From: Prorocentrum cordatum
Taxonomy: Eukaryota > Sar > Dinophyceae > Prorocentrales > Prorocentraceae
Length of the DNA: 64,000 nt
Assembly (NCBI GenBank): GCA_963575745.1
Contig: CAUYUJ010014263.1
Coordinates: 339,104-403,103 of the forward strand
Reading direction: 5' to 3'
Shown here piece after piece: positions 1 through 64,000 of this stretch. The notes under the pieces were generated by a model. The model saw nothing but the letters and a program-made list of their open reading frames with translations. It did no database searches and was not told where the DNA came from. Position numbers and translations under genes: made by a program. The stretch's first letter is position 1. Each line of letters starts with the position of its first letter.

Positions 1-1036
1 TCGGGGCCCGCCTCTCGGCGGCGAGCGAGGGGAGGAAATGAGAAGGAGAAGGCCTGCTCAGAAGGCGGCGGGACTTCTCAGAAGCCCTCGCGCCTTCTGA
101 GAAATGTGCTGTGTCTTCGGGGAAGGCTTAGACAGCTTTTCAGAAGGCCGGGGGACTTCCGAACCTTCTGAGGCACCACCACACGAGGCATATGTTGCCA
201 GACGCTGGAACGGTCACCTGGGCCTCGACGCAAGAGAACCCGCATCGTGCTCCGTCCCCTGCCACGGTCCCGTGAGCAAGCAGAATCTGAATCTTGGTCG
301 GGGCCCCTCCTCGCCGCCACGGGGGTGGATTCGCCTCGGAGTTCTGGTCGTACGGCGCCCCAGGGCGGGTCGGGAGGGGCGGGGGGCGCCACGATGGCTC
401 GAGATACGGCGCTCCCGCCGTGGAAAGACAGCGCGTCCTGGAGGAACAGTCATCGAGGACAGAAGAACCCCTCGCCCTGATGTTAAAGTCGGGCCTGTCC
501 CTCTACAGGAGGAATACTCAAAAACAGTCAAGAGATAGTCTGGGGACGATGTGTGGACTATGTTTGAGAATGTTGGGTGTATGTTTTGAGTACGTTTGAT
601 TTTTTCGTCCAAAGTCCCCCTGTAGGGGGGCAGGCCCGACCTAACCCTGATGACACAGTGAAAACGTGGCCTCACTTGGGTCCCCGTCTTTGCACTGGGG
701 GGTGACAACTTTGGGCGGTTTGGAGGTGCTTCCCCTTTCTCGGGCCCCTGGGGCCGTCAAAAGACGGGTCGGGACGAAATTGATGTTTGGGGACGCCTTG
801 GGGTCCAGGAGGCGTTTCCTTCGTGACCCTTATTTCTTCATGGCGGAGAGCGAGCAGGGAGGAGTACAGTCAAAATTGGGATTAAGGATAAGTCACACTT
901 GTGTCCCTCGACTCTGGGCATCCATTGCATGCTTTCTGTTTCCTCGGTCCAAAGGTACATTGGATCTTGGCGAGTTCCAGGCGCCTTACATCCATATACG
1001 CCGTCCCTGCGACTGGCTTTCATCACAGAAAACAAC
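1..1036. other. No recognisable gene; contains a foldback
   Basis: Open frames here are short, overlap on both strands and show no recognisable motif. The only structure I can support is the inverted repeat at 488-640, listed separately. The stretch could be unassigned intergenic DNA or very decayed repeat. Confidence 0.4.
488..640. repeat. Foldback (inverted repeat) element
   Basis: The left arm 488-512 (begins GTCGGGCCTGTCCC) matches the reverse complement of 616-640 at 22 of 25 bases. Further inward, TACTCAAAA near 513 pairs with TTTTGAGTA near 585, so the stem continues with gaps. This could be a small foldback transposon or a structured RNA. Nothing else in the window clearly matches it. 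Confidence 0.6.
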
Positions 1037-1440
1037 ATGACTGTTAGCCAGCGTGAACCCCAAACGGTGAGTTATTGCACTGCGGAGGCGGAATATACGT
1101 GGTGTAAGCTATGTGGGACAAGCCAGCTATGTTGCGTAAGCTACGTGGTGGAAGCTGTGTTGTGTAATTATGTGTGGTGCTAGCTATGCTGTGCAATTTT
1201 CTGTGGTGCAAGCTATGTGGTGTAAGCTCTGCTGTGTGAGCTATGTGGTGCAAGCTAGGCGCTGCCAGCGCAATGGGCGCCCACGCGCCCCCACGAGGGC
1301 GGCACGGGCGCGAACGTGGCAAAACCTCGGTAGGCCCACCCACCGCACGGGGCACCACGAGCGCCCACGAGGCGGCGCAGGCGCGAACGTGGCGAAACCT
1401 GGTCGTACCCGCCATGATTACAAGCACTGTGTTGGGGTGC
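1037..1440 (-). repeat. Dispersed repeat B, copy 1
   Basis: On the minus strand this copy runs from a GC-rich part (CGCCTCGTGGGCGC motifs, about 1260-1430) through a tandem of 16-22 bp units resembling CTTGCACCACATAGC (1100-1255). It ends in a tail reading GTGCAATAACTCACCG, then GGGGTTCACGCTGGCTAAC (about 1037-1085). The same order of parts occurs on the plus strand at 37905-38545, and the first two parts at 5055-5395. Confidence 0.6.
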
Positions 1441-1828
1441 AAACGTACATTCTCGGAGGTCCGCTCGAGTCTCTTGGGTCGGCTTCGCGCGCGCGCGGGG
1501 TCCATCGCCGACCCAAGAAACCCACTAGGACCATCGAAAGTTTCTGTTTGCGTGTGTAGCTGTTCTTCGATTGTGCATCGGGTAGCGAGGATGCAGGGGC
1601 GAGGATCGAGCAGCGAGGGTATAATGGCTATGGTGCTGGACAGCAACCGACGAAGATGCAGGAGCGATGCAGAAGAACCGGTTCCGCCGACCTTGAAGGG
1701 GGATGAGCAGTCCCCGGGACAGCCGCGATGGAGCCGAGGGCCGCACGAAGGCAGGCCGACGATTATCCCAGAACGTCCTGGCACATCGCGACTGGAGAAG
1801 AGCCAGACCACCATGCCACCTCTATCTA

Positions 1829-1970
1829 GTGGCTTTCGGCCCAGGATCGTGTACCATGAGGGTCTCTCGGGGTGCCTCTCGAGGCCTCCTGGCATCCTGC
1901 TGAGGGCGGTTTGAGGGCCTTGGGGAGCCTCTGGGGGCCTGGGAGACCTCCTGCAGGCCTGCTGGCGGTC
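1829..1970 (+). repeat. Short IE copy (CTTGGGGCC family)
   Basis: The head, CTAGTGGCTTTCGGCCCA, closely matches the head of the longer IE copy at about 3320. It is followed by a short run of degenerate CCTTGGGGAGCCTC units. The interior islands seen in full copies are missing, so this is a truncated copy. The region 1441-1828 before it holds nothing I recognise. Confidence 0.45.
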
Positions 1971-2024
1971 TCGTGGATTGGCGAAGGACTCGAAATGCCA
2001 TCTCGTGTTCCTTTCTCCTAGGGT

Positions 2025-2192
2025 CGGAGGTTGATAGACCTCCTACCCTGACACGTCGATTAAGGAATGGCCGTTTTCGGTTCGCGAGAGGGCGTCGCGG
2101 CCGTCATTTTTGCGGGTCCAGGTCAGTCGGTTTCGGTCCTAGGCCGTTTTCACTAAGGGGATGTTTACTAAAGGGAGGTTTGTCCACCGCCG
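2025..2192. mobile_element. Miniature inverted-repeat element C, copy 1
   Basis: The 168-bp segment is bounded by imperfect 20-bp terminal inverted repeats (15 of 20 paired) ending in ACCTCC. Its interior shares TGACACGTCGATTA, CCGTTTTCGGTTCGC, GCGGCCGTCATTTT, TTTCACTAA and TTACTAAAGGG with the element at 55381-55529, in the same order. It has no coding capacity, so if mobile it would depend on a transposase supplied elsewhere. Confidence 0.65.
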
Positions 2193-2429
2193 ATAGGCGG
2201 GCGCGAAGAAAACCGCGCTTCTCGCACCGCGTCTTCGGTTGGAGATGCGCCCTCCTCCAGGGCGGCAGCGCGAAGGCGCGAAGACAATCGCGCGTCGTGC
2301 AACGCGGGGCGCGCGGCACGAATCTTGGTGACCTGCCTGATCCCCTGCCCGTCCCTGCCCGTCGCACGACGACGAGGACGTGCAGCGCGCTGGCGCCCCC
2401 GCGCAGGCGGCCGAGCCAGGTGTCAAGGC

Positions 2430-3210
2430 CCCGTGTTCGCGGCGAGGGGGGGGGGGGGGGCCGCCGCGCCGCATGCCGGGCGGGAGGGCGGATCGAGGAT
2501 CGAGGAGGAGGATCGAGGATCGAGGAGGAGGAGGAGGAGGAGGACGATCGACCCAGATCTCCAACGATCTGATCCGTTCAATCCGGGTGGTTCCCTCGAT
2601 TTTGGCCTCCAGGGCCCGTTGGAGGGCCCCATGGCTACCATGAATGGGTTCGGGACGCGAGTCTAAGCTTGGGGAAGGGGCCGGGACCTCTGGGGCCGCG
2701 GAATGAGCACGTCATATCGGAGGATGTCCGAGGGGAAAAATCGAGGGGGAGGTGGATCCAGGAGGAGGAGAAGGAGGAGGACCACCAGACACCGACCGCT
2801 CCCATGGTTTCGGTGCTGAGCACCAAGGGGCCGGCTCGCTTACACTCAGCGCTCGGCCGGCCAGACACGCTGCCCGCTGGAGAAGGAGAAGGAGGGGAGG
2901 AGGAGGAGGAGGATCCAGGAGGAGGAGGAGGAGGAGAAGGAGAAGGAGGATCGAGGATGAAGAGGAGGAGGAGGAGGAGAAGAGGGATGGAGGAGATGGA
3001 GGAGATGGAGGACGAGCGTCGAGGAGGACAAGGAGGAGGAGGAGGAGGAGGAGGAGAAGGAGATTCAAGAAGGTGTTTCGCCGTCCTCGGCCTCTGAGCC
3101 CGCTTCGGGCCTCAGGGCCGTCGGAGATCGATCGAGGATGACTCGACGGCCTTGGGACCAATGTGAAAAAGACTCTGAAGAGGAGGAGGAGGAGGAGGAG
3201 GAAAAGGTCG
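2430..3210. repeat. Purine-rich GGA/GAG trinucleotide tracts
   Basis: Long degenerate (GGA)n and (GAG)n runs, with a G16 homopolymer near 2446. Open frames of Glu/Arg/Gly on plus and Ser/Leu/Pro on minus arise from the triplet repeat and are not evidence of genes. Confidence 0.8.
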
Positions 3211-3319
3211 TCCTTCCCTCATCCCTCACGCGATCGTCGCGTCATCTCCGAGTCCCCAACAGTGCTTGCACTTATTGGGTTCTTATTCAAGTGAGATCTT
3301 GCGACGATCGCGGAAGTTC

Positions 3320-4097
3320 TCTAGTGGCTGTCGGCCCAATCCGTCGCCGTGCTTGGGCTATGGGTCAGGATCCTCTTGGATGAATCTGAGATTCTCTTGG
3401 GATACCTCTCAAAGGCCTCTTGGAGGGCTCTTGGGTGCATCTGGGAGGCTTTGGGGGGCCTCTTGGGGGCCTCTTGGGGGCTTCTTGGGGGCGTCCTGGA
3501 GGACTCTTGGGGCCTCTTGGGGGTGCCTCAGGGGTCTCTGGGGGCTCCTTGGGCCATCTTGGGGGGAACGGCTCGAAATATCAGTTTGCATTCCTCCTCT
3601 TGGGCTCTCTTGGGGCCCTCTTGGAGATTTCTTGGGGCCCCTGGGGCCGCCGTTTTGGGGCCCTCTGCTGGGTCTCCTCGGCCGTCTTGCGACGACCCTG
3701 GGGGTCCCTTGCGCGACCTTGGGGGTCAAGGCAAAAAAGGCGAGGGTGCCAAACATTCACGTTCTCCGAAGGAAGTGTGACGATTTGCGTGTCTTGGAGC
3801 CTTCTCGGCAGTCCTCTGGGAACACGTTGGGGCCGTATTGGGGGCTTTGTTGGCCGTGTCTTCTCGGGTCGTCGTGGGGCTCCTCTGGGCCGTCTCGGCG
3901 CTCTCTTCGACTATGTTGGCGATCTGTCTGGGCCCTCTTGGAGCTTCATGGGGGCTCCGAAAGCCTCAGGGGTGCGTTTGCGAGTTAGTACCACAATCCC
4001 AGGGGGGGGCCTCAAACGGCATTTTGGAACCTGGGGGAGGGGGACAGCCAATCATCTCACACGCCTTTTCACCCCTGGCAAGCGGGGGACGGCGGAC
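3320..4097 (+). repeat. IE copy 1 (CTTGGGGCC interspersed element)
   Basis: About 780 bp of degenerate CCTCTTGGGGG units. The head is CTAGTGGCTGTCGGCCCA followed by CCGTCGCCG. Island A (TATCAGTTTGCATTCCTCC) is near 3570 and island B (GGCAAAAAAGGCGAG) near 3728. The tail (about 4030-4097: GGGGGACAGCCAATCATCTC, then CAAGCGGGGGACGGCGGA) is nearly the same as the end of the intron at 62148-62964, so this copy looks full length. Confidence 0.7.
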
Positions 4098-4269
4098 TTG
4101 TCCTCAATGGACTGGGCCTGTCCATCAGTCTGGCGTCGCCGCCCCGTCGCCGCTTCATCACCGCCCGTCTCCTGGGCCAGTCTATCGGTCGCCGCGCTTG
4201 TTGCCGCCGTCGCCGCCACGTCGCCGCCCCGTCGCCGCCCGTCGTCTGGGCCTGTCTGTCGGTCGCCGC
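4098..4269 (+). repeat. GTCGCCGCC-rich minisatellite
   Basis: Degenerate repeats of CGTCGCCGCC alternate with CTGGGCCTGTCTGTCGGTCG units. There is no credible open frame. Confidence 0.5.
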
Positions 4270-4505
4270 CCCACATATATTGCACAACCTAAATGGCACA
4301 ATATATAATATTTCACCAGAACGACTGCACCACATACATTGCGCATCACATATTGCACCACATATATCGCGGATATATTGCACAAGATACATTGCACCTC
4401 GTAGGTCGTACCATTTTAAACACATAGCATTGGTTGCGCCACATAGATAGCACAACATATATTGGACAACATAGGTTGCACCACGTGTTTGCCCCACATC
4501 GATTG
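4270..4505 (+). repeat. Partial repeat B (CACCACATA units)
   Basis: About a dozen degenerate units resembling TTGCACCACATATA. They match the tandem part of repeat B at 1100-1255 (inverted) and 38260-38470. The GC-rich segment and the conserved tail are absent. Confidence 0.5.
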
Positions 4506-4889
4506 TTCATGAACGTGCGCTTTCTGTGGGCGCTTGGAGGGGGGGGATCTGGAATCGCCCCCCACGCCGCCTTGGTTCAAGGGCGAGGGGGGGGGTCGAA
4601 CCCCCCCCGACCTGCGGCGGCGGCGGCGGCCCTTCTCCCCCTCCAGGCCGGCGCCAGCGCCGGCGGCGGCTGTGTGCGGCGGCGGGGAACGTCGACGAGG
4701 ACGACGATTCAAGGGGGAGAGCTGGGTTTCGAACCACCCCTCCTTTCGTCCAGGCTGGCGTCGGCGCGGGCGCCGGCTGGCGGCGGCGGCGCCGGCGACG
4801 ACGACGACGACGAAGACGACGGCGACGACGACGACGACGGCGACGACGACGGCAACGGCGGCGACGACGGCGACGACGACGACGAGAAT

Positions 4890-4925
<36 letters not shown>

Positions 4926-5050
4926 GGGACGACGGCGACGACCACGACGGCAACGACGACGACTGTTACGAGACGACAACGGCGACGACGACGACGACAA
5001 GCACGACGACCACGACGGCAACGACGAAGACGAAGACGAAGACGACGACG
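4506..5050. repeat. C-rich stretch, then (GAC)n tract
   Basis: 4506-4795 is G/C-rich with runs of eight or more C or G. 4796-5050 is a long degenerate (GAC)n/(ACG)n tract. Poly-Asp, poly-Thr and poly-Arg frames across it are artefacts of the triplet repeat. Confidence 0.75.
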
Positions 5051-5054
5051 CCAC

Positions 5055-5395
5055 GTTGCGGGCCCGTGCCGCCTCTTGTGCTCCTCGCGGGCGCCCCGCG
5101 TTTGGTGTGTATGCCGGCAGTATGCCGTGTTGCCACTTATGCCGCCTCGTGGGCGCCCCGCGCCTGGGGGGTCCGCCGAGGTTTTGCCGCGTCGCCGCCC
5201 GTGCCGCCTCGTGGGCGCCCCACTTAGCTTACACCGCATAGTTTACGCAACACATCTTGCATCACTTAACGTACACCCCATAGCTCCCCTTTCGATGTCA
5301 CACCGCATGGTTTAGACCGCATGGCCTTCTCCACAGCTTGCGCCGCACAGCCTTTTCCTCCACAGCTTAAACCATATAGTTTAAACTACATAGTT
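5055..5395 (+). repeat. Dispersed repeat B, copy 2 (3' truncated)
   Basis: The GC-rich part (GTGCCGCCTCGTGGGCGCCC, three degenerate units) is followed by a tandem of CTTACACCGCATAGTTTACG-like units. This is the order seen at 37980-38470. The conserved tail is missing and the copy runs into a CAGA/CATA microsatellite at about 5430-5545. Confidence 0.55.
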
Positions 5396-5732
5396 GCTTA
5401 TTTGTATACACAGAAGACCCACCTGTACATACAGGCAGACAGACAGACAGACAGACAGACAGGCATACAAACATACATACATGTATGCATACATACATAC
5501 ATACATACTCACATACAAGCATGTATACACATGCGTATACATATAACGGGGGACCGGGTCCGGGGGTCGGGGGACGGGACCACGACCACAAATGTGGGGC
5601 CCGGCGCGCCGGGAGCCCTGCCGAAGCGCCCGGGGCCGTCCAAGATCGCCCGAAGATGGTTTCGGAACGCTCGAAAACACGCTCCCTCCGATGGCTCCAG
5701 ATGCCTTTCAAGATGACTGCCATGACGTTAAA

Positions 5733-6093
5733 AAGGCCCCGAAGACGCCCCAAGGGGCACCCCAATAGAGCCCCAGTAAGCAAAAATCGCAGATTTCCTA
5801 AAGAAAAACTAATGTTTTTGGCGTGTTCGCCTTTTGGGCTTCCACTGCGTCCATGACGGCCCAAGAGGCACCCAAGACGGTCGAGAATGCCCCCAAGAGG
5901 GCTCCAAGACGGCCCACGAGGGGGCCAAGACGGCCCACGAGGCGCCCAAACCGCCAAGGAACGCCCCAAGTCGGCGCCCAAGATGGGGACGAGGAACCGA
6001 AGATCCGAGCCATTTGGCCCAGGAGGCGCCCAGGAGACCCCAAGAGGCTCCAAGAAGCGCCCAAGAAGCCCCAAGAGGCCCCCAAGAGACCCG
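5733..6093 (-). repeat. IE copy 2; left direct repeat of the 103-bp array
   Basis: A minus-strand IE copy with island A near 5990-6010 and island B near 5815-5850. The same 360-bp sequence occurs at 8522-8884 in the same orientation, with only scattered differences. The two copies flank element E like long direct repeats. Upstream (5546-5732) is weaker IE-like sequence. Confidence 0.7.
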
Positions 6094-6104
6094 CAAGAAC
6101 ACAA

Positions 6105-8517
6105 TTACCCTGCGACGTGCCCAGCCCGTTTTATACACGTGGCGCTTGTATTCATGACCACTCAATGTTGACTGGCATTCTGAAGGACCCGCAGTGCGCA
6201 AGAAGAGCACTCAGAAGGAAATCAGAAGAGAGCATCAAGAAGAGGAACAGCAAACATACAAGGGCGTTGAAATAAACACAAAAGCGGGGGGGGCGAGGGC
6301 TAAACCAGAACATCGGTTTAACTTAGCAACGCGCTGCGCTGAAAGAGGCGAATGCATGAGGTGCACAACGGGGGCGGAGACTCACCCAAAAGTGGAGACA
6401 AAAGGGCGCGGCAGCGAACCCAAAGAAAAGAACCCAAAAGTAGAAGCAAAAGGTCGCGGCCTCGAGGATAAGCAAGAGCACCCAGTCACCGCGTGGGAGT
6501 TGCCTCCGCTGCGCCTCCCAGGAGCCCACGAAAGTGGGGACAGTTGCGCAGATCACAGCCCCCCCCAGGGGGCGGCGAGGTACCGAGGTGATCCGCGTGG
6601 GACGTACCTCCGCTGGGCCTCCCAGGAGCCCACAAAAGTGGCGACAGTTGCGCAGATCGCAAGCCCCCCAGGGGGCGGCGAGGTACCGAGGTGATCCGCG
6701 TGGGACGTACCTCCGCTGGGCCCTCCCAGGAGCCCACGAAAGTGGCGACAGTTGCGCAGAAGCCCCCCAGGGGGCGTCGAGGTACCGAGGTGATCCGCGT
6801 GGGACGTACCTCCGCTGGGCCTCCCAGGAGCCAAGGAAAGTGGCGGCAGTTGCGCAGATCGCAAGCCCCCCAGGGGGCGGCGAGGTACCGAGGTGATTCG
6901 CGTGGGACGTACATCCGCTGGGCCTCCCAGGAGCCCACGAAAGTGGCGACAGTTGCGCAGATCGCAAGCCCCCCAGGGGGCGGCGAGGTACCGAGGTGAT
7001 CCGCGTGGGACGTACCTCCGCTGGGCCTCCCAGGAGCCAAGGAAAGTGGCGACAGTTGCGCAGATCGCAAGCCCCCCAGGGGGCGGCGAGGTACCGAGGT
7101 GATCCGCGTGGGACGTACCTCCGCTGGGCCTCCGCGTCCTCCGCTGGGCCTCCCAGGAGCCAACTGGCGACAGTTGCGCAGATCGCAAGCCCCCCAGGGG
7201 GCGGCGAGGTCCCGAGGTGATCCGCGTGGGACGTACCTCCGCTGGGCCTCCCAGGAGCCAAGGACAGTGGCGACAGTTGCGCAGATCGCAAGCCCCCCAG
7301 GGGGCGGCGAGGTACCGAGGTGATCCGCGTGGGACGTACCTCCGCTGGGCCTCCCAGGAGCCCACGAAAGTGGCGACAGTGACGCAGATCGCAAGCCCCC
7401 CAGGGGGCGGCGAGGTACTGAGGTAATCCTCGTGGGACGTTCATCCGCTAGGCCTCCCAGGAGCCCACAAAAGAGGCGACAGTTGCGCAGATCGCAAGCC
7501 TCCCAGGGGGCGGCGAGGTACCGAGGTGATCCGCGTGGGACGTACTTCCGGTGCGCCTCCCAGGAGCCCGCAAAAGTGGCGACAGTTGCGCGCGGCGAGG
7601 TACCGAGGTGATCAGCGTGGGACGGACTTCCGCTGGCCCTCCCAGGAGCCCACGAAAGTGGCGACAGTTGCGCAGATCACAGCCCCCCCAGGGGGCGGCG
7701 AGGTACCGAGGTGATCCGCGTGGGACGTACCTCCGCTGGGCCTCCCAGGAGCTCACGAACGTGGCGACAGTTGCGCAGATCGCAAGCCCCCCAAGGGGCG
7801 GCGAGGTACCTAGGTGATCCGCGTGGGACGAACCACCGCTTGGCCTCCCAGCAGCCCACGACAGTGTCGACAGTTGCGCAGATCGTCAGCCCCCCAGGGG
7901 GCGGCGAGGTCCCGAGGTGATCCGCGTGGGACGTACCTCCGTTGGGCCTCCCAGGAGCCCACGAACGTGGCGACAGTTGCGCAGATCGCAAGCCCCCCAA
8001 GGGGCGGCGAGGTACCTAGGTGATCCGCGTGGGACGTACCACCGCTTGGCCTCCCAGCAGCCCACGACAGTGTCGACTGTTGCGCAGATCGTCAGCCCCC
8101 CAGAGGGTGGCGAGGTCCCGAGGTGATCCGCGTGGGACGTACCTCCGTTGGGCATCCCGGCAGCCCACGAAAGTGACGACGGTTGCGCAGATCGCAAGCC
8201 CCCCAGGGGGTGGCGAGGTCCCGAGGTGATCCGCGTGGGACGTACCTCCGCTTGGCCTCCCAGGAGCCCAAGAAAGTGGCGACAGTTGCGCAGATCGCAA
8301 GCCCCCCAGGGGGCGGCGAGGTACCGAGGTGATCCGCGTGGGACGTACCTCCGCTGGGCCTCCCAGGAGCCCACGAAAGTGGCGACAGTTGCGCAGATCG
8401 CAGACGGCACGAGAGAAGAGGAGAAGGGAACACAGGAGAGAAGGAGGAGAGGAGGAGGAAGGAAGGGGCGACCACACTGCTCTATTCAAAACGAGAACCC
8501 AACACAGGAGGGTTGGG
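6105..8517 (+). repeat. Element E copy 1 with expanded 103-bp tandem array
   Basis: The left unique part starts TTACCCTGCGACGT and includes CTGGCATTCTGAAGGAC and CAGTGCGCAAGAAGAGCAC. The right unique part includes GGGGCGACCACACTGCTC and CAACACAGGAGGGTT. Both recur in the same order at 18706-19222. Between them, 6497-8404 holds 18-19 copies of a 103-bp unit (core GATCCGCGTGGGACGTACCT), a few with small indels. Because 103 is not a multiple of 3, open frames in the array shift at each unit and do not indicate coding. Confidence 0.8.
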
Positions 8518-8521
8518 AAAA

Positions 8522-8925
8522 AGAGGCCCCGAACACGCCCCAAGGGGCACCCCAATAGAGCCCCAATAAGCAAACACCGTCGATTTCCTATCGGCAAACT
8601 GATATGCTTGGCGTGTTCGCCTTTGGGGCTTCCACTGCGTCCAAGACGGCCCAAGAGGCACCCAAGACGGTCGAGGATGCCCCCAAGAGGGCTCCAAGAC
8701 GGCCCACGAGGGGGCCAAGACGGCCCCCGAGGCGCCCAAACCGCCCAAGAACGCCCCAAGTCGGCGCCCAAGACGGGGACGAGGAACCGAAGATCCGAGC
8801 GGTTTGGCCCAAAGAGGCCCCCAGGAGACGCCAAGAGGCTCCAAGAAGCGCCCAAGAAGCCCCAAGAGGCCCCCAAGAGACCCGAAAAGGCACCAACAGG
8901 CCTCGAAACAGCCCCCCACTGGGAC
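8522..8925 (-). repeat. IE copy 3; right direct repeat of the 103-bp array
   Basis: Minus-strand IE sequence. 8522-8884 is nearly identical to 5733-6093. Island A is at about 8771-8800 and island B at about 8598-8640. It fades into an AC/AT-rich simple repeat after 8925. Confidence 0.7.
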
Positions 8926-9295
8926 TAAGCGTGTATACACGTACACACATATATCTATATATAGAGAGAGATGTATATGTATTGTATGCGCGCATGGCAT
9001 GTATGTATACATGTACGGATGCATGCATGCATGCATGCATGTATGTGTGTATGAGTGCATGCATGCATGCATGTCTGTGCGTATGTGTGTATGTGTAGGC
9101 ATGCATGTATGTATGCATACCTGGAGTAACTTATACATGTGCATGTATGTATGTATGTATGTATGTATGTGTCTGTATGCATGTGTGTATGTATGTATGT
9201 ATGTATGGATGGATGGATGGATGTATGCATGTATGTATGGTTGTGTATGTATGTATGGTTGTGTGTATGTATGTATATATGTCTGTCTGTCTGCC

Positions 9296-9326
<31 letters not shown>

Positions 9327-9390
9327 ATGTATGTATGTATGTATGTATGTATGTATGTATGTATGTATGTATGTATGTATGTATATATGT
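8926..9390. repeat. (GTAT)n/(GTCT)n microsatellite
   Basis: Tetranucleotide repeats: GCAT, GTAT, GGAT, GTCT and GTAT blocks in turn. Tyr/Val/Cys/Met and His/Thr/Tyr/Ile frames over it are repeat artefacts. Confidence 0.9.
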
Positions 9391-11003
9391 ACTAGAAACA
9401 TCGCGCGCGCTTCGCGCGCGCTCAAGCTCTAGCTAGCTTCTTGGGGCCTCCTCGGAGCATCCTGGACTGCTTCTTGAAGCCGACATGGGACCTTCTTGGC
9501 ATTTCTTCGGGGGCCTCTTAGAAATAGTGTTGAAGCCTTTTGGGTGCCGTCTTGCGGTTTCTTGGAGGCTCTTTTGGACTTCTTGGGGGCCTCTTGGGGC
9601 CTCTTGGGGGCCTCTTGGGGCCATGTATGTATATGTGTATGTATGTTATATGTATGTGTGTATGCATGTATGCATGTATGCATGTATGTATGTATGTATG
9701 TATGTATGTATGTATGTATGTAGGTGTGTATGTATGTAGGTATGGCTGTACATGTGTAAGTATGCATGTATGTATGTGTGTATGTGTGTATGTATGCATG
9801 TATGTATGTATGCATGCATGTATGTGTTGAAATAGGTATGTGTGCTTGTATGCGTGCATGTGCATATGTGTATATACATATGTGTATATATGTATATATA
9901 TGTGTATACTCATGCACACATATATGTATAATTACATATATATATATATATATATATACATATATATGTGTATATATATATATATATATGTATCGGAGTA
10001 GGCCAGGGGCGGGGCCGGGCCGGTGCCGTACCCCCCCATGGGGGTATTGGGGGGGTCACAGTTTTCCCGGGACTGCCCGGGCCCGCTCCCAGACACGCCG
10101 CAACACGCCAAGAGGGCCCTAAGAATTGCCAAGAGCCCCAAGACGCCCTGGACACGCCGAAGATGGCCTCAGGACGGCCGACGACGCCGCCAAAACGCCC
10201 CATCTCGCATGTTCTGCCTCCCCACGGTCCTGGACGGCCCAGGAGGCTCAGGGCCTCGAGAGCGCCCCAAGGAAGCCTCAAGAGCGACCCAAGAGGGCCC
10301 GAAGAGCGCGACATTTCAAGGTCTCCGGCCTGAGAGGCTCCTGGGACGCCCCTGGAGGCCATCAAGAGGCTCCCAAGAAGCCCCATGAGGCTCCCAAGAG
10401 GCCCCCCGGAAGCCCCAATAGGCCCCCAAGGGGTCCCTGGGGAAGCCCCCTGCGGTCAGGCCCCCAGGAAGCCCCAAGAGACTTCCAAGAGGCCCCCAGG
10501 AGACTCCCAAGGGGCCCCAAGAGGCAACCACGAAGTACCCAAGAGCCCCCCTAGAGCTCTCCAAGAGGCCTCCGAAAAACTTCCACCCATATCCGAACAG
10601 GCATCCAGCAGGCCACTGGCCCATCACCCAGGCATGGCGGCCTCGGGTCCACAAATCCAGTTAACAAGACGCTCGGTCTTGGAGAGGGATGCTGAGGGCG
10701 AGGACGACGACGACGAAGACGACGACGATGATGGCGATGACGATGACGATGGTGATGATGACTTCGACGACGACGATGATGACGATGATGATGGTGATGC
10801 GGGTGACGAGAATGACGATGATGACGATTGCGATGATGACGACGGTGATGACGATGGTGTTGCTGATGGTGGTGGTGATGATGGTGTTGATGGTGATGGT
10901 GATGGTGATGATGACGAGAAAGATGATGGCGATGAGGATGGCGATGGTGACGATTAATTGCGAGGATCCCAGCTAGAACTTGAGCGCGCGCGATGGTTCT
11001 AGT
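9391..11003. mobile_element. 1.6-kb segment bounded by 33-46 bp inverted repeats
   Basis: The left end 9391-9436 (ACTAGAAACATCGCGCGCGC ... TCAAGCTCTAGCTAG) matches the reverse complement of 10971-11003 almost throughout, apart from an extra 11-bp CG palindrome in the left arm. Inside are a short IE copy (plus, 9437-9620), an AT-rich GTAT microsatellite (9621-9990), an IE copy on minus (10060-10645) and a degenerate GAT/GAC tract (10690-10957). No transposase is encoded. It could be a non-autonomous element that captured repeats, or two single-arm repeats in opposite orientation. Confidence 0.55.
10060..10645 (-). repeat. IE copy 5 (minus strand)
   Basis: Degenerate CCAAGAGGCCCC units. On the minus strand its head near 10638 reads CCGCCATGCCTGGGTGATGG, similar to the IE head at 40111. 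The tail diverges. Confidence 0.55.
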
Positions 11004-11310
11004 AACTTAGTATGTATATATGTATGTACATACGTACGTACATACGTATGTATGTATGTACCTATACGACCACCCTGCGGGTGATAAGGAGGTTGGGGGG
11101 CAGCAGTGGGCAACAGTGGTGATTGTTGTTCTGACGATGTCTGTGGTGCGCATATCGATGTGCATGTCGATTTGCTTTTCGATCTGCATCTCGATTTACA
11201 TGTCGACATATCAATGTGCATGTCTATTTCCCGGCGGAGCCGGGTGAAACGCCGGCTGACTGATGATTGATTGACTGAACGTCAGGGGACAGCTCGGTAG
11301 ACACATTTCA
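11004..11310. repeat. Short GTAT tract and 12-bp periodic TGCATNTCGATN repeat
   Basis: A GTAT/GTAC microsatellite lies at 11010-11062. A run of 12-bp units such as GTGCATGTCGAT and CTGCATCTCGAT lies at about 11148-11230. The same unit type reappears at 13070-13265. No gene seen. Confidence 0.6.
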
Positions 11311-11314
11311 AACC

Positions 11315-12450
11315 GCCCGCGGGAGCGCAACCCGGCGGCGGCAACCGCAACCCAACCGGGCGACACATTTCAAAGCGCCCGCGGGAGCGCGCAACCGCAA
11401 CCGCAACCGCAACCGGGCGACAAATTTCAAAGCGCCCGCGGGCGCGCAACCGCAACCGCAACCGGGCGACACATTTCAAAGCGCCCGCGGGAGCGCGCAA
11501 CCGCAACCGCAACCGCAACCGGGCGACACATTTCAAAGCGCCCGCGGGCGCGCAACCGCAGGGCGACGCATTTCACGCGCGGGAGCGCGCACCGCAACCG
11601 GCAACCGACACATTTCAAAGCGCGCGCAACCGCATTTTCAAAGCGCCGCGCGCGCAACCGCAACCGCAACCGCAACCGTTTCAAAGCGCAACCGTTTTCA
11701 AAGCCCGCGGGCGCGCAACCGCAACCGGGCGACGAATTTCAAAGCGCCCGCGGGAGCGCGCAACCGCAGCCGCAACCGGGCGACACATTTAAAATACCCG
11801 CGGGAGCGCGCAACCGCAACCGCAACCGGGCGACAAATTTCAAAGCGCCCGCGGGAGCGCGCAACCGCAACCGCAACGGCAAGTGGGCGACACATTTCAA
11901 AGCGCCCGCGGGAGCGCGCAACCGCAACCGCAACCGCAACCGGGCGACACATTTCAAAGCGCCCGCGGGCGCGCAACCGCAACCGCAACCGGGCGACACA
12001 TTTCAAAGCGCCCGCGGGAGCGCGCAACCGCAACCGCAACCGCAACCGGGCGACACATTTCAAAGCGCCCGCGGGCGCGCAACCGCAACCGCAACCGGGC
12101 GACACATTTCAAAGCGCCCGCGGGAGCGCGCAACCGCAACCGCAACCGCAACCGGGCGACACATTTCAAAGCGCCCGCGGGCGCAACCGCAACCGCGACC
12201 GGGCGACAAATTTCAACCCGCCCGCGGGAGGGCGCAACCGCAACCGCAGCCGCAAGCGGGCGACACATTTCAAAGCGCCCGCGGGCGCAACCGCAACCGC
12301 AACCGGGCGACACATTTCAAAGCGCCCGCGGGAGCGCGCAACCGTAACCGCAACGGCAAGCGGGCGACACATTTCAACCCGCCCGCGGGAGGGCTCAACC
12401 GCAACCGCAACCGGGCGACACATTGCAAAGCGCCCGCGGGAGGGCGCACC
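11315..12450 (+). repeat. 49/57-bp minisatellite with (CAACCG)n spacers
   Basis: About 20 tandem units of GGGCGACACATTTCAAAGCG, then CCCGCGGG and two to four CAACCG hexamers. Periods alternate between 49 and 57 bp. Each unit carries a palindrome around CGCCCGCGGGCG. A disordered patch with deletions lies at 11560-11710. Gly/Arg and Ala/Val frames are artefacts. Confidence 0.85.
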
Positions 12451-12940
12451 CGCAGGGTTTCAAGGGGGTCGATTGCGCGGGCACTTGTGCGTAAGCTGCC
12501 CGCGGAAGGTGGCGCGTAGGCGCCTTAATGCGGTCTGCCGCGCGAGCGGCTTCAGTGATCCACCGCGCAAGGTCGTCGCGCAATCGAGTGCAACCCCCCT
12601 TCTGATCGTTTCTCCCTGGGGGGTCAGGCGAGTGGAATTGCCTCAGCCACATCTCGGCCACGCTCGTGGGACTGCCCCCCGCAGGGTTTCAAGGGGGTCG
12701 ATTGCGCGGGCACTCGCGCGCATGCCGCCCTCGTAAGGTCGCGCGTAGGCGCTGTTACGGTGACGCGGTCTGCCGCGCGAGCGGCCTGCGTGAGCCACCG
12801 CGCAAGGTCGTCGCGCATTCGAGTGCAACCCCCTTTCTGATCGTTTCTCCCGGGGGGGTTCAGGCGAGTGGAGTTGCCTCAGCCACATTTCGGCCGCGCT
12901 CGTGGGACTGCCCCCCGCAGGGTTTCAAGGGGGTCGATTG
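12451..12940 (+). repeat. Tandem duplication, about 230-bp unit
   Basis: CGCAGGGTTTCAAGGGGGTC recurs at 12451, 12680 and 12916, giving two full units (229 and 236 bp) plus a start. The units share CGCGCGAGCGGC, CCACCGCGCAAGGTCGTCGC and CTTCTGATCGTTTCTCCC. No gene seen. Confidence 0.75.
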
Positions 12941-13069
12941 GGGGCGGGGGACGACAAGGAGAAGAAGGAGGAGCCACTGGCGGAGGGCCCGACGACGAGC
13001 CCCCGCGTGGCCCGCGGTTCTCCGCCGGGACATTGCAGCGGGGAATCCGTATTCCACGCTGCTGCCCTT

Positions 13070-13560
13070 GATTGCTTTTCGATCTGCATCTCGATGTGCA
13101 TGTCGACTTGCATCAGAAAGCTCGCCGCAGGCGCCGATTTTGTAAATACGCAACCCACGGCGCCTTACGATTTGCATTTGGATGTGCATGTCGATTTTCA
13201 TTTCAATGTGCTTTTCGGTTTGCATGTCGGTCTTCATGTAGACTTGCATTGGATAGCTCGCCGCAGCCACAGCGGGACATCAGCAGGACACTAGGGGGAC
13301 ACCGCAGGGCACCGTTTGCCGGGTGGAGAGACTTTTGGTCTGGCCGCGGCCCGGCCACAGGAGGATTTCGGGACACCAGCGGGACACTGCGGGCCACCGG
13401 CCGCCAGACGAGAATCATTTGGTCCGGCCGCGGCCCAGCCACAGGAGGATTCCCTCTCGCCCGCCCACGCAGCTTCGCCTCACCCGCACGCACGCACGCA
13501 CGGCACGCACGATACGAACCCGAAACCGAAATCGTTTTCCAGGTAGGGGCGGACTCCGTT
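13070..13560 (+). repeat. Dispersed repeat F, copy 1
   Basis: In order: 12-bp TGCATNTCGAT units (13075-13255), a GGGACACC-rich part (13270-13400), two copies of GGCCGCGGCC plus CACAGGAGGATT, then CTCTCGCCCGCCCACGCA and a tail with CGAAACCGAAATCG. The same order occurs inverted at 36775-37115, so this is a dispersed repeat and not a gene. 12941-13069 holds nothing clear. Confidence 0.55.
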
Positions 13561-13593
13561 TCACGTCGGACTCACCCCCCCCCCAAAAAAAAA

Positions 13594-14121
13594 ATGTCGA
13601 TGTATGTATGTAGGTATGTGGGTGTGTGGGTATGTATGTGTGCACGTTTGGTTTGCATGCATTCATGTACGCATGTATGTAAGTAGGTCTTTATGTATGC
13701 ATGCATGCATGTATGTATGTAGACATGTATTACGTATGTATGTATGTATGTATGTATGTATGTATGTATGTATGTATGTATGATTGTATGCTTGTATGCT
13801 TGTATGATTGTATGCTTGTATGTATTGTACGTGTTGAGTGTAGAATGTGCATGTGTGTGCATGTATGTATGTAGGTATGTATGTATGTATGTGCGTATGT
13901 ATGTATGTGTATGCATGCATGCATGTATGCATGTACGCATGTATGTATGTACGTATGTATGTACGTACGTATGTATGTATGTATGTATGTATGTATGTAT
14001 GTATGTATGTATGTATGTGTGTGTATGTATGTATGTATGTATGTATGTATGTATGTATGTATGTATGCGTACATGCATGTATGTGTATATGTATGTGTGT
14101 GCATGTATGTATGTATGTGTG

Positions 14122-14158
<37 letters not shown>

Positions 14159-14195
14159 GCCTGTCTGTCTGTATGTATGTATGGATGTATGTATG
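13594..14195. repeat. (GTAT)n/(GTCT)n microsatellite
   Basis: About 600 bp of tetranucleotide repeat with a (GTCT) block near 14123-14170. All frames across it are repeat artefacts. Confidence 0.9.
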
Positions 14196-14631
14196 TTCAA
14201 GCTCCATGAACGATCACGTAAATTTAAAAAGCCAGATAACTACGAATGGCAGGAGGAAGCGGAGGACGAACGGGCAGGAGCAGAGAAAGCCAATGATACG
14301 AATTCCCGTGGAGACGTATCGGTCCCGCGGCCGCACGGACATTGCGTTGTACCCTTTATACGGTGGCCCAAACGGCCATGCGAATAAATTCAACACAATG
14401 CAGTAAGGAGGGTGAAAAGGAGGGGGCGGAGAAGAAAAACAAGCAATAGCCCCGGACTCGGGGAGGGACTCGCCTGCCGTGCGGCGACCGGTCGCAAATC
14501 GCTACGAATGCCAAGAATTGATATCAACAGCACCACGTCACAACGCGAGGAGGGGCAGGAGGACGACGGACACGACGAGAAGCAGCAGCAACAGCAACAG
14601 CAGCAGCAGGAGGGCAGGAGGAGGGGAGGGG
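14196..14631 (-). other. 3' flank of the minus-strand RT element
   Basis: Lies downstream of the RT stop codon on the minus strand. It includes a short (CAG)n tract near 14580-14610. No motif, A tail or target duplication was recognised. Confidence 0.35.
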
Positions 14632-16897
14632 CTAGGGGAGCCAGGCGGCTCGGGCATGCGCCGCGGCCATCGGATGCGCGGCGCAAGCCTCGCGCGCACA
14701 TTGCGCCAGCGCCTCGGCCGCGCTAGACGTGCCGCTGTGCCGTCGCGCCGCCATGGCGGAATGCACAGCAAAAAGACAGACTGCTCTGCGCGCCAACTCA
14801 CTGACCGTGTCGGGCGTGAGCCGGGGCTGGAGAACCAGGAACTGGTCGAGGTCGGCGTGCGTCACTCCGAGCTTGGTGCGCGCGAAATTGGCGATCGTGG
14901 GGCAACATGCGTAATGGCGTATACTGACCTCGCCCCGCCCGCACCCGAATACACATGCCGCCCGTGTCTGGAAATTCCGCGGCGTCGTCCAGCCGTTGGC
15001 GTACGTCTTGAACAAAACCGCCCAGACGCGAGGGGACACCTCGCGAGCCAGACCCTGCAAGACGGCCGTGGCTCTTTCCACGCGCCTGCCAGGGAGGAGG
15101 TTTAAATTGTACTTGTCCAATTTCCAACGCAAATGCCGGAAAACTGTGTCCCGCTGAACTGCATGAAGTAGTCCGTGGCACCGCTTTCGCCATTCCGTGC
15201 GGGGCGTGGGCTGCGACGTCGAACCCTGCACGAGCAAGGCGACCGTGGTGATGGCTGAGCGCGCGAGATGATCCAACTTATCTTGGGCCTGCTGGATGTT
15301 CTGGAGAAAGTGAGAGCCGTACCACGTGTGCCAAGCCGCAATGCGGTCCCAGCGGTCGGTGTACGAGGCCAGGGTGCGCAGAGCCGCCTGCCGCCGTGGG
15401 ATCCGGAAGCCTCCGTCCGCGCTGTTCTCCCACCTGTGGACGCGGCACTTGGCAGCCAGCGCGTACGAGTGAAGGTTTGGAAGCTCAGTGTGGAAGCCCA
15501 GGACCCGCAAGTTCCGCAGCGTGCCCGGCGGAGCCCAACCGCGGGGGCCAGGGAATAAAATAGTGCACAACTTAATCTCCACATCCTCCCAGGACGAAGG
15601 CACCCGGTCCAGTTGGATGAGGAACGAGAACAACGGAAATATGTAGAAGCGATATGCCATGATGGTAAGGAGGAGGCCTCCCCCCACCGCCCTCCAGAGC
15701 CGAGCCCGCTGGATGGCCTTCTCGATTGCCTTGTTCCAGGTCCGGTCGCCGCGCTCCGGGCCGACCACGAAGCCCAAGAATGTGGCGTACCTCCGGATGT
15801 CGAAACCCGCCCAGGTGGGCGCTGCGGCATGCAGGTCGTCTCGAACGGCTGGCAGCAGCGTCAAGCATAGCGGGACCCACACTGATTTGCCGTGGTGTAG
15901 GCGGAGACCCGATGTTGCCGCGTACTCATGAAAGAGTGGCTCTAGGACGGCGGCGTCGCGGGCGCCCCGGGCGAGCACGATGGCAAGGTCGTCGGCGTAT
16001 GTGCGGGGAGCAGCATCTGGGATCGCGCGCAGGAGGCGGCGGAGGAGGACGTCGGAGACGATGGAGAAGAGGAGGTGGGAGAGAGGGCACCCTTGGCGAA
16101 CAACTGCAGTTAAAGCGAAACCTGCATAGCTGTGACCGCCCACCTTGATTCGGCAGTTGTTGGCCTGGTAGATCGCTTTTATGAACCGGATGCTCCACGG
16201 AGGCCACCGGCGAGAGGCGAGCACGTCCATCAGAAACTCCTGCGAAATGCTGGGGAACGCAGCCTCGAAGTCGAAGAAGGCCGCGGCGGCAGAGTCGTGG
16301 GTCAACGATGCCTTCAGCATCTCTTCCTCGATGTCGACGAGGTTGGATAACATGGACCTCCCCTTGATGAAGCCTCTCTGCACCTTTGAAACCCCGCCCT
16401 CAACCAGCGGCTCGATGCAAAGTCGTACGGCGCTGCAAAGTATCCGATTATCAGCGTTGGTGATGTTGAGTGGCCGAGTGCTGCTGGCAGTGAACGTTTC
16501 GACGCCTTCCGCTGTAGTGCCCACGGGCTTCTTGGGGAGGAAAACCATAACGCTCTCGTTGAAGTCAGCCCTATCCTCCTCCAGAAGTTGCGCGCCATTC
16601 TCCCCAACGATGGCGAGGAACGCGTCGTGCAAGGCCTTCGCGGCCACGTTGCCAAGCCGGCGCCAGGCCTTGAATGGGATGCCGTCCGGCCCTGGCGAGG
16701 TGTTCGTCGGACGTAAAACGGATGGCCTTCTTGAAATCCCGCAGCGTGACGGGGCGATGCGGAATGGAGTCGCGCGCGTCTGGGGGGAGAGAAGCGGCGT
16801 CCTCAGCAAGCCACGTCCTCCGGGTCTCGTGGTCGGTGACCTTCCGCGTGAAAACCTTGGACCAATGAGTGCGCAAGCTCCGGGTGTGACCGACCAA
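14632..16897 (-). pseudogene. Non-LTR retrotransposon reverse transcriptase, 5' truncated, one frameshift
   Basis: This encodes the polymerase of a LINE-type element, which copies element RNA into DNA at a genomic nick. In order the frame shows PGPDGIPFKAW, the ADNRIL and GFIKGRSML boxes, motif A (FDFEAAF, near 16255-16280), motif B (RQGCPLSHLLF), the catalytic box YADD (15988-15999) and, near the C-terminus (about 14905-14962), a zinc-knuckle-like run CVFGCGRGEVSIRHYACC. The catalytic aspartates are intact. A frameshift at about 16700-16710 separates the main frame from its N-terminal continuation (WSKVF ... LRDFKKAIRF, 16710-16865). Above that the open frame runs into a 17-bp tandem repeat and a GTAT microsatellite, so the annotated N-terminal His/Thr/Tyr sequence is not protein. 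No endonuclease domain is present. It is very likely a 5'-truncated copy. Confidence 0.85.
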
Positions 16898-17430
16898 ACC
16901 GTGTGTGACCGACCAAACCGGTGTGACCGACCAAACCAGTGTGACCAGTGTGGCCGACCAAACCGTATGTATGTCCCCAGGACGCCAGAAATTCGCCTAG
17001 TGTTTCTGAGCGCCGGAGTCGAAATTGTGTACAGTATTCGCTGCGTTGATGGAAACAATGTATGTATGTATGTATGCATGTATGTATGTATGTATGTATG
17101 TATGTATGTGTGTATGTATGTATGTATGTATGTATGCAGGCATGCAGGCATGCAGGCATGCAGGCATGCAGGCATGCAGGCATGCATGAATGTATGTATG
17201 TGTGTATGTATGTATGTATGTATGTATGTATGTATGTATGTATGTATGTATGTATGTATGTATGTGTTTGTGTGTATGCACTTGTGTGTATGTATGTGTG
17301 TTTGGACGGACGGGTGGATGGATGTACGGTTGAATGGATGTATGCTTGCATGCATGAATGTATGTATACGTGCGTATGTCTGTATGTGTGGTTGATTGTT
17401 TGTATATATGGGTGCACATGCATACGTAGA
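16880..17430. repeat. GTGTGACCGACCAAACC tandem, then (GTAT)n microsatellite
   Basis: Four to five 17-20 bp units of GTGTGACCGACCAAACC lie at 16880-16965. A GTAT microsatellite follows at 17059-17430, with a (GCAG)-type block at 17135-17185. Confidence 0.85.
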
Positions 17431-17431
17431 T

Positions 17432-17965
17432 GTGTCTTGGCCTATGGCCCATCCCGCCACCGTTCTTGGGCTGCGGGTATAGAATCTCTTGGATGGTCGT
17501 TGGGATCTCGTGGGGGGCCTCTCGGGGGCCTCTTGGAGGAAGTTTTGAAGCCTCTCGGGGGCCGCTTCGAGGCAGTTTTGAAGCCTCTTGGTGCCATTTG
17601 GATGCCGCTCGGGGCTTGGGCCTCTTGGGCGCCTCTTAGGGGCCTCCTGGGGGCCCCTTGGGGCTGTAGGCTCGGATTTTCGGTTCGTGCTCCTTTCTTA
17701 AGAACCTTTCGGGGCCGTTTTGGGCGACTCTTGGGCCGTCCTGGAGCGCTCTTAGGCCGTCTTGGGGCCTCGGGGACCTCTTGTGCCGTCTTGGGGTGGC
17801 CTTAGGAGCCTCTTGGGCCGTCTTGGGGCGTCGGAAAGCCGAGAAGGTGAGAACGCCCAAATCCTTCAATAATCAACGGACAATCCGTGATTGTTGCCTC
17901 TTGGGGCCCTCTTCGGGAGCCTCTTGGAGGCCTCTTGTGGCGTCTAATTACATTTCTCGCAGCAG
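17432..17965 (+). repeat. IE copy 6
   Basis: The head GGCCTATGGCCCAT is followed by CCCGCCACCGTTCTTGGGCT. Island A (CGGATTTTCGGTTCGTGCTC) is at 17672-17692 and island B (GGAAAGCCGAGAAGGTGAGA) at about 17830. Then ATTGTTGCCTCTTGGGG. The conserved tail seen at 4030-4097 is missing. Confidence 0.7.
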
Positions 17966-18705
17966 CACTCGGTGTTGCACGAGCTTTGGGGCACTCCACA
18001 TTGATGTGCCTCCTGAAGAAAAATGACCCGCAAATTCAAAGGCATGCTCGATCCCTCGCTGCGGCCCGACCACGACGACGGCGACGGAGACGACGGCGAC
18101 GCCACAGTTTGATTTGTTATCACAGCCACTGCACTTGCTTATTCACTTTTTGTTGTACTTTTCTCGCGCCTCCATTCGGCACTTCTGGGCTCGCGAGGTT
18201 GGGGCCCGCGGACCGCTGCCCTTCTGATTGCACGTCGTACTCTCTGGCTCGCCAGTCCGTGGATCCTTGTGCCGTGTACGGTCTGTTGGCTTCCCGCTCT
18301 TCCCGCTCTTCCTTTTCCTCCCCCTCTTCGTCCCCGTCATTGCCCCCCACCCACGGCTAATGTGTGTGGCTCGCCTCTGGCGGCGTGGCCAGTGTGCATC
18401 AGCGCTACACTACAATCCTCAACCTCGGTTTGTCTAGCGCCATGCTGGGGCTGTCTAGCGCCAGGTCGGTCTCGTGTTAGTTTCCCCTCCCCCTGCGCTG
18501 GTTGCGTGCGTCTCTCTCTTCCTCTCCTCTCGCCTCGATCCCCTCCTTGTCGTTCCCGCGTCGTTTTGTCCTCCGGGCGTTTGGGCGCCATTACGACAAG
18601 ATTGCAACTTTGCAGTTTGGATCAGATGTGTGGTGAGTACGTCATTCATCGGATGTTGTGCGCTGTAAAGAGAAACACAAACAAAACACACACACACACA
18701 CACAC
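17966..18705. other. No recognisable gene
   Basis: A short (CGACGG)-rich patch lies at 18068-18105, C/T-rich stretches at 18290-18550 and an (AC)n microsatellite at about 18682-18710. Open frames are short and show no family resemblance. Confidence 0.4.
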
Positions 18706-19222
18706 ACACATTACCCTGCGACGTACCCCAACCCTTTCTATACATGCGGCGAGTAAACTCAGGACCACTCAATGCTGACTGGCATTCTGAAGGACTCGCA
18801 GTGCGCAAGAAGAGCACCCAGCAGTGATTTCAGAAGAGCGCAGCAAGAAGAGCAGCGGCGAAAATACAAAACGGACACGCAAGGGGAGTTTGTGGTGGTC
18901 CGCGTATGACGTACCTCCTCTGGGCCTCCCAGGAAGGAGCCCACGAAAGTGCCGACAGTTTCGCAGATCGCAGCCCCCCAGGGCACCGCGAGCTATAGTG
19001 GTGGTCCGCGTATGACGCACCTCCGCTGGGCCTCCCAGGAGCCCACGAAAGTGCCGACAGTTTCGCAGATCGCAGCCCCCCAGGGCACCGCGAGCTATAG
19101 TGGTGGAACACAGGAAACAGGAGAGAAGGAGGGGAGGAGAGGGGAGGAGGAAGGAGGAAGGACGGGGCGACCACACTGCTCTATTCAAAACGAGAGCCCA
19201 ACACAGGAGGGTTTGGGAAAGT
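18706..19222 (+). repeat. Element E copy 2 with two 103-bp units
   Basis: Same left part (TTACCCTGCGACGT, CTGGCATTCTGAAGGAC, GTGCGCAAGAAGAGCAC) and right part (GGGGCGACCACACTGCTC, CAACACAGGAGGGTT) as element E copy 1. It has only two diverged 103-107 bp units (18893-19104), and about 220 bp of the left part of copy 1 is absent. Confidence 0.8.
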
Positions 19223-19450
19223 CTGACGGAGGCGACGGCGACGCTGACAACGCCCCAACAGCGCCGACGCCGTCGCGGCCGCGGAGCGCCCTCGCGCCCC
19301 AAGGGCAAGAAGGCGAAGGCCGACCCGAAGGCGAAGGCCGAGGAGAAGGCGCGCGCCCCCGGGGGCCCGCAAGAGCCCCGCTCTCGCGCGCGCGCGAGAG
19401 GCCGCGCCCAGCAGGCCTCGGCGCCGTCGACGGCGGCGCCGCCACCGTAG
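19223..19450 (+). CDS. Possible Lys/Ala-rich protein tail, unrecognised
   Basis: Directly after element E the frame ending at 19450 reads as a basic, low-complexity sequence including GKKAKADPKAKAEEKARA and an Ala/Pro end. Such tails occur in real dinoflagellate proteins, but no domain, start codon or upstream exon is visible, and composition alone could produce this. It may be the last exon of a broken gene or chance. A weak call. Confidence 0.15.
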   Translation: MTEATATLTTPQQRRRRRGRGAPSRPKGKKAKADPKAKAEEKARAPGGPQEPRSRARARGRAQQASAPSTAAPPP

Positions 19451-20575
19451 CTCGGGGCCAGGGGCCCCTCCCTCTCATCAGCGGCACCGCCATGGGCACT
19501 CAACCAGAAGCTGTCGCGTTCAGGCTTCTTCCGGGCACTGCAGCAGTGCTCTCGCCTCTCGGGAAGGGTCGGGTTCGCCGGGGACTGGCCAAAGTGCCCG
19601 TTAGTGGGGTCCCCGACGGGGGGCTGTTGATCTCGCAGCCCAGCTCGGCTGCTGAGCCCTGACGGCGCCTCCCCCCCCCCGCGCTCGCCCTCGCGCGCGC
19701 CTGGGGCCACAATGCGCTGCCCCCCCCCCGTCCCCCTGGGCCCCCACTGCCGTGGCCGCGCGCACCGACGCTCAGCGGGCCGCGGCGCCGCGTCGTCGTC
19801 GTCGTCTGCGGCGTCGGCGTCGGCGGTGCTCGATGCCGCCGTCAGCCGCCGTCGGCGTCGTCGTCGGCATCGGCGTCGTCCTGGTCTTCAGCGGCGTCGG
19901 CGGCGACCGCTGCCGCCGTCGGCGTCGGCGATTTTGTCGAGGTCGTAGGTGTCGCCGGATCACGAGGGAGGGCGGGGAAGTCCGAGGGTCTAGGAGGTCG
20001 ATGATTGAAGTTCGAAGGATGTGGAGGAGGTCGACGATCGAGGGTCGAGGTCCACTGTTGAAGAGCCGAGAACGGCATCTGAGGTCCGCGCGAATTTCTT
20101 GGGACGGCGCGCGGCTTTTGCCGAAGCAAGCATCAGACGAGTAAGAAGTGATGACGATGACACGTTGCGCTGCGGCCAAGCGGATCCCAACGTGCCGCGG
20201 CGGCTCGCGAGGGCGGGCGGGGAGGTCCGAGGATCGAGGGTCCGACGCTCTTGTCGAAGAGGAGCCGTTTTCGTCGACGCTCCGGGGAGCGGCCTCCAGA
20301 GCCGAGGCCGAAGACAGGGAGGGGATTGCCGCCGCGCCTCTTCCCCGACGCCCAGGCGTGACGCTTCCTGGCGCTCCTCCTGCCAAAGTGCACGGCTGCC
20401 CTCGCACGGGGGGGGGCTCTGGGGCGGGGGGCGCCGGGGCCTCGCACGGGGGGGGGCTCTGGGGCGGGGGGCGCCGGGGCCCCGCGCCACGGCGGGCCAG
20501 ACTCGTTCCCGAAGCATCGTGGCCAGAACGCACGCCCGAGACAGGAGCCACGCGGGGCCCACACCTGAGGGAGGG

Positions 20576-20577
<2 letters not shown>
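19451..20577. other. No recognisable gene; GC-rich, one 41-bp tandem pair
   Basis: A (GTC)n-like stretch lies at 19790-19940. A 41-bp unit containing TCGCACGGGGGGGGGCTCTG is tandemly duplicated at about 20400-20482. Frames on both strands are biased in composition and carry no motif. Confidence 0.4.
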
Positions 20578-20641
<64 letters not shown>

Positions 20642-21022
20642 TACGAATAAGAAGAAGAAGAAGAAGAAGAATAAAGGAAAGAAGACGACGACGAAGACGG
20701 CTGCCCTCACGGCGTGAGCTCTGGCCAGAGATCCCCGGGGGGAGCGCCGCCGCGGCGGCGAGGGGCCTCCCGCGAGCCCCGCGGCCGGGCGAACAACCCG
20801 CGCCAGCACCCGGGCCCTCGAGCCCCGAGCCCGCGGCGGACGCGTTCTCCCCGCGGGGCCCGGGGGGCGACGCCGGCCCGATGGGAGCGGGCCCTCGGGG
20901 CCCGGCCGGGCCTCCTCCTCCTCCCAGCTGCTAGCTCCTCCTCCTCCTCCTCTCCTCCTCCTCCTCCTCCTCTCTCCTCCTCCTCCTCCTCCTCCTCCTC
21001 CTCCTCCTCCTCCTCCTCTTTC
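20578..21022. repeat. (GAC)n, (AAG)n and (CTC)n trinucleotide tracts
   Basis: An almost pure (ACG)n run of about 22 triplets at 20578-20642 is followed by AAG-rich sequence. A (CTC)n run lies at 20935-21020. Poly-Asp, poly-Val and poly-Ser frames are artefacts. Confidence 0.85.
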
Positions 21023-22414
21023 CCGAGCCGTCTTGCTGACGGCCCTGGGGCCCGACCGGTGCCAAGCGCGCACGAGCCAGCGTGCTAAGCACACGCCCGT
21101 CCTTCTCGAAGGGCCAGCGTGCTGGGCACGCCTGTCGCTCGTCTTGAGGGCCGCCCTCCCGGGCGTGGGCAGCCGCGTTCTGCGTCTTGGGGCCCGAGGG
21201 GAGGGCCCCGGAACGGCGGAAAGTTGCCAGGAGCCACGTGTTCCGTCAGGACCCGTCTTCCTGCGTGCCGACCACAGCCGTGCCCAGGCTGGGACTGGAG
21301 CTGGCCTGGTGCTCTGTATTGTGGCCCTCCTTCCCGCACGCGGTGGTTGCAGGAACTTGCCGTTCCCTCCCACCTGGTGCGCGCACGCCCCTCTCGCGCT
21401 CGGACGGATTCGGCTCGCAGGACCCGTTGCCTTCGCGCTCATCTCTCTCCCTTGCTTCCATCCCTCTCTTACCCACCCCTCCTCGGCCGGCTCCGCTCTC
21501 GTGCACCTCCCGCTCCCTCCCCACTCGAAGCCTCGAAGACTCGAAGCCAGGGGTGCACCAAAAGTTGCTGTTCGCAGCCAGCTTCTGCGCCGCCCTCGGT
21601 GCGTGGGCGCCTCTCCGAGGTCGGAGGCCCCCACGCATCGAATCGAGGAGTGCGCCCAGCAGCGGCGCGGATACTGGCCGCGCGCTTCAGTTTTGATCGT
21701 GCAACCCCCGTTTTCCCGATTCCCCCTCTACAGTAGGTTCGTGCCGTGCCGACGCGGCTACGACCCCAGCTCGGGCTTTCAAGATTGAACGCCGCCAGTG
21801 GCCCAGAATCGGCCAAGGTGGATCGATCAGGCGATCGAGGAACCGACGATCGTTCAAGGTCGAAACATCCACGCGGGGTCTGGAACCACTGCCTTGGGTC
21901 GTCACGGCGCAGACATGTCGCACCCTTCGTCCACCCCCGAGCCTCAAACCCCGCATGCCGCACGGATGCCGCACCCCGACGTGACGCTGCCCGCGGCCGG
22001 CCCGCCGCACCGTGGCTGGGCCGACGGCCCGCTCCGCGGCCACCGAGCTGCCGACGCGCCGAGGGGCGGCGGAGGCGCCGCCATCCTCGGAGGGCGCCAC
22101 CTCGGAGGGTATCCCGAGGGGTTCAGGGGCTGCCAGGACAAGCCCAGGCCACGCAGCTGGGGTCGAAGCTGACGAGGTTGGTGGATCGATGCGGCTCGGT
22201 GTGGAGCCCGATGTTCTCCACACCGACGTCGCCAGTGCATCGCCACCTCGAGGGGCTCGTGAAGGTTGGGGGTCGGGGGGCAGCGCTGGGGGGGGGTAGG
22301 CTCAGGGTGAGGGGCATGACCCTGGGAACGCGTTCGCGACCCCCTCCCCCCTGCCGGCGAAAATGTATCACTTCCGCCCCGTGGAAGTGATATCCCCTCC
22401 TTCCAGCGAAAATG
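21023..22414. other. No recognisable gene; partial foldback D near 22180-22245
   Basis: Overlapping frames of 100-250 codons occur on both strands, all with composition expected for GC-rich DNA and no motif. Around 22180-22245, GAGCCCGATGTTCTCCACAC and CGACGTCGCC match the loop of the foldback at 60381-60520. Confidence 0.35.
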
Positions 22415-23480
22415 TGGCTCTCGCCCAAGCGCCGCGCACCTTCGTTTTAAAAGTTTGCAAGAGTTTCACGGGTGGTGGGCGGGTCCTTGCCAGAATGTGT
22501 TTATCGCCAACGTGTCGCGCACGTTCGTTTTCAAAGTTTGCAAGAGCTTCGCGGATGGGGGGCTCTTTTCGGAATGTGGTCATCGTTGTATCGTCTTGCG
22601 CATTCGATTTCCAAATTTGGAATAGTTTCACGGGTTGAAGACGGGTCTTGTTCATATTTTGATTCTCGCCGTAGCTCAGCGCACATTCGTTTCCACAACT
22701 TGCAACAGTATTACGGATGGAGGAAGGGTATTGTTCAGAATGTGGTCGACGCTTGAGCGCGCGCGAGATCAATTGCAGTTTGTGCATGAGCTTCACAGAT
22801 GGGAGGCTGGTCCTTTTTCAAAATATGGTTCTCACAGTTTGAGGAGCTTCGCGGATGGAGGGCGGGTCGTGTTCAGAATCTGGTTCTCGCCGTAGCGCCG
22901 CGCACATTCGTCGTCAAAGGTTGCAAGACCTTCACGAAAGGAGGGTGGGCAATTGTTATGGTTCCAGCGCCTCGCACATTCGTGTTCAAAGTTCGCAGGA
23001 GATTCACGGATGGAGGGCGCGCCCTTTTCAGAATGCGGTGGTCGCCTGAGCGCCGCGCGCATTCGCTTTGGAAGCTTGCAGGAGCTTCACGAATGGAGGG
23101 CGGGCCCTTTTCAGGATGTGGTTCTCGCCGCAACCCCGCGCACATTCGCATTAAACATTTGGAGCTTCACGCATGGAGAGTTGGTCCGATTCAAAATGTT
23201 GTGAGCATCGTGTTCGTGTCGCGCGTATTTGTGTTCAAAGTTGGCCAGAGTTGCACAGTTGGGGGGCCGGTCTTCTACAGAATGCAGTCGCTGCCCAAGC
23301 GCCGCGCGCGCCCTCTACGTTTGCAAGAGCCTCGTGGATGGAGGGCGGGCCCCTCTCAGAAAATGGCTCTCGCCTTAGCGCCGCGAGCATTCGTTTTGAA
23401 CGTTTGCAAGAGAAGCCGGGCCCTTTTTCAGATTTGCGAAGGCCTCAACGCGAAGCATTGCGTTGCGACGCCGCGCATAT
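22415..23480 (+). repeat. Degenerate 83-bp tandem array, about 13 units
   Basis: Units share GCGCACATTCGTTTTCAAAG, then TTGCAAGAGCTTCACGGATG, then GGAGGGCGGGCC and TTCAGAATGTGGTTCTCGCC. Unit starts fall near 22433, 22519, 22599, 22680, 22763 and onward to 23473. Divergence is high, so the array is old. Frames through it are not genes. Confidence 0.75.
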
Positions 23481-24800
23481 TCATCGGTTGCGCGCGCGCG
23501 CCCCCGCGCGCGCAATGCAAACGCACGCAGAATAGCCATCTAAAACTCGTCGTGAAAACCTGCTGCTTCGCTAGCATTCTGAAGGCCCCAACGTGGAATG
23601 GTGCATCGTGCGCGCGATGCTCCTGCCCTGTTGCTCGCGCGCTCTCGCGCGCGCGGTGCAACGGCCAAATCGCGGGTGGCCAGCTTAGCTTCGAGATCTG
23701 AATTGTGAAAACCTAATGTTTCACGCGTATTCCGGGGGCCTGAACGTGGGCAACTCGATCGCGGCACGGCGCGCGCCCCCCATGGTCCGCGCGCGCGCTC
23801 GCGCTCGCCCCCGCGCGCGCAGTCCATGAACAAATCAACGCAGCCCATTCCAATTTCTAGTGCTTGGTGGCGAGAACCAACTGTTTCGCTCCTAGCCTGA
23901 GGGGCTCAAAGTGGAATCCTGCAATGTTGCGCTGCGCAGTTTCCTCATTGCCCGCGCGCGCGCGCGGCTGCGCCCGCGCCCGCGCGCGCGCAGGCGCCGT
24001 CGCAACGCGCGAGCCCACGTCGAGGCCTTCAAACTACGAGTGGAATGCATCCAGTTATCCACGTTAGGATGACGGCCCCAATGTTTTTGCATTGCTCACG
24101 CGGGGCCGAGCGCAAGCGCGCGCGGGCAATGGGGGAACTGCGCGGCGCCGCGATGCATTCTTCCACGCCGAGGCCTTGGGAACACGAGCGGAGAAGGGGC
24201 GCGAGCTTGCGGGCAATCGGGAGAGCGCGCAGCGCCACAATGCATTACTCAACGTCGGTGCCCTCAGAATACGAGCGAAACCATCGGTCGCCACCGGTCC
24301 GCGTTCGAAGGCGCGCGCGACGGCGATTTGCCGTTGGATTTGCATTGCGCGCGCAAGAACAGCACGGCTAGCGCATCGCGCCAGAATGCATCAGTCCAAG
24401 CAGAGGGTTCTTTTTTAACACGAGCGAAACGCTTGGTTCTCAAAGTTCAGCTTCCGACCTTAAGACGGCCATTGCCCCTGTTTTCTCGAGCGCGCGCTCG
24501 CTGGCAATGGGGAAAGCGCAACGCGCCGCCGTGAATCATTCCACGTCGAGGCCCCTTGAATGCGAGTGAAACATATAGCTCGGGCAATCCAGTTTCCGAC
24601 GTCAAGATGGCCATCCCCCCTTGTCGCCGCATTGCGCGCCCGAGGGAGCGCGCAATGAAGCGCGCGTTTTGCCTCGCGATACTGGATTCCACGACGGGGC
24701 CCTCAGAACACAAAAGACGCAATTCGTTTCTTATCATTCAGTTTCCCCCGCTAAGTTGGCCATCCGCGATTGGCGCTTACATTGCGCGCGCGCAGTGAGG
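23481..24800. repeat. Degenerate array of about 150-bp units with alternating CG runs
   Basis: Eight to nine diverged units. Each joins a GGCCNCAACGTGGAAT-like part to a stretch of (CG)n such as GCGCGCGCTCGCGC, and then a part like TTTCGCTCGTATTC. It begins where the 83-bp array ends. The CG-alternating runs would favour left-handed DNA or hairpins. No gene seen. Confidence 0.6.
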
Positions 24801-27145
24801 AGCAAAACGCACTGCGCCACGATAGCTACATCCCATCGCATTGCGGCGCCACGCGCGCAATTGCGCCGCGCGCCCGACCCCTCGCCGCCACGGGGGCTCG
24901 ACGCCCCCAGATCTGCGAACAACTGGCGATCGCGCAATCAGCTCGCCCAGCGAGCGCATCAGCGCTGCGCTCAGTTAAGATTAAGACGGCCGAATCCTCG
25001 CGATTCCTCACGCGGGGGGGAAAATCCACCCTCGCCGCCTCGGCCTCGAGGAATTTCAGAACACGGGCGCGGGCGCTAGCTGTCGCCCGCGGTGCGAGGG
25101 AGGCAATATTCCAAGGATCGGGGCGCCGGCCCTTCACGAAGGCCGCCGAGGAGACTTCGCGACGCGCGCGGCGGCGCAAAAGGAACCGCCCCCCCCGGAG
25201 CCCGAGGAACTTCAGGGCCCCCCGGATCGCCCCCCTCGTCAGGGGCTCGAGGGCCCCCGCACCGCCCCCAGCGCCACCTCGGCACAGGTGCGTTTCAGCC
25301 GAGTTGCCTTCGGACGCCCGTGCTCTCGGACATCCGAACTCTCGGGCGAGCATCAGGATGTCGCGCCGCGTGGTAATCCTCGAGCGCTGGCGTCGCGGGC
25401 CTCAGCGCCGGCCTGGCGGCGTGGCCGGATCCCCCTGCAAGGCGCCCAGTGCGCGCGAGACCCCCGCAATCGCCAGCGTCGCGCGCCTGCTTGCCATGGG
25501 CGGCGAGGAGGTAGAGGGCGCGAAGTGGCCGTGGGACAACGTCCCCGCTCGTTTGCGCCGCGTTGAGGAAGCCCTCTGGGCCTCTGACATCGCGCCGTCT
25601 GAGCCGATCAGACAGCGCCTCTCTGGCCCTGGGCCTTGAGAAGGACTAGAGCGCTCAGCGCGCATGGCGCTGAAGTGGATCACCCATGCGGCCCCGATCG
25701 CCCCGCGCGACTTGTCGGAGAAGGAATGGCGCCGATGCCGCTGCCCTTTCCCTCCTCGCCGCGGCCTCTTTCGCTTCCCATTCCAGGGCGGAGTGCGCCT
25801 GGGGAGAAGGCCGCGGAACGGGCGCGCCGGCATTGTTCCTCGGTCGCCCAACGCGTGGCCCATCGCAGTCTTCAGCGCCGGTCAACGAGACCCTGTCTGC
25901 CGCTGAGGCAATGGACTGAGGTTAGAATTCAGAGCAAGGAGAATCGTCGCCAGCAGGTCGCGGCCGCGTCGGGCTCACCGACGCCTAGCCACAGGCGCCT
26001 GACAAACTCGCTGCGCCAGTTGCCGACCCAAATCGCCAATGGCGAGCAGGCTGAGCGCGATTGAGTCCGCCTGGCAGGCTTGGCCCAGCCCCCCACGCTT
26101 TTGCAATCATCACCCCGCGCCGAGGCGACGGAGGGAGGTCTGCCCCCTGCTGCAAAATGCTGGCGTCGACGCGGGGCACGCTGCGTGATGCAATCTACCG
26201 GGTGCCGAGATTTCGCGCTGGCAGGCCGAAGAATTACGTAGCAGCTTGCGCGGCGCAAGCTAGATGCAGTTCGTCCAGTTCAGGTCGTCCGCGCAAGCTA
26301 GACAAGGTCAAGTTGAGTCGAGCTACGTCGAGCCATGCGAGGGTGAGCCCGTGCAGAGCGAGCCCAAATTGCCCAGCGTCAGCACCGCTGCGAGAAGCCC
26401 CGCGCTCGCCACCTCGCGCGCGCCGCGATGTCGCGCGCGCCGCGATGTCGCGCGCCGGGGGGGTTCTGAATGCGGATGCTAAATGCGTCGGGCGGCGCAG
26501 CGGGGGCAGCGTTTTCCCCTGGTCAGTCGAGGACAATGCGAAACAACAAGGGAAGAGCAACGCGATTCTGCGTCGGCGCGGCGCGGAGGAGAAGCGCGGA
26601 GGCGAAGGGGCGCGGCCGGGTTCCTCGCAAACGGGTCGGGGGCGCGGTTCTGGGGCCATTGCAAGAGGGCCGAGGCAACCCCGCCAGCCCGCGCAAAAAC
26701 GATGTCCAGGAGAGTCGCCTTGATCAGGGGCGTGCCCAGAGGGCCCCCCCGCCGCCCCCCCCCGCACCGTCTTGGTCCGAGCGTTTCCTGGAGGGGCCGA
26801 TCTCAAACTTTCCCGCCCCACGCGCGGTTCAGCGATTGCGGTGCGCCAAATCTACTTGATTTCTGGCGCGGTCGCAGGCCTCAGCGTTGCGCCGATGCTC
26901 GAGGATGGCGCGAGCTTGAGGCGCGGGCGTCGCGCCGTCCGCTCGTTGCCGCCGAGGCCCCTCGCCGGGGGGGCGTTGTTGCCAGCGGGCCCGAGCAAGA
27001 GCAAGGAGTTATGAATTAGAATTTTACTTTGGCCTGACATGTTTGACTGGCGCAGGCCTCCCCCCGCGCAGAGCGGCGAGAATCTGCGGGGGTCTCCGGA
27101 TCGAGGATGGAGGTTCGAGCATGGATGGCGGTGCGACATGTCTAG
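24801..27145. other. No recognisable gene; GC-rich DNA
   Basis: Several frames exceed 150 codons on both strands (for example 24770-25639 plus and 26234-26821 minus). They overlap one another, are Arg/Ala/Pro-rich and show no motif. I leave them unannotated. A short alternating pattern TCGCGCGCGCCGCGATG recurs near 26410-26455. Confidence 0.35.
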
Positions 27146-28680
27146 ATCGGCTCAGGGCCGCGAGGGCCCACTCCGAAGAATTTTTTGAGGATTCCCGAGG
27201 GTTCCCGAAGGATTCCTGTGGTTTCTCAGGTCCTGAGATATCCGTCGGGCCCCTTAGGGATCCGAAGGATTCCTCCAGATTCCGACAGATGCCTTCGGAC
27301 TTTTGGGGGGGGCCCGGAAGAGTCCGGAGGATTCCTGCAGGTTCGCTGCCGACCCTCAGAGGGCTTGCAATGGTTGGAGGTTCCACAAGATTTCTCCCAG
27401 GCTTCCAGTGGCCTCCTTCAGATTCGGGAGGAGTACTAAAGTTGTTGGAAGAACCCAAAATGATTCCTGAGGAGGCCTTAAAGGAAGCCTGTGGATTCCT
27501 GCAGGTTGCTGAAGGATCCTTCGCGAATTGCTCTTCGCCTGCGCCCTCCAGGACATGATCCTTGCGAATCCCGGGGCACTCGCTCTCCCAGGCCCACGAT
27601 CCAATGGAAATAAGAATGCTCGAGCACTTCGAGGGGGAACGATCCTTCGCAAATGTCGTGGCGCCCGCGCCCCCATGGTTCGGATCCGTAATAAATTACG
27701 CTGCGTCCGCTCTCCCCGACCAGGATCCATAGTGCATCAGCACCCGCGGCCCTGAGAGACACGTCTGGCTTCTTAGGGTCCCAAAGAGTCCTTATCATTC
27801 CTACCGATTCCTGGTGATTCTTGTGGAGGTCCCGAAGGACTCCTGAGGATTCCGGCCGGACTCTTCAGGATTCTTGCAGGTTTGCTGCCAACTCCTAAAG
27901 GATTCGCGAGGATGCCTGAGGGTTCCTCAAGATTCGGAATGAGTTTTTGCAGTCTTGGGATGGGTACACAATAATTCCTGAAGGATCGCTGAAAGGATTC
28001 TTGCGGTTTGCTTGCGCCGAGTCCACGCTTCCAGGACACGATCCTTGCACATCGCACAGCGCCCGCGCTCCCAGGGCCACGATCCATTGGAAATGAAGGT
28101 GCCAGGGCACTCCCAAGGCCACGACCCGTCGCAAATTGCCTTGCGCCCGCGCTCCCATGGCCAGGCTCCGCAGTCAATTGCACTGCGTCCGCGCTCCCAA
28201 GCCAAGATCCATTGTAAATGACATTGCGTCTGCTGCCTTCAAAGATCCGTCGGATTTCTTCGGGCCCCACAGGATTCTCGAGACTCCGACCATTTCCTGC
28301 GGATTCCTGCAGAGGTCCCGAATGACGCTTGAGGATTCTTGCAGGTTTGGTGCAGACCCCTCCAGGCTTTGTGAGGATTCCTGGGAGGTTGTCTAGATGT
28401 CCTCAAGGCTTCCTGTGTGCCCCCCTCACCTTCTGGAGGATTTCTGAAGTTGTTGAAGTAGTCCAAAGGATTCCTGAACAGATGCCAACGGATTCCTACA
28501 GGTTTCTGAAGGATCCGTTCTAAATTGCATTGCGCTTGCGCTCTTAGGACCCGACCCTTGCAAATTGCACGGCGCCCGCGCTACCAGGGCCACGATGCAT
28601 TGGAAATGAAAGTGCTTGGGCATTTCCAGGGCACGACCCCGCATCCGCGCCCCCTTCCCCTCGGGAACTGATTGATTTGT
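27146..28680. repeat. Higher-order repeat, about 490-bp period, three cycles
   Basis: Each cycle has an X part of 15-bp-like units (GGATTCCTGCAGGTT, AGGATTCTTGC) and a Y part of about 50-bp units (CGCCCGCGCTCCCAGGGCCA then CGATCCATTGGAAAT). X parts lie at 27150-27530, 27780-28010 and 28235-28530. Y parts lie at 27535-27740, 28020-28230 and 28530-28660. On the minus strand the Y unit resembles the minisatellite at 50600-51300. Confidence 0.65.
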
Positions 28681-29338
28681 TTCGCGTGCCAACATATAAG
28701 GGGGGGGCAATTCTGGTAGAATCCCCCCTCCAGATTGCTTTACCGTTCTTGGTGTCGCAATGGCGTCGGGGCCACCGCCAATGCGTTCCCAGGGCTATCC
28801 CTTCCCAGCCATCGCCCACGGGCCCGGTGGCCCGCCCCACCCAAGAACGTCCAGATCCGCAGCCAGGAGACTGCCGCCGATCTTTCGCCGATGCGTCGCC
28901 GAGTCCAGGCCGATGCTCCCCCATCACACCTCGAGGGGCTCGGAGGCTCCAGGGCCGAATTACTATTTGCGCACGAAACCTCAGGGATCGAGGAGGTTCG
29001 ACGACTCGAGTGGGGGACGAACTTGTGCGGCCTCTTCCCGGCGCTCTGTGAGGGCCCCGGCCGCCGGGGAGTTTCTCGGGGCCCCTCTTGTGCTCTCTGG
29101 TTTTTCCTGAGCGTTCCCGGATTTTTTCCCTGCCTAGGCTCTGCCTAGTGAAGGGTTCTTACTCTGTTGGCTTAAAGGGCCGGGCAGTGGAATCCGCCCA
29201 GGGCGGTTCCCCCGGTCCCCTGGGAGCCAAGCACAAGCAACAGCAAAGGTAAAAGCAAACGCGCGGTTCCCCCAGGTGCGCTCCCTGGGTGCCAAGCAAA
29301 AGCAAAGGCAAAAGTGAAGGCAAAAGCGAAGGCAAAGC
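28681..29338. other. No recognisable gene
   Basis: 28840-29020 has fragments resembling repeat D (GCCGATGCGTCGCCG). Frames are short. 29225-29330 is an AAGCAAAAGC-type simple repeat. Confidence 0.35.
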
Positions 29339-29530
29339 AAAAGCATAGCATAGCATAGCAAAGCATATCATGGCATAGCATAGCATAGCATAGCATAGCG
29401 CAGCATAGCATAGCGCAGCATAGCCTAGCCTAGCCTAGCCCAGCATAGCATTGCGCAGCATAGCAAAGCATAGCATAGCATAGCATAGCATAATTAGCAT
29501 AGCATAGCATAGCATAGCGCAGCACAGCAT
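29339..29530. repeat. (AGCAT)n pentanucleotide satellite
   Basis: About 38 units of GCATA with CGCAGC and CCTAG variants. Confidence 0.9.
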
Positions 29531-30689
29531 CCACTATTGCTGCTATATTTATATATGTGTAATTCTATGTGTGTGTGTGTGTGCGCACGTATGTTCCATG
29601 CATGTTGTTCGTCTGTGGGCCATCTTGAGCCCTTAGTGGGTCAGCTTGAGCCCTTAGGATTCACGAAGGTTTCGCACATAGCACCGGCCGGGAGACATGA
29701 AACCCGACGTATTATCGCATGTCCTAAATGTCTTTCTATGTATGCAAATATGTGTATATATATATACATAACACCCATGTGGAATGCTGCATGTGTGTGT
29801 GTGTGTGCGTGTGTGTGTGTGTGCATGTGTTTGTTCAGCACCGCGTCGTAATGCTTTTCATCCTCGTTGCCGTTCAGCCTCAATTCCGTGACTCGCAGAG
29901 CCACGCAAGAGCGTGCAGCAGAGGCTCCAACTCCTAGGTAGGGTCGCATTGGGATAATTGTTTCGTGGCCTCAGTGGTCCATCGGAAGCGAAAAGACGAT
30001 AAGGTCCAACAACCTAATCGAAAGACCGTGTGTTTCCCAGGGTTGTATCCACGGAAAGCTACGTGGTCATGTGACTACTTGGAGTCGTCTTGGGGCAGTT
30101 CTGGAACCTCTTGATGCATTCGTTCGGGAGGCCATCTTGGGTTATATTGCTTTATTTGGGTGACCATCTCAGACGCTCGAACCCCCTTCCAGAAGGAGAA
30201 GAAGGGGATTGAAAGACGAAGCTCGTTCACCACATGAACTCAGATGTCTGATGGGGATTCGGTCGAGGGCCATGATATCTCCCAGATGTCATGGCCCCCT
30301 GTTTCTCTTTCAACGCATCACCTGGCTCCACCTGCTCCGTGCACGTGCGTCGAGCCATGACGCGCAGCACCCTTCTGCATAGCCCACCTTTTTCGGCGCA
30401 ACCGAGTTGCGGACAAGACCAGGCTTCGGGGGTCTGGGGGCCCAGACCTCAAACGCCTCGAAAAAAAATTGCGGCGGCCACTTGGTGCCCGCGCACTGGC
30501 GCGAAACATATCCGGGGCGAGGGTCGTGTCCCCCGCAAGGGGTCGAGAGGTTTCCAGGGCACGTACGGGAAACATGACGCTCCGCCTCCTCCCGCTCGAT
30601 CCGTTTTCAGGCCCATTCAGAATCAGTTGTGCGCCCCGGCTCGCTCACAGTTGGATTCAAGCACGCAGATTTGTCCAGCCCAGATAGGC
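29531..30689. other. No recognisable gene; short TG-rich simple repeats
   Basis: (TG)n patches lie at 29568-29584 and 29788-29830. 30080-30150 has weak IE-like units (GTCTTGGGGCAG). Frames are short and unconvincing. Confidence 0.35.
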
Positions 30690-32935
30690 GCATATTCAGA
30701 TTCGCTTTTGTCCAGATTCCCTCAGACTAAGACTCACTCACACTCGTATTCACCCATACGGAGGGCATACACTCATAGTCAGACCCACTCGCACTCAGAC
30801 TCGATCACACGTAGACTCACTCATCCAGGGATTTGCTCACATGCAGTCCCATTCATACTCAGACCCAGTCACTCATCCTCACCCACGCTCAGGCTCACTC
30901 ATACTCGGTCCCACTCGTACTCAGCCTCACTCATACTCGGACTCACGGTGATGTAGCAGGCACGGAAATTGGGCCTCCTAGTGGGGGAGCCGCCAGAGGG
31001 GACGACATGGGCCTGTTGGTGTCTAGATTGTGGGCAACTCCCAGGTGAAGCGCTTGTTTCGGGAAGTGAACGCGTCTCTTGTCGCAGCCCCATGGTCACC
31101 GATATGCAGCAGGCGCGGCATCTGGGCCTCCCAAGGGGGTGGCCCCCAGGGGTACGACACGGGCCCGGTCGTGCCCAGAGCGTGGAGAATTCTCAGGCGA
31201 AACGCCAGTCTGGGCAAGCATGCACGCTGGTCGTTGAAAGTATATACTTTTGGATTTTCGGATCCCCATCTACTTCTAGCGCCTTCCTACTTCAAGAGTC
31301 GAGCGGCTTTCCCTTCCCTCCTCTTCAGGGGGTGGGCGGAGATCCAATCTACTTCCAACGCCTTCCTACTTCATGTTTCTACCTACTTCTTCCGCCAGAC
31401 GGGTACGGTATTGGTGTCTCCTCCCAAGGCACCATGATCACCGCGGTATAATGGGCATGGCATTTCGGAGTTCCTGAGGCAGGGCCGCAGGGGGGGGCAT
31501 GACAAGGGCACATTCGCGTCCAAAGCGTGGGGGCCTTTCACGGAAAACGCTCGTCTGGTGAAGCAGACGCGTCCCCCCTCAGGGCCCATGATCACCGCGA
31601 TTTGGCAGGCGTTGCAGCCGCCAGGGAGCCAGATTGCTCGGACCCTTCAGGCGAAGAGCCCATCCTCGGGAGTACACGTGTCTCTTCTCATAGCCACATG
31701 ATGGCCGCGATAACACCGGCATAGCAGTTTGCCCTCTCAAAGGGGGTCGCCAGATTGGATGGTACGGGCACGTTGGCACCCAGATTGATGGCGCCCAGAT
31801 TGCCGGGATCCCTCAGCGGATTCCAAAAGGGGGAACGCACGGTTTGAGAGAAAACACATTTTGTCTCACAGCCCAACGGTAGCCGCGATGTGGCAGGCAC
31901 GGCATTGGGGCTTCTCAATGGGAACAGCAGGGGAGAAGTCCAGATCGTGGTGACCTCAGGCGAAATTCCCGGTCCCAGAGACCCATCACCAGCGCAATGG
32001 GGCAGTCGTTGTATTTGAGCCTCCCTAGGAGGAGGCCCGTGGGCGCCCAGATTGTGGGGACTTTTCAGACGAATCGTTATACAATGAGGTAGCCGCGTCC
32101 CTTCTCAGAGCCCCATGACCACCTCAGTGTAGCAGTCGTGGCACTTGGGTCTCCCAAGGGGGACCGCTAGGAAGTTTAGACACGAGCCCGTTGGCGCCGA
32201 GATTGTGAGGACCTCTCGGGCGAAACGCCCGATGTTGGAAGTTTATGGTATCCTTTACAGCGCTTCCATGACCACCGCGATGTAGCAGCCATGGCACTTT
32301 GGCCTCCCAAGGGGGTGCCGCCAGGGCTATAACATGGGCCCGTTCGCGCCAACATTGCGGGGGCCCTCGGGCGGAACGCCCGTTTTGGTGAACGCGTTTC
32401 TTCTCTCAGCCGCAGGATCATTGCGATGCGCCAGGCTTGGCACTTTGGTCTCCCAAGCAGGGAGCCGCCGTGTGGTATGGCATGAGCCTGTTCACGCCCA
32501 GATTGTGGGAAACTCCGAGGCGCCCAGATTGCTGAACCCCCACCTCGCTCACGCCTAGACTTACTCATACCCCTATCGCCTCACATGAATGCCCGCACAC
32601 ACCCAGACTTGATGGCACTCAGCCGTTCACAATCGGGTGCTTCTACGCAGACGCACTCGGTCATACCTAGTCTCGTCCGTACCAATTCATACCCAGATCC
32701 ACTTACATTGGGACGCTTGACGCCTGATCTTACCCTGTCACACGCTAAGTCTCGGTCACACCCAGACTCATGTACACCCAACCCCATTCACACCCAGAAC
32801 CAGTCATGCTCAGTTTTGATCACCCCCAGCCGCTTGTACTTCGACCCACTCCAATCCGTACTCACTCATACTCAGCCGCTCGTATACGGACTCGCTCACG
32901 CTCAGACTCACCAATGCTCAGAATTCAGGGGAATG
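30690..32935 (+). repeat. About 150-bp degenerate tandem array flanked by CACTCATACTCAGAC tracts
   Basis: 30720-30945 and 32555-32930 are degenerate tracts of CTCACTCATACTCAGAC-like 12-18 bp units. Between them about ten units of roughly 145-180 bp share CCATGATCACCGCGATG, GGGCCTCCCAAGGGGG, GACATGGGCCCGTTGGCGCC and CAGATTGTGGGGA. An inserted stretch at 31225-31400 has its own repeat (CTACTTC, CGCCTTCCTACTTCA). No gene. Confidence 0.65.
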
Positions 32936-33749
32936 AGCGCGCTGGAAAATAGGATCCTCGCGTCCAATACTTGCTTTACGCGCTTGGCCTGTTGTGCCTC
33001 TGGGAGCCGACAGATGCCTCCAGGGACCGTCGTCAGCCCGGGAATCTCCAGATGCTTTTGTGCGGAGACTTCTGGAGATCCAACCTTCGGTGTCCTGAGG
33101 GGACATCGCAGCGGCTAGTTGTTCCAGGGCAGGGGGCCGCAGGCCCTTTCGGGCCCAGGACCTGTCGAAACATACCAGCGACAAAAACATGGATTGGGTC
33201 CAGAGTTTGAAGAGCCCACGTCACGGACAAATCTTGAGGCCAGCGTCTCGAGAAAGGCACCCGACTGGCGTTTGGGGGTCCGTTTGGGCTCCGGGGCTCT
33301 CACGGATTGGCCAGGCTAGGAGAATCATACGTGAAGAAGGTGTGGGGAATTTTGGTCGTTATTTTTGTTTCGATCCAGTTGAGCAACCGCGCGAATCCGC
33401 CACCGCTCTGGGGTGGGCGCCTGGGGGAGGGGGAGAGGAGGGGGGGCGGGGAGGGAGGACACCACATGGAATTGTCGGCCCAGACTGCTGTTTATACTTG
33501 TGGAAGTCGTGTGTGAGACACCAGAAAGCACGGACTCTGTTCAACGAGTGAGCCCTTGCTGGGCCCGATGCGCCTGCCCCCGCCCCCCCGACTTCTGCTT
33601 CAGAAGAAGCAAGGCCAGCAAACAAACGCGGGGGGCAGACACGTAACAATTGCTGCAAGCGCGGCGGGTGATCGCCGTGTGTTCTTCACTTGTCGGGAGC
33701 TTGAGTGCACTGACACCGATCCTGGCCCTCCTAGCACAGCCAGGACGGC
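32936..33749. other. No recognisable gene
   Basis: Frames reach 120 codons at most, with no motif or family resemblance. A G-rich patch lies at 33422-33465. Confidence 0.35.
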
Positions 33750-35123
33750 TTGTATACCAAGCCGGGCTCGGGGTGGCCTTGCCCAGGGTCGATATTGGCG
33801 AAAAGATGGCGTCGTCCGACCGTGTGGCGGGACAGATCCGCGATCCGCGAGGGCACTGTCCCGATCTTCGCGGCCAGCGAGCACGAGCAAGACTACAGCG
33901 TTAGAGGGGACGAGATCCAGCTGCTCTCGAGCCATCAGCTGGCGAGGGCGGCGCTCTGCCATGCGGAGGAGCGCACGAGGCTCTCCTCGGAGTGCTCCCA
34001 GCTGGCGGCGAGAGCGCAGGCGCTCGATCAGGAGGTGCTGAGGTACGCCGGCTGGAACGGGTGCCCAACCTCCGAGGGCCCCGCCCGCGCGAGGGCGCCG
34101 CCGAGCGGCGGGGCGGCCAGCTCGGCCGCCGACCACCTGAGCCTCGCCCAGCGCGCCGCGGGCCTCGAGGCGAGCGCGTGGCGCCAGAGGGCCCAGCGCC
34201 TGGCGCACGCGGCGGGCGAGCGGGGCCGCGAGGACCTTGGGCGCCCCTGGGCGGGCGAGCTCCCCGCCGCCCAGCGGCAGCCCCACAGAGGGGCCCAGGC
34301 GCCTTGCCGCCGGCCCTGGCCGGGAGGGGGGGGCGGCGCCCTGCCAGAGCCGGCGAGCGGGACGGCGCACGCGTCGCTGGAGCTCGCGGGCGCAGGCGGC
34401 GGCGCGGGCGGCCCCGCGCCGGGCGGTGGCCACTTCGAGGACTGGTGGCACCTCGCGAGTGCGTGGGCCGCGGAGTTCGGCTGGCGCGGCGCCTGCCAGC
34501 GGCTGGCCGGAGCCGCCGCCGCGGGGGAGCGCAAGTGGGCGCGCGAGCTCGCCGACCTGCGGGCCGACAGCGCGGCGGGGCACGAGCACTCGGCGGCATC
34601 GGCGGAGCTGCAGGCGGCCCGGTGGCCCGGGCTGGCGGGGCCGCAGGACTCGCTCCGCAGGCTCGCCGACGACCTCTTCAGCGAAAACTTGTCGCTGCGG
34701 CGCGAGCTGATCAGGGCCCAGGTGGAGAGGGACGCCGCGCTCGCGGGGGCCAAGGACCTGTGCGGCCGGCTGTGGAGAGAGCAGGGGGACCTCGTGAAGA
34801 AGCACGAGGCCCTGGAGGGCGCGCTGCGGAACGACAGCGGCAGCACGGCCGAGTTCAGGAGTGAGGCCGAGGCTCAGAAGGACGCGCACGAGGACCTGCA
34901 GCAGGCGATGCTGCACGGCCGGCCGAGGCACGGGCCCGTGCACGCGGAGCCCAGCTCGGCGGCCTCGACCAGCTGCGGCACGGGGACACCCACGACGCGC
35001 CAGTCGCCTTCGTGGCCGTGGTCGCCCAGCCCGCAGCAGGCGTCGCTGCCAGCCGTGAGCCGGCCGACGTCGGCGCGGTCCCCGGCGCTGCCGCTGCACG
35101 TGCCGAGCGCGTCGGCGTTCTGA
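33750..35123 (+). CDS. Hypothetical Ala/Arg/Glu-rich coiled-coil protein
   Basis: An open frame of up to 457 codons. It has no in-frame ATG near its 5' end, so the true start or a 5' exon is not in this frame. An ATG in a neighbouring frame at 33806 (MASSDRVAGQIR) could be the start if an intron or frameshift lies near 33830-33860. From about 33850 the sequence is protein-like: an acidic start, a helical stretch with QLARAALCHAEERTRLSSEC, a Gly/Pro/Ala-rich middle, and a clear heptad-rich coiled coil (about 34660-34905: DDLFSENLSLRRELIRAQVE and GDLVKKHEALEGAL). The tail is Ser/Pro/Ala-rich. No enzyme motif is visible. Function unknown; it may be a host gene exon or a retroelement ORF1. The long antisense frame is its GC-rich shadow. 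Confidence 0.45.
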   Translation: MYTKPGSGWPCPGSILAKRWRRPTVWRDRSAIREGTVPIFAASEHEQDYSVRGDEIQLLSSHQLARAALCHAEERTRLSSECSQLAARAQALDQEVLRYAGWNGCPTSEGPARARAPPSGGAASSAADHLSLAQRAAGLEASAWRQRAQRLAHAAGERGREDLGRPWAGELPAAQRQPHRGAQAPCRRPWPGGGGGALPEPASGTAHASLELAGAGGGAGGPAPGGGHFEDWWHLASAWAAEFGWRGACQRLAGAAAAGERKWARELADLRADSAAGHEHSAASAELQAARWPGLAGPQDSLRRLADDLFSENLSLRRELIRAQVERDAALAGAKDLCGRLWREQGDLVKKHEALEGALRNDSGSTAEFRSEAEAQKDAHEDLQQAMLHGRPRHGPVHAEPSSAASTSCGTGTPTTRQSPSWPWSPSPQQASLPAVSRPTSARSPALPLHVPSASAF

Positions 35124-36496
35124 GGGTGCCCGCCCCCCTTTTGACCCCCAAAGAACAGGAGAGGCGGATGTACATCTGAGAGCATGAGCTTTCGTAGGTC
35201 CGCGCAGATCTCTTGGAACTCGGCCACGCGCAGAGGGGGGCAGGGGCAGGGGGAAAGGCTTCCGAGAAGAAGCCCCCTTCTAAGAAGCCTTCCCCCCTCC
35301 CCCATACCATCCTTTGCGTGCCGCCAAGGATTGTCGCTGGGCCCCCCTGGCGGCACCTCGGGGCTGCCACGGAGGAGGAGGGTCCAGACCCGTCCAAAGA
35401 ACTCCTCGCGGATTTCCGACCGTTTGTGTTTATTTATGTTGGTTGTTGTTCCTCCTCTCCAGGAGCGTTTTGTTTTGCCCGTGTCTCACCTTCTCTCCGC
35501 TCGTGTTGTCCTTTGTCTTGCTCAGTTCTGCCGCCGGGCCGGCGATCGTCCCATCGAGAAAGGGGCCCCAAGGTTCGCAGATCCCCTCACGTCGTGAGAA
35601 AGACAACGGACATGGTTTGTCAATTTTCGGCACCCTTGGGCCCTTACCGGGCTCTGAGACCGTCAAAGGACGGCTTAGGATGAAAAATTGTTTCTTGAGA
35701 AGGGGCCCACCTTGCGGCAAACGCACAGTAGCGGGGATGTGGGTTCTGGGTCGTTTTCGACGTGTCGGAGCCATTGCCTGGCACAGATAATGACAGTCAA
35801 AAAGAGGTTCGAGATGAGAAGCCGGTCCCAGCCGGTCCCAGGGCTAAGCCTCGGGGCGTCCGAGCCCCGCTCCCTTCAGGACCGCTGGCTTTTCTTGTAT
35901 TCCAGTGTGGTTTGACAATAGCTGCGAGAGGGAACCCTAGAGATTCTCCTAGATGTTTTTTTTTTAACCAGCGGCCCCAGACCTCCCGCCCTCCTCCCCG
36001 GGGGCAGTTTTGCACACAGGATCAATTTCCGACGACCCCCAGCCCGACTACGGGTCCCAAAGGCCCAGGGGAAAAATACCCGGATTAACAAAACATCTCA
36101 TAGCACACCACCGCAGGTCATCCACGGATCCACGGGCCCATCCTATGTCGGTTGGTCTTTGCGCGCATGACCTCCCGGCTTGGTCGGAATCGGACAGAGC
36201 CACACACCTTACGGTCTGGGCCGAAGGGCCTCTGCGGAGGCCTGGTGGTGGACCACCATAGAGGGCAGAAAATCCACCCCCAGAATAAGTACCCCTGCAC
36301 GCGAAGCCGTTTAGTAAACGCCAATTGTCGGGTGCTCTTTCCTCCCTTCACACCACCAAGGCTCCGCAGAGGCCCAGATCTCTTAGAGATCTGGGCGCCG
36401 AAGTCGTTTCACGCCACGGGCGTTCCGCCCCGCTTCGGGCCCGGGCCCATCGCTGGTGAAGTGCGGCGGAAAGATTCCAGGCAGCCCAAGGTCGAA
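35124..36496. other. No recognisable gene
   Basis: Follows the stop codon of the coiled-coil frame. Frames are up to about 158 codons and overlap one another without motifs. A T9 run lies near 35957. I see no repeat shared with other parts of the window. Confidence 0.35.
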
Positions 36497-36623
36497 GCAA
36501 ATGAGGTCGGAGGATCACGCCGCGCGATGCATCGTCGACATTAGAATGGAGAGAATCGGGCACCAAATCGGGCCGCTTCGTCGATGCCTCGGCGATGCGG
36601 CGCGATCCTCCGACCCCATCTGC
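36497..36623. repeat. Foldback element D, copy 1
   Basis: The left arm 36497-36534 (GCAAATGAGGTCGGAGGATC ...) pairs with the reverse complement of 36582-36623, leaving a loop of about 47 bases. A related foldback lies at 60381-60520 and a partial copy at 22180-22245. Confidence 0.6.
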
Positions 36624-36774
36624 TCCGGCCGCATTCGTGAGGCATCCAATGCGGTCTGATTGGGTCTCTTGCCGTGATTTTCCAAGATGCTGCATATTGG
36701 TTCACGACGACAGATCTCAGGGTATATCCATGGGCCTATGGCTCCATCGGGGGTGAGATCGCAGTTAAACGGAG

Positions 36775-37115
36775 GGCCCCCCACCGGGAAATCGGTTTCG
36801 GTTTCGTGTTCGTGACGCACGTGCGGGCGAGGCGAAGTTGCGTGGGCGGGCGAGAGGAATGTACCTTCTGTTGCTAGGGCGCCGTCTGGGCAGAAGTCCG
36901 CCCCCCCGCCCGGTTGGCGGGCGGGTACCGGAGGTGTCACGCCGCGGTGTCCCGATGGTGTCCCGCGGTGTCCCGTGGTGTCCCGCGGTCATTCCCGTGG
37001 CACGGTGTCCCGTGGTGTTCCGTGGTGTCCCGTGAGGTGTGAGATCGACAGTGAGATCGGTATGAGTGGGATCGATTGCGAGATCGATCGTGAGATCGAC
37101 AGTGAGGTCGATAAA
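36775..37115 (-). repeat. Dispersed repeat F, copy 2 (inverted)
   Basis: On the minus strand this shows 12-bp periodic units (GTGAGATCGACA type on plus, 37025-37112), a GGGACACC-rich part (36945-37035), CTCTCGCCCGCCCACGCA and a tail with CGAAACCGAAACCG. This is the same order as 13070-13560. Confidence 0.55.
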
Positions 37116-37904
37116 GTGAGACGTTGTTTCTGTTGGTTCCTCCCCTCGAATCTCCTTCTCACCCGGAGTGTGGTCGCATAGGTAAATGTATCGTCGGATC
37201 TGTCATAGCTCTACCCTTGATCCACCGTGGATCCACCATGGCTATATCTTGCCCCCAGACCTGCGGCGTCACGATTGTTCGGCCAGCGTCTAGGGAAAAA
37301 ACACAGCCGTCGACAGATTGTCGTTTCCAACGCCTGGAGATCTGGGGTTCTGTGCCTCTGCCTCCCCAGGCGCTTTCTGCCTTTTCTGTTATTATGTTTG
37401 TCTCTAGCTGCCGAGGGCGGGCCTTCCTCCCAGAGGGAGCGAGGCCTGTTGCGGCAGACTGCGTAGGGACGAGAGGTGCGGGCCAAGCGTTGACCGACAA
37501 CGACGACGACGGATGTCCAACGGGGGGGGGATGCCAGGGGTGTCCGCAGTTCGGTCGGCTCGGCTGCGTTACAGTCCGTCGCGGTCGGTCGGTTGGTTCA
37601 GTCAGTTGTTGTGTCGTTGTTGCGTGGCAGCGCCACCCTTTGGGCTGGTTGCGGCCTGTCAGTCTCAGTCAGTTCCAGTCTGGCTGTCGGTTCGGTCGGT
37701 TTTCGGTTGCGCTGTCTCCGTGAGCGGTATTGAGGAGCAGGACGTTGATGTGTTTCGTCCTCGTTGGGCCTCCTTCGGGGCTCCTCGTTCACATGGGTGG
37801 ATTCGCTTCGAGATCCTGGCGAGAGTTCGCCCTGGGAGCGGTCCAGGGGGCGGCTTTGAGTGGGAGGAGGATGGATGTTGTGGGATATGTTATGTGCTAA
37901 TTAT
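37116..37904. other. No recognisable gene
   Basis: Contains GTCGGT/CAGTC-rich sequence at 37540-37720. Frames are under 200 codons without motif. Confidence 0.35.
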
Positions 37905-38545
37905 TGTCTGCCCCAAAACAGTGGTTGCACTTAGGGGTGCTTACTTACGTGTCTCAAGTAATTGGACGGGTTCGCCGAGAGTTGTTCCACGTTGCCGCCT
38001 CGTTGCTGCTGGCAGGCGCCCCGCGCGTTGGGTGTCGTCGAGGTTGCGGGTCGCGCCACGTTGCCGCCCATGCCGCCTTATGGGCGCTCGTGGGCGACCA
38101 GGTGCTGGGTGATGCGCCGACGTTGTGGGTTGCACCACGTTGCCGCCCGTGCCGCCTCGTGGGCGCTCGCGGGCGCCTCGTGCGCCGGGTGGATCCGCCG
38201 AGATTGCGACACGTGGCCGCCGTAGGCGCCCCGTGTGCTGAGCCTGCATTACACAGATTACACCACATAGCTGCCACAACATAGCTTGCTCCGTGTGGCT
38301 TGCACCGTATCGCTTTCACTAGACCTGTTGCACCACATGGCTGACACAGCGTAGTTTTCAGCGCCAGCTTACGTCACACATGTTGCACGGCAAAGCTTGC
38401 ACCTCATAGGTTGCACCGCGTAGCTTTCACCGCCATGGCTCACATCACATAGCTTACCCGACACAGCTTGCACCGCACAGCTTCACCGCCACAGTGCAAT
38501 ACCTCACTGTTTGGGGCCCATGCTGGCTAACATTGCAACGGCCCC
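37905..38545 (+). repeat. Dispersed repeat B, copy 3 (most complete)
   Basis: The head AACAGTGGTTGCACTTAGGG resembles 3256-3283. It is followed by three GC-rich units (CACGTTGCCGCCCGTGCCGC then CGTGGGCGC), a tandem of TTGCACCACATAGCTTACA-like units (38240-38480), and the tail GTGCAATACCTCACTG, then GGCCCATGCTGGCTAAC. Copy 1 has the same order on the other strand. Confidence 0.65.
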
Positions 38546-39299
38546 GATTACAAAAAAAACAACAACAAAAAACGTTTTGGATGGGGGTGACGGTTTCAGA
38601 TGGATTCTGGGTTCTGACGGGTAGGGGAAGAGGGAGGAGCACGAGGACGTGGAGGATGAGGAGAGGATGTGCGCGACATGCAGGTTAGCGAGTGACCACC
38701 TCCGCAACAGAGCTCCTGGGAAGCGCGGCGCACCGTTACAAACCAGTCGCGGCGTGCTTTCCCGAGTCGGGCATTCGGGGACAGTTTTGGGCCTTGGTTA
38801 CCACATGCGAACCAATGCCCCCAGGGATTGGGTCTGGAGCTCTGGGGCCCGCGGATCGACAAGCATAAAATCGTCCCATGCCTGGGAATGTCGTTCGCAC
38901 AGCGGAGGTCCATAGCAAAAAAGAAAAGTTTCTCCCTCCCCGTGTTCCTCCACCGTCGTGTATCGTTTCTCGCCGCGTCCTTACTATGTTGATCTGCCAC
39001 TGGCAACTTCATTGTGAGCACCCTCCCCCAGAACAAGTTCGTTGCCAAGAGCAAGTTCGCCGCTCTGATGGATAGCGAATCTGATGAGGACTCGCCGTCC
39101 CCCCACCCTTGCGACGGAGTGGACGGAGTAGGAGAGGGAGGCGGACAAGGAGATCGAGAGGGCGAAGTCGGAGGCGGGGGAAAGCGACAGTTCAAATGAA
39201 ATTGCGGTTGGAAGAGGCGGAAGGAGGTGGAGGAGGAGGAGGAGGAGGAGGAGGAGGAGGAGGAGGAGGGGGAGGGGGAGGGGGAGAACAGAACGGGAA
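38546..39299. other. No recognisable gene; (GGA)n tract at 39218-39290
   Basis: An A-rich stretch lies at 38551-38573. The (GGA)n tract at the right end opens a poly-Glu frame that reads into the RT fragment, but the Glu run is not evidence of protein. Confidence 0.5.
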
Positions 39300-40110
39300 T
39301 TGGCGCAGGAGCAGGAGGGACAAGTGACGCCCCGCTTGAGCCTACCTTACCGATCAACGCGTCATCGTTCACGCTGGCCGAGCTCCGACGAGCTCTGGGA
39401 AGGTTGAAGGTTGGGAAAGCGGCGGGGCCTTACAATGTTCCGCCAGATTTGTGGAAGGCAGTAGCAGATGATGACATCCCGTGTGGTATAATACACTTGG
39501 GTTTACCAACGGTGTTGGGAGCAGGGTACTACTCGAGAGCCATAGCGGTGCGCAAAAGCCGATTGCGATTAGAGAAAAAAGGCGACGCCACATTTCCAGC
39601 AAACTACCTGACTCCATCATGCTTGCCGGCAGGATGCAACGTCATGGCGCATGATGTATCACACGTTGGCTGGTGGTGGCGCGGACGCGAGACCCACGAT
39701 ACGGCTCATGCCCGGGCCGTGGCACGGTGGACGCGCTCAAGCTGGTGGGACGCACGATCGACGTTGCGCACATCAACAACTCTGGCGGGATGCTGCTTCT
39801 GATGTTGGACCTGGGCAAAGCATTTGACAGAACGGAGCGGGACATCATGTGTGATGCGTTGCAAAGGTTTGGGTTGCCCACGGGAATGGCAAGCACTATA
39901 CGGGCGGTCAGCGAAAGCCGGTATTTCGTCACACGCGACCGCACGAGCCCGTTTTCAGAGAGGCGCCAGCCAGCAGAAATTGCCCACGGGTGCGCGCTAT
40001 CGCTCTACCTCTACTTTGCCGTGCAAAGCGTTTTCCTGCACGACGTATTCGGCCGCCTCGATCTTCATGACGAGTCATTCGTTTACCTGATCCAGCTACC
40101 CACGGCAAGT
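39300..40110 (+). pseudogene. Non-LTR reverse transcriptase fragment, frameshifted, 3' truncated by IE
   Basis: Polymerase of a second LINE-type lineage. Two frames are needed. The first (about 39365-39640) has FTLAELRRALGRLKVGKAAG followed by PYN where PDG is usual, then EKKGDATFPANYLTPSCL, matching the KKGD..NYRP region. The second (about 39695-40110) has PGRGTVDALKLVGRTID, motif A as LDLGKAFDRTE (Asp intact), RFGLP, and a weakened motif B (IAHGCALSLYLYF). The frameshift lies near 39650-39700. The sequence stops before the YADD box, where an IE copy begins (40111). The last residues of the open frame belong to the IE. The 5' end abuts the (GGA)n tract. Confidence 0.8.
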
Positions 40111-40700
40111 CCCGCCACCTTGCCTGGGTTACGGGTTCCAGGCTTCATGGATGTTCGCTGAAATCTCGTGGGGGGCCTCCTGGAAGCACTTTTGAAGTCT
40201 CAGGAGGGCCGCTTTGGGGCCTCCCAGGGGCATCTCGGGGCCTCCTGGGGGCTTTTGGGCGCTTCTTGGGGCCTCCCGTGGGCCTGTCGGGGCGGAGGGC
40301 GCGGATTTTCAGTTTGTGTTCTCTGTATGGCGCCTCTTTGGGGGGCCGTTTTGGATCATCCTGGGCCGTCTTGGGCACCTTCTTGGGCCATCCTGGGGCA
40401 TTCTTAGGTCATTTGGGGCCCTCTCGGGAGGCCTCTTCGGCAGTGTTTTGGGGGTGGTTTTGAGGGCCGCCTTGGATCGTCCGAAACCCGGCTAGGCGAC
40501 AACGCCAACATATTTCTTCCAAGCGCGGGGAGAAATTAATGATTGTTGCCTTTGGAGGTCCCCTTGGGAGACCCCTTGGGGGCCGTTCGGGGCGCATTGG
40601 AAGCCTCTTGCGCCATTGAGGCCATCTTGGGCGTCTTCGAGGGATCGTTCGGCGCTTCGGGGCCCTCTTGGACCGCCCGTGTTGCCCAGGTCCCCCCGGG
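40111..40700 (+). repeat. IE copy 7
   Basis: The head CCCGCCACCTTGCCTGGGTT is followed by CATGGATGTTCGCTG and ATCTCGTGGGGGGCCTC, matching the head of copy 6. Island A (GCGGATTTTCAGTTTGTGTT) is at 40301-40320 and island B at about 40478-40510. It then reads ATGATTGTTGCCTTTGG. It ends the RT fragment on its left. Confidence 0.7.
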
Positions 40701-41369
40701 AGCATGGCCAGCGCGCGCGAGGAGGTGCAACGGGGAGAGGGGGGCCCCGTAGAAGATTACCGAAACCCTACCAGGCAGCACGTGGCATTCTGGCACGCCT
40801 CGACGTGCAAAGGGCCACTGTGGCGGATATGTAGACGACGCGAGGATCCGTGTGTTCAGGTGGGCTCATCCTTCGCGATGGAAAAGCGGCACCAGACTGT
40901 GCCCAGCTGGCACGCAAGCTGAAGATCAACGAGGCGCGCTTGCATAGCGAGCTGTCGTGTTTTCCAGCGTGACGCCCATGCGCGAATTAGGCGGGGCGCG
41001 CGCATCTCCGCCGCCTGAAAAAACTGTCCGAGGAAGATGGGCCGCATCCGATCGGGGTTTCGTTCCCATCAGGTGCAAGTTGGCCGGTTCCGATCCGGTT
41101 CCGTTCCCTTGAATCCAAGCCGACTTGCGGCGGCGGTGTCCCGCTCATGGTGGCGCCCGTGGTGTCTCAATTCTTATATTCGTAAGGATTTCGCCCCCTG
41201 CCGCCGGCCCCCTCTCTATGATAATAGGACATATCAGAGTCGCGTCGGTGCGTTACGGCGCTGCCTCGGCGCATCTGGGAGCATTGTGCAGGGGCGGATT
41301 AGAATCATTAGCGCATACTGAAACGTCGGCGTTATCCGAGTGTCCTTCGGCACATCTCGTCACCGTGTC
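40701..41369. other. No recognisable gene
   Basis: Frames are short. A YVDD string occurs at 40828-40839 but lacks the other RT motifs. This is intergenic or decayed DNA between two IE copies. Confidence 0.35.
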
Positions 41370-41523
41370 TGGGTTGTGGGTCTGAGGCCTCTTGCATATG
41401 TGCTGGGGTGTCGTGGGGAGTTTCACACGAGGCGGTTTCGGCGCCTCTCGGGGGCCTCATGGGGCCTCGTGGGGTATATTTTGGGCCTCTTCGGGGCCTC
41501 TTGGGGACCCCTGGGGCCTCTTG
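41370..41523 (+). repeat. IE copy 8, left part (split by a retroelement)
   Basis: CTTGGGGCC-type units run up to 41523. The last 18 bases (41506-41523) recur at 47621-47638, immediately after the retroelement, and the IE continues from there. Confidence 0.65.
41506..41523 (+). repeat. Left target-site duplication of the retroelement
   Basis: GACCCCTGGGGCCTCTTG here and GACCCCTGGGGCCTCCTG at 47621-47638 differ at one base of 18. The host repeat is internally repetitive, so chance similarity is not excluded. Confidence 0.6.
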
Positions 41524-41544
41524 CCATAACCATGTTGGCTCAAG
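41524..41544 (+). other. Relict dinoflagellate spliced leader
   Basis: Matches the 3' 21 bases of the known DinoSL at 18 positions and ends in TTGGCTCAAG. A T to G change creates an ATG at 41532. The DinoSL is added to nuclear mRNA 5' ends by trans-splicing, so a genomic copy marks a reverse-transcribed mRNA. Confidence 0.75.
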
Positions 41545-42114
41545 ATGCCTCAGCTCCCGCGGTGTCCAATGGATACCGCTGGGCCGCGGACAGATCAGGA
41601 GATTTCGGGGGCAGCGCCCCTTCAACGTACGGTACCCGCGCTGGAGTTCGTGTCATGGCGGCTGGGGGGTCTCCGTGGCGCGGCGGATGCAGCGGGAAAG
41701 GCATGTGGTCCTGCAGCTGTGGGGCGGCCGACAACTTCGCGACGAGGAAGCATTGTCGTGGGTGTGGATCACCAGCACCACGGCGGCCAACCACCTTTAA
41801 GGAAGCGCTGATGGGCCCGAACAAGAGGGAGGCGGCAATGCAGAAGAAGCTGGACGCACTCACGCAAGAGCTCACGGCGCTCAAGGGGGGCGGCAAGGTC
41901 GGCAAGTATGAGAAGGCGGACGGAGAGAAGGTTGCACCGCAGGTCGACCTTGCGAGGTTCCACAAGTGGGCGCAGGCGTGCAAGAGTGAGCGGGGCGAGG
42001 ACTCGGAGGAGTACAACGCAGCGTATGCTAAGTACCAGGCGGCCAGGGCTGAGAAGGACAATGCCAAGCCGCCTTCTGCGCAGCTCACGCAGGCAAAGGA
42101 CGCCAGGGAGAAAC

Positions 42115-42150
<36 letters not shown>

Positions 42151-42681
42151 TGTGCCAAAGACGTATGCTGGCACGAGCAGAAGCTGGAAGAGGCGCGTGC
42201 CAAACACGAGAAGAAGAAGGAGCAGCTGCAGGTTGCGAGGGCCAGGGGGCAGGAGCTCAAGGTGCAGGACTGCGGTGTGCGTGAGTCGCCTGAGTTCCTC
42301 ACGGCCATGCAGAAGCAGTTCGAAGGCGCGATCGACGGCAGCGGAGTCACGAAGGAGGAGTACCAGCAGGTCTTCGACCTGCTCGGCAAGGTCATGGCCA
42401 ACGCGAAGCAGGAGGACGTGGATATGGCTGCTGCAGGTGGTGATAATCTGCTTCGGGCACCTGGGGCAGGCAGGGGCGCTGGAGCACCAGGAGCACCAGG
42501 AGAAGCAGATGGGCGCGCACAGCCTGAGGATACATAACTACCAGAACTCACTGCTGAAGAGCAGGAATGGCTCAAGGCAGGCGGAGTACCTGATGAAGCC
42601 ACACCCGATCAGCGGAAGCGGTGGCAGGAGGTGTGCGCCAGCTTTGCTGAGCAAGCGGCCAAGAGACAGCGACGAGGGTAG
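41532..42681 (+). pseudogene. Retroelement ORF1: RanBP2-type zinc finger and coiled-coil protein
   Basis: This probably encodes the nucleic-acid-binding protein that packages element RNA. The start ATG lies inside the relict leader (MLAQDASAP). The zinc finger is WSCSCGAADNFATRKHCRGC (41706-41765), with C-x-C and C-x2-C pairs as in RanBP2-type fingers. A helical region follows (KREAAMQKKLDALTQELTAL). A (GA)13 tract at 42121-42146 sits at a one-base frame change. Beyond it the second frame continues the coiled coil (WHEQKLEEARAKHEKKKEQL). A TAA at 42535 is followed in frame by protein-like sequence (ELTAEEQEWLKAGGVPDEAT) to a TAG pair at 42679, which suggests that 42679 is the ancestral end. 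It could alternatively be two short ORFs. Confidence 0.7.
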
Positions 42682-42684
42682 TAG

Positions 42685-43541
42685 GCGCAGCAGGAAGCCC
42701 AAGCACGATACGGTCACCCTGTGGACGTATAATGGCACGGGCTGGGGCACCACCAAGGACAAGATCACAGAGGAGATGCAGGGTTTGCAGTGCTACGCAG
42801 TGCAGGAGCATCACCTGAACACGGACAAATTAGCGGTGGTAACGCAGAGCATGAAGGCCGAGGGCCACTTCATGGGAGGCGCGGCGACAGTGGCCACAGA
42901 GGGACCCAACGGCGAGCCAGGCACATCGGCTGGAGTTGCGGCCGCGGTGCCGAAGTGCATCGGGATGAGCTACGTGTTTGGCAAGAACGAATGGAGCATT
43001 TCCCCGCAGGCTAGCCCAGGCAGGGCGGCAGCGGCTTGGCTCTCAGTGGGCAAAGGGATAGCGCTCGCTTCCGTGTACCTGTGGACGGCGGGGGGCATGG
43101 CGCACAGGAACACGCAATTGATCACGCATAGGGGGGTCGCAGAGCTTGGGCGCGCCCTGGGTCATCGGGGGCGATTTCCAGGTGCAGCCCGAAGTGATGG
43201 CAGAAGTGGCGAGCGCTAAAGTAGCGAAGGCCACTGTGGCCACGGCAAAAGCGGCGTGCGGAATTTGCAGGCAAGCCTACGGCAACAGCGAGATCGACTA
43301 CCTCGCGGTGGCGGACACGGTGGTCGCGCAGGTGGAGGGCGTCGCAGTGCAGGAGACGTGGCCAGCGGCACCACATGAGCCAGTCGGGCCCACGCTCAAA
43401 TTGAAGGCGGAGCAGCTCAGGGCGAGGGTGCTCGAGAAGCCGAAGGCGATGCCAGAGGTGCCGATCGGGCGCGTGCCCAAGCCTCCGAGCTACGCGGACG
43501 TAAAGGAGTTCAGCGCGCAGGTGGCGGCGAACACCGAGTAG
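42685..43541 (+). pseudogene. AP-type endonuclease domain of the retroelement
   Basis: This domain would nick the target DNA to prime reverse transcription. In the first frame, TVTLWTYNGTGWGTTKDKI and CYAVQEHHL (catalytic Glu) fit the N-terminal half, followed by TSAGVAAAVPKC. Near 43150 the frame changes and WVIGGDFQVQP fits the GGDFN box, with Gln in place of Asn. SEIDYLAVAD fits the later Asp box and PHEPVGPTLKL the final His box. The Glu, both Asp and the His are present. A TAG at 43539 ends this frame, and the next segment continues in the same frame beyond it. The family assignment rests on motif order. Confidence 0.65.
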
Positions 43542-44710
43542 GCCAGATACATGCAGGTGCTGGAGCGGGAGGCTTCCCAGGCACGCGGCATGGAGTGGGA
43601 TGCGGACGACCCGCATGCGGGCAGGGCGGAAGAGCCCAGGTGGCGAGTTCAGCTTCTGACCTTCGGGGGCGCGAACGCACCGACAGCGGCAAGGGCAGCG
43701 GCCTGGTGGAGATGGGCCGCGCGGGCCCTGCGCAGCTTGCAGGGCGCGTACCAGCGGCGGCGGAAGGCAAACGAGATGGACCCTGACAAGCTCCAGAAGC
43801 GAGAGCGCGAGGTCTACGGCACGGGGAAGCTCGTCCAGGCGCGCCCCCACCGCGTGAAGTACATTGGGGTCGCGGACCAGGGCATATGGCAGGCCAGGTG
43901 CGACATGATCGTCGCGGGCCAGCTGAGGGGCGTCAGCAGGGAAGCGACCGCCCAGGCGTGGGCGCAGGAAGCAGAGAGCAGGATGAAGGCAGTCGACCAG
44001 CAGCTCCACAGGGACAGGAAGGCCAAGTGGGGCGACAAGCTGGGGATCGCTGCGGCAGGAGCGGCAGGAGGGCTTCACAAGATGAGCAAGGCAGCTACGG
44101 TGTGGGGGCCTCGGAGGGCATATGCGATGGCGATAGCGGCGGACCCTATGGGGGCGGCGGAGCTCACCCTGGCCGAGTGGAAGGACGTCTGGCGGGTAGG
44201 CGAGGCGTTTCAGGAGGAGCCGAGACCTTGAGAATACTACCCCAGGATGGGGTGGACGACTTCACCGAGGAGGACGTCTGCAGGCTCAAGGCGGTGGCCC
44301 GCACCTTCAGAAAGCGCACTGGAATGATTGGGGTGGACCGATGGCGCCCGTCAGTGCTTCGGGGAGCGAGTGACGAGGCGCACCACAGGCTGCTGGACAC
44401 AACGCGGGAGGTGGAGCGCACGCTGAGGTGGCCGATTCACATGGGCACGGCGCTGTTTTTCACTATCCCGAAGACGTTTACCCCTGATAGGGTCATTGGG
44501 CTGTTACCCACCACCATACGCCTATGGGAGACCACGCGGGAGCCGTACATGGTCAGGTGGGCAAAGGAGAATCAGAGGAGTTGGGATTGTACCTGCTTCG
44601 GCAAGGCGGCGGAGGACGCAGCATGGGACGTGCTGCTGAGCCGCGAGATGGACGACCCAGAGGACGAGAGCGAGGAGCTGGAGGCAACGATCTTGCGGCA
44701 TTGGGCTTGA
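43542..44710 (+). pseudogene. Retroelement linker and N-terminal part of the reverse transcriptase
   Basis: From the TAG the same frame continues to a TGA at 44229 (a helical basic linker with EMDPDKLQKREREVYGTGKL and KLGIAAAGAAGGLHKMSKAA). The sequence then resumes in another frame with GVDDFTEEDVCRLKAVARTF, GVDRWRPSVL and the RT fingers region (TIPKTFTPDRVIGLLPTTIR, then WAKENQRSWDCTCFGKAAED). This matches the RPIGLLP..R.W arrangement common in dinoflagellate LINE polymerases. It ends at a TGA at 44708, where the reading frame must change again just before motif A. Confidence 0.65.
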
Positions 44711-47571
44711 CCAAGGCTTTCGAGCGGGTAAGTTTGTATGTCGCATGGGTTGCGGGCAAGCAGATGAACTTCAACACGGGCGTGCTGGCGGTGGTGTGCT
44801 CGTACTTCGCGATGGCGCGGAGGTTGATTGTCGGGGAGTCCGTCTCTAGTGCCACCAGCACGGTGGGCACGATCGTAGCAGGCAGCAAGTTCCCGGTGTG
44901 CTTCCTGAAGTTGGTCATCCAGTCGGCATTGGACGGCCTCGTGGCAGAAAGGCCGCGGGCAAAATGGCGCATGCACGCGGGTGATCGTCGCGCGCGGCTT
45001 CGCCAGCAGCAGAGGTGCATCGTGAAGGACTTCAGCGACACAATTGATGCTTACTTCGAGGGCTTCGACAAACTGGGCCTGAAATGCTCGGTAGGAGCTC
45101 AGGGCAAAGGAGCCGTCATGGCCAGTGCCAAGTGGGTGCGCAAGGCGGCGGCGAAGGCGATGAGCGCGCGTGGGCTGCCTGTGGTGCGTGCATGCCCGCA
45201 TTTGGGCGTCGATCGCATCGCGCGCGGCACAGCGACGAAGGCCAAGAACGGCAAGCGATGCAAGACTTTGCTGGGCAGGAGCAAGCGGCTCGCGAACCTC
45301 CAGGGCGGCGGCCGCAAAATGGCGAAGGGCGCGGCGTTGGTCTTCAAGTGCGGCTTCAAGCGCTCGGTGATGCATGGGTGCGAGTGTTTGGGCATGCCAG
45401 ACCACCAGTTACGACGGCTGCGGCGAGAAGCGGGGCGAGCATTGCCAGGAGGGCGTGGAGCCAAAAGCCTCACGCTGCAGCTGGCGCTGGCGAATGAGGG
45501 GCCCACCTACGAGGCTACGGAGGCACCCATTGCCCGCTGGGCGCGGGCAGCATGGGAGACATCGTCAAGGGCTGGGCGGTCAGAAGCAGACCCCGAGCTA
45601 GACTTGGGTTCCACAGCGCCACGTGCTGGACGAGCAGGAGTAAATCCAGGGCACGACGCAGGTTCCACGTCGCCACGTGCGGGGCGGTCAGGGACAAGCC
45701 TCGAGCACGCCTTGGACGACGCGGTGGATCTGCCGACGAAGGCGTGGAGGCGCCAGCAGCAAGAGGTGGGCATGAAGCCCGCGTGGGCCAGGGTGCGAGG
45801 GCCCGCGGGGGCGGTGAGCATGTCGCCCAAGCGGGCGCAGTGGACTTGGCCAGCTTGGCATGCGGTCAGCACCAAGGACGGTTACGAGCTGGACATGAGG
45901 AAGGTGTGCCCCGTGGACGTGGTGGCGATGCTGAGGAAGGACGCACAGCTGAAACTGTGGCAGGATTGGACGGCCGCGGACAAGTATGCGAGTCCACGGC
46001 CAGCACCGATGGTGGCCCCAGCGGTCGCCCAGCTGAAGGCGCGGGGCTTCCCTAAGCACGCCAAGAACGCGGCGAGGAAGGCTTTCATCGGCGGGAACTG
46101 GTCCATGAGCAAGCTATGTGCGAGCAAAGTCGCGCCGACGGACATCTGCTTGGCGTGCGGGGGGGCGGTGGGCACCCCGCATCACAGGTATTTCAAGTGC
46201 CAGGCCTTGAGGGCGCAGGGGCTGAAGGCGCAGCCTGAGTGGCAGACGGTAGCTGAGCAGCAGGAGGACAGCTTGCTCTGGACGCGGGGGCTGGTGAGGC
46301 ACCCAGAGGCGGACTGGAAGTTTGAGGGCGTCGATGAAGGCCAGGTCATGTGCCAGGTCGTGGAGGGTGACGAAGACTACTTCACAGGTGACATCGCGCG
46401 CGACGGGTCCAAGCTCGTGCACAGCGAGTGGGCGCAGACGGGCTGGGCCGCCATGTCGATCAACGAGAGCGGGGGGCCGAAGTGCCAGATGTGGGGGCCA
46501 CTGCCGTGCACGCTCCCAGCGCACAGGACGATCAAGCGCGCGGAGACGCGGGCCTTCTACATGGTGCTGGAGCAGAAGCTCGGCGAAGGCAACATCTACA
46601 CGGACCACGAGGGCATCATCGAGGGCTTGCAAAAGGGCGAGCGCTGGTGCATCGGCTGGAAGCGGCCACACGCGGACATCTGGAAGCGCATCTGGCACAA
46701 TATACGGGATCTCGACCTGGATATGAACGGGGTGATCCATGTCACGGCGCACAGGTCCATGGCGAAGATCGAGCAGCTCACGGGCACGGAGCTCAAGATC
46801 GCGAAGGGCAACGCGGAGGTCGACCTACTAGCCAAGGCGGGGGCCGAAACGGACGCGAATTATGGGAAGCACCAGGCGGTGGAGGCGCTCGCTGGCCGTG
46901 TACGCTGGGGGGTGCAGAATATTGGCTGGTGGCATCAGCAGATGGAGGGGGAGTGGCCAGACGTGCCGAAGCGTGAACGTGGGCGACCACTACGCCGTCG
47001 GCCGAAGCCACAGATCGCCCTGACGCGGCACGAGGTGAAGGAGTTCGGCGGCTGGATGTGGTGCGTGCGTTGCGGCAGGCGCGCGGCTACACAGCGAATG
47101 AGGAGGAAGCTCTGGGAGGCGGACTGCCAGCCGCCGCCGTGGACCACAGCGGGCGCGCACAAGTCTGGCATGGTTGGTTCCTTGGAGGCGAGCGTCGCGG
47201 TGGTTATGGCCGCGTCGGCAGCAGCTCAGGCAGTAGCGCAGCCAGCAGGAGTACAACCAAGGCGGGCACCAGCAGTGCCAGCGCAGGTAGGCGGCCTGCG
47301 ACAGCACAGAGTGGAAGTGCATGGGCCGTATGTTGCGTGCATCGAGTGCGGTGCGTACTCGGCGCGGAGGCGGGCAGGCCTGGGGCCCGCGTGCACGGGG
47401 CCGCTAGCCAGGAAGGGCCTCAGTGCTAAGGACGACGCCAAGCGGAAGAAAAGGAACCGGATCCTGGCGCACAAGAACCCGCAGACGGGGAAGCCGCTGG
47501 ACCATGAGCTCCAGCTACCAGTGCGACGTGGGTTGGGTAAGCACTACGTGGGGATCTATGTGAAGATCTGA
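44697..47571 (+). pseudogene. Reverse transcriptase palm, zinc knuckle and RNase H
   Basis: One long open frame (open from 44524, homologous from about 44697). Motif A reads LGLTKAFERV, with Gly where catalytic Asp is expected (44704-44706). Motif C reads MHAGD where Y-x-D-D is expected (44974-44985). Polymerase activity should therefore be lost. A zinc knuckle follows (CLACGGAVGTPHHRYFKC, 46147-46200). RNase H (about 46385-46860) keeps all four acidic positions: DGS, RAETRAF, YTDHEG and GNAEVDLLAKAG. Two C-terminal cysteine clusters (CVRCG and CIECG, each with a later Cys) resemble those of other dinoflagellate elements. An 18-residue repeat (GSTAPRAGRAG type) occupies 45571-45720. The stop is TGA at 47569. 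Confidence 0.8.
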
Positions 47572-47620
47572 GTCTTGCCTGTCGGCGGGATCCGCTACAG
47601 GCATTGGGGAGTGAAAAAAA

Positions 47621-47885
47621 GACCCCTGGGGCCTCCTGGGGAATCCTGGGGGCTTTTCAGGGTTTCTCGGAGCGTTTCTTGACGTTTTGGAGCCCTCTCG
47701 GGCCGTCTTGGGGCCCCCATTTGGGGCCCTCTTGGGGCGCGTTGGATTGTTTTGGGGCGGTTGTGGGGATATCTTGAACCATCTTGGAGCGTCGGACAGC
47801 CGAAATGCGAGAACCCCGAACTCCTTCAAACATTGTTCTGTTAAATCGACGACGTTGGCTTCTTGGGGCTCTCTCGGGAGGCCTC
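47621..47885 (+). repeat. IE copy 8, right part, with right target-site duplication
   Basis: Begins with the 18-bp duplication (47621-47638) and continues the IE with TTTTGGAGCCCTCTCGGGCC, island B (GGACAGCCGAAATGCGAGAA, about 47790) and CTTCTTGGGGCTCTC. It runs directly into the next RT pseudogene. Confidence 0.65.
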
Positions 47886-49896
47886 TTGGAGCGCATCTGC
47901 AACCTCTGCTGGAGTGCACGCAAAATCTTGTGCGCGAAGTGGTCGCGCATGCCGTTCGGCTGTGGGCGGGGCGCAACAGCGCCGACGCCGACTGCGCCCG
48001 GGCCTCGCTGGACTTTCCGAACGCCTTCAACGCAGTAGACCGTTCACAGGTCCGGCATGCTGTCCGGCGACTGGCGCCCGAGCTAGCCCCCTGGGTGGAT
48101 TTCTGCCGCGGCGAAGCGACCAATCTCCCGATTGGAAGCAGCCGCCTGGAGTCCGCGAGGGGAGAGCAGCAGGGCGATTCTCTCGGCCCGGCCCTGTTCG
48201 CTCTGGCCGCCCACGCAATCGTCGAGGAATCCTGAGCTCGAGCGCTGCGGGAATTCCCTAGGGAATCGCCTCCAGTGTCCTTCTATTTGGGCGACGGCGC
48301 GATCGGAGGGCGCTCCCGAACTGCGCGCCGCTTCTGCGAGCTTGCCGAGAATTCCCTGGCTGACATAGGCTTCGCATTCAACAGGGCTAAGTGCGAAATT
48401 ATCCCGGCAGCAGCGGAGCGCCGCTGTGTCCCGCCATTTCTGTTCGCAGGCTTCAATTTCAAGGCGCCCGGGACGCCGTTCGGATCGGTTGCTTTCTGCG
48501 CCAGGCATGCGCAGAAGAGGGCTCGCAATGCGGGGGGCGCTTCTCCGCGAGGTGTCAAAGTTGCGAGACACCCAGGCGGCGTTCCAATTCATCCGCCAGC
48601 GCGCCTCGCATGCTGAACTCGCATACTCAATGCGGACAGTGCCACCGGAGCTGCACCGCGGCGTTTTGCAGGAGTTCACAGCGAACTCGCGGACGGCCCT
48701 CAAGGAAGTCCTCGGCGCCGAGATAGGAGACCGCGAGTTGGAGCAAGCCACGCTCGGAATCAAGCGGGCCGGCCTCGGCCTTAAAGGGGCCGACGACCAT
48801 GCAGCGGCTGCGCACGTGGCTTCCTTGCACACCACGCAGGAGACCTGCGCGTCCATGGGCAGCGGTTGCGACCCTGATGACACGGCTGGCCACTTGTACC
48901 CGAGCGCAGCGGGGCGAGCGCACGCCTGCCGCATTTCGCCCGATGCCGCTGCCGCCCCAGGACATAGTCAAAAGGCAATGTCGGCCATAGTGGATGCCAA
49001 ACGGGAGCAGGACTTGAGGCGCGACAGTTCCGCCGATGCTTCTTACATGGCCCACTTGCCCCTCCAGCAGCTACGCGGAGCTGCGGCGTGGCTGACCGCG
49101 CCGCCAGCGGACGCCGCGCGAAGCATGGAGCCCGCTCTGTTCAAGGTCGCTCTGAAGCGCAGGCTGCGCACTCGCGTGCAGGATGCCGATGTATTCTGCC
49201 CCATGTGCGACGGCGCCGTGGACAGCTTCGGCGATCGCGCCCTCGTGCGCCCACGCAGCGGAGACCGCGCGGCCCGCCACAATCGCTTGCGGGACTGCGC
49301 ACGAAGACGCAACGAGGGGGCACATGGGCCCAGAGAGAGAGAAGCCTGGACTTCTCCCGGAGCGCCCGCGGAGCGACGGCGCGCCTCCCGACGGCGGCGG
49401 AGGGGAGGCCCCAGTCGGCGCGCGGTCCTGGAGGCGCCCTGCCGACGCCCTCTTCCCTCGAGCGTTGGGCGGGACACTTGCTGCCCTGGACTTCGCATGC
49501 ACGTCGGGCCTCCGCGCAGACGTGCCGCGTAACGCTGGGCGAACCCCGACGCTGTCCTGAGCGCGCGCGTGGTCTTCAAAAAGGTCTTTCAAGGCGCCTG
49601 CAGAGACCGTCACAACAGAAGGGTTGCGCTCGGGCGCAGGTTTGTCATTCGCCCCGATGATCATCGAATCCCACAGCGGCGGCTGGGGGGAGACCGCGCG
49701 GCAGACCCTGGACACGATAGCCAAACACGTGAGCGCCTGCTGGCGCGGGGAGGCAGGTGGGGAGTCTGCGAATAGCCCAGCGATTGCCACGTTCCCTTCA
49801 GAGGAAAACGCGCGGGCAATCTTCCGGCGCCTCCAGGACCCGGCCTTGGGTGAGGAGGTAGGCAACTGGTCGCCAGGCGACGCGCCGCCGCTGTGA
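47880..49896 (+). pseudogene. Non-LTR RT with C-terminal cysteine motif and nuclease-like tail
   Basis: A different LINE lineage, 5' truncated at an IE. Frame one: LLECTQNLVREVVAHAVRLW, motif A LDFPNAFNAVDRSQV (Asp intact), motif B GEQQGDSLGPALFAL. It then continues through a TGA at 48233 to motif C FYLGDGAIGG, where YLDD is expected (Gly codon 48290-48292), and IGFAFNRAKCEII. A frame change near 48525 leads to MRTVPPELHRG and CPMCDGAVDSFGDRALV ... RHNRLRDC. In this cysteine motif the usual later His and Cys are both Arg. After another frame change near 49300 the tail reads EKPGLLPERPRSDG, RPADALFPRALGGTLAALDF, a TGA at 49558, then FAPMIIESHSGGW and SEENARAIFRRL. This tail resembles the restriction-like nuclease region of protist elements. 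Inactive. Confidence 0.75.
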
Positions 49897-50599
49897 CAGC
49901 GAAGTATGTTTCATGGTTTTCTTCCTCTTCCTCCTCTTCCTCCTCTCGTTCCTGTCTTTCCTCCCTGTTCTGATGCAGTGATTTAGCGAAGCGCCACGCC
50001 ACGTGATCCTGGGCGCGCCAGGTGCACGCCCCCTGCGCTGCTCCGCGGGCGTTCCCCCCCCCCCCTGCCCGCTGTCCCCTGTGCGTTACTCCTGCCTCGC
50101 CTTGTCTGTGACTCTAGGCTCCCCCGTCTCCCCTCTCCCTCTCCGCATCCTCTCCTTGCCGTTGTGCTCCCTGGCTCTCGTGTGCGCGGTCTTCTTCTCC
50201 CTCCCTGCTTGATTTCCCCTTCCCGTCCCCCCGTCCGTCCGTCTGTCGGCCCGGTTTGTCTTTTCCCGTCCCCCCCCGCCCTCTCCCCCTCCCTTCCTCG
50301 CTTTTCGGCACCTCGCTCTCCTGCCCAGTTATTGTCCTTTCCTCGCCTGTTTTTCTTTGTCGGCCTGCCCCGCAGTCCGTATAAGAGTTGCGGCGTTGCC
50401 TGCTGCACGCGCGCATGGACATCTCAAGCTTGTCTGGGTCAGGGCCTTGTTCGCTTCAGGGAGATGGATCCAGACATTGGAAGCCTTGTGGAAGTCGTTG
50501 CGTCGACGACCTTGGGGCCTTTGGGAGCCCTCTTGGGCCGTCTTGGAACCATTTTCGTGCGCCTCGGAGCATTCTTGGCCTCGGCAGTACGACTATGGC
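49897..50599. other. No recognisable gene; pyrimidine-rich
   Basis: (CTTCCT)-rich at 49920-49970 and C/T-rich at 50050-50350. A short IE-like stretch lies at 50500-50575 (GGGCCGTCTTGGAACCATTT). Confidence 0.4.
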
Positions 50600-51300
50600 G
50601 TACTCCGCGAGGGTTTACAGTCACGTGGATGCGAATATCGAATACTTTAGAAGGTTTGTTGCTTCGGGGACGCAAGAGTTGAGCAACGTGCCAGGGTTTG
50701 TGGCCTCGGGGGCGCGAATACTGCATAATGTACGATGGATGTTGGTTTCGGGGGCCCCACTATTGAGCAACTTGCAACGGTTTGTGGCTTCGGGGGCGCG
50801 TACATGGATTAATTTACAAACGATTCTAGCTTCGGGGACGCGAGTATTGAGTAATTTACGTGGGTTCGCTGCTTCGGGGACGCAAGACGTTGGAGATTTA
50901 TGAAATTTGATGCTTCGGGGGCGCAAGATTTGCGTAAGTTGCAAGAGTCAATAGCTTCGGGGACGCGAATATGACGTAATGCATACAAGTTGGTTGTTTC
51001 GGGGACGCAGGAATTCATGATTTCGTTCGGGCGAGTGGTTTCGGAGACGCGAACATTGCGGAATTGACGGGGGATCGTGGCCTCGGGGGCGCAATTGTGG
51101 CGCACCTTGTTTACATAGGACCCTGGCCCCAGAGGCGCGAGCGTAATTTACAGGAAATCGTGGCCTCGGGGGCGCGAATATGGAGCATTGTGCAAGGGAT
51201 CGTGGCTTCGGGGGCGCGAGCGCGGCGCAATTTTCAAAATAATTGTGGTTTCGGGGACGCGAACACAGCGTAAACTACGATGGAATATTGCGTCGGGAAC
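50600..51300 (+). repeat. About 50-bp minisatellite, core GTGGCTTCGGGGGCGCG
   Basis: About 14 degenerate units: a constant part like TTTGTGGCTTCGGGGGCGCG, then a variable AT-richer part like AATATTGAGCAATTTGCAA. Similar units occur at 59275-59465 (plus) and, inverted, in the Y parts of 27535-28660. Confidence 0.75.
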
Positions 51301-52800
51301 GCGAATATCACATATTTTTACATGTCCCACGGCCCCGCAGGAATTCAGACAACGCGACTCGGGGGTGGTAACCGGACGTTGTTCGATTCCCCCCCTCGCG
51401 CGGACTTCAACAAGTTGCATCTGGAAGCATAACGTAGGATTGTAACACTGGAGACTGGAAGCTGCAATGGGTGCAGGGTGCTGAAACCTGAGCCTCGCAG
51501 CCCGATGGCCCCACAGAGGGGGTTGGCGGACATCCCTGTTTTCCTTTGGTCTTCCATTTGTTCGGGCATTCATTTTCCCCGCGGCCGTGCTGGCCGCAGT
51601 TTCTGCACGCGTGTCCTGGGCAAATATTGCGATGACTGGTTCCACGAACGGCTGGAGGGTCTGGGATGGAAGGCCAAGGCGGGCACGCGTTAACGTGCAC
51701 ACGTTTGCATGTGTCGCCGCTTTGGCAGAGGCCCCCCTGATAAACGAACACGGAATCCACCTCTCGTTGTTTTTGCCCTTGCCAGCGGCAGGGTTACCCT
51801 TGGCACCCTTACCTGTCTGAGCGGCTCGAGCAAGGGAGCAGAGGGGACATGAGGTGCGTGCGAGGCAAGACCCGCCCATTCGCCCGCTTTCTGGTTGGCC
51901 ACGTCGAAGATGGCACCCGTGTTGCCCCAGACTGGTCAGAGACACCATCTCCAAAGCAACCTGGAGAGGTTTCACCTTGCCGACCAACCTCGTGAATGAC
52001 CGTCGTCTCGTTTGTTTGGACGGCGCGAAGCCTACTGCTCGTAGTTCCTCGCATTCAGAATTCCAGATGCGAAGTGCGTGAAGGAGTTGGGTTTTGTCGG
52101 TCACGGGGCTCGGATCCGAAAAAAAAATGTCGTTTAGGGCTGCTGCGTTGAATTCTCTGGATGCCGCGATGGTTTGGACAAGCGCTGCAAACATGGTAAT
52201 ACCGTCGACGCGGTCGGCCGACTGTAGGATAGGTTTGGGTCTTCATCGGCATGTCCACACAATTCGAACACGAGAGCCGTGTTAGCTGTTGCGAGAGTCA
52301 ACTCAGGATGTCGAAGGTCGGGCCGACAAGCACTTTGCGGATAGATTCGGAGAGTCCGTCCTCGCGCAGGCCACACTAACTCGTCAAATTTGTTTGTGTG
52401 TACCCAATGGCGCCAGCTCTTTATTAATGGTCGAGTTCGTGATCCTTTTTGGCAGTGACTGCAATGGCTGCTTATTTCCGCTGCCACTTGTTTGAATGGC
52501 GGAGGCGACCTCCGCAAAGTTTTCAGCCACCTTGCACACAACAAATTCATTGGCATCCGGCGGCGAACCTGGGATGGGCGAGCCTGGAAGGGGGTTCGTC
52601 ATGAGACGGAAGCCCAGGAGGATGCATGTCGGACAGGTCCACCTGTCTTCCAGCCGGTCGTGACACAGCATCACGGTTGTCGGACGAGGTAGTCGCAGGC
52701 ATGCGGACACCAATATTTCCAGCCGGGCGTGACGCAGCTTCTCGGTTGTCGGCACCGGGAGGACGCGACCCGCCATTACGTACATGGGCAAGAAATTCTT
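51290..52800 (-). pseudogene. Degenerate gag-like ORF of an LTR-type retroelement
   Basis: Read on the minus strand, several frames join into one protein-like sequence. 52400-52790 contains AENFAEVASAIQTSGSGNKQ and KRITNSTINKELAPLG. 52140-52400 contains YPQSACRPDLRHPELTLATA. 51740-52194 contains the stretches DKTQLLHALRIWNSECEELR and RRRSFTRLVGKVKPLQVALE. At about 51690-51760 two frames together give a CCCH finger (C-x7-C-x5-C-x3-H: CSFIRG then GLCQSGDTCKRVH). Near 51600 is CRNCGQHGRGENEC, a zinc-knuckle-like run. No protease, integrase or RT is seen. RNA-binding capsid protein is the best guess; a host CCCH protein pseudogene is possible. At least three frameshifts. Confidence 0.5.
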
Positions 52801-53270
52801 GAGGCGGGGAGTATATTGGAAGACGCGCCCGTGGTCGGATCGAGTAGTTCATCATCATCCGTCATCATCGACCGGGGTGTCCATCCATATCGGCATTGCG
52901 GTGCGCAGTAACAAAGCAGAAAGGCCCGAGAGATAAGGGATATGCAAGGGAGGGGGGGGCGGGGGGGGGGCGGCAAACGCCAAATGCCGGGGGCTCATAA
53001 CCTGCGGAATGCCTTTTCCTTGAGCCACCCAGCGAAGCAGCTCTCTCTCTCTCTGCACTCCCACCCCTGCGCATAACGTGCCGTCGCCGCCACCTTCGGG
53101 CAAATCCTCTGCACTGGGCGGCTCGCCGTTGCTATTCTTTTTCCTGTCCGCCTCCACCATTCCCAACCTCCCTGCAGTGTGGTCCGACTGCCAAGGACAC
53201 GGGCCTCTTCCGCAGGCATTGGGTGTTCTCAATATGCAGAGGACATGGAACGCGATAGACGGGACACAAC
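52801..53270. other. No recognisable gene
   Basis: A G-rich run lies at 52948-52972 and a (CT)n patch at 53041-53054. Frames are short. Confidence 0.35.
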
Positions 53271-54297
53271 AGCATCCCTGAATTTGCAGAGTTGACCTAC
53301 TAATCAGTCCCGATTGGTCTCTGTCTTCCTCCTCACAGCTATGCCCATCCAACCTCCGTCCTCTCCTCTCTCGTTCCTCTTCCTCCTCCTTGCGATCCCT
53401 TGCGCGGCCAAGTCTGTTCATCATGAAATGCCGAGGTAGTCGGCGAACGAGCGAGCGCAGGCGGTAAGGAAAAAGGGGCCAAGGCTTCCAGAGCGGAGGG
53501 GAGAAGCCCAGAGCAGGGGAGGAGCAGCGAGTGGTCAACGCTCTTTGCTCGCGGTTTCCTCATCCCCTGCGGTGGACACGACAGCTTCATCTACACGAAC
53601 GGGCCGATTCACACAGCGACGCTGCACAGGCGCGGTTCCGAAAAAAGGAATGAGGTGCAGTAGTTGACTCGAGACGTGGACGATTTTTGCTGTTATGCGC
53701 GGCCCACCACTCTGCTATGATGGGATATGGCCTCGATGCTAAGCGCTCTCCGCGCTACAAGAGAATAGAGCCGAAGATGCAATGGAACGGATTGAAAGTC
53801 AAATATGCCGAACTTGTCGTAACAATTCGGCGGCTCTGAGCTGGAACTCGACGGCCTGGTGCCGACGACCCAGACAAGACAAGACGAGACGAGACGAGAC
53901 AAGACAAGACAAGACAAGACAGCATCCCTGAATTTGCAGAGTTGACCTACAAATCAATCCCGATTGGTCTCTGCCTTCCTCCTCACAGCTATGCCCATCC
54001 AACCTCCCTCCTCTCCTCTCTCGTTCCTCTTCCTCCTTGCGACCCCTTGCGCGGCCAGGTCTGTTCATCATGAAATGCCGAGGCAGCCGGCGAACGAGCG
54101 AGCGCAGGCGGTAAGGGAAAAGGGGCCAAGGCTTCCAGAGCGGAGGGGAGAAGCCCAGAGCAGGGGAGGAGCAGCGAGTGGTCAACGCTCCTTGCTCGCA
54201 GTTTCCTCATCCCCTGCGTTGGACACGACAGCTTCATCTACACGAACGGGCCGATTCACACAGCGACGCTGCACAGGCGCGGTTCCGAAGAAAGATC
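53271..54297. repeat. 377-bp direct repeat pair, 650-bp period
   Basis: 53271-53648 and 53921-54297 are nearly identical (both start GCATCCCTGAATTTGCAGAG and end GGCGCGGTTCCGAA). The 270-bp spacer ends in a (AGACA)n tract (53872-53920). This could be a partial tandem duplication or a pair of solo-LTR-like repeats. No coding or primer-binding site is seen. Confidence 0.75.
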
Positions 54298-55380
54298 GCG
54301 GGCACGCCGCGCATACTCGCCCTGTTGGGCGCCCTGTTGGGCACTGGAGGCGCCGGACGGGTTCGCGCACCTGAAGGGTCGCCGAGGCCCTCCGCGGCTC
54401 CCTGCACGGGACGGCCGCCGGGCCGTCGGAGCACGCTCGCTCGCTAGTTTTTTCCCTTGTTCTGGGCCCGACCGCTGCTCACGCGGGCACCGGCGAAGGA
54501 GTGAGGAGGGGACAGACAGCTCCATTCGGAGCGCCCGCCAGAGGACGCATCCGTCTCCTCACTTGCAAGTGTTCAAGGGTATTCTTAGCTGGCCTGTTCG
54601 GGATCCCTCTCGGGCACCCAGCCCCGTAAGCCATTCCTCTTCGTTCTCCTCCTCATCCTCCTCCTCGTGGTTTTCCTCGTCCTCGTTCTCCCTCCCTTCC
54701 TCTCTACCCGTTCCTCCTCTCCCCTCGCTGCCTCCTCCACCATCTCTGGTCTTCCTTCCTCCCCTGCCTCCTCCCCCTTTTCCGTTCCCATCCCTGCTGT
54801 TCCCCTCCTCCGTCCCTCGCGCCACAATGCCGAGGACGACTCCGACGAGGAGGACTGAGCTCGGCCCAGGGAGGCGCGGTTAAGTCGCGGGGGGACTCTG
54901 CACGGCGGCGGCGCGACCTAGGTGGGATTTGCAGCCGGCCCTCCCGTGAAGAAGGTATTCTGGGATTCCGGCGGTTTTCCAACGATCGCGCCAGTCGTCG
55001 GAGGTCTTCGATGGCTCCTGGATGCCTTTTCAGTCGGCCCTGGGAGTTTCCCTGGCGTCCTCAGAATGTGTTTTTTTGGGGGGAGGGGGGTCTGGACGAG
55101 GACGTAGGATTGAGATACTGAGAGAGGGGGGGCAGGAGGAAGAAGGGGAGGTGGGAGGGAAGGAGGGAGGAAAGGAGGGAGGGAGGAGCGGTGGGGGCAA
55201 GAGGACCTTCTGGTCGAGTCCGAGCCTGAGGTGGAGATTGGCGTTGTTTGTTCCGTTGCGTGGGCGAGTCGGCTGATGTCCGCTCGTGCCGTCCTCGTGC
55301 GGGTCCCCCTCCTTGCGGCTCGCATCTCGGGGGGGGGGGGGGGCCGAAAGCGAGGCAGCGTGGAGACGGGGCGATCGGGG
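54298..55380. other. No recognisable gene; C/T-rich and G-rich patches
   Basis: (CTTC)/(CTC)-rich at 54640-54770 and GGA/GGGA-rich at 55125-55200. A G15 run lies at about 55329-55343. Frames are repeat-driven. Confidence 0.4.
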
Positions 55381-55529
55381 GTGGACAGAACCCCCACCTT
55401 GACACGTCGATTAGTGAATTGTCCGTTTTCGGTTCGCCGCGGCCGTCATTTTCCAGGCTTGCGCCCGCAAGGTTTGGGCCCGAGGTCGCTTTCACTAAAC
55501 CACGTTTTACTAAAGGGGGTTCTGTCCAT
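55381..55529. mobile_element. Miniature inverted-repeat element C, copy 2
   Basis: The left end GTGGACAGAACCCCC (55381-55395) and the reverse complement of 55515-55529 match at 14 of 15 bases. The match extends outward to about 20 bases if CGGGG is included. The interior shares five ordered blocks with 2025-2192. Non-coding. Confidence 0.75.
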
Positions 55530-56884
55530 CCCCGAGGCGGGGACTGTGTCGTCCCGGCTTGTATTTTGACGGTCATGGGGCCCAGCGCGGGCCCCCAGCA
55601 CTCCAGGATTGAGAAGAGCTGGCGCTATGGATACCCTGGAGGCCTCAACGAATCGCCCCCCGCCCTGTCATGGGAAGCGTTCCGACCAGAAGTTCGAGGC
55701 GAATCCAGCCGTGGTGACGTGGGGGTCTCAGGAGGCCCACAGACGCCCAACGGTGTTAGGCAAGTTCGGACACTGGAAGCCGATCCTCGGCGCCAGACCG
55801 CCAAGCCGCGATTTGTTCACAGCCTCCCTGATGCTTCGACCACGCATGCCAGAGCAGTTCTCCATGGCCCTCGCGGGCCCCGAAGACGGCCTGGAGGCTG
55901 AAGCCGACGGACAAAAAACGGCCCAGACTGAAGCGACCATTCTGCCTCGAGGTCTGCGGGATCATGGATCTTCTGCGCCCCCGGCTGGCCGCCTGCGCCC
56001 TGGCTCCCCCCCCCCTCCGGAAGGGTGGCCCCGCCTGGGCGCCCCGCCCTGCATGCAGCTCCGCGCGCCCCGCGCCTCTCAGCCCCATCCCCGCTCGTCT
56101 CGCCCCTCCCCCCCACCCCACTCCTCCTCCTCCTCCTCCTCCTCCTCCTCCTCCTCCTCCTCCTCCTCCTCCTCCTCCTCCTCCTCCTCCACCCGCTCTC
56201 TGCTGGGGCCCCGGGCCCACTTCGATACGATCTGGCCCCGGTTCGGTGTCGGTCCCGGCCGGCCCGATCCGATCAGGTTCCCATTCCGATGTTTCGGCGA
56301 TCCCATGCGGCCCGTTGCTGCATGTCGCGGGTGTGCGCGGCCGATCCCACCCGGTTCCTATTCCGTGCAGAGGTGGCCCGATTCGATGCAGGTTCCGATC
56401 CGATCCGATTTCTCGAGTCGATGCTGGCTGAGCCTGCCCTGCCGCATCCGACCGCTCCTCCTCGGGGGGAAACAGCTACGACCACGTGCAATCAGAGTGT
56501 TGGGATCAAAGGTCCGCTCTAGGTTGCAGGAAGGGCTCGATGTTCCTTGCGCCATTCCACGGGTTTTCCTGTGGGGCGCAGGGTTCCTCGTGCATCTAGG
56601 TGCTGCTGGGCCTCATCTCGGGCTTCATTCCTCAACCCAGGCTTCCTCATGACAAAACTCCGACTGCACGGCGGCGGCGGCGGCTGCCGCGGCGACGGAT
56701 TCCGTTCAGGTTCTGACCCTCACGGTCGGTCTCCTTGCCTCGTGTGCGCGTCTCTTGCAGAGGAAACACACGACAGACACTGTTCGACACAGCCGCGGTG
56801 CGGTTTTTGGCTTGCTTGTTCCGCAGTCGAAAAAGAGCGCAGTGAGTGTCAAGTATCTGCGCATCCGTGCCGCCTCCCTGCTAC
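55530..56884. other. No recognisable gene; (CTC)n tract 56117-56192
   Basis: A frame of 347 codons at 55609-56652 spans the (CTC)n tract and has no motif, and frames on both strands cross the same interval. Unassigned. Confidence 0.4.
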
Positions 56885-56901
56885 ACACATATATATATAC
56901 A

Positions 56902-56954
<53 letters not shown>

Positions 56955-57212
56955 GGATGTGTTGTGTGGATGTGCTGTGTGTGATGTGTGTGTGTGGTGC
57001 GTGCGTGTGTGCTGCATGTGTTGCGTGTTGTGTGTTGTGGTGTGTGTGTTGTGTGTGTTGTGTGTGTTGTGTGTGGTGTGTGGTGTGTGGTGTGTGTGTT
57101 ATGTGGTTTGTGTGTTGCGTGTACGTGTGTTGTGTGTGTGTGTCGTGTGTGCTGCGTGCGGTGTGTGTGTGTGTGTGTGTTGTGTTGTTTGTTGTGTGTT
57201 GTGTGATGTGTG
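56885..57212. repeat. (CATA)n/(TA)n and (TGTGTG) simple repeats
   Basis: (ATAC) and (TA)n at 56885-56955, then GTGTGTTGTGTGGTG-type repeat to 57212. The RT frame downstream reads through it, giving a meaningless Cys/Val run. Confidence 0.9.
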
Positions 57213-58310
57213 TGAAGGAACATGGAAAACCAAGCAGCGCGGGATCCCACACCTGCCAAACAGCGACGGCTTTCTGAACAACTTACGACTTGCCGACGGC
57301 ATCCTCCTCATTGGACGATCAAGCAACGACATCACCAGCATGTTGTCCGATATTAGCATCGAAGCGGCAGACGCCGGGCTACTACTGAATCCAGACAAAA
57401 CCAAAATTTTGCATAACGGATACAGACCAAAAAGAGCACAACGACCGCCTACCCACGTCCTCGTCCACAACATGAAGATCGAAGTGCCCCCACCTTACCG
57501 AGCAACTAAGTATTTAGGGCGCAAGCTCCAATGCAGCGACAGCCACAAGACGGATGTGGAGAACCGGATTGCTTCGGCATGGAGAAAGTGTTCTTCATTC
57601 AAGCAGGAACTTATTGGAACGCACTACTCACTGAACAACCGTATTCGGCTATTCCACGGAACAATTACTCCAACGGTGCTATATGGTTGTGAGGCTTGGA
57701 CGATGACACAGGAGCTCGAGAATAGGATTCGAAGGACGCAACGACAAATTCTCCGGATGATAGTCAAAACGCCTCGACGAAGGCTTGCTGGCAACCACGA
57801 CTTCGAAGACGGCACCGGCGGCAACGACGCCAGTGGCAGGAACGACAAGGACTCCAACGATTCCGGCACCGACGGTGGAGGTGATGTAGACAGTGTGGCA
57901 CCATCTGTACAATCAGCAGCAGACGATCTCGAGGACACCGACCCACTCGAACCCTGGTCAGACTGGATCAAACGAGCAACTCGACATGCAGAGAGTGTTA
58001 TTCCTAAACTACGTATTATAGATTGGACCGCGTCTGTCAGACAGCGCAAGTGGGAATGGGTACGCACGGTTGCAACCAGCACTACGAAAGAATGGGCACG
58101 AACGGTTTTGCAATGGGACCCAGGAGGTGATATACACGGACAGGCACATCGACGAGCTGGCCGCCCCAAGGCCAGGTGGTGGGACGATCTATTACGAAAC
58201 GCACAGCAGTGCGTGCCGGATGCACCACATACCGTGGCAGACTTGTTTCAGGCCCCCGGAGACCAGGACACAGATAAACCAGGACACGGAAAACCAAGGA
58301 AACGACATCC
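57213..58310 (+). pseudogene. 3' half of a non-LTR reverse transcriptase (RTE/L1-like)
   Basis: The fragment starts just before motif C, which reads LRLADGILLIGRS where FADD is expected (Gly codon 57298-57300). It continues with GLLLNPDKTKIL, PPPYRATKYLGRKLQ, the thumb motif LYGCEAWTMTQELENRIRRT followed by QRQILRMIV, then WSDWIKRATRHAESVIPKL, DWTASVRQRKWEW and HRRAGRPKARWWDDLLRN. These last blocks are the usual C-terminal signature of this LINE type, which lacks RNase H. The fingers and motifs A and B are missing because the copy is 5' truncated at a TG-rich simple repeat. A low-complexity Asp/Gly/Asn/Ser insert (57800-57950) interrupts the family pattern. The frame is otherwise open to 58392, so the copy may be fairly young. 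Confidence 0.85.
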
Positions 58311-59269
58311 TTTCCTGCAAAGTCACGTTTTTCAGCACCCATTCATATTTTGTTTGCTGCACTGCAGGATTCGGGATTGTGTCCAGGTTTAGGGGGTTCT
58401 TGCAGGCTTTCGAGGCTTGTGTCCGGGTTTATTTTGGAAATGCTGCAGTGCAGTATTTTGTTCGTGCCGCCGTTTGGAAAAATTGGTTTCGAGGGATATT
58501 GGGTGTCCGGGTCTAGCGTGTCCGGGTCTACGGGGCCCTGATTGTTACATATTGCAACCACGGTTTGGGGCAATATCCAGCCAGGATACGTCACGCAATG
58601 AGTGAGGGAGCCGGCACGTCGTAATTACTTAATTTTCTTATGTTTCACATGCATAGTTGTTGTATATACGATTACAGATTGCATTTTTCTTTTGTCCATC
58701 CTCTGTTGGTCTCTCTCTGTCTCTGTTTTCCTCTTGTTGGCTAGTCCCTTATCTCACCGTCGTCAATTGTCACGCATGGCGGCGCCCCGGCGCCCACCTG
58801 CAGCGCCCCCGCGGCGCCTCGACTGCAGGCCGATGTCCGATGTCCGATGTGTGTTGCGTGTTGAATGCGTGGTGTATGTAGTGTGTGGTGCGTGGTGTGT
58901 GGTGCGTGTGTTGTGTGTTGTGTGCGTTATGTCGTGTGTGGTGTGTTGTGTGTTCTGTGTTGTGTGGTGTGTGGTGTGTGTTGTGTGGTTGTGGCGTGTG
59001 GTGTGTGGTGCGCGGTGTGTGGTGTGTGTTGTGTGATGCGTGTTGTGTGGTGTGTGGTGTGTGGTGAGTGGTGAGTGTGTTGTGTGGTGTGTTTTGTGTG
59101 TTGTGCGTTGTGTATATATACCTTTTCTCTCTCTATCTTTGTTATTTCTCTCTGTCTCTCCCTGTCTCTCCCCCTCCTGCATGAGGACGGGGGGGAGGAG
59201 AAGGAGGGAGAGGAGAAGCCCATGATCGACCTTTTCAGCTGATCGCACAAGATGATCATGCAGGGTCCT
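58311..59269. other. No recognisable gene; (GTGTGGTGT)n tract 58850-59110
   Basis: 58350-58540 has short repeats of GTGTCCGGGTCTA type. 58850-59110 is a TG-rich simple repeat like that at 56950-57210. Confidence 0.5.
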
Positions 59270-59470
59270 TTCATTGACATGACAGACTACGCTGGGTCGT
59301 GGCATCGGGAGCGCGTGCCCAATGTACTTTCCAACGGGTCGCGGTCTTGGGAACGCGGACCCAATTGTAGTGTTTTGGTTTACTAGGCAGCGTGGCCCCT
59401 TGGAGCACGAGCCGATTGCGTTGTTCTGGTAGGGGGTCGTGGCCTCGGAAGCGCGTCTCGTCATCTTGTG
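59270..59470 (+). repeat. Minisatellite with GTCGTGGCCTCGGGAGCGCG core, about 4 units
   Basis: Units such as GGGTCGTGGCATCGGGAGCG and GGTCGTGGCCTCGGAAGCGC, spaced about 45-55 bp apart. Related to 50600-51300 and inverted in 27535-28660. Confidence 0.6.
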
Positions 59471-60380
59471 CGTTAGACGGGGCCTCCATTGTTCAGTAGA
59501 GCGGAGCCTGACCATGTAGCGATGTGCGATGTGCTTTGGTCTGCCCATCGCCCCTCCCCTCCTTGACCCTCCGCCCTCCTACCATCTTACCCTTTTGGGG
59601 GGCGAGTTGGGCCCCCTGACCCGAAGCCTTAGGGTTCTGTAGTGTGCTCCGGTGGCTTGTTCTCGTGACCCGCCGCTTTGGGACAGAGTCGCCCGCTTTC
59701 AGGGCCAGGTAGTTGATTCCTTCTCTGGATATCTTCGTGTGGGTTCTCTTTGATCTGGCCTCTGAAGGGAACGTGTAGCCTTCGGAGTTGAAAGGGGCTA
59801 TGTCCAGGCACGTTATCGTCTGGCGAAAGTTCCTTTGTGTAGTGGGCCTCCTGGGCGCTACATCACCTCCTTAGAACGGGTGCCCTCTAATCTTGATCTG
59901 AACGATGCTGCTTTTGAGCCACAGGCGTTCTTTCCTCTGGTTGTTCCATAATGCATGGACAGACTTGCTTGCCAAAGAGGGGGCTCGATATACTGATGTC
60001 TCTCGGATGCCTAGTTCTTGACTCTTGATTGCCATCTTATGATAAAAAAGGGATCACGCATTTTGCCAGATATCGCGGCTGGGCCGTAGCACGCAGTTGA
60101 GTTTGTCAAGAAGTGGGGGGGATGATGCCCAATCTTGCCCTGTTCGAAACGTCCTTGGGGTCCGCCTCTGAGCTTCACCGATCATCACCTGGTTCGGATT
60201 CGCTCGAGAGACGAGAGCTTCTGCACGTTTTGCAATACGTCGGCTCACGCTTCGCGATCTTACGAAGGGGGCGTTACGCATTGCTAGCACACGCGTACCA
60301 GAGCTGGGCGGCCCAGAAGCTCTCCTCATGGCCCGATTCCTCGGTCCATCGTCGAGCCCGCCGAGGCCCCCGGAGTCCGA
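59471..60380. other. No clear gene; possible RNase H scrap near 59945-60000
   Basis: One frame at about 59945-60000 reads NAWTDLLAKEGARYTDV, like the final GN..AD.LAK.GA box of RNase H, but with Thr for Ala and no upstream motifs. Otherwise unassigned. Confidence 0.3.
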
Positions 60381-60520
60381 GCAGATGGGGTCGGAGGATC
60401 GCGCCTCATCGCAGATGCATCGGCGAGGCGGCTCGATGTGGGGCCTGATGTTCTCCACGCCAACGTCGCCGATGCATCGCCGATGTGTCGGCGATGCGGC
60501 GCGATCTCCGTTCCCATTTA
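60381..60520. repeat. Foldback element D, copy 2
   Basis: The left arm (GCAGATGGGGTCGGAGGATC ...) pairs with the right arm (CGATGCGGCGCGATCTCCG) around a loop including ATGTTCTCCACGCCAACG. The same design occurs at 36497-36623, and the loop matches 22200-22245. Confidence 0.55.
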
Positions 60521-61223
60521 TTCGGACCCCATTCGTGAGGCCTCCATGAGTCGACTGCCCCATCATGCCTCCATCGAGGACATCCTCAAACGACATGGCC
60601 ATAGCACTCTCTGCAGATGTCTGTCATACTGCTGTAAGCTCTGTGGCGCCTTCCGAGCCCCGCGGGGAGCGCTGAGAAGTTGCGTGGGTGAGCACAAGGC
60701 GTGCGGCGATCGGATCGTCCGGCTTGCAGAATGGAGTCATGAGGAGGGTGCGGTTAAGTTCGGCCGATGGTCATTTTGTTGCGGACTTCAATTAGGGGCA
60801 CCAATACGGAGAGAGGGAATATGCTCAGGGGGGATGCACCCCCCCAAACGTTCCCCCTCACAGAGATTGGCGATCGCATTGATTTTCCGCTTGAGCGTTG
60901 TAGAGGTGCCTCTGCAGACGCTTTGCCTCAGAACGCGTTTTGAGAGCTTCCATGTCGGTCGATTGTGACAAGCACTCTTACGCTTGCTTCGTGGTTGACT
61001 CAGTGGCGGCGCAATGAGCCCCAACAAAGAGTGCGGGCCAGTGGTTTGTCCACACCTCCTAAGTGGGTGTCTTGTTTTCTCTGGACACCCCCACGCAGGA
61101 AAGGACCTCATCCCTCTGTCCGCCTCTCCTCCTTTCAACTCTCCATCACCATCACATCACCATCACCACCACTATAACCAACACCAATACCATCCTCAAC
61201 AACATCACCATCGTCAGACTCCT
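60521..61223. other. No recognisable gene
   Basis: Upstream flank of the membrane-protein gene. Frames are short. A (CACCATCAC)-rich patch at 61140-61200 leads into the CAT tract. Confidence 0.35.
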
Positions 61224-61230
61224 TTTACAC

Positions 61231-61303
<73 letters not shown>

Positions 61304-61305
61304 TA
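61224..61305 (+). repeat. (CAT)n microsatellite
   Basis: About 26 CAT triplets directly before the relict spliced leader. A short (CAT)n also closes the window at 63983-64000. Confidence 0.9.
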
Positions 61306-61328
61306 TCCGTAGCCCTGTTGGGCTCGAG
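61306..61328 (+). other. Relict dinoflagellate spliced leader upstream of the membrane-protein gene
   Basis: Starts TCCGTAGCC, an exact match to the first part of DinoSL, then TGTTGGGCTCGAG against the leader's TTTTGGCTCAAG (three substitutions, one inserted G). It sits 66 bp before the start codon. It marks the gene as derived from a trans-spliced mRNA reinserted in the genome. Confidence 0.65.
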
Positions 61329-61394
61329 GCCGTCTCTGGCTCAGGCTGGGTTTCAGGGCTCGTGCTGGGGAGCTGTCGATGCCCTTGAGCTCCA

Positions 61395-63492
61395 ATGACG
61401 TCCTCGGAGAGCGGCTCGGAGAGCGTCCGCGAGGAGATCGAGACCCAGGTGAGGGCCGCCACGGCGGAGTTTCGGAGGCAGCTCCAGGCTCTGCAGGCGC
61501 AGGTGGCCGATCTGCAGCGGCGCGAGCGGGCCAGGGCGGGGCAGGAGCCCGGGCATGGCGCAGACGTGGCGGGGCAGGCGTGCCAGAAGGGTTCGGAGTT
61601 GGTTGACGGTTTGAGCAGGGGGCCAGAGGAGGAAGAGGAGGAGGAAGAGGTGCAGGAGATGGAGGATTTGCCCGAGACGCTTTTCTCGTACTGCATGGCG
61701 CAGCTGGCGATCAATCCCGAAAGTATCGCCGAGCCGGTTGCCTATTTGGTTCTACAGATCAGCATTCAGCTCGGATTGGCGATGTCTTTCGTATCAGCAA
61801 CCGTCGGCGAATTCTTCGATCTGCATTGGAACGGGCTTGAGATGACACCTAAGTTGTGCTTATACCACGAAAACGTCATAAACCACCACCCATATCAAGA
61901 CATATTTGCCGCCATTTGCTGTTTCTGTCTCGCCGCCGTGTCTATGATGGCCGATGACAAAGAACTATTATCATGCATCTACCCAAATAGGTCCCATTCC
62001 CTACGTGTTCGCGCAGTGGCCACCATCGCTTGGTGCTTTCAGGGCTTCGTCGTGCCTTTGACTTTGTTGGCCTCGATTCCTGTCCTCATGGCAAACAGCA
62101 TGACTGCTGTTGACGTGGTAATGAATGGTCTTGCCGTGCTGTTTATTCAAAAGGCTTACACCATGCCGCCGACCTCCAGAAGAGGGTAGAGTCCACGGTT
62201 GAGCCGTCGTGGGTTTTTTGGGCACCACGTTGGAATTATTGTGGGCGTTTTGAGAGTTGTTTGGGAGCTTGGCGGAGCCTCTTGTAGGCAGTATTGTAGC
62301 GGGTTGGGGGCCGCCTTGGGGCCTCTTTCGGGCATTTTTGGGCTTATTGGGGGCCTCGTTTGGGCCGCTTGGGGGCTTTTAGGGATCTGGGGGGGCCTCT
62401 TGGTGCGGAAAGATAGGATTTTCGGTTCGTGTTCTCCCTCTTCGCTTGTCTTGGGGCCCTTTGAGGGCGATCTTTGGCCGTCTTGGGCCCCTTTTTGGGC
62501 CGTCTTGGAACTCTCTTCGACCGTCCTGGGGCCCTCGAAGGGGTCTCTTGGGCAGTTTTCGGGCGGTCTACGCGGCCTCTTGGGCCGTCTTGGAGAGTTG
62601 GAAGCTCGAGAAGACGATAAACGCAGAAAACACCCACGGAAAACCATTGCCTTTCGGGGCCATCTTGGGAAGGCTTTTGGGGCGTCTCGAAGGTGTCTTG
62701 GGGCGTCTTGGAGCCATCGTAGACGTCTTGGGCCAATCGTTCCGCGATTCGGGGGCCGTCTTGGAACGTCTCTGAGGCCACGGACGACAGATTTAGAAGC
62801 TCCGGAGTCTCTGGGGGTGCGCCGACGAGACTGGATGACCCCACCCCCCCAACCTCCCCCCCCTTGATCTGGATTTTGGACCCTGGGGGAGGGAGAAAAA
62901 GGGAGGGGGACAGCCAATCATCTCACCCGCCCTCTCGTCCCCAGCAAGCGGGGGTCGGCGGATTCTTGATGTCGATGACATGTTGTACGTACTTGTGCCA
63001 TCGTCTTCTCGCGACAGGCTCAAAGGACAGTTTTTGACACAGAGTTCTGCATGCCGATGGGCCAGATTAGATCCAGCAAACGTGGAAGTCGAAGCTTTCA
63101 TCATGGGTGCCTACAAATTCGTTTACCTGGTAATCTCCTACTTGACATACGTGGTATACATGTTGCCTGCGACCGGCCCGGCCTTGGCTGCATTGTGGTT
63201 CTCTGAAGACGACGTTGTTCATCGCGCTCTTGAAAATATATTCACGTATTGCATGCTGCCATGTATTAGCACATTCGCTTGGCATAAACCGGTGGACGCT
63301 CGTGATGCCATGACTACGATCGGACGTGCAGCATTCACAACCGTGTTTGGGGTGATCTTGCCTTTTTGCGTTGTGTTATTCCTACACAGCTGGTTTTTGG
63401 GCACACCTGGTTTGTCGGAGAGCAGCAAAATTATCGAGTGCTACAACACGACGTACGACGAGAGTGGCCCATCCGGTGGCATTGTGATCTAG
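61395..63492 (+). CDS. Multi-pass membrane protein with coiled-coil N-terminus (two exons)
   Basis: Exon 1 is 61395-62147 and exon 2 is 62965-63492, giving 426 residues with phase preserved at LFI/LDVDD. Residues 1-70 form a charged helix (EEIETQVRAATAEFRRQLQ) typical of coiled coils, followed by a poly-Glu run. Hydrophobic segments follow: VAYLVLQISIQLGLAMSFV, IFAAICCFCLAAVSMM, two within IAWCFQGFVVPLTLLASIPV and DVVMNGLAVLFI, then in exon 2 FVYLVISYLTYVVYMLPATG and FTTVFGVILPFCVVLFLHSW. This layout recalls a dinoflagellate-expanded family of unknown function (from memory, not searched). An acidic LDVDDMLY motif follows TM4. The start ATG is the first after the relict leader. No internal stop or frameshift, so it may be functional. 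Ion channel or transporter roles are only guesses. Confidence 0.7.
62148..62964 (+). mobile_element. Intron formed by IE copy 9 (introner-like)
   Basis: The intervening 817 bp consists wholly of IE sequence: degenerate CTTGGGGCC units, island A (GGATTTTCGGTTCGTGTTCT, 62417-62436), island B (GGAAGCTCGAGAAGACG, about 62596) and the conserved tail ending CAAGCGGGGGTCGGCGG. ATTC occurs at both edges (62145-62148 and 62962-62965). CCGCCGACCTCC (62166-62177) is the inverted partner of 62950-62961 at 11 of 12 bases. None of the possible cut points allowed by the ATTC repeat gives GT-AG ends. Confidence 0.65.
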
Positions 63493-64000
63493 GCGGCTTA
63501 AGCGTTTGTTTGCTCAGCGCCCGTAGTGTTGCAAACGCACAGCCATATCATCCCTCTTCTTATCCTTGCTGCACTTCCCGCTCCGCGACACGCGCCAGCG
63601 GACTCGCAGTCTTGGGCTGGTTGTTCTGCCGACCTTATGCGCGCGTGTGTTTGGCATGTGGCCGCGAGCGGCCGACTCCCGAAAAATTGTTGCTCCGCCG
63701 AAGGCGGTCATGCTTTTTATAATTGGTGAGCCCCGGGCAACAACATGCTTCTTGGAAGCCACATGTGTTTGATGGGTGTATGTCGAACGCACCTTCTGTG
63801 TTTGAATAACTTTGCGTGACATGGTGACGTCCGCGTGCACCGTTCTGTGCTAGGAGATCCGTTGTTTGTTGCAAGGCGCACTTGTCAATCGCATTGGCGA
63901 CGAAAGTAAGGAAGGTATCAATACCGGCCTGACGGGGCCTCTGTTAATTCTGATCATTATCAGCATCCCATCACCGTCCCATCATCATCATCATCATCAT
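63493..64000 (+). other. 3' flank of the membrane-protein gene
   Basis: No further exon, polyadenylation signal or repeat family is recognised until the (CAT)n run at the window edge. Confidence 0.4.

Follow-up and report, generated by a model that had tools for sequence, protein, structure and literature searches.

In the bloom-forming dinoflagellate Prorocentrum cordatum, a gene for a multi-pass membrane protein is interrupted by 813 nt that most probably represent an introner, a mobile element whose insertion into an exon made a new intron, taken out of the transcript. This reading, put forward by a first-pass annotation of the same DNA, is supported by paralogues that retain the empty insertion site, by two more copies lying in sense within conserved genes, and by host frames that have stayed intact since insertion. 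Less firmly, we favor cuts at the outer borders of the element; no GT/GC/GA-AG pair would then mark the junction, and the case would parallel the non-canonical introners of Amoebophrya. The gene lies in the window, by which we mean the whole stretch of 64,000 nt that was analyzed (G+C 55–65%, against 59.7% for the P. cordatum genome; PMC10666404), drawn from an assembly of 4.13 Gb in 21,875 contigs. Its features are as follows.

61307..61328, + strand: possible remnant of the dinoflagellate spliced leader (DinoSL), upstream of the window gene (18 of 21 bases shared, plus a 1-nt insertion)
61395..62148, + strand: exon 1 of the multi-pass membrane protein gene (ATG at 61395; open frame; paralogue)
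62145..62148, + strand: ATTC, 5′ copy of the flanking direct repeat (its C is nearly constant across the family)
62149..62961, + strand: full-length copy of the repeat family, putatively acting as an intron (nhmmer model 1–827, 8.5e-247, the window copy being included in the model)
62166..62177, + strand: 5′ subterminal inverted repeat CCGCCGACCTCC, starting 17 nt inside the element
62304..62711, + strand: body with several stretches of degenerate 10–11-nt tandem units, TCTTGGGCCG-like
62923..62948, + strand: acceptor-like pyrimidine-rich stretch, read from the sequence, with ends CCCCAG (62944) and CAAG (62948)
62950..62961, + strand: 3′ terminal inverted repeat GGGGGTCGGCGG, at the very end of the element
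62962..62965, + strand: ATTC, 3′ copy of the flanking direct repeat
62962..63492, + strand: exon 2, running to the stop codon (open frame; paralogue)
3368..4095, + strand: the sole other copy in the window to reach an element end (the tail)

The frame of the membrane-protein gene is broken at 62145 by ATTC, 813 nt and a second ATTC, after which it runs on to a stop at 63492. The upstream frame (…GLAVLFI) and the downstream frame (I/LDVDDMLY) have an ATT codon in common, so that the exons are indeed in phase, as had been annotated; insertion into any exon gives in-phase flanks automatically, however, and phase alone is therefore no proof of an intron. The empty site is found in a paralogue (L048, on contig C11530) that is 68% identical and forms a single open frame across the insertion point, with VLFILDVDDMLY uninterrupted (DNA CTG TTT ATT CTT). 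The paralogue reads GTG CTG TTT ATT CTT GAC GTC GAT at the site, and the window gene, less the element and one ATTC, reads GTG CTG TTT ATT CTT GAT GTC GAT; element aside, each of the two is one open frame. Over the whole gene the pair differ by dN 0.19 and dS 0.44 (NG86), and 3′ of the insert by dN 0.26 and dS 0.48 (NG86), the mark of a weakly constrained exon. A Pfam search of the window protein matched no family.

Spliced-leader relics are marks of retrogenes in dinoflagellates (PMC12014239), and leader-like stretches lie 5′ of both paralogues. The candidate relict at 61307–61328 scores 22, which 6 of 20 simulated windows equal or exceed, and it is position alone (67 nt 5′ of the ATG) that makes this weak match suggestive; the stretch upstream of the paralogue (L048:140–159) is stronger, with a score of 30. 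Together these relics suggest that the window gene may have arisen as a retrogene and acquired its sole intron afterwards, in which case the element would be the first intron of an intron-less retrocopy. With a score of 27, the region near 41400–41640 (+) gives the top spliced-leader match of the window; a body-repeat match at 41431–41522 adjoins it. Microsatellites of (ATC)n type flank the window gene (61224–61305 and 63985–64000), and long open frames that look retroelement-like (reverse-transcriptase-type) by eye are present at 14632–17697 (−), 44491–47571 (+), and 56653–58392 (+).

The gap between the two exons was annotated at the outset as one repeat copy, and this is confirmed: 62149–62961 is a full-length copy, and the span first given, 62148–62964, is one register of the 817-nt repeat period (813 nt plus one ATTC). 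A 24-mer from its head, allowed up to 3 mismatches, has 1 match in the window against a mean of 0.00 in 100 shuffles. Tandem units in the body fall at 62304–62384, 62471–62508, 62546–62593, and 62677–62711 (Tandem Repeats Finder). The at least nine recurrences reported on both strands hold for the body only: at E ≤ 1e-3, nhmmer finds 12 further window segments (7 on the + strand, 5 on the −), which merge by eye into 9 places. What these match is the degenerate CTTGGGGCC body; an element end is reached in one case alone, 3490–4095, within the copy at 3368..4095. The nine places (e.g., 17463–17945 and 40172–40681) thus consist of CTTGGGGCC body without element ends, one tail excepted, and this body may define a superfamily broader than the element itself. 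A search of the window against Rfam gave no match.

We searched the genome with the 817 nt and scored 40 of 4,753 first-look candidates; the best 39 other places among the candidates are 74–84% identical to it over much of its length, and these fetched copies, with that of the window, form our sample of 40. Both ends are present in 32 (31 fetched and the window copy), to which all border counts refer, some of these ends being rough (e.g., L028, L036, L037, L038). The eight copies without head or tail were set aside (L011, L018, L024, L029, L046; L033, L045, L047); an earlier pass with stricter ends took in 26 copies. From 21 full-length copies, window included, a consensus of about 825 nt was built, each copy being 84–92% identical to the consensus of the remaining ones (89.5%, with 7 indels, for the window copy). 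Copies differ from one another about twice as much as from the consensus, as expected if a single burst of copying was followed by decay of each copy on its own. In most copies that have them, the head is (T)TATTC-AAGAGGCTTACGCCATTCCGCCGACCCCC and the tail CAGCCAATCATCTCACACGCCTTCTCACCCCCGGCAAGCGGGGGTCGGCGG-ATT, and both ends of the window element are those of the genomic family.

The inverted repeats of the family are 12 nt long, CCGCCGACCCCC set back 17 nt from the start of the element and GGGGGTCGGCGG at its very end, so that of the inverted ends described in the first-pass annotation the 3′ repeat is truly terminal but the 5′ repeat is not. A TIR DNA transposon (MITE) would have inverted repeats at both termini, and the element does not show this arrangement. 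The three genic copies described below form 11, 11, and 12 Watson–Crick pairs between the repeats, against a mean of 9.6 in the others, 9 of 26 of which reach at least 11 (rows L026, L028, and L038 left out).

The ATTC direct repeats of the earlier annotation are present on both sides of the window copy, but their origin as a target-site duplication is unproven. A C stands directly 5′ of the head in 26/32 copies; ATT precedes that position in 14/32, follows the tail in 21/32, and does both in 10/32, and 5′ and 3′ flank triplets match no oftener than when shuffled among the 32 copies. The flanks are ATTC at the window copy, ATT at one genic copy (L042), and AGT / ATA at the other (L034). The ATTC of the window copy is a real direct repeat, but it may owe its presence to a fixed target or belong to the element itself, with no duplication involved. 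If ATT were a fixed target, a target-site duplication would be hidden.

Three of the 32 both-ended copies interrupt conserved coding exons, all three in sense (chance 1 in 8): the membrane protein gene, a dynein heavy chain gene (L034), and a DUF1825 gene (L042). One family therefore interrupts three unrelated genes, with element borders that coincide with exon borders. The two additional cases were recognized by joining the flanks of both-ended copies and reading in six frames, and the interruption is precise to a single residue in each.

In the dynein gene, 270 codons lie upstream of the insert and about 800 are open downstream, with the Pfam domains DHC_N2 (3.2e-61) and AAA_6 (2.6e-137) on opposite sides; against solved structures, the set used for this comparison, the joined protein matches axonemal heavy chain 2 (9fqr_D0) at E 9.9e-86 with a gap-free junction. 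The DUF1825 gene (Pfam, 1.4e-18) provides a second empty site, in that a 76% identical paralogue (L050) has no insert there and aligns gap-free with the joined protein (dN 0.13, dS 1.26); dN/dS is about 0.1 and near-equal on both sides of the insert. The element copy in this gene has about 1.4 kb of extra sequence inside, bringing the insert to 2,226 nt, and the host frame is still intact. Both genes are intron-poor around the insert, more than 1,000 dynein codons having no other interruption and the first 141 DUF1825 query residues matching in one block at L042 (the paralogue on C729 matches in pieces); perhaps these too are retrocopies.

No coding exon was recognized in the flanks of the other 29/32 copies. 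For 20 of these 29, a Pfam search of one best-scoring frame (~40 residues per side) returned nothing at E ≤ 1, a test that is blind to coding exons without a Pfam family, such as those of the window gene itself; the nine copies outside it comprise eight with a stop within 120 nt in the best-listed frame, plus L028. A codon-usage score of the flanks exceeded 0 on both sides in 2/32 copies (L042 and L034), and in 4% of 2480 control readings, with −0.06 for the weaker side of the window gene; as it separated genic from other copies poorly, it is not used as evidence, and genic calls rest on homology. Genic copies number 2 among the 39 fetched (31 both-ended), compared with a coding share of approximately 5.8% of the genome (85,849 genes × 2,798 nt, PMC10666404, over 4.13 Gb). 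The two figures agree, so that exon insertions look unpurged, the numbers being small.

Removal at the outer borders would join …TTTATT to CTTGAT (in the window 62148|62966, …CTGTTTATTC/TTGATG). The course of events we propose is that the element inserts into an exon and so becomes a new intron, whose borders the inverted repeats may bring together. Such joins restore the protein junctions VLFILDV (window), VQDIMIA (L034), and GKEIFLD (L042), and in the window they allow the registers AT..GG, TT..GA, TC..AT, CA..TT, and AA..TC, none of them GT/GC/GA-AG; the absence of GT-AG borders noted earlier thus holds at the restoring borders. Pairing of the inverted repeats is suggestive only as a splicing signal: it varies with the flank taken (paired in one fold of the window copy, probability 0.01 in another; in that second folding 0.002 for L034 and 0.99 for L042), and the whole RNA fold is no stabler than shuffles (z −0.57).

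The main rival has the ordinary spliceosome act at GT/GC/GA-AG sites away from the outer borders, with CAAG (−13) or CCCCAG (−17) of the tail as acceptor and a donor in the exon or head, so that codons are added or changed. P. cordatum introns have GT (24.7%), GC (51.4%), and GA (23.8%) donors, to which the tools behind its gene models were adapted (PMC10666404), and introners that recruit an exon site or add codons have been described (PMC9860276). The tail does offer a pyrimidine-rich stretch before CAAG, and the three genes have 23, 35, and 44 pairs that keep the frame and avoid stops (donors scanned from −15 to +90, acceptors from −90 to +15), although such pairs are often expected by chance. 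A donor in the exon with a tail AG adds a net 1–3 codons (window, −11 or −8 with −13; L034, −13 or −7 with −12; L042, −14 with −13), but deletes residues that are kept in the paralogues of the window gene and L042. The window and L042 genes share six pairs, each adding 12 to 32 codons (e.g., GC +19 or GA +22 with AG −13, adding 12–13), but within the scanned range no GT/GC/GA-AG pair at the same element positions keeps the frame in all three genes. Combined with AG −13, the GC that the element itself has at +5 puts the window gene and L042 out of frame; L034, whose tail has lost one base, stays in frame. On balance we consider spliceosomal removal at such sites unlikely, and exact removal at the outer borders more probable.

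A further alternative would have the element retained, the three hosts being recent pseudogenes or genes for truncated proteins, with paralogues covering their function. Two of the three genes do have paralogues, 29/32 copies have no recognized coding exon, and the downstream constraint on the window gene is weak. Set against this is the state of the frames. Unspliced, the three transcripts would meet a stop after 14, 92, and 72 codons. The inserts have decayed by 84/798 substitutions (10.5%) and 7 indels in the window, by 108/814 (13%) and 5 indels in L034, and by about 10–11% in L042. Taking this divergence as age, which assumes that the consensus is the ancestor, the 528-nt open frame downstream of the window insert would stay without stops or frameshifts under neutrality with probability 0.001 (4,000 runs; 4.5% if the element were half as old, 20% at a quarter of the age), the window frame on both sides survived in 0/4000 runs, and 2400 nt of dynein frame would survive with a calculated probability of about 3e-11. 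The 800 or so open downstream codons of the dynein gene, and dN/dS of about 0.1 on either side of the DUF1825 insert, likewise speak for genes in use, and make retention of the element in three decaying hosts quite improbable. From inserts decayed by 10–13% between flanking frames that are still open, we infer that the inserts are most likely removed from RNA. The element is really inserted and tolerated in three genes, and intron-like removal best fits all three.

Excision from DNA instead of RNA, as with the internal eliminated sequences of ciliates (alveolate relatives of dinoflagellates), would accord with the short direct repeats, the precise restoration, and the restoring borders without splice signals, but is hardly credible given that the element is present in the assembly and that dinoflagellates are not known to have a separate expressed nucleus; the uninterrupted sites compared here were those of paralogues. 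An assembly artefact was ruled out by the same arrangement on three different contigs, and a translated insert by in-frame stops.

How new introns originate, and how they spread in their thousands without killing genes, is a long-standing question, to which this family brings insertions of approximate age, two genes with an empty site, and three hosts whose RNA could in principle reveal the exact splice junction. Junctions at the outer borders would mean that introns lacking GT/GC/GA-AG are removed in a core dinoflagellate, and that annotation restricted to GT/GC/GA donors has missed such introns.

Introners are known as a kind, with 548 families in one multi-lineage survey (Gozashti et al, 2022, PMC9860276) and 15 families of at least 100 introns in Polarella (Roy et al, 2023, via PMC11453091). 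Like these, the present family consists of transposon-like repeats that would make introns on insertion, inverted repeats and short duplications being features of some; unlike the surveyed families (median lengths 30–654 nt; reported donors GT, GC, and GA; PMC9860276), it is longer and has no GT/GC/GA donor at the restoring border. In P. cordatum they are also known as a class, defined by a pattern inside predicted introns with software altered to accept GT, GC, and GA donors (PMC10666404). The window copy conforms to that pattern (inverted repeat of 8–20 nt and direct repeat of 3–5 nt, ≤30 nt from each end), and we found no family like the present one in that study, supplementary tables aside. 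Nor, with the same exception, did we find this family described in the literature on dinoflagellate, P. cordatum, and non-canonical introners.

In its subterminal repeats, possible 3′ stem-loop, tandem core, and T-rich target, the element resembles non-autonomous Helentrons (PMC4067079), and oyster relatives of Helentrons are known to have a core of tandem repeats (PMC7492417). This possible affinity, drawn from descriptions of such elements, is a lead only.

One of the closest parallels is with Amoebophrya, whose non-canonical introners have inverted repeats of 8–20 nt near both ends, direct repeats of 3–5 nt, and no GT-AG at the border (Farhat et al, 2021, PMC7789003). The present family shares with them its multiple copies and its inverted repeats (12 nt) near both ends; the likeness is tentative in direct repeats (ATTC at the window copy, with flanks that do not covary over the 32 copies) and in borders (no GT/GC/GA-AG where the protein is restored, but gene-specific pairs elsewhere). 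It differs in length (817 nt, whereas non-canonical introns in Amoebophrya average 120 and 240 nt; PMC7789003), in a 5′ inverted repeat set 17 nt inside, and in that no exon was recognized at 29/32 copies; the Amoebophrya introners are supported by RNA (PMC7789003), whereas removal here is deduced from intact frames. A broader picture, which we offer tentatively and as the less probable case, is of a general mobile element (perhaps rolling-circle and Helentron-like) spread across the genome of a photosynthetic core dinoflagellate, its exon copies taken out along a route that is guided by the borders or by a hairpin and takes no account of GT/GC/GA-AG rules; odd splicing would then extend beyond the parasite Amoebophrya, and current dinoflagellate gene models would miss such introns.
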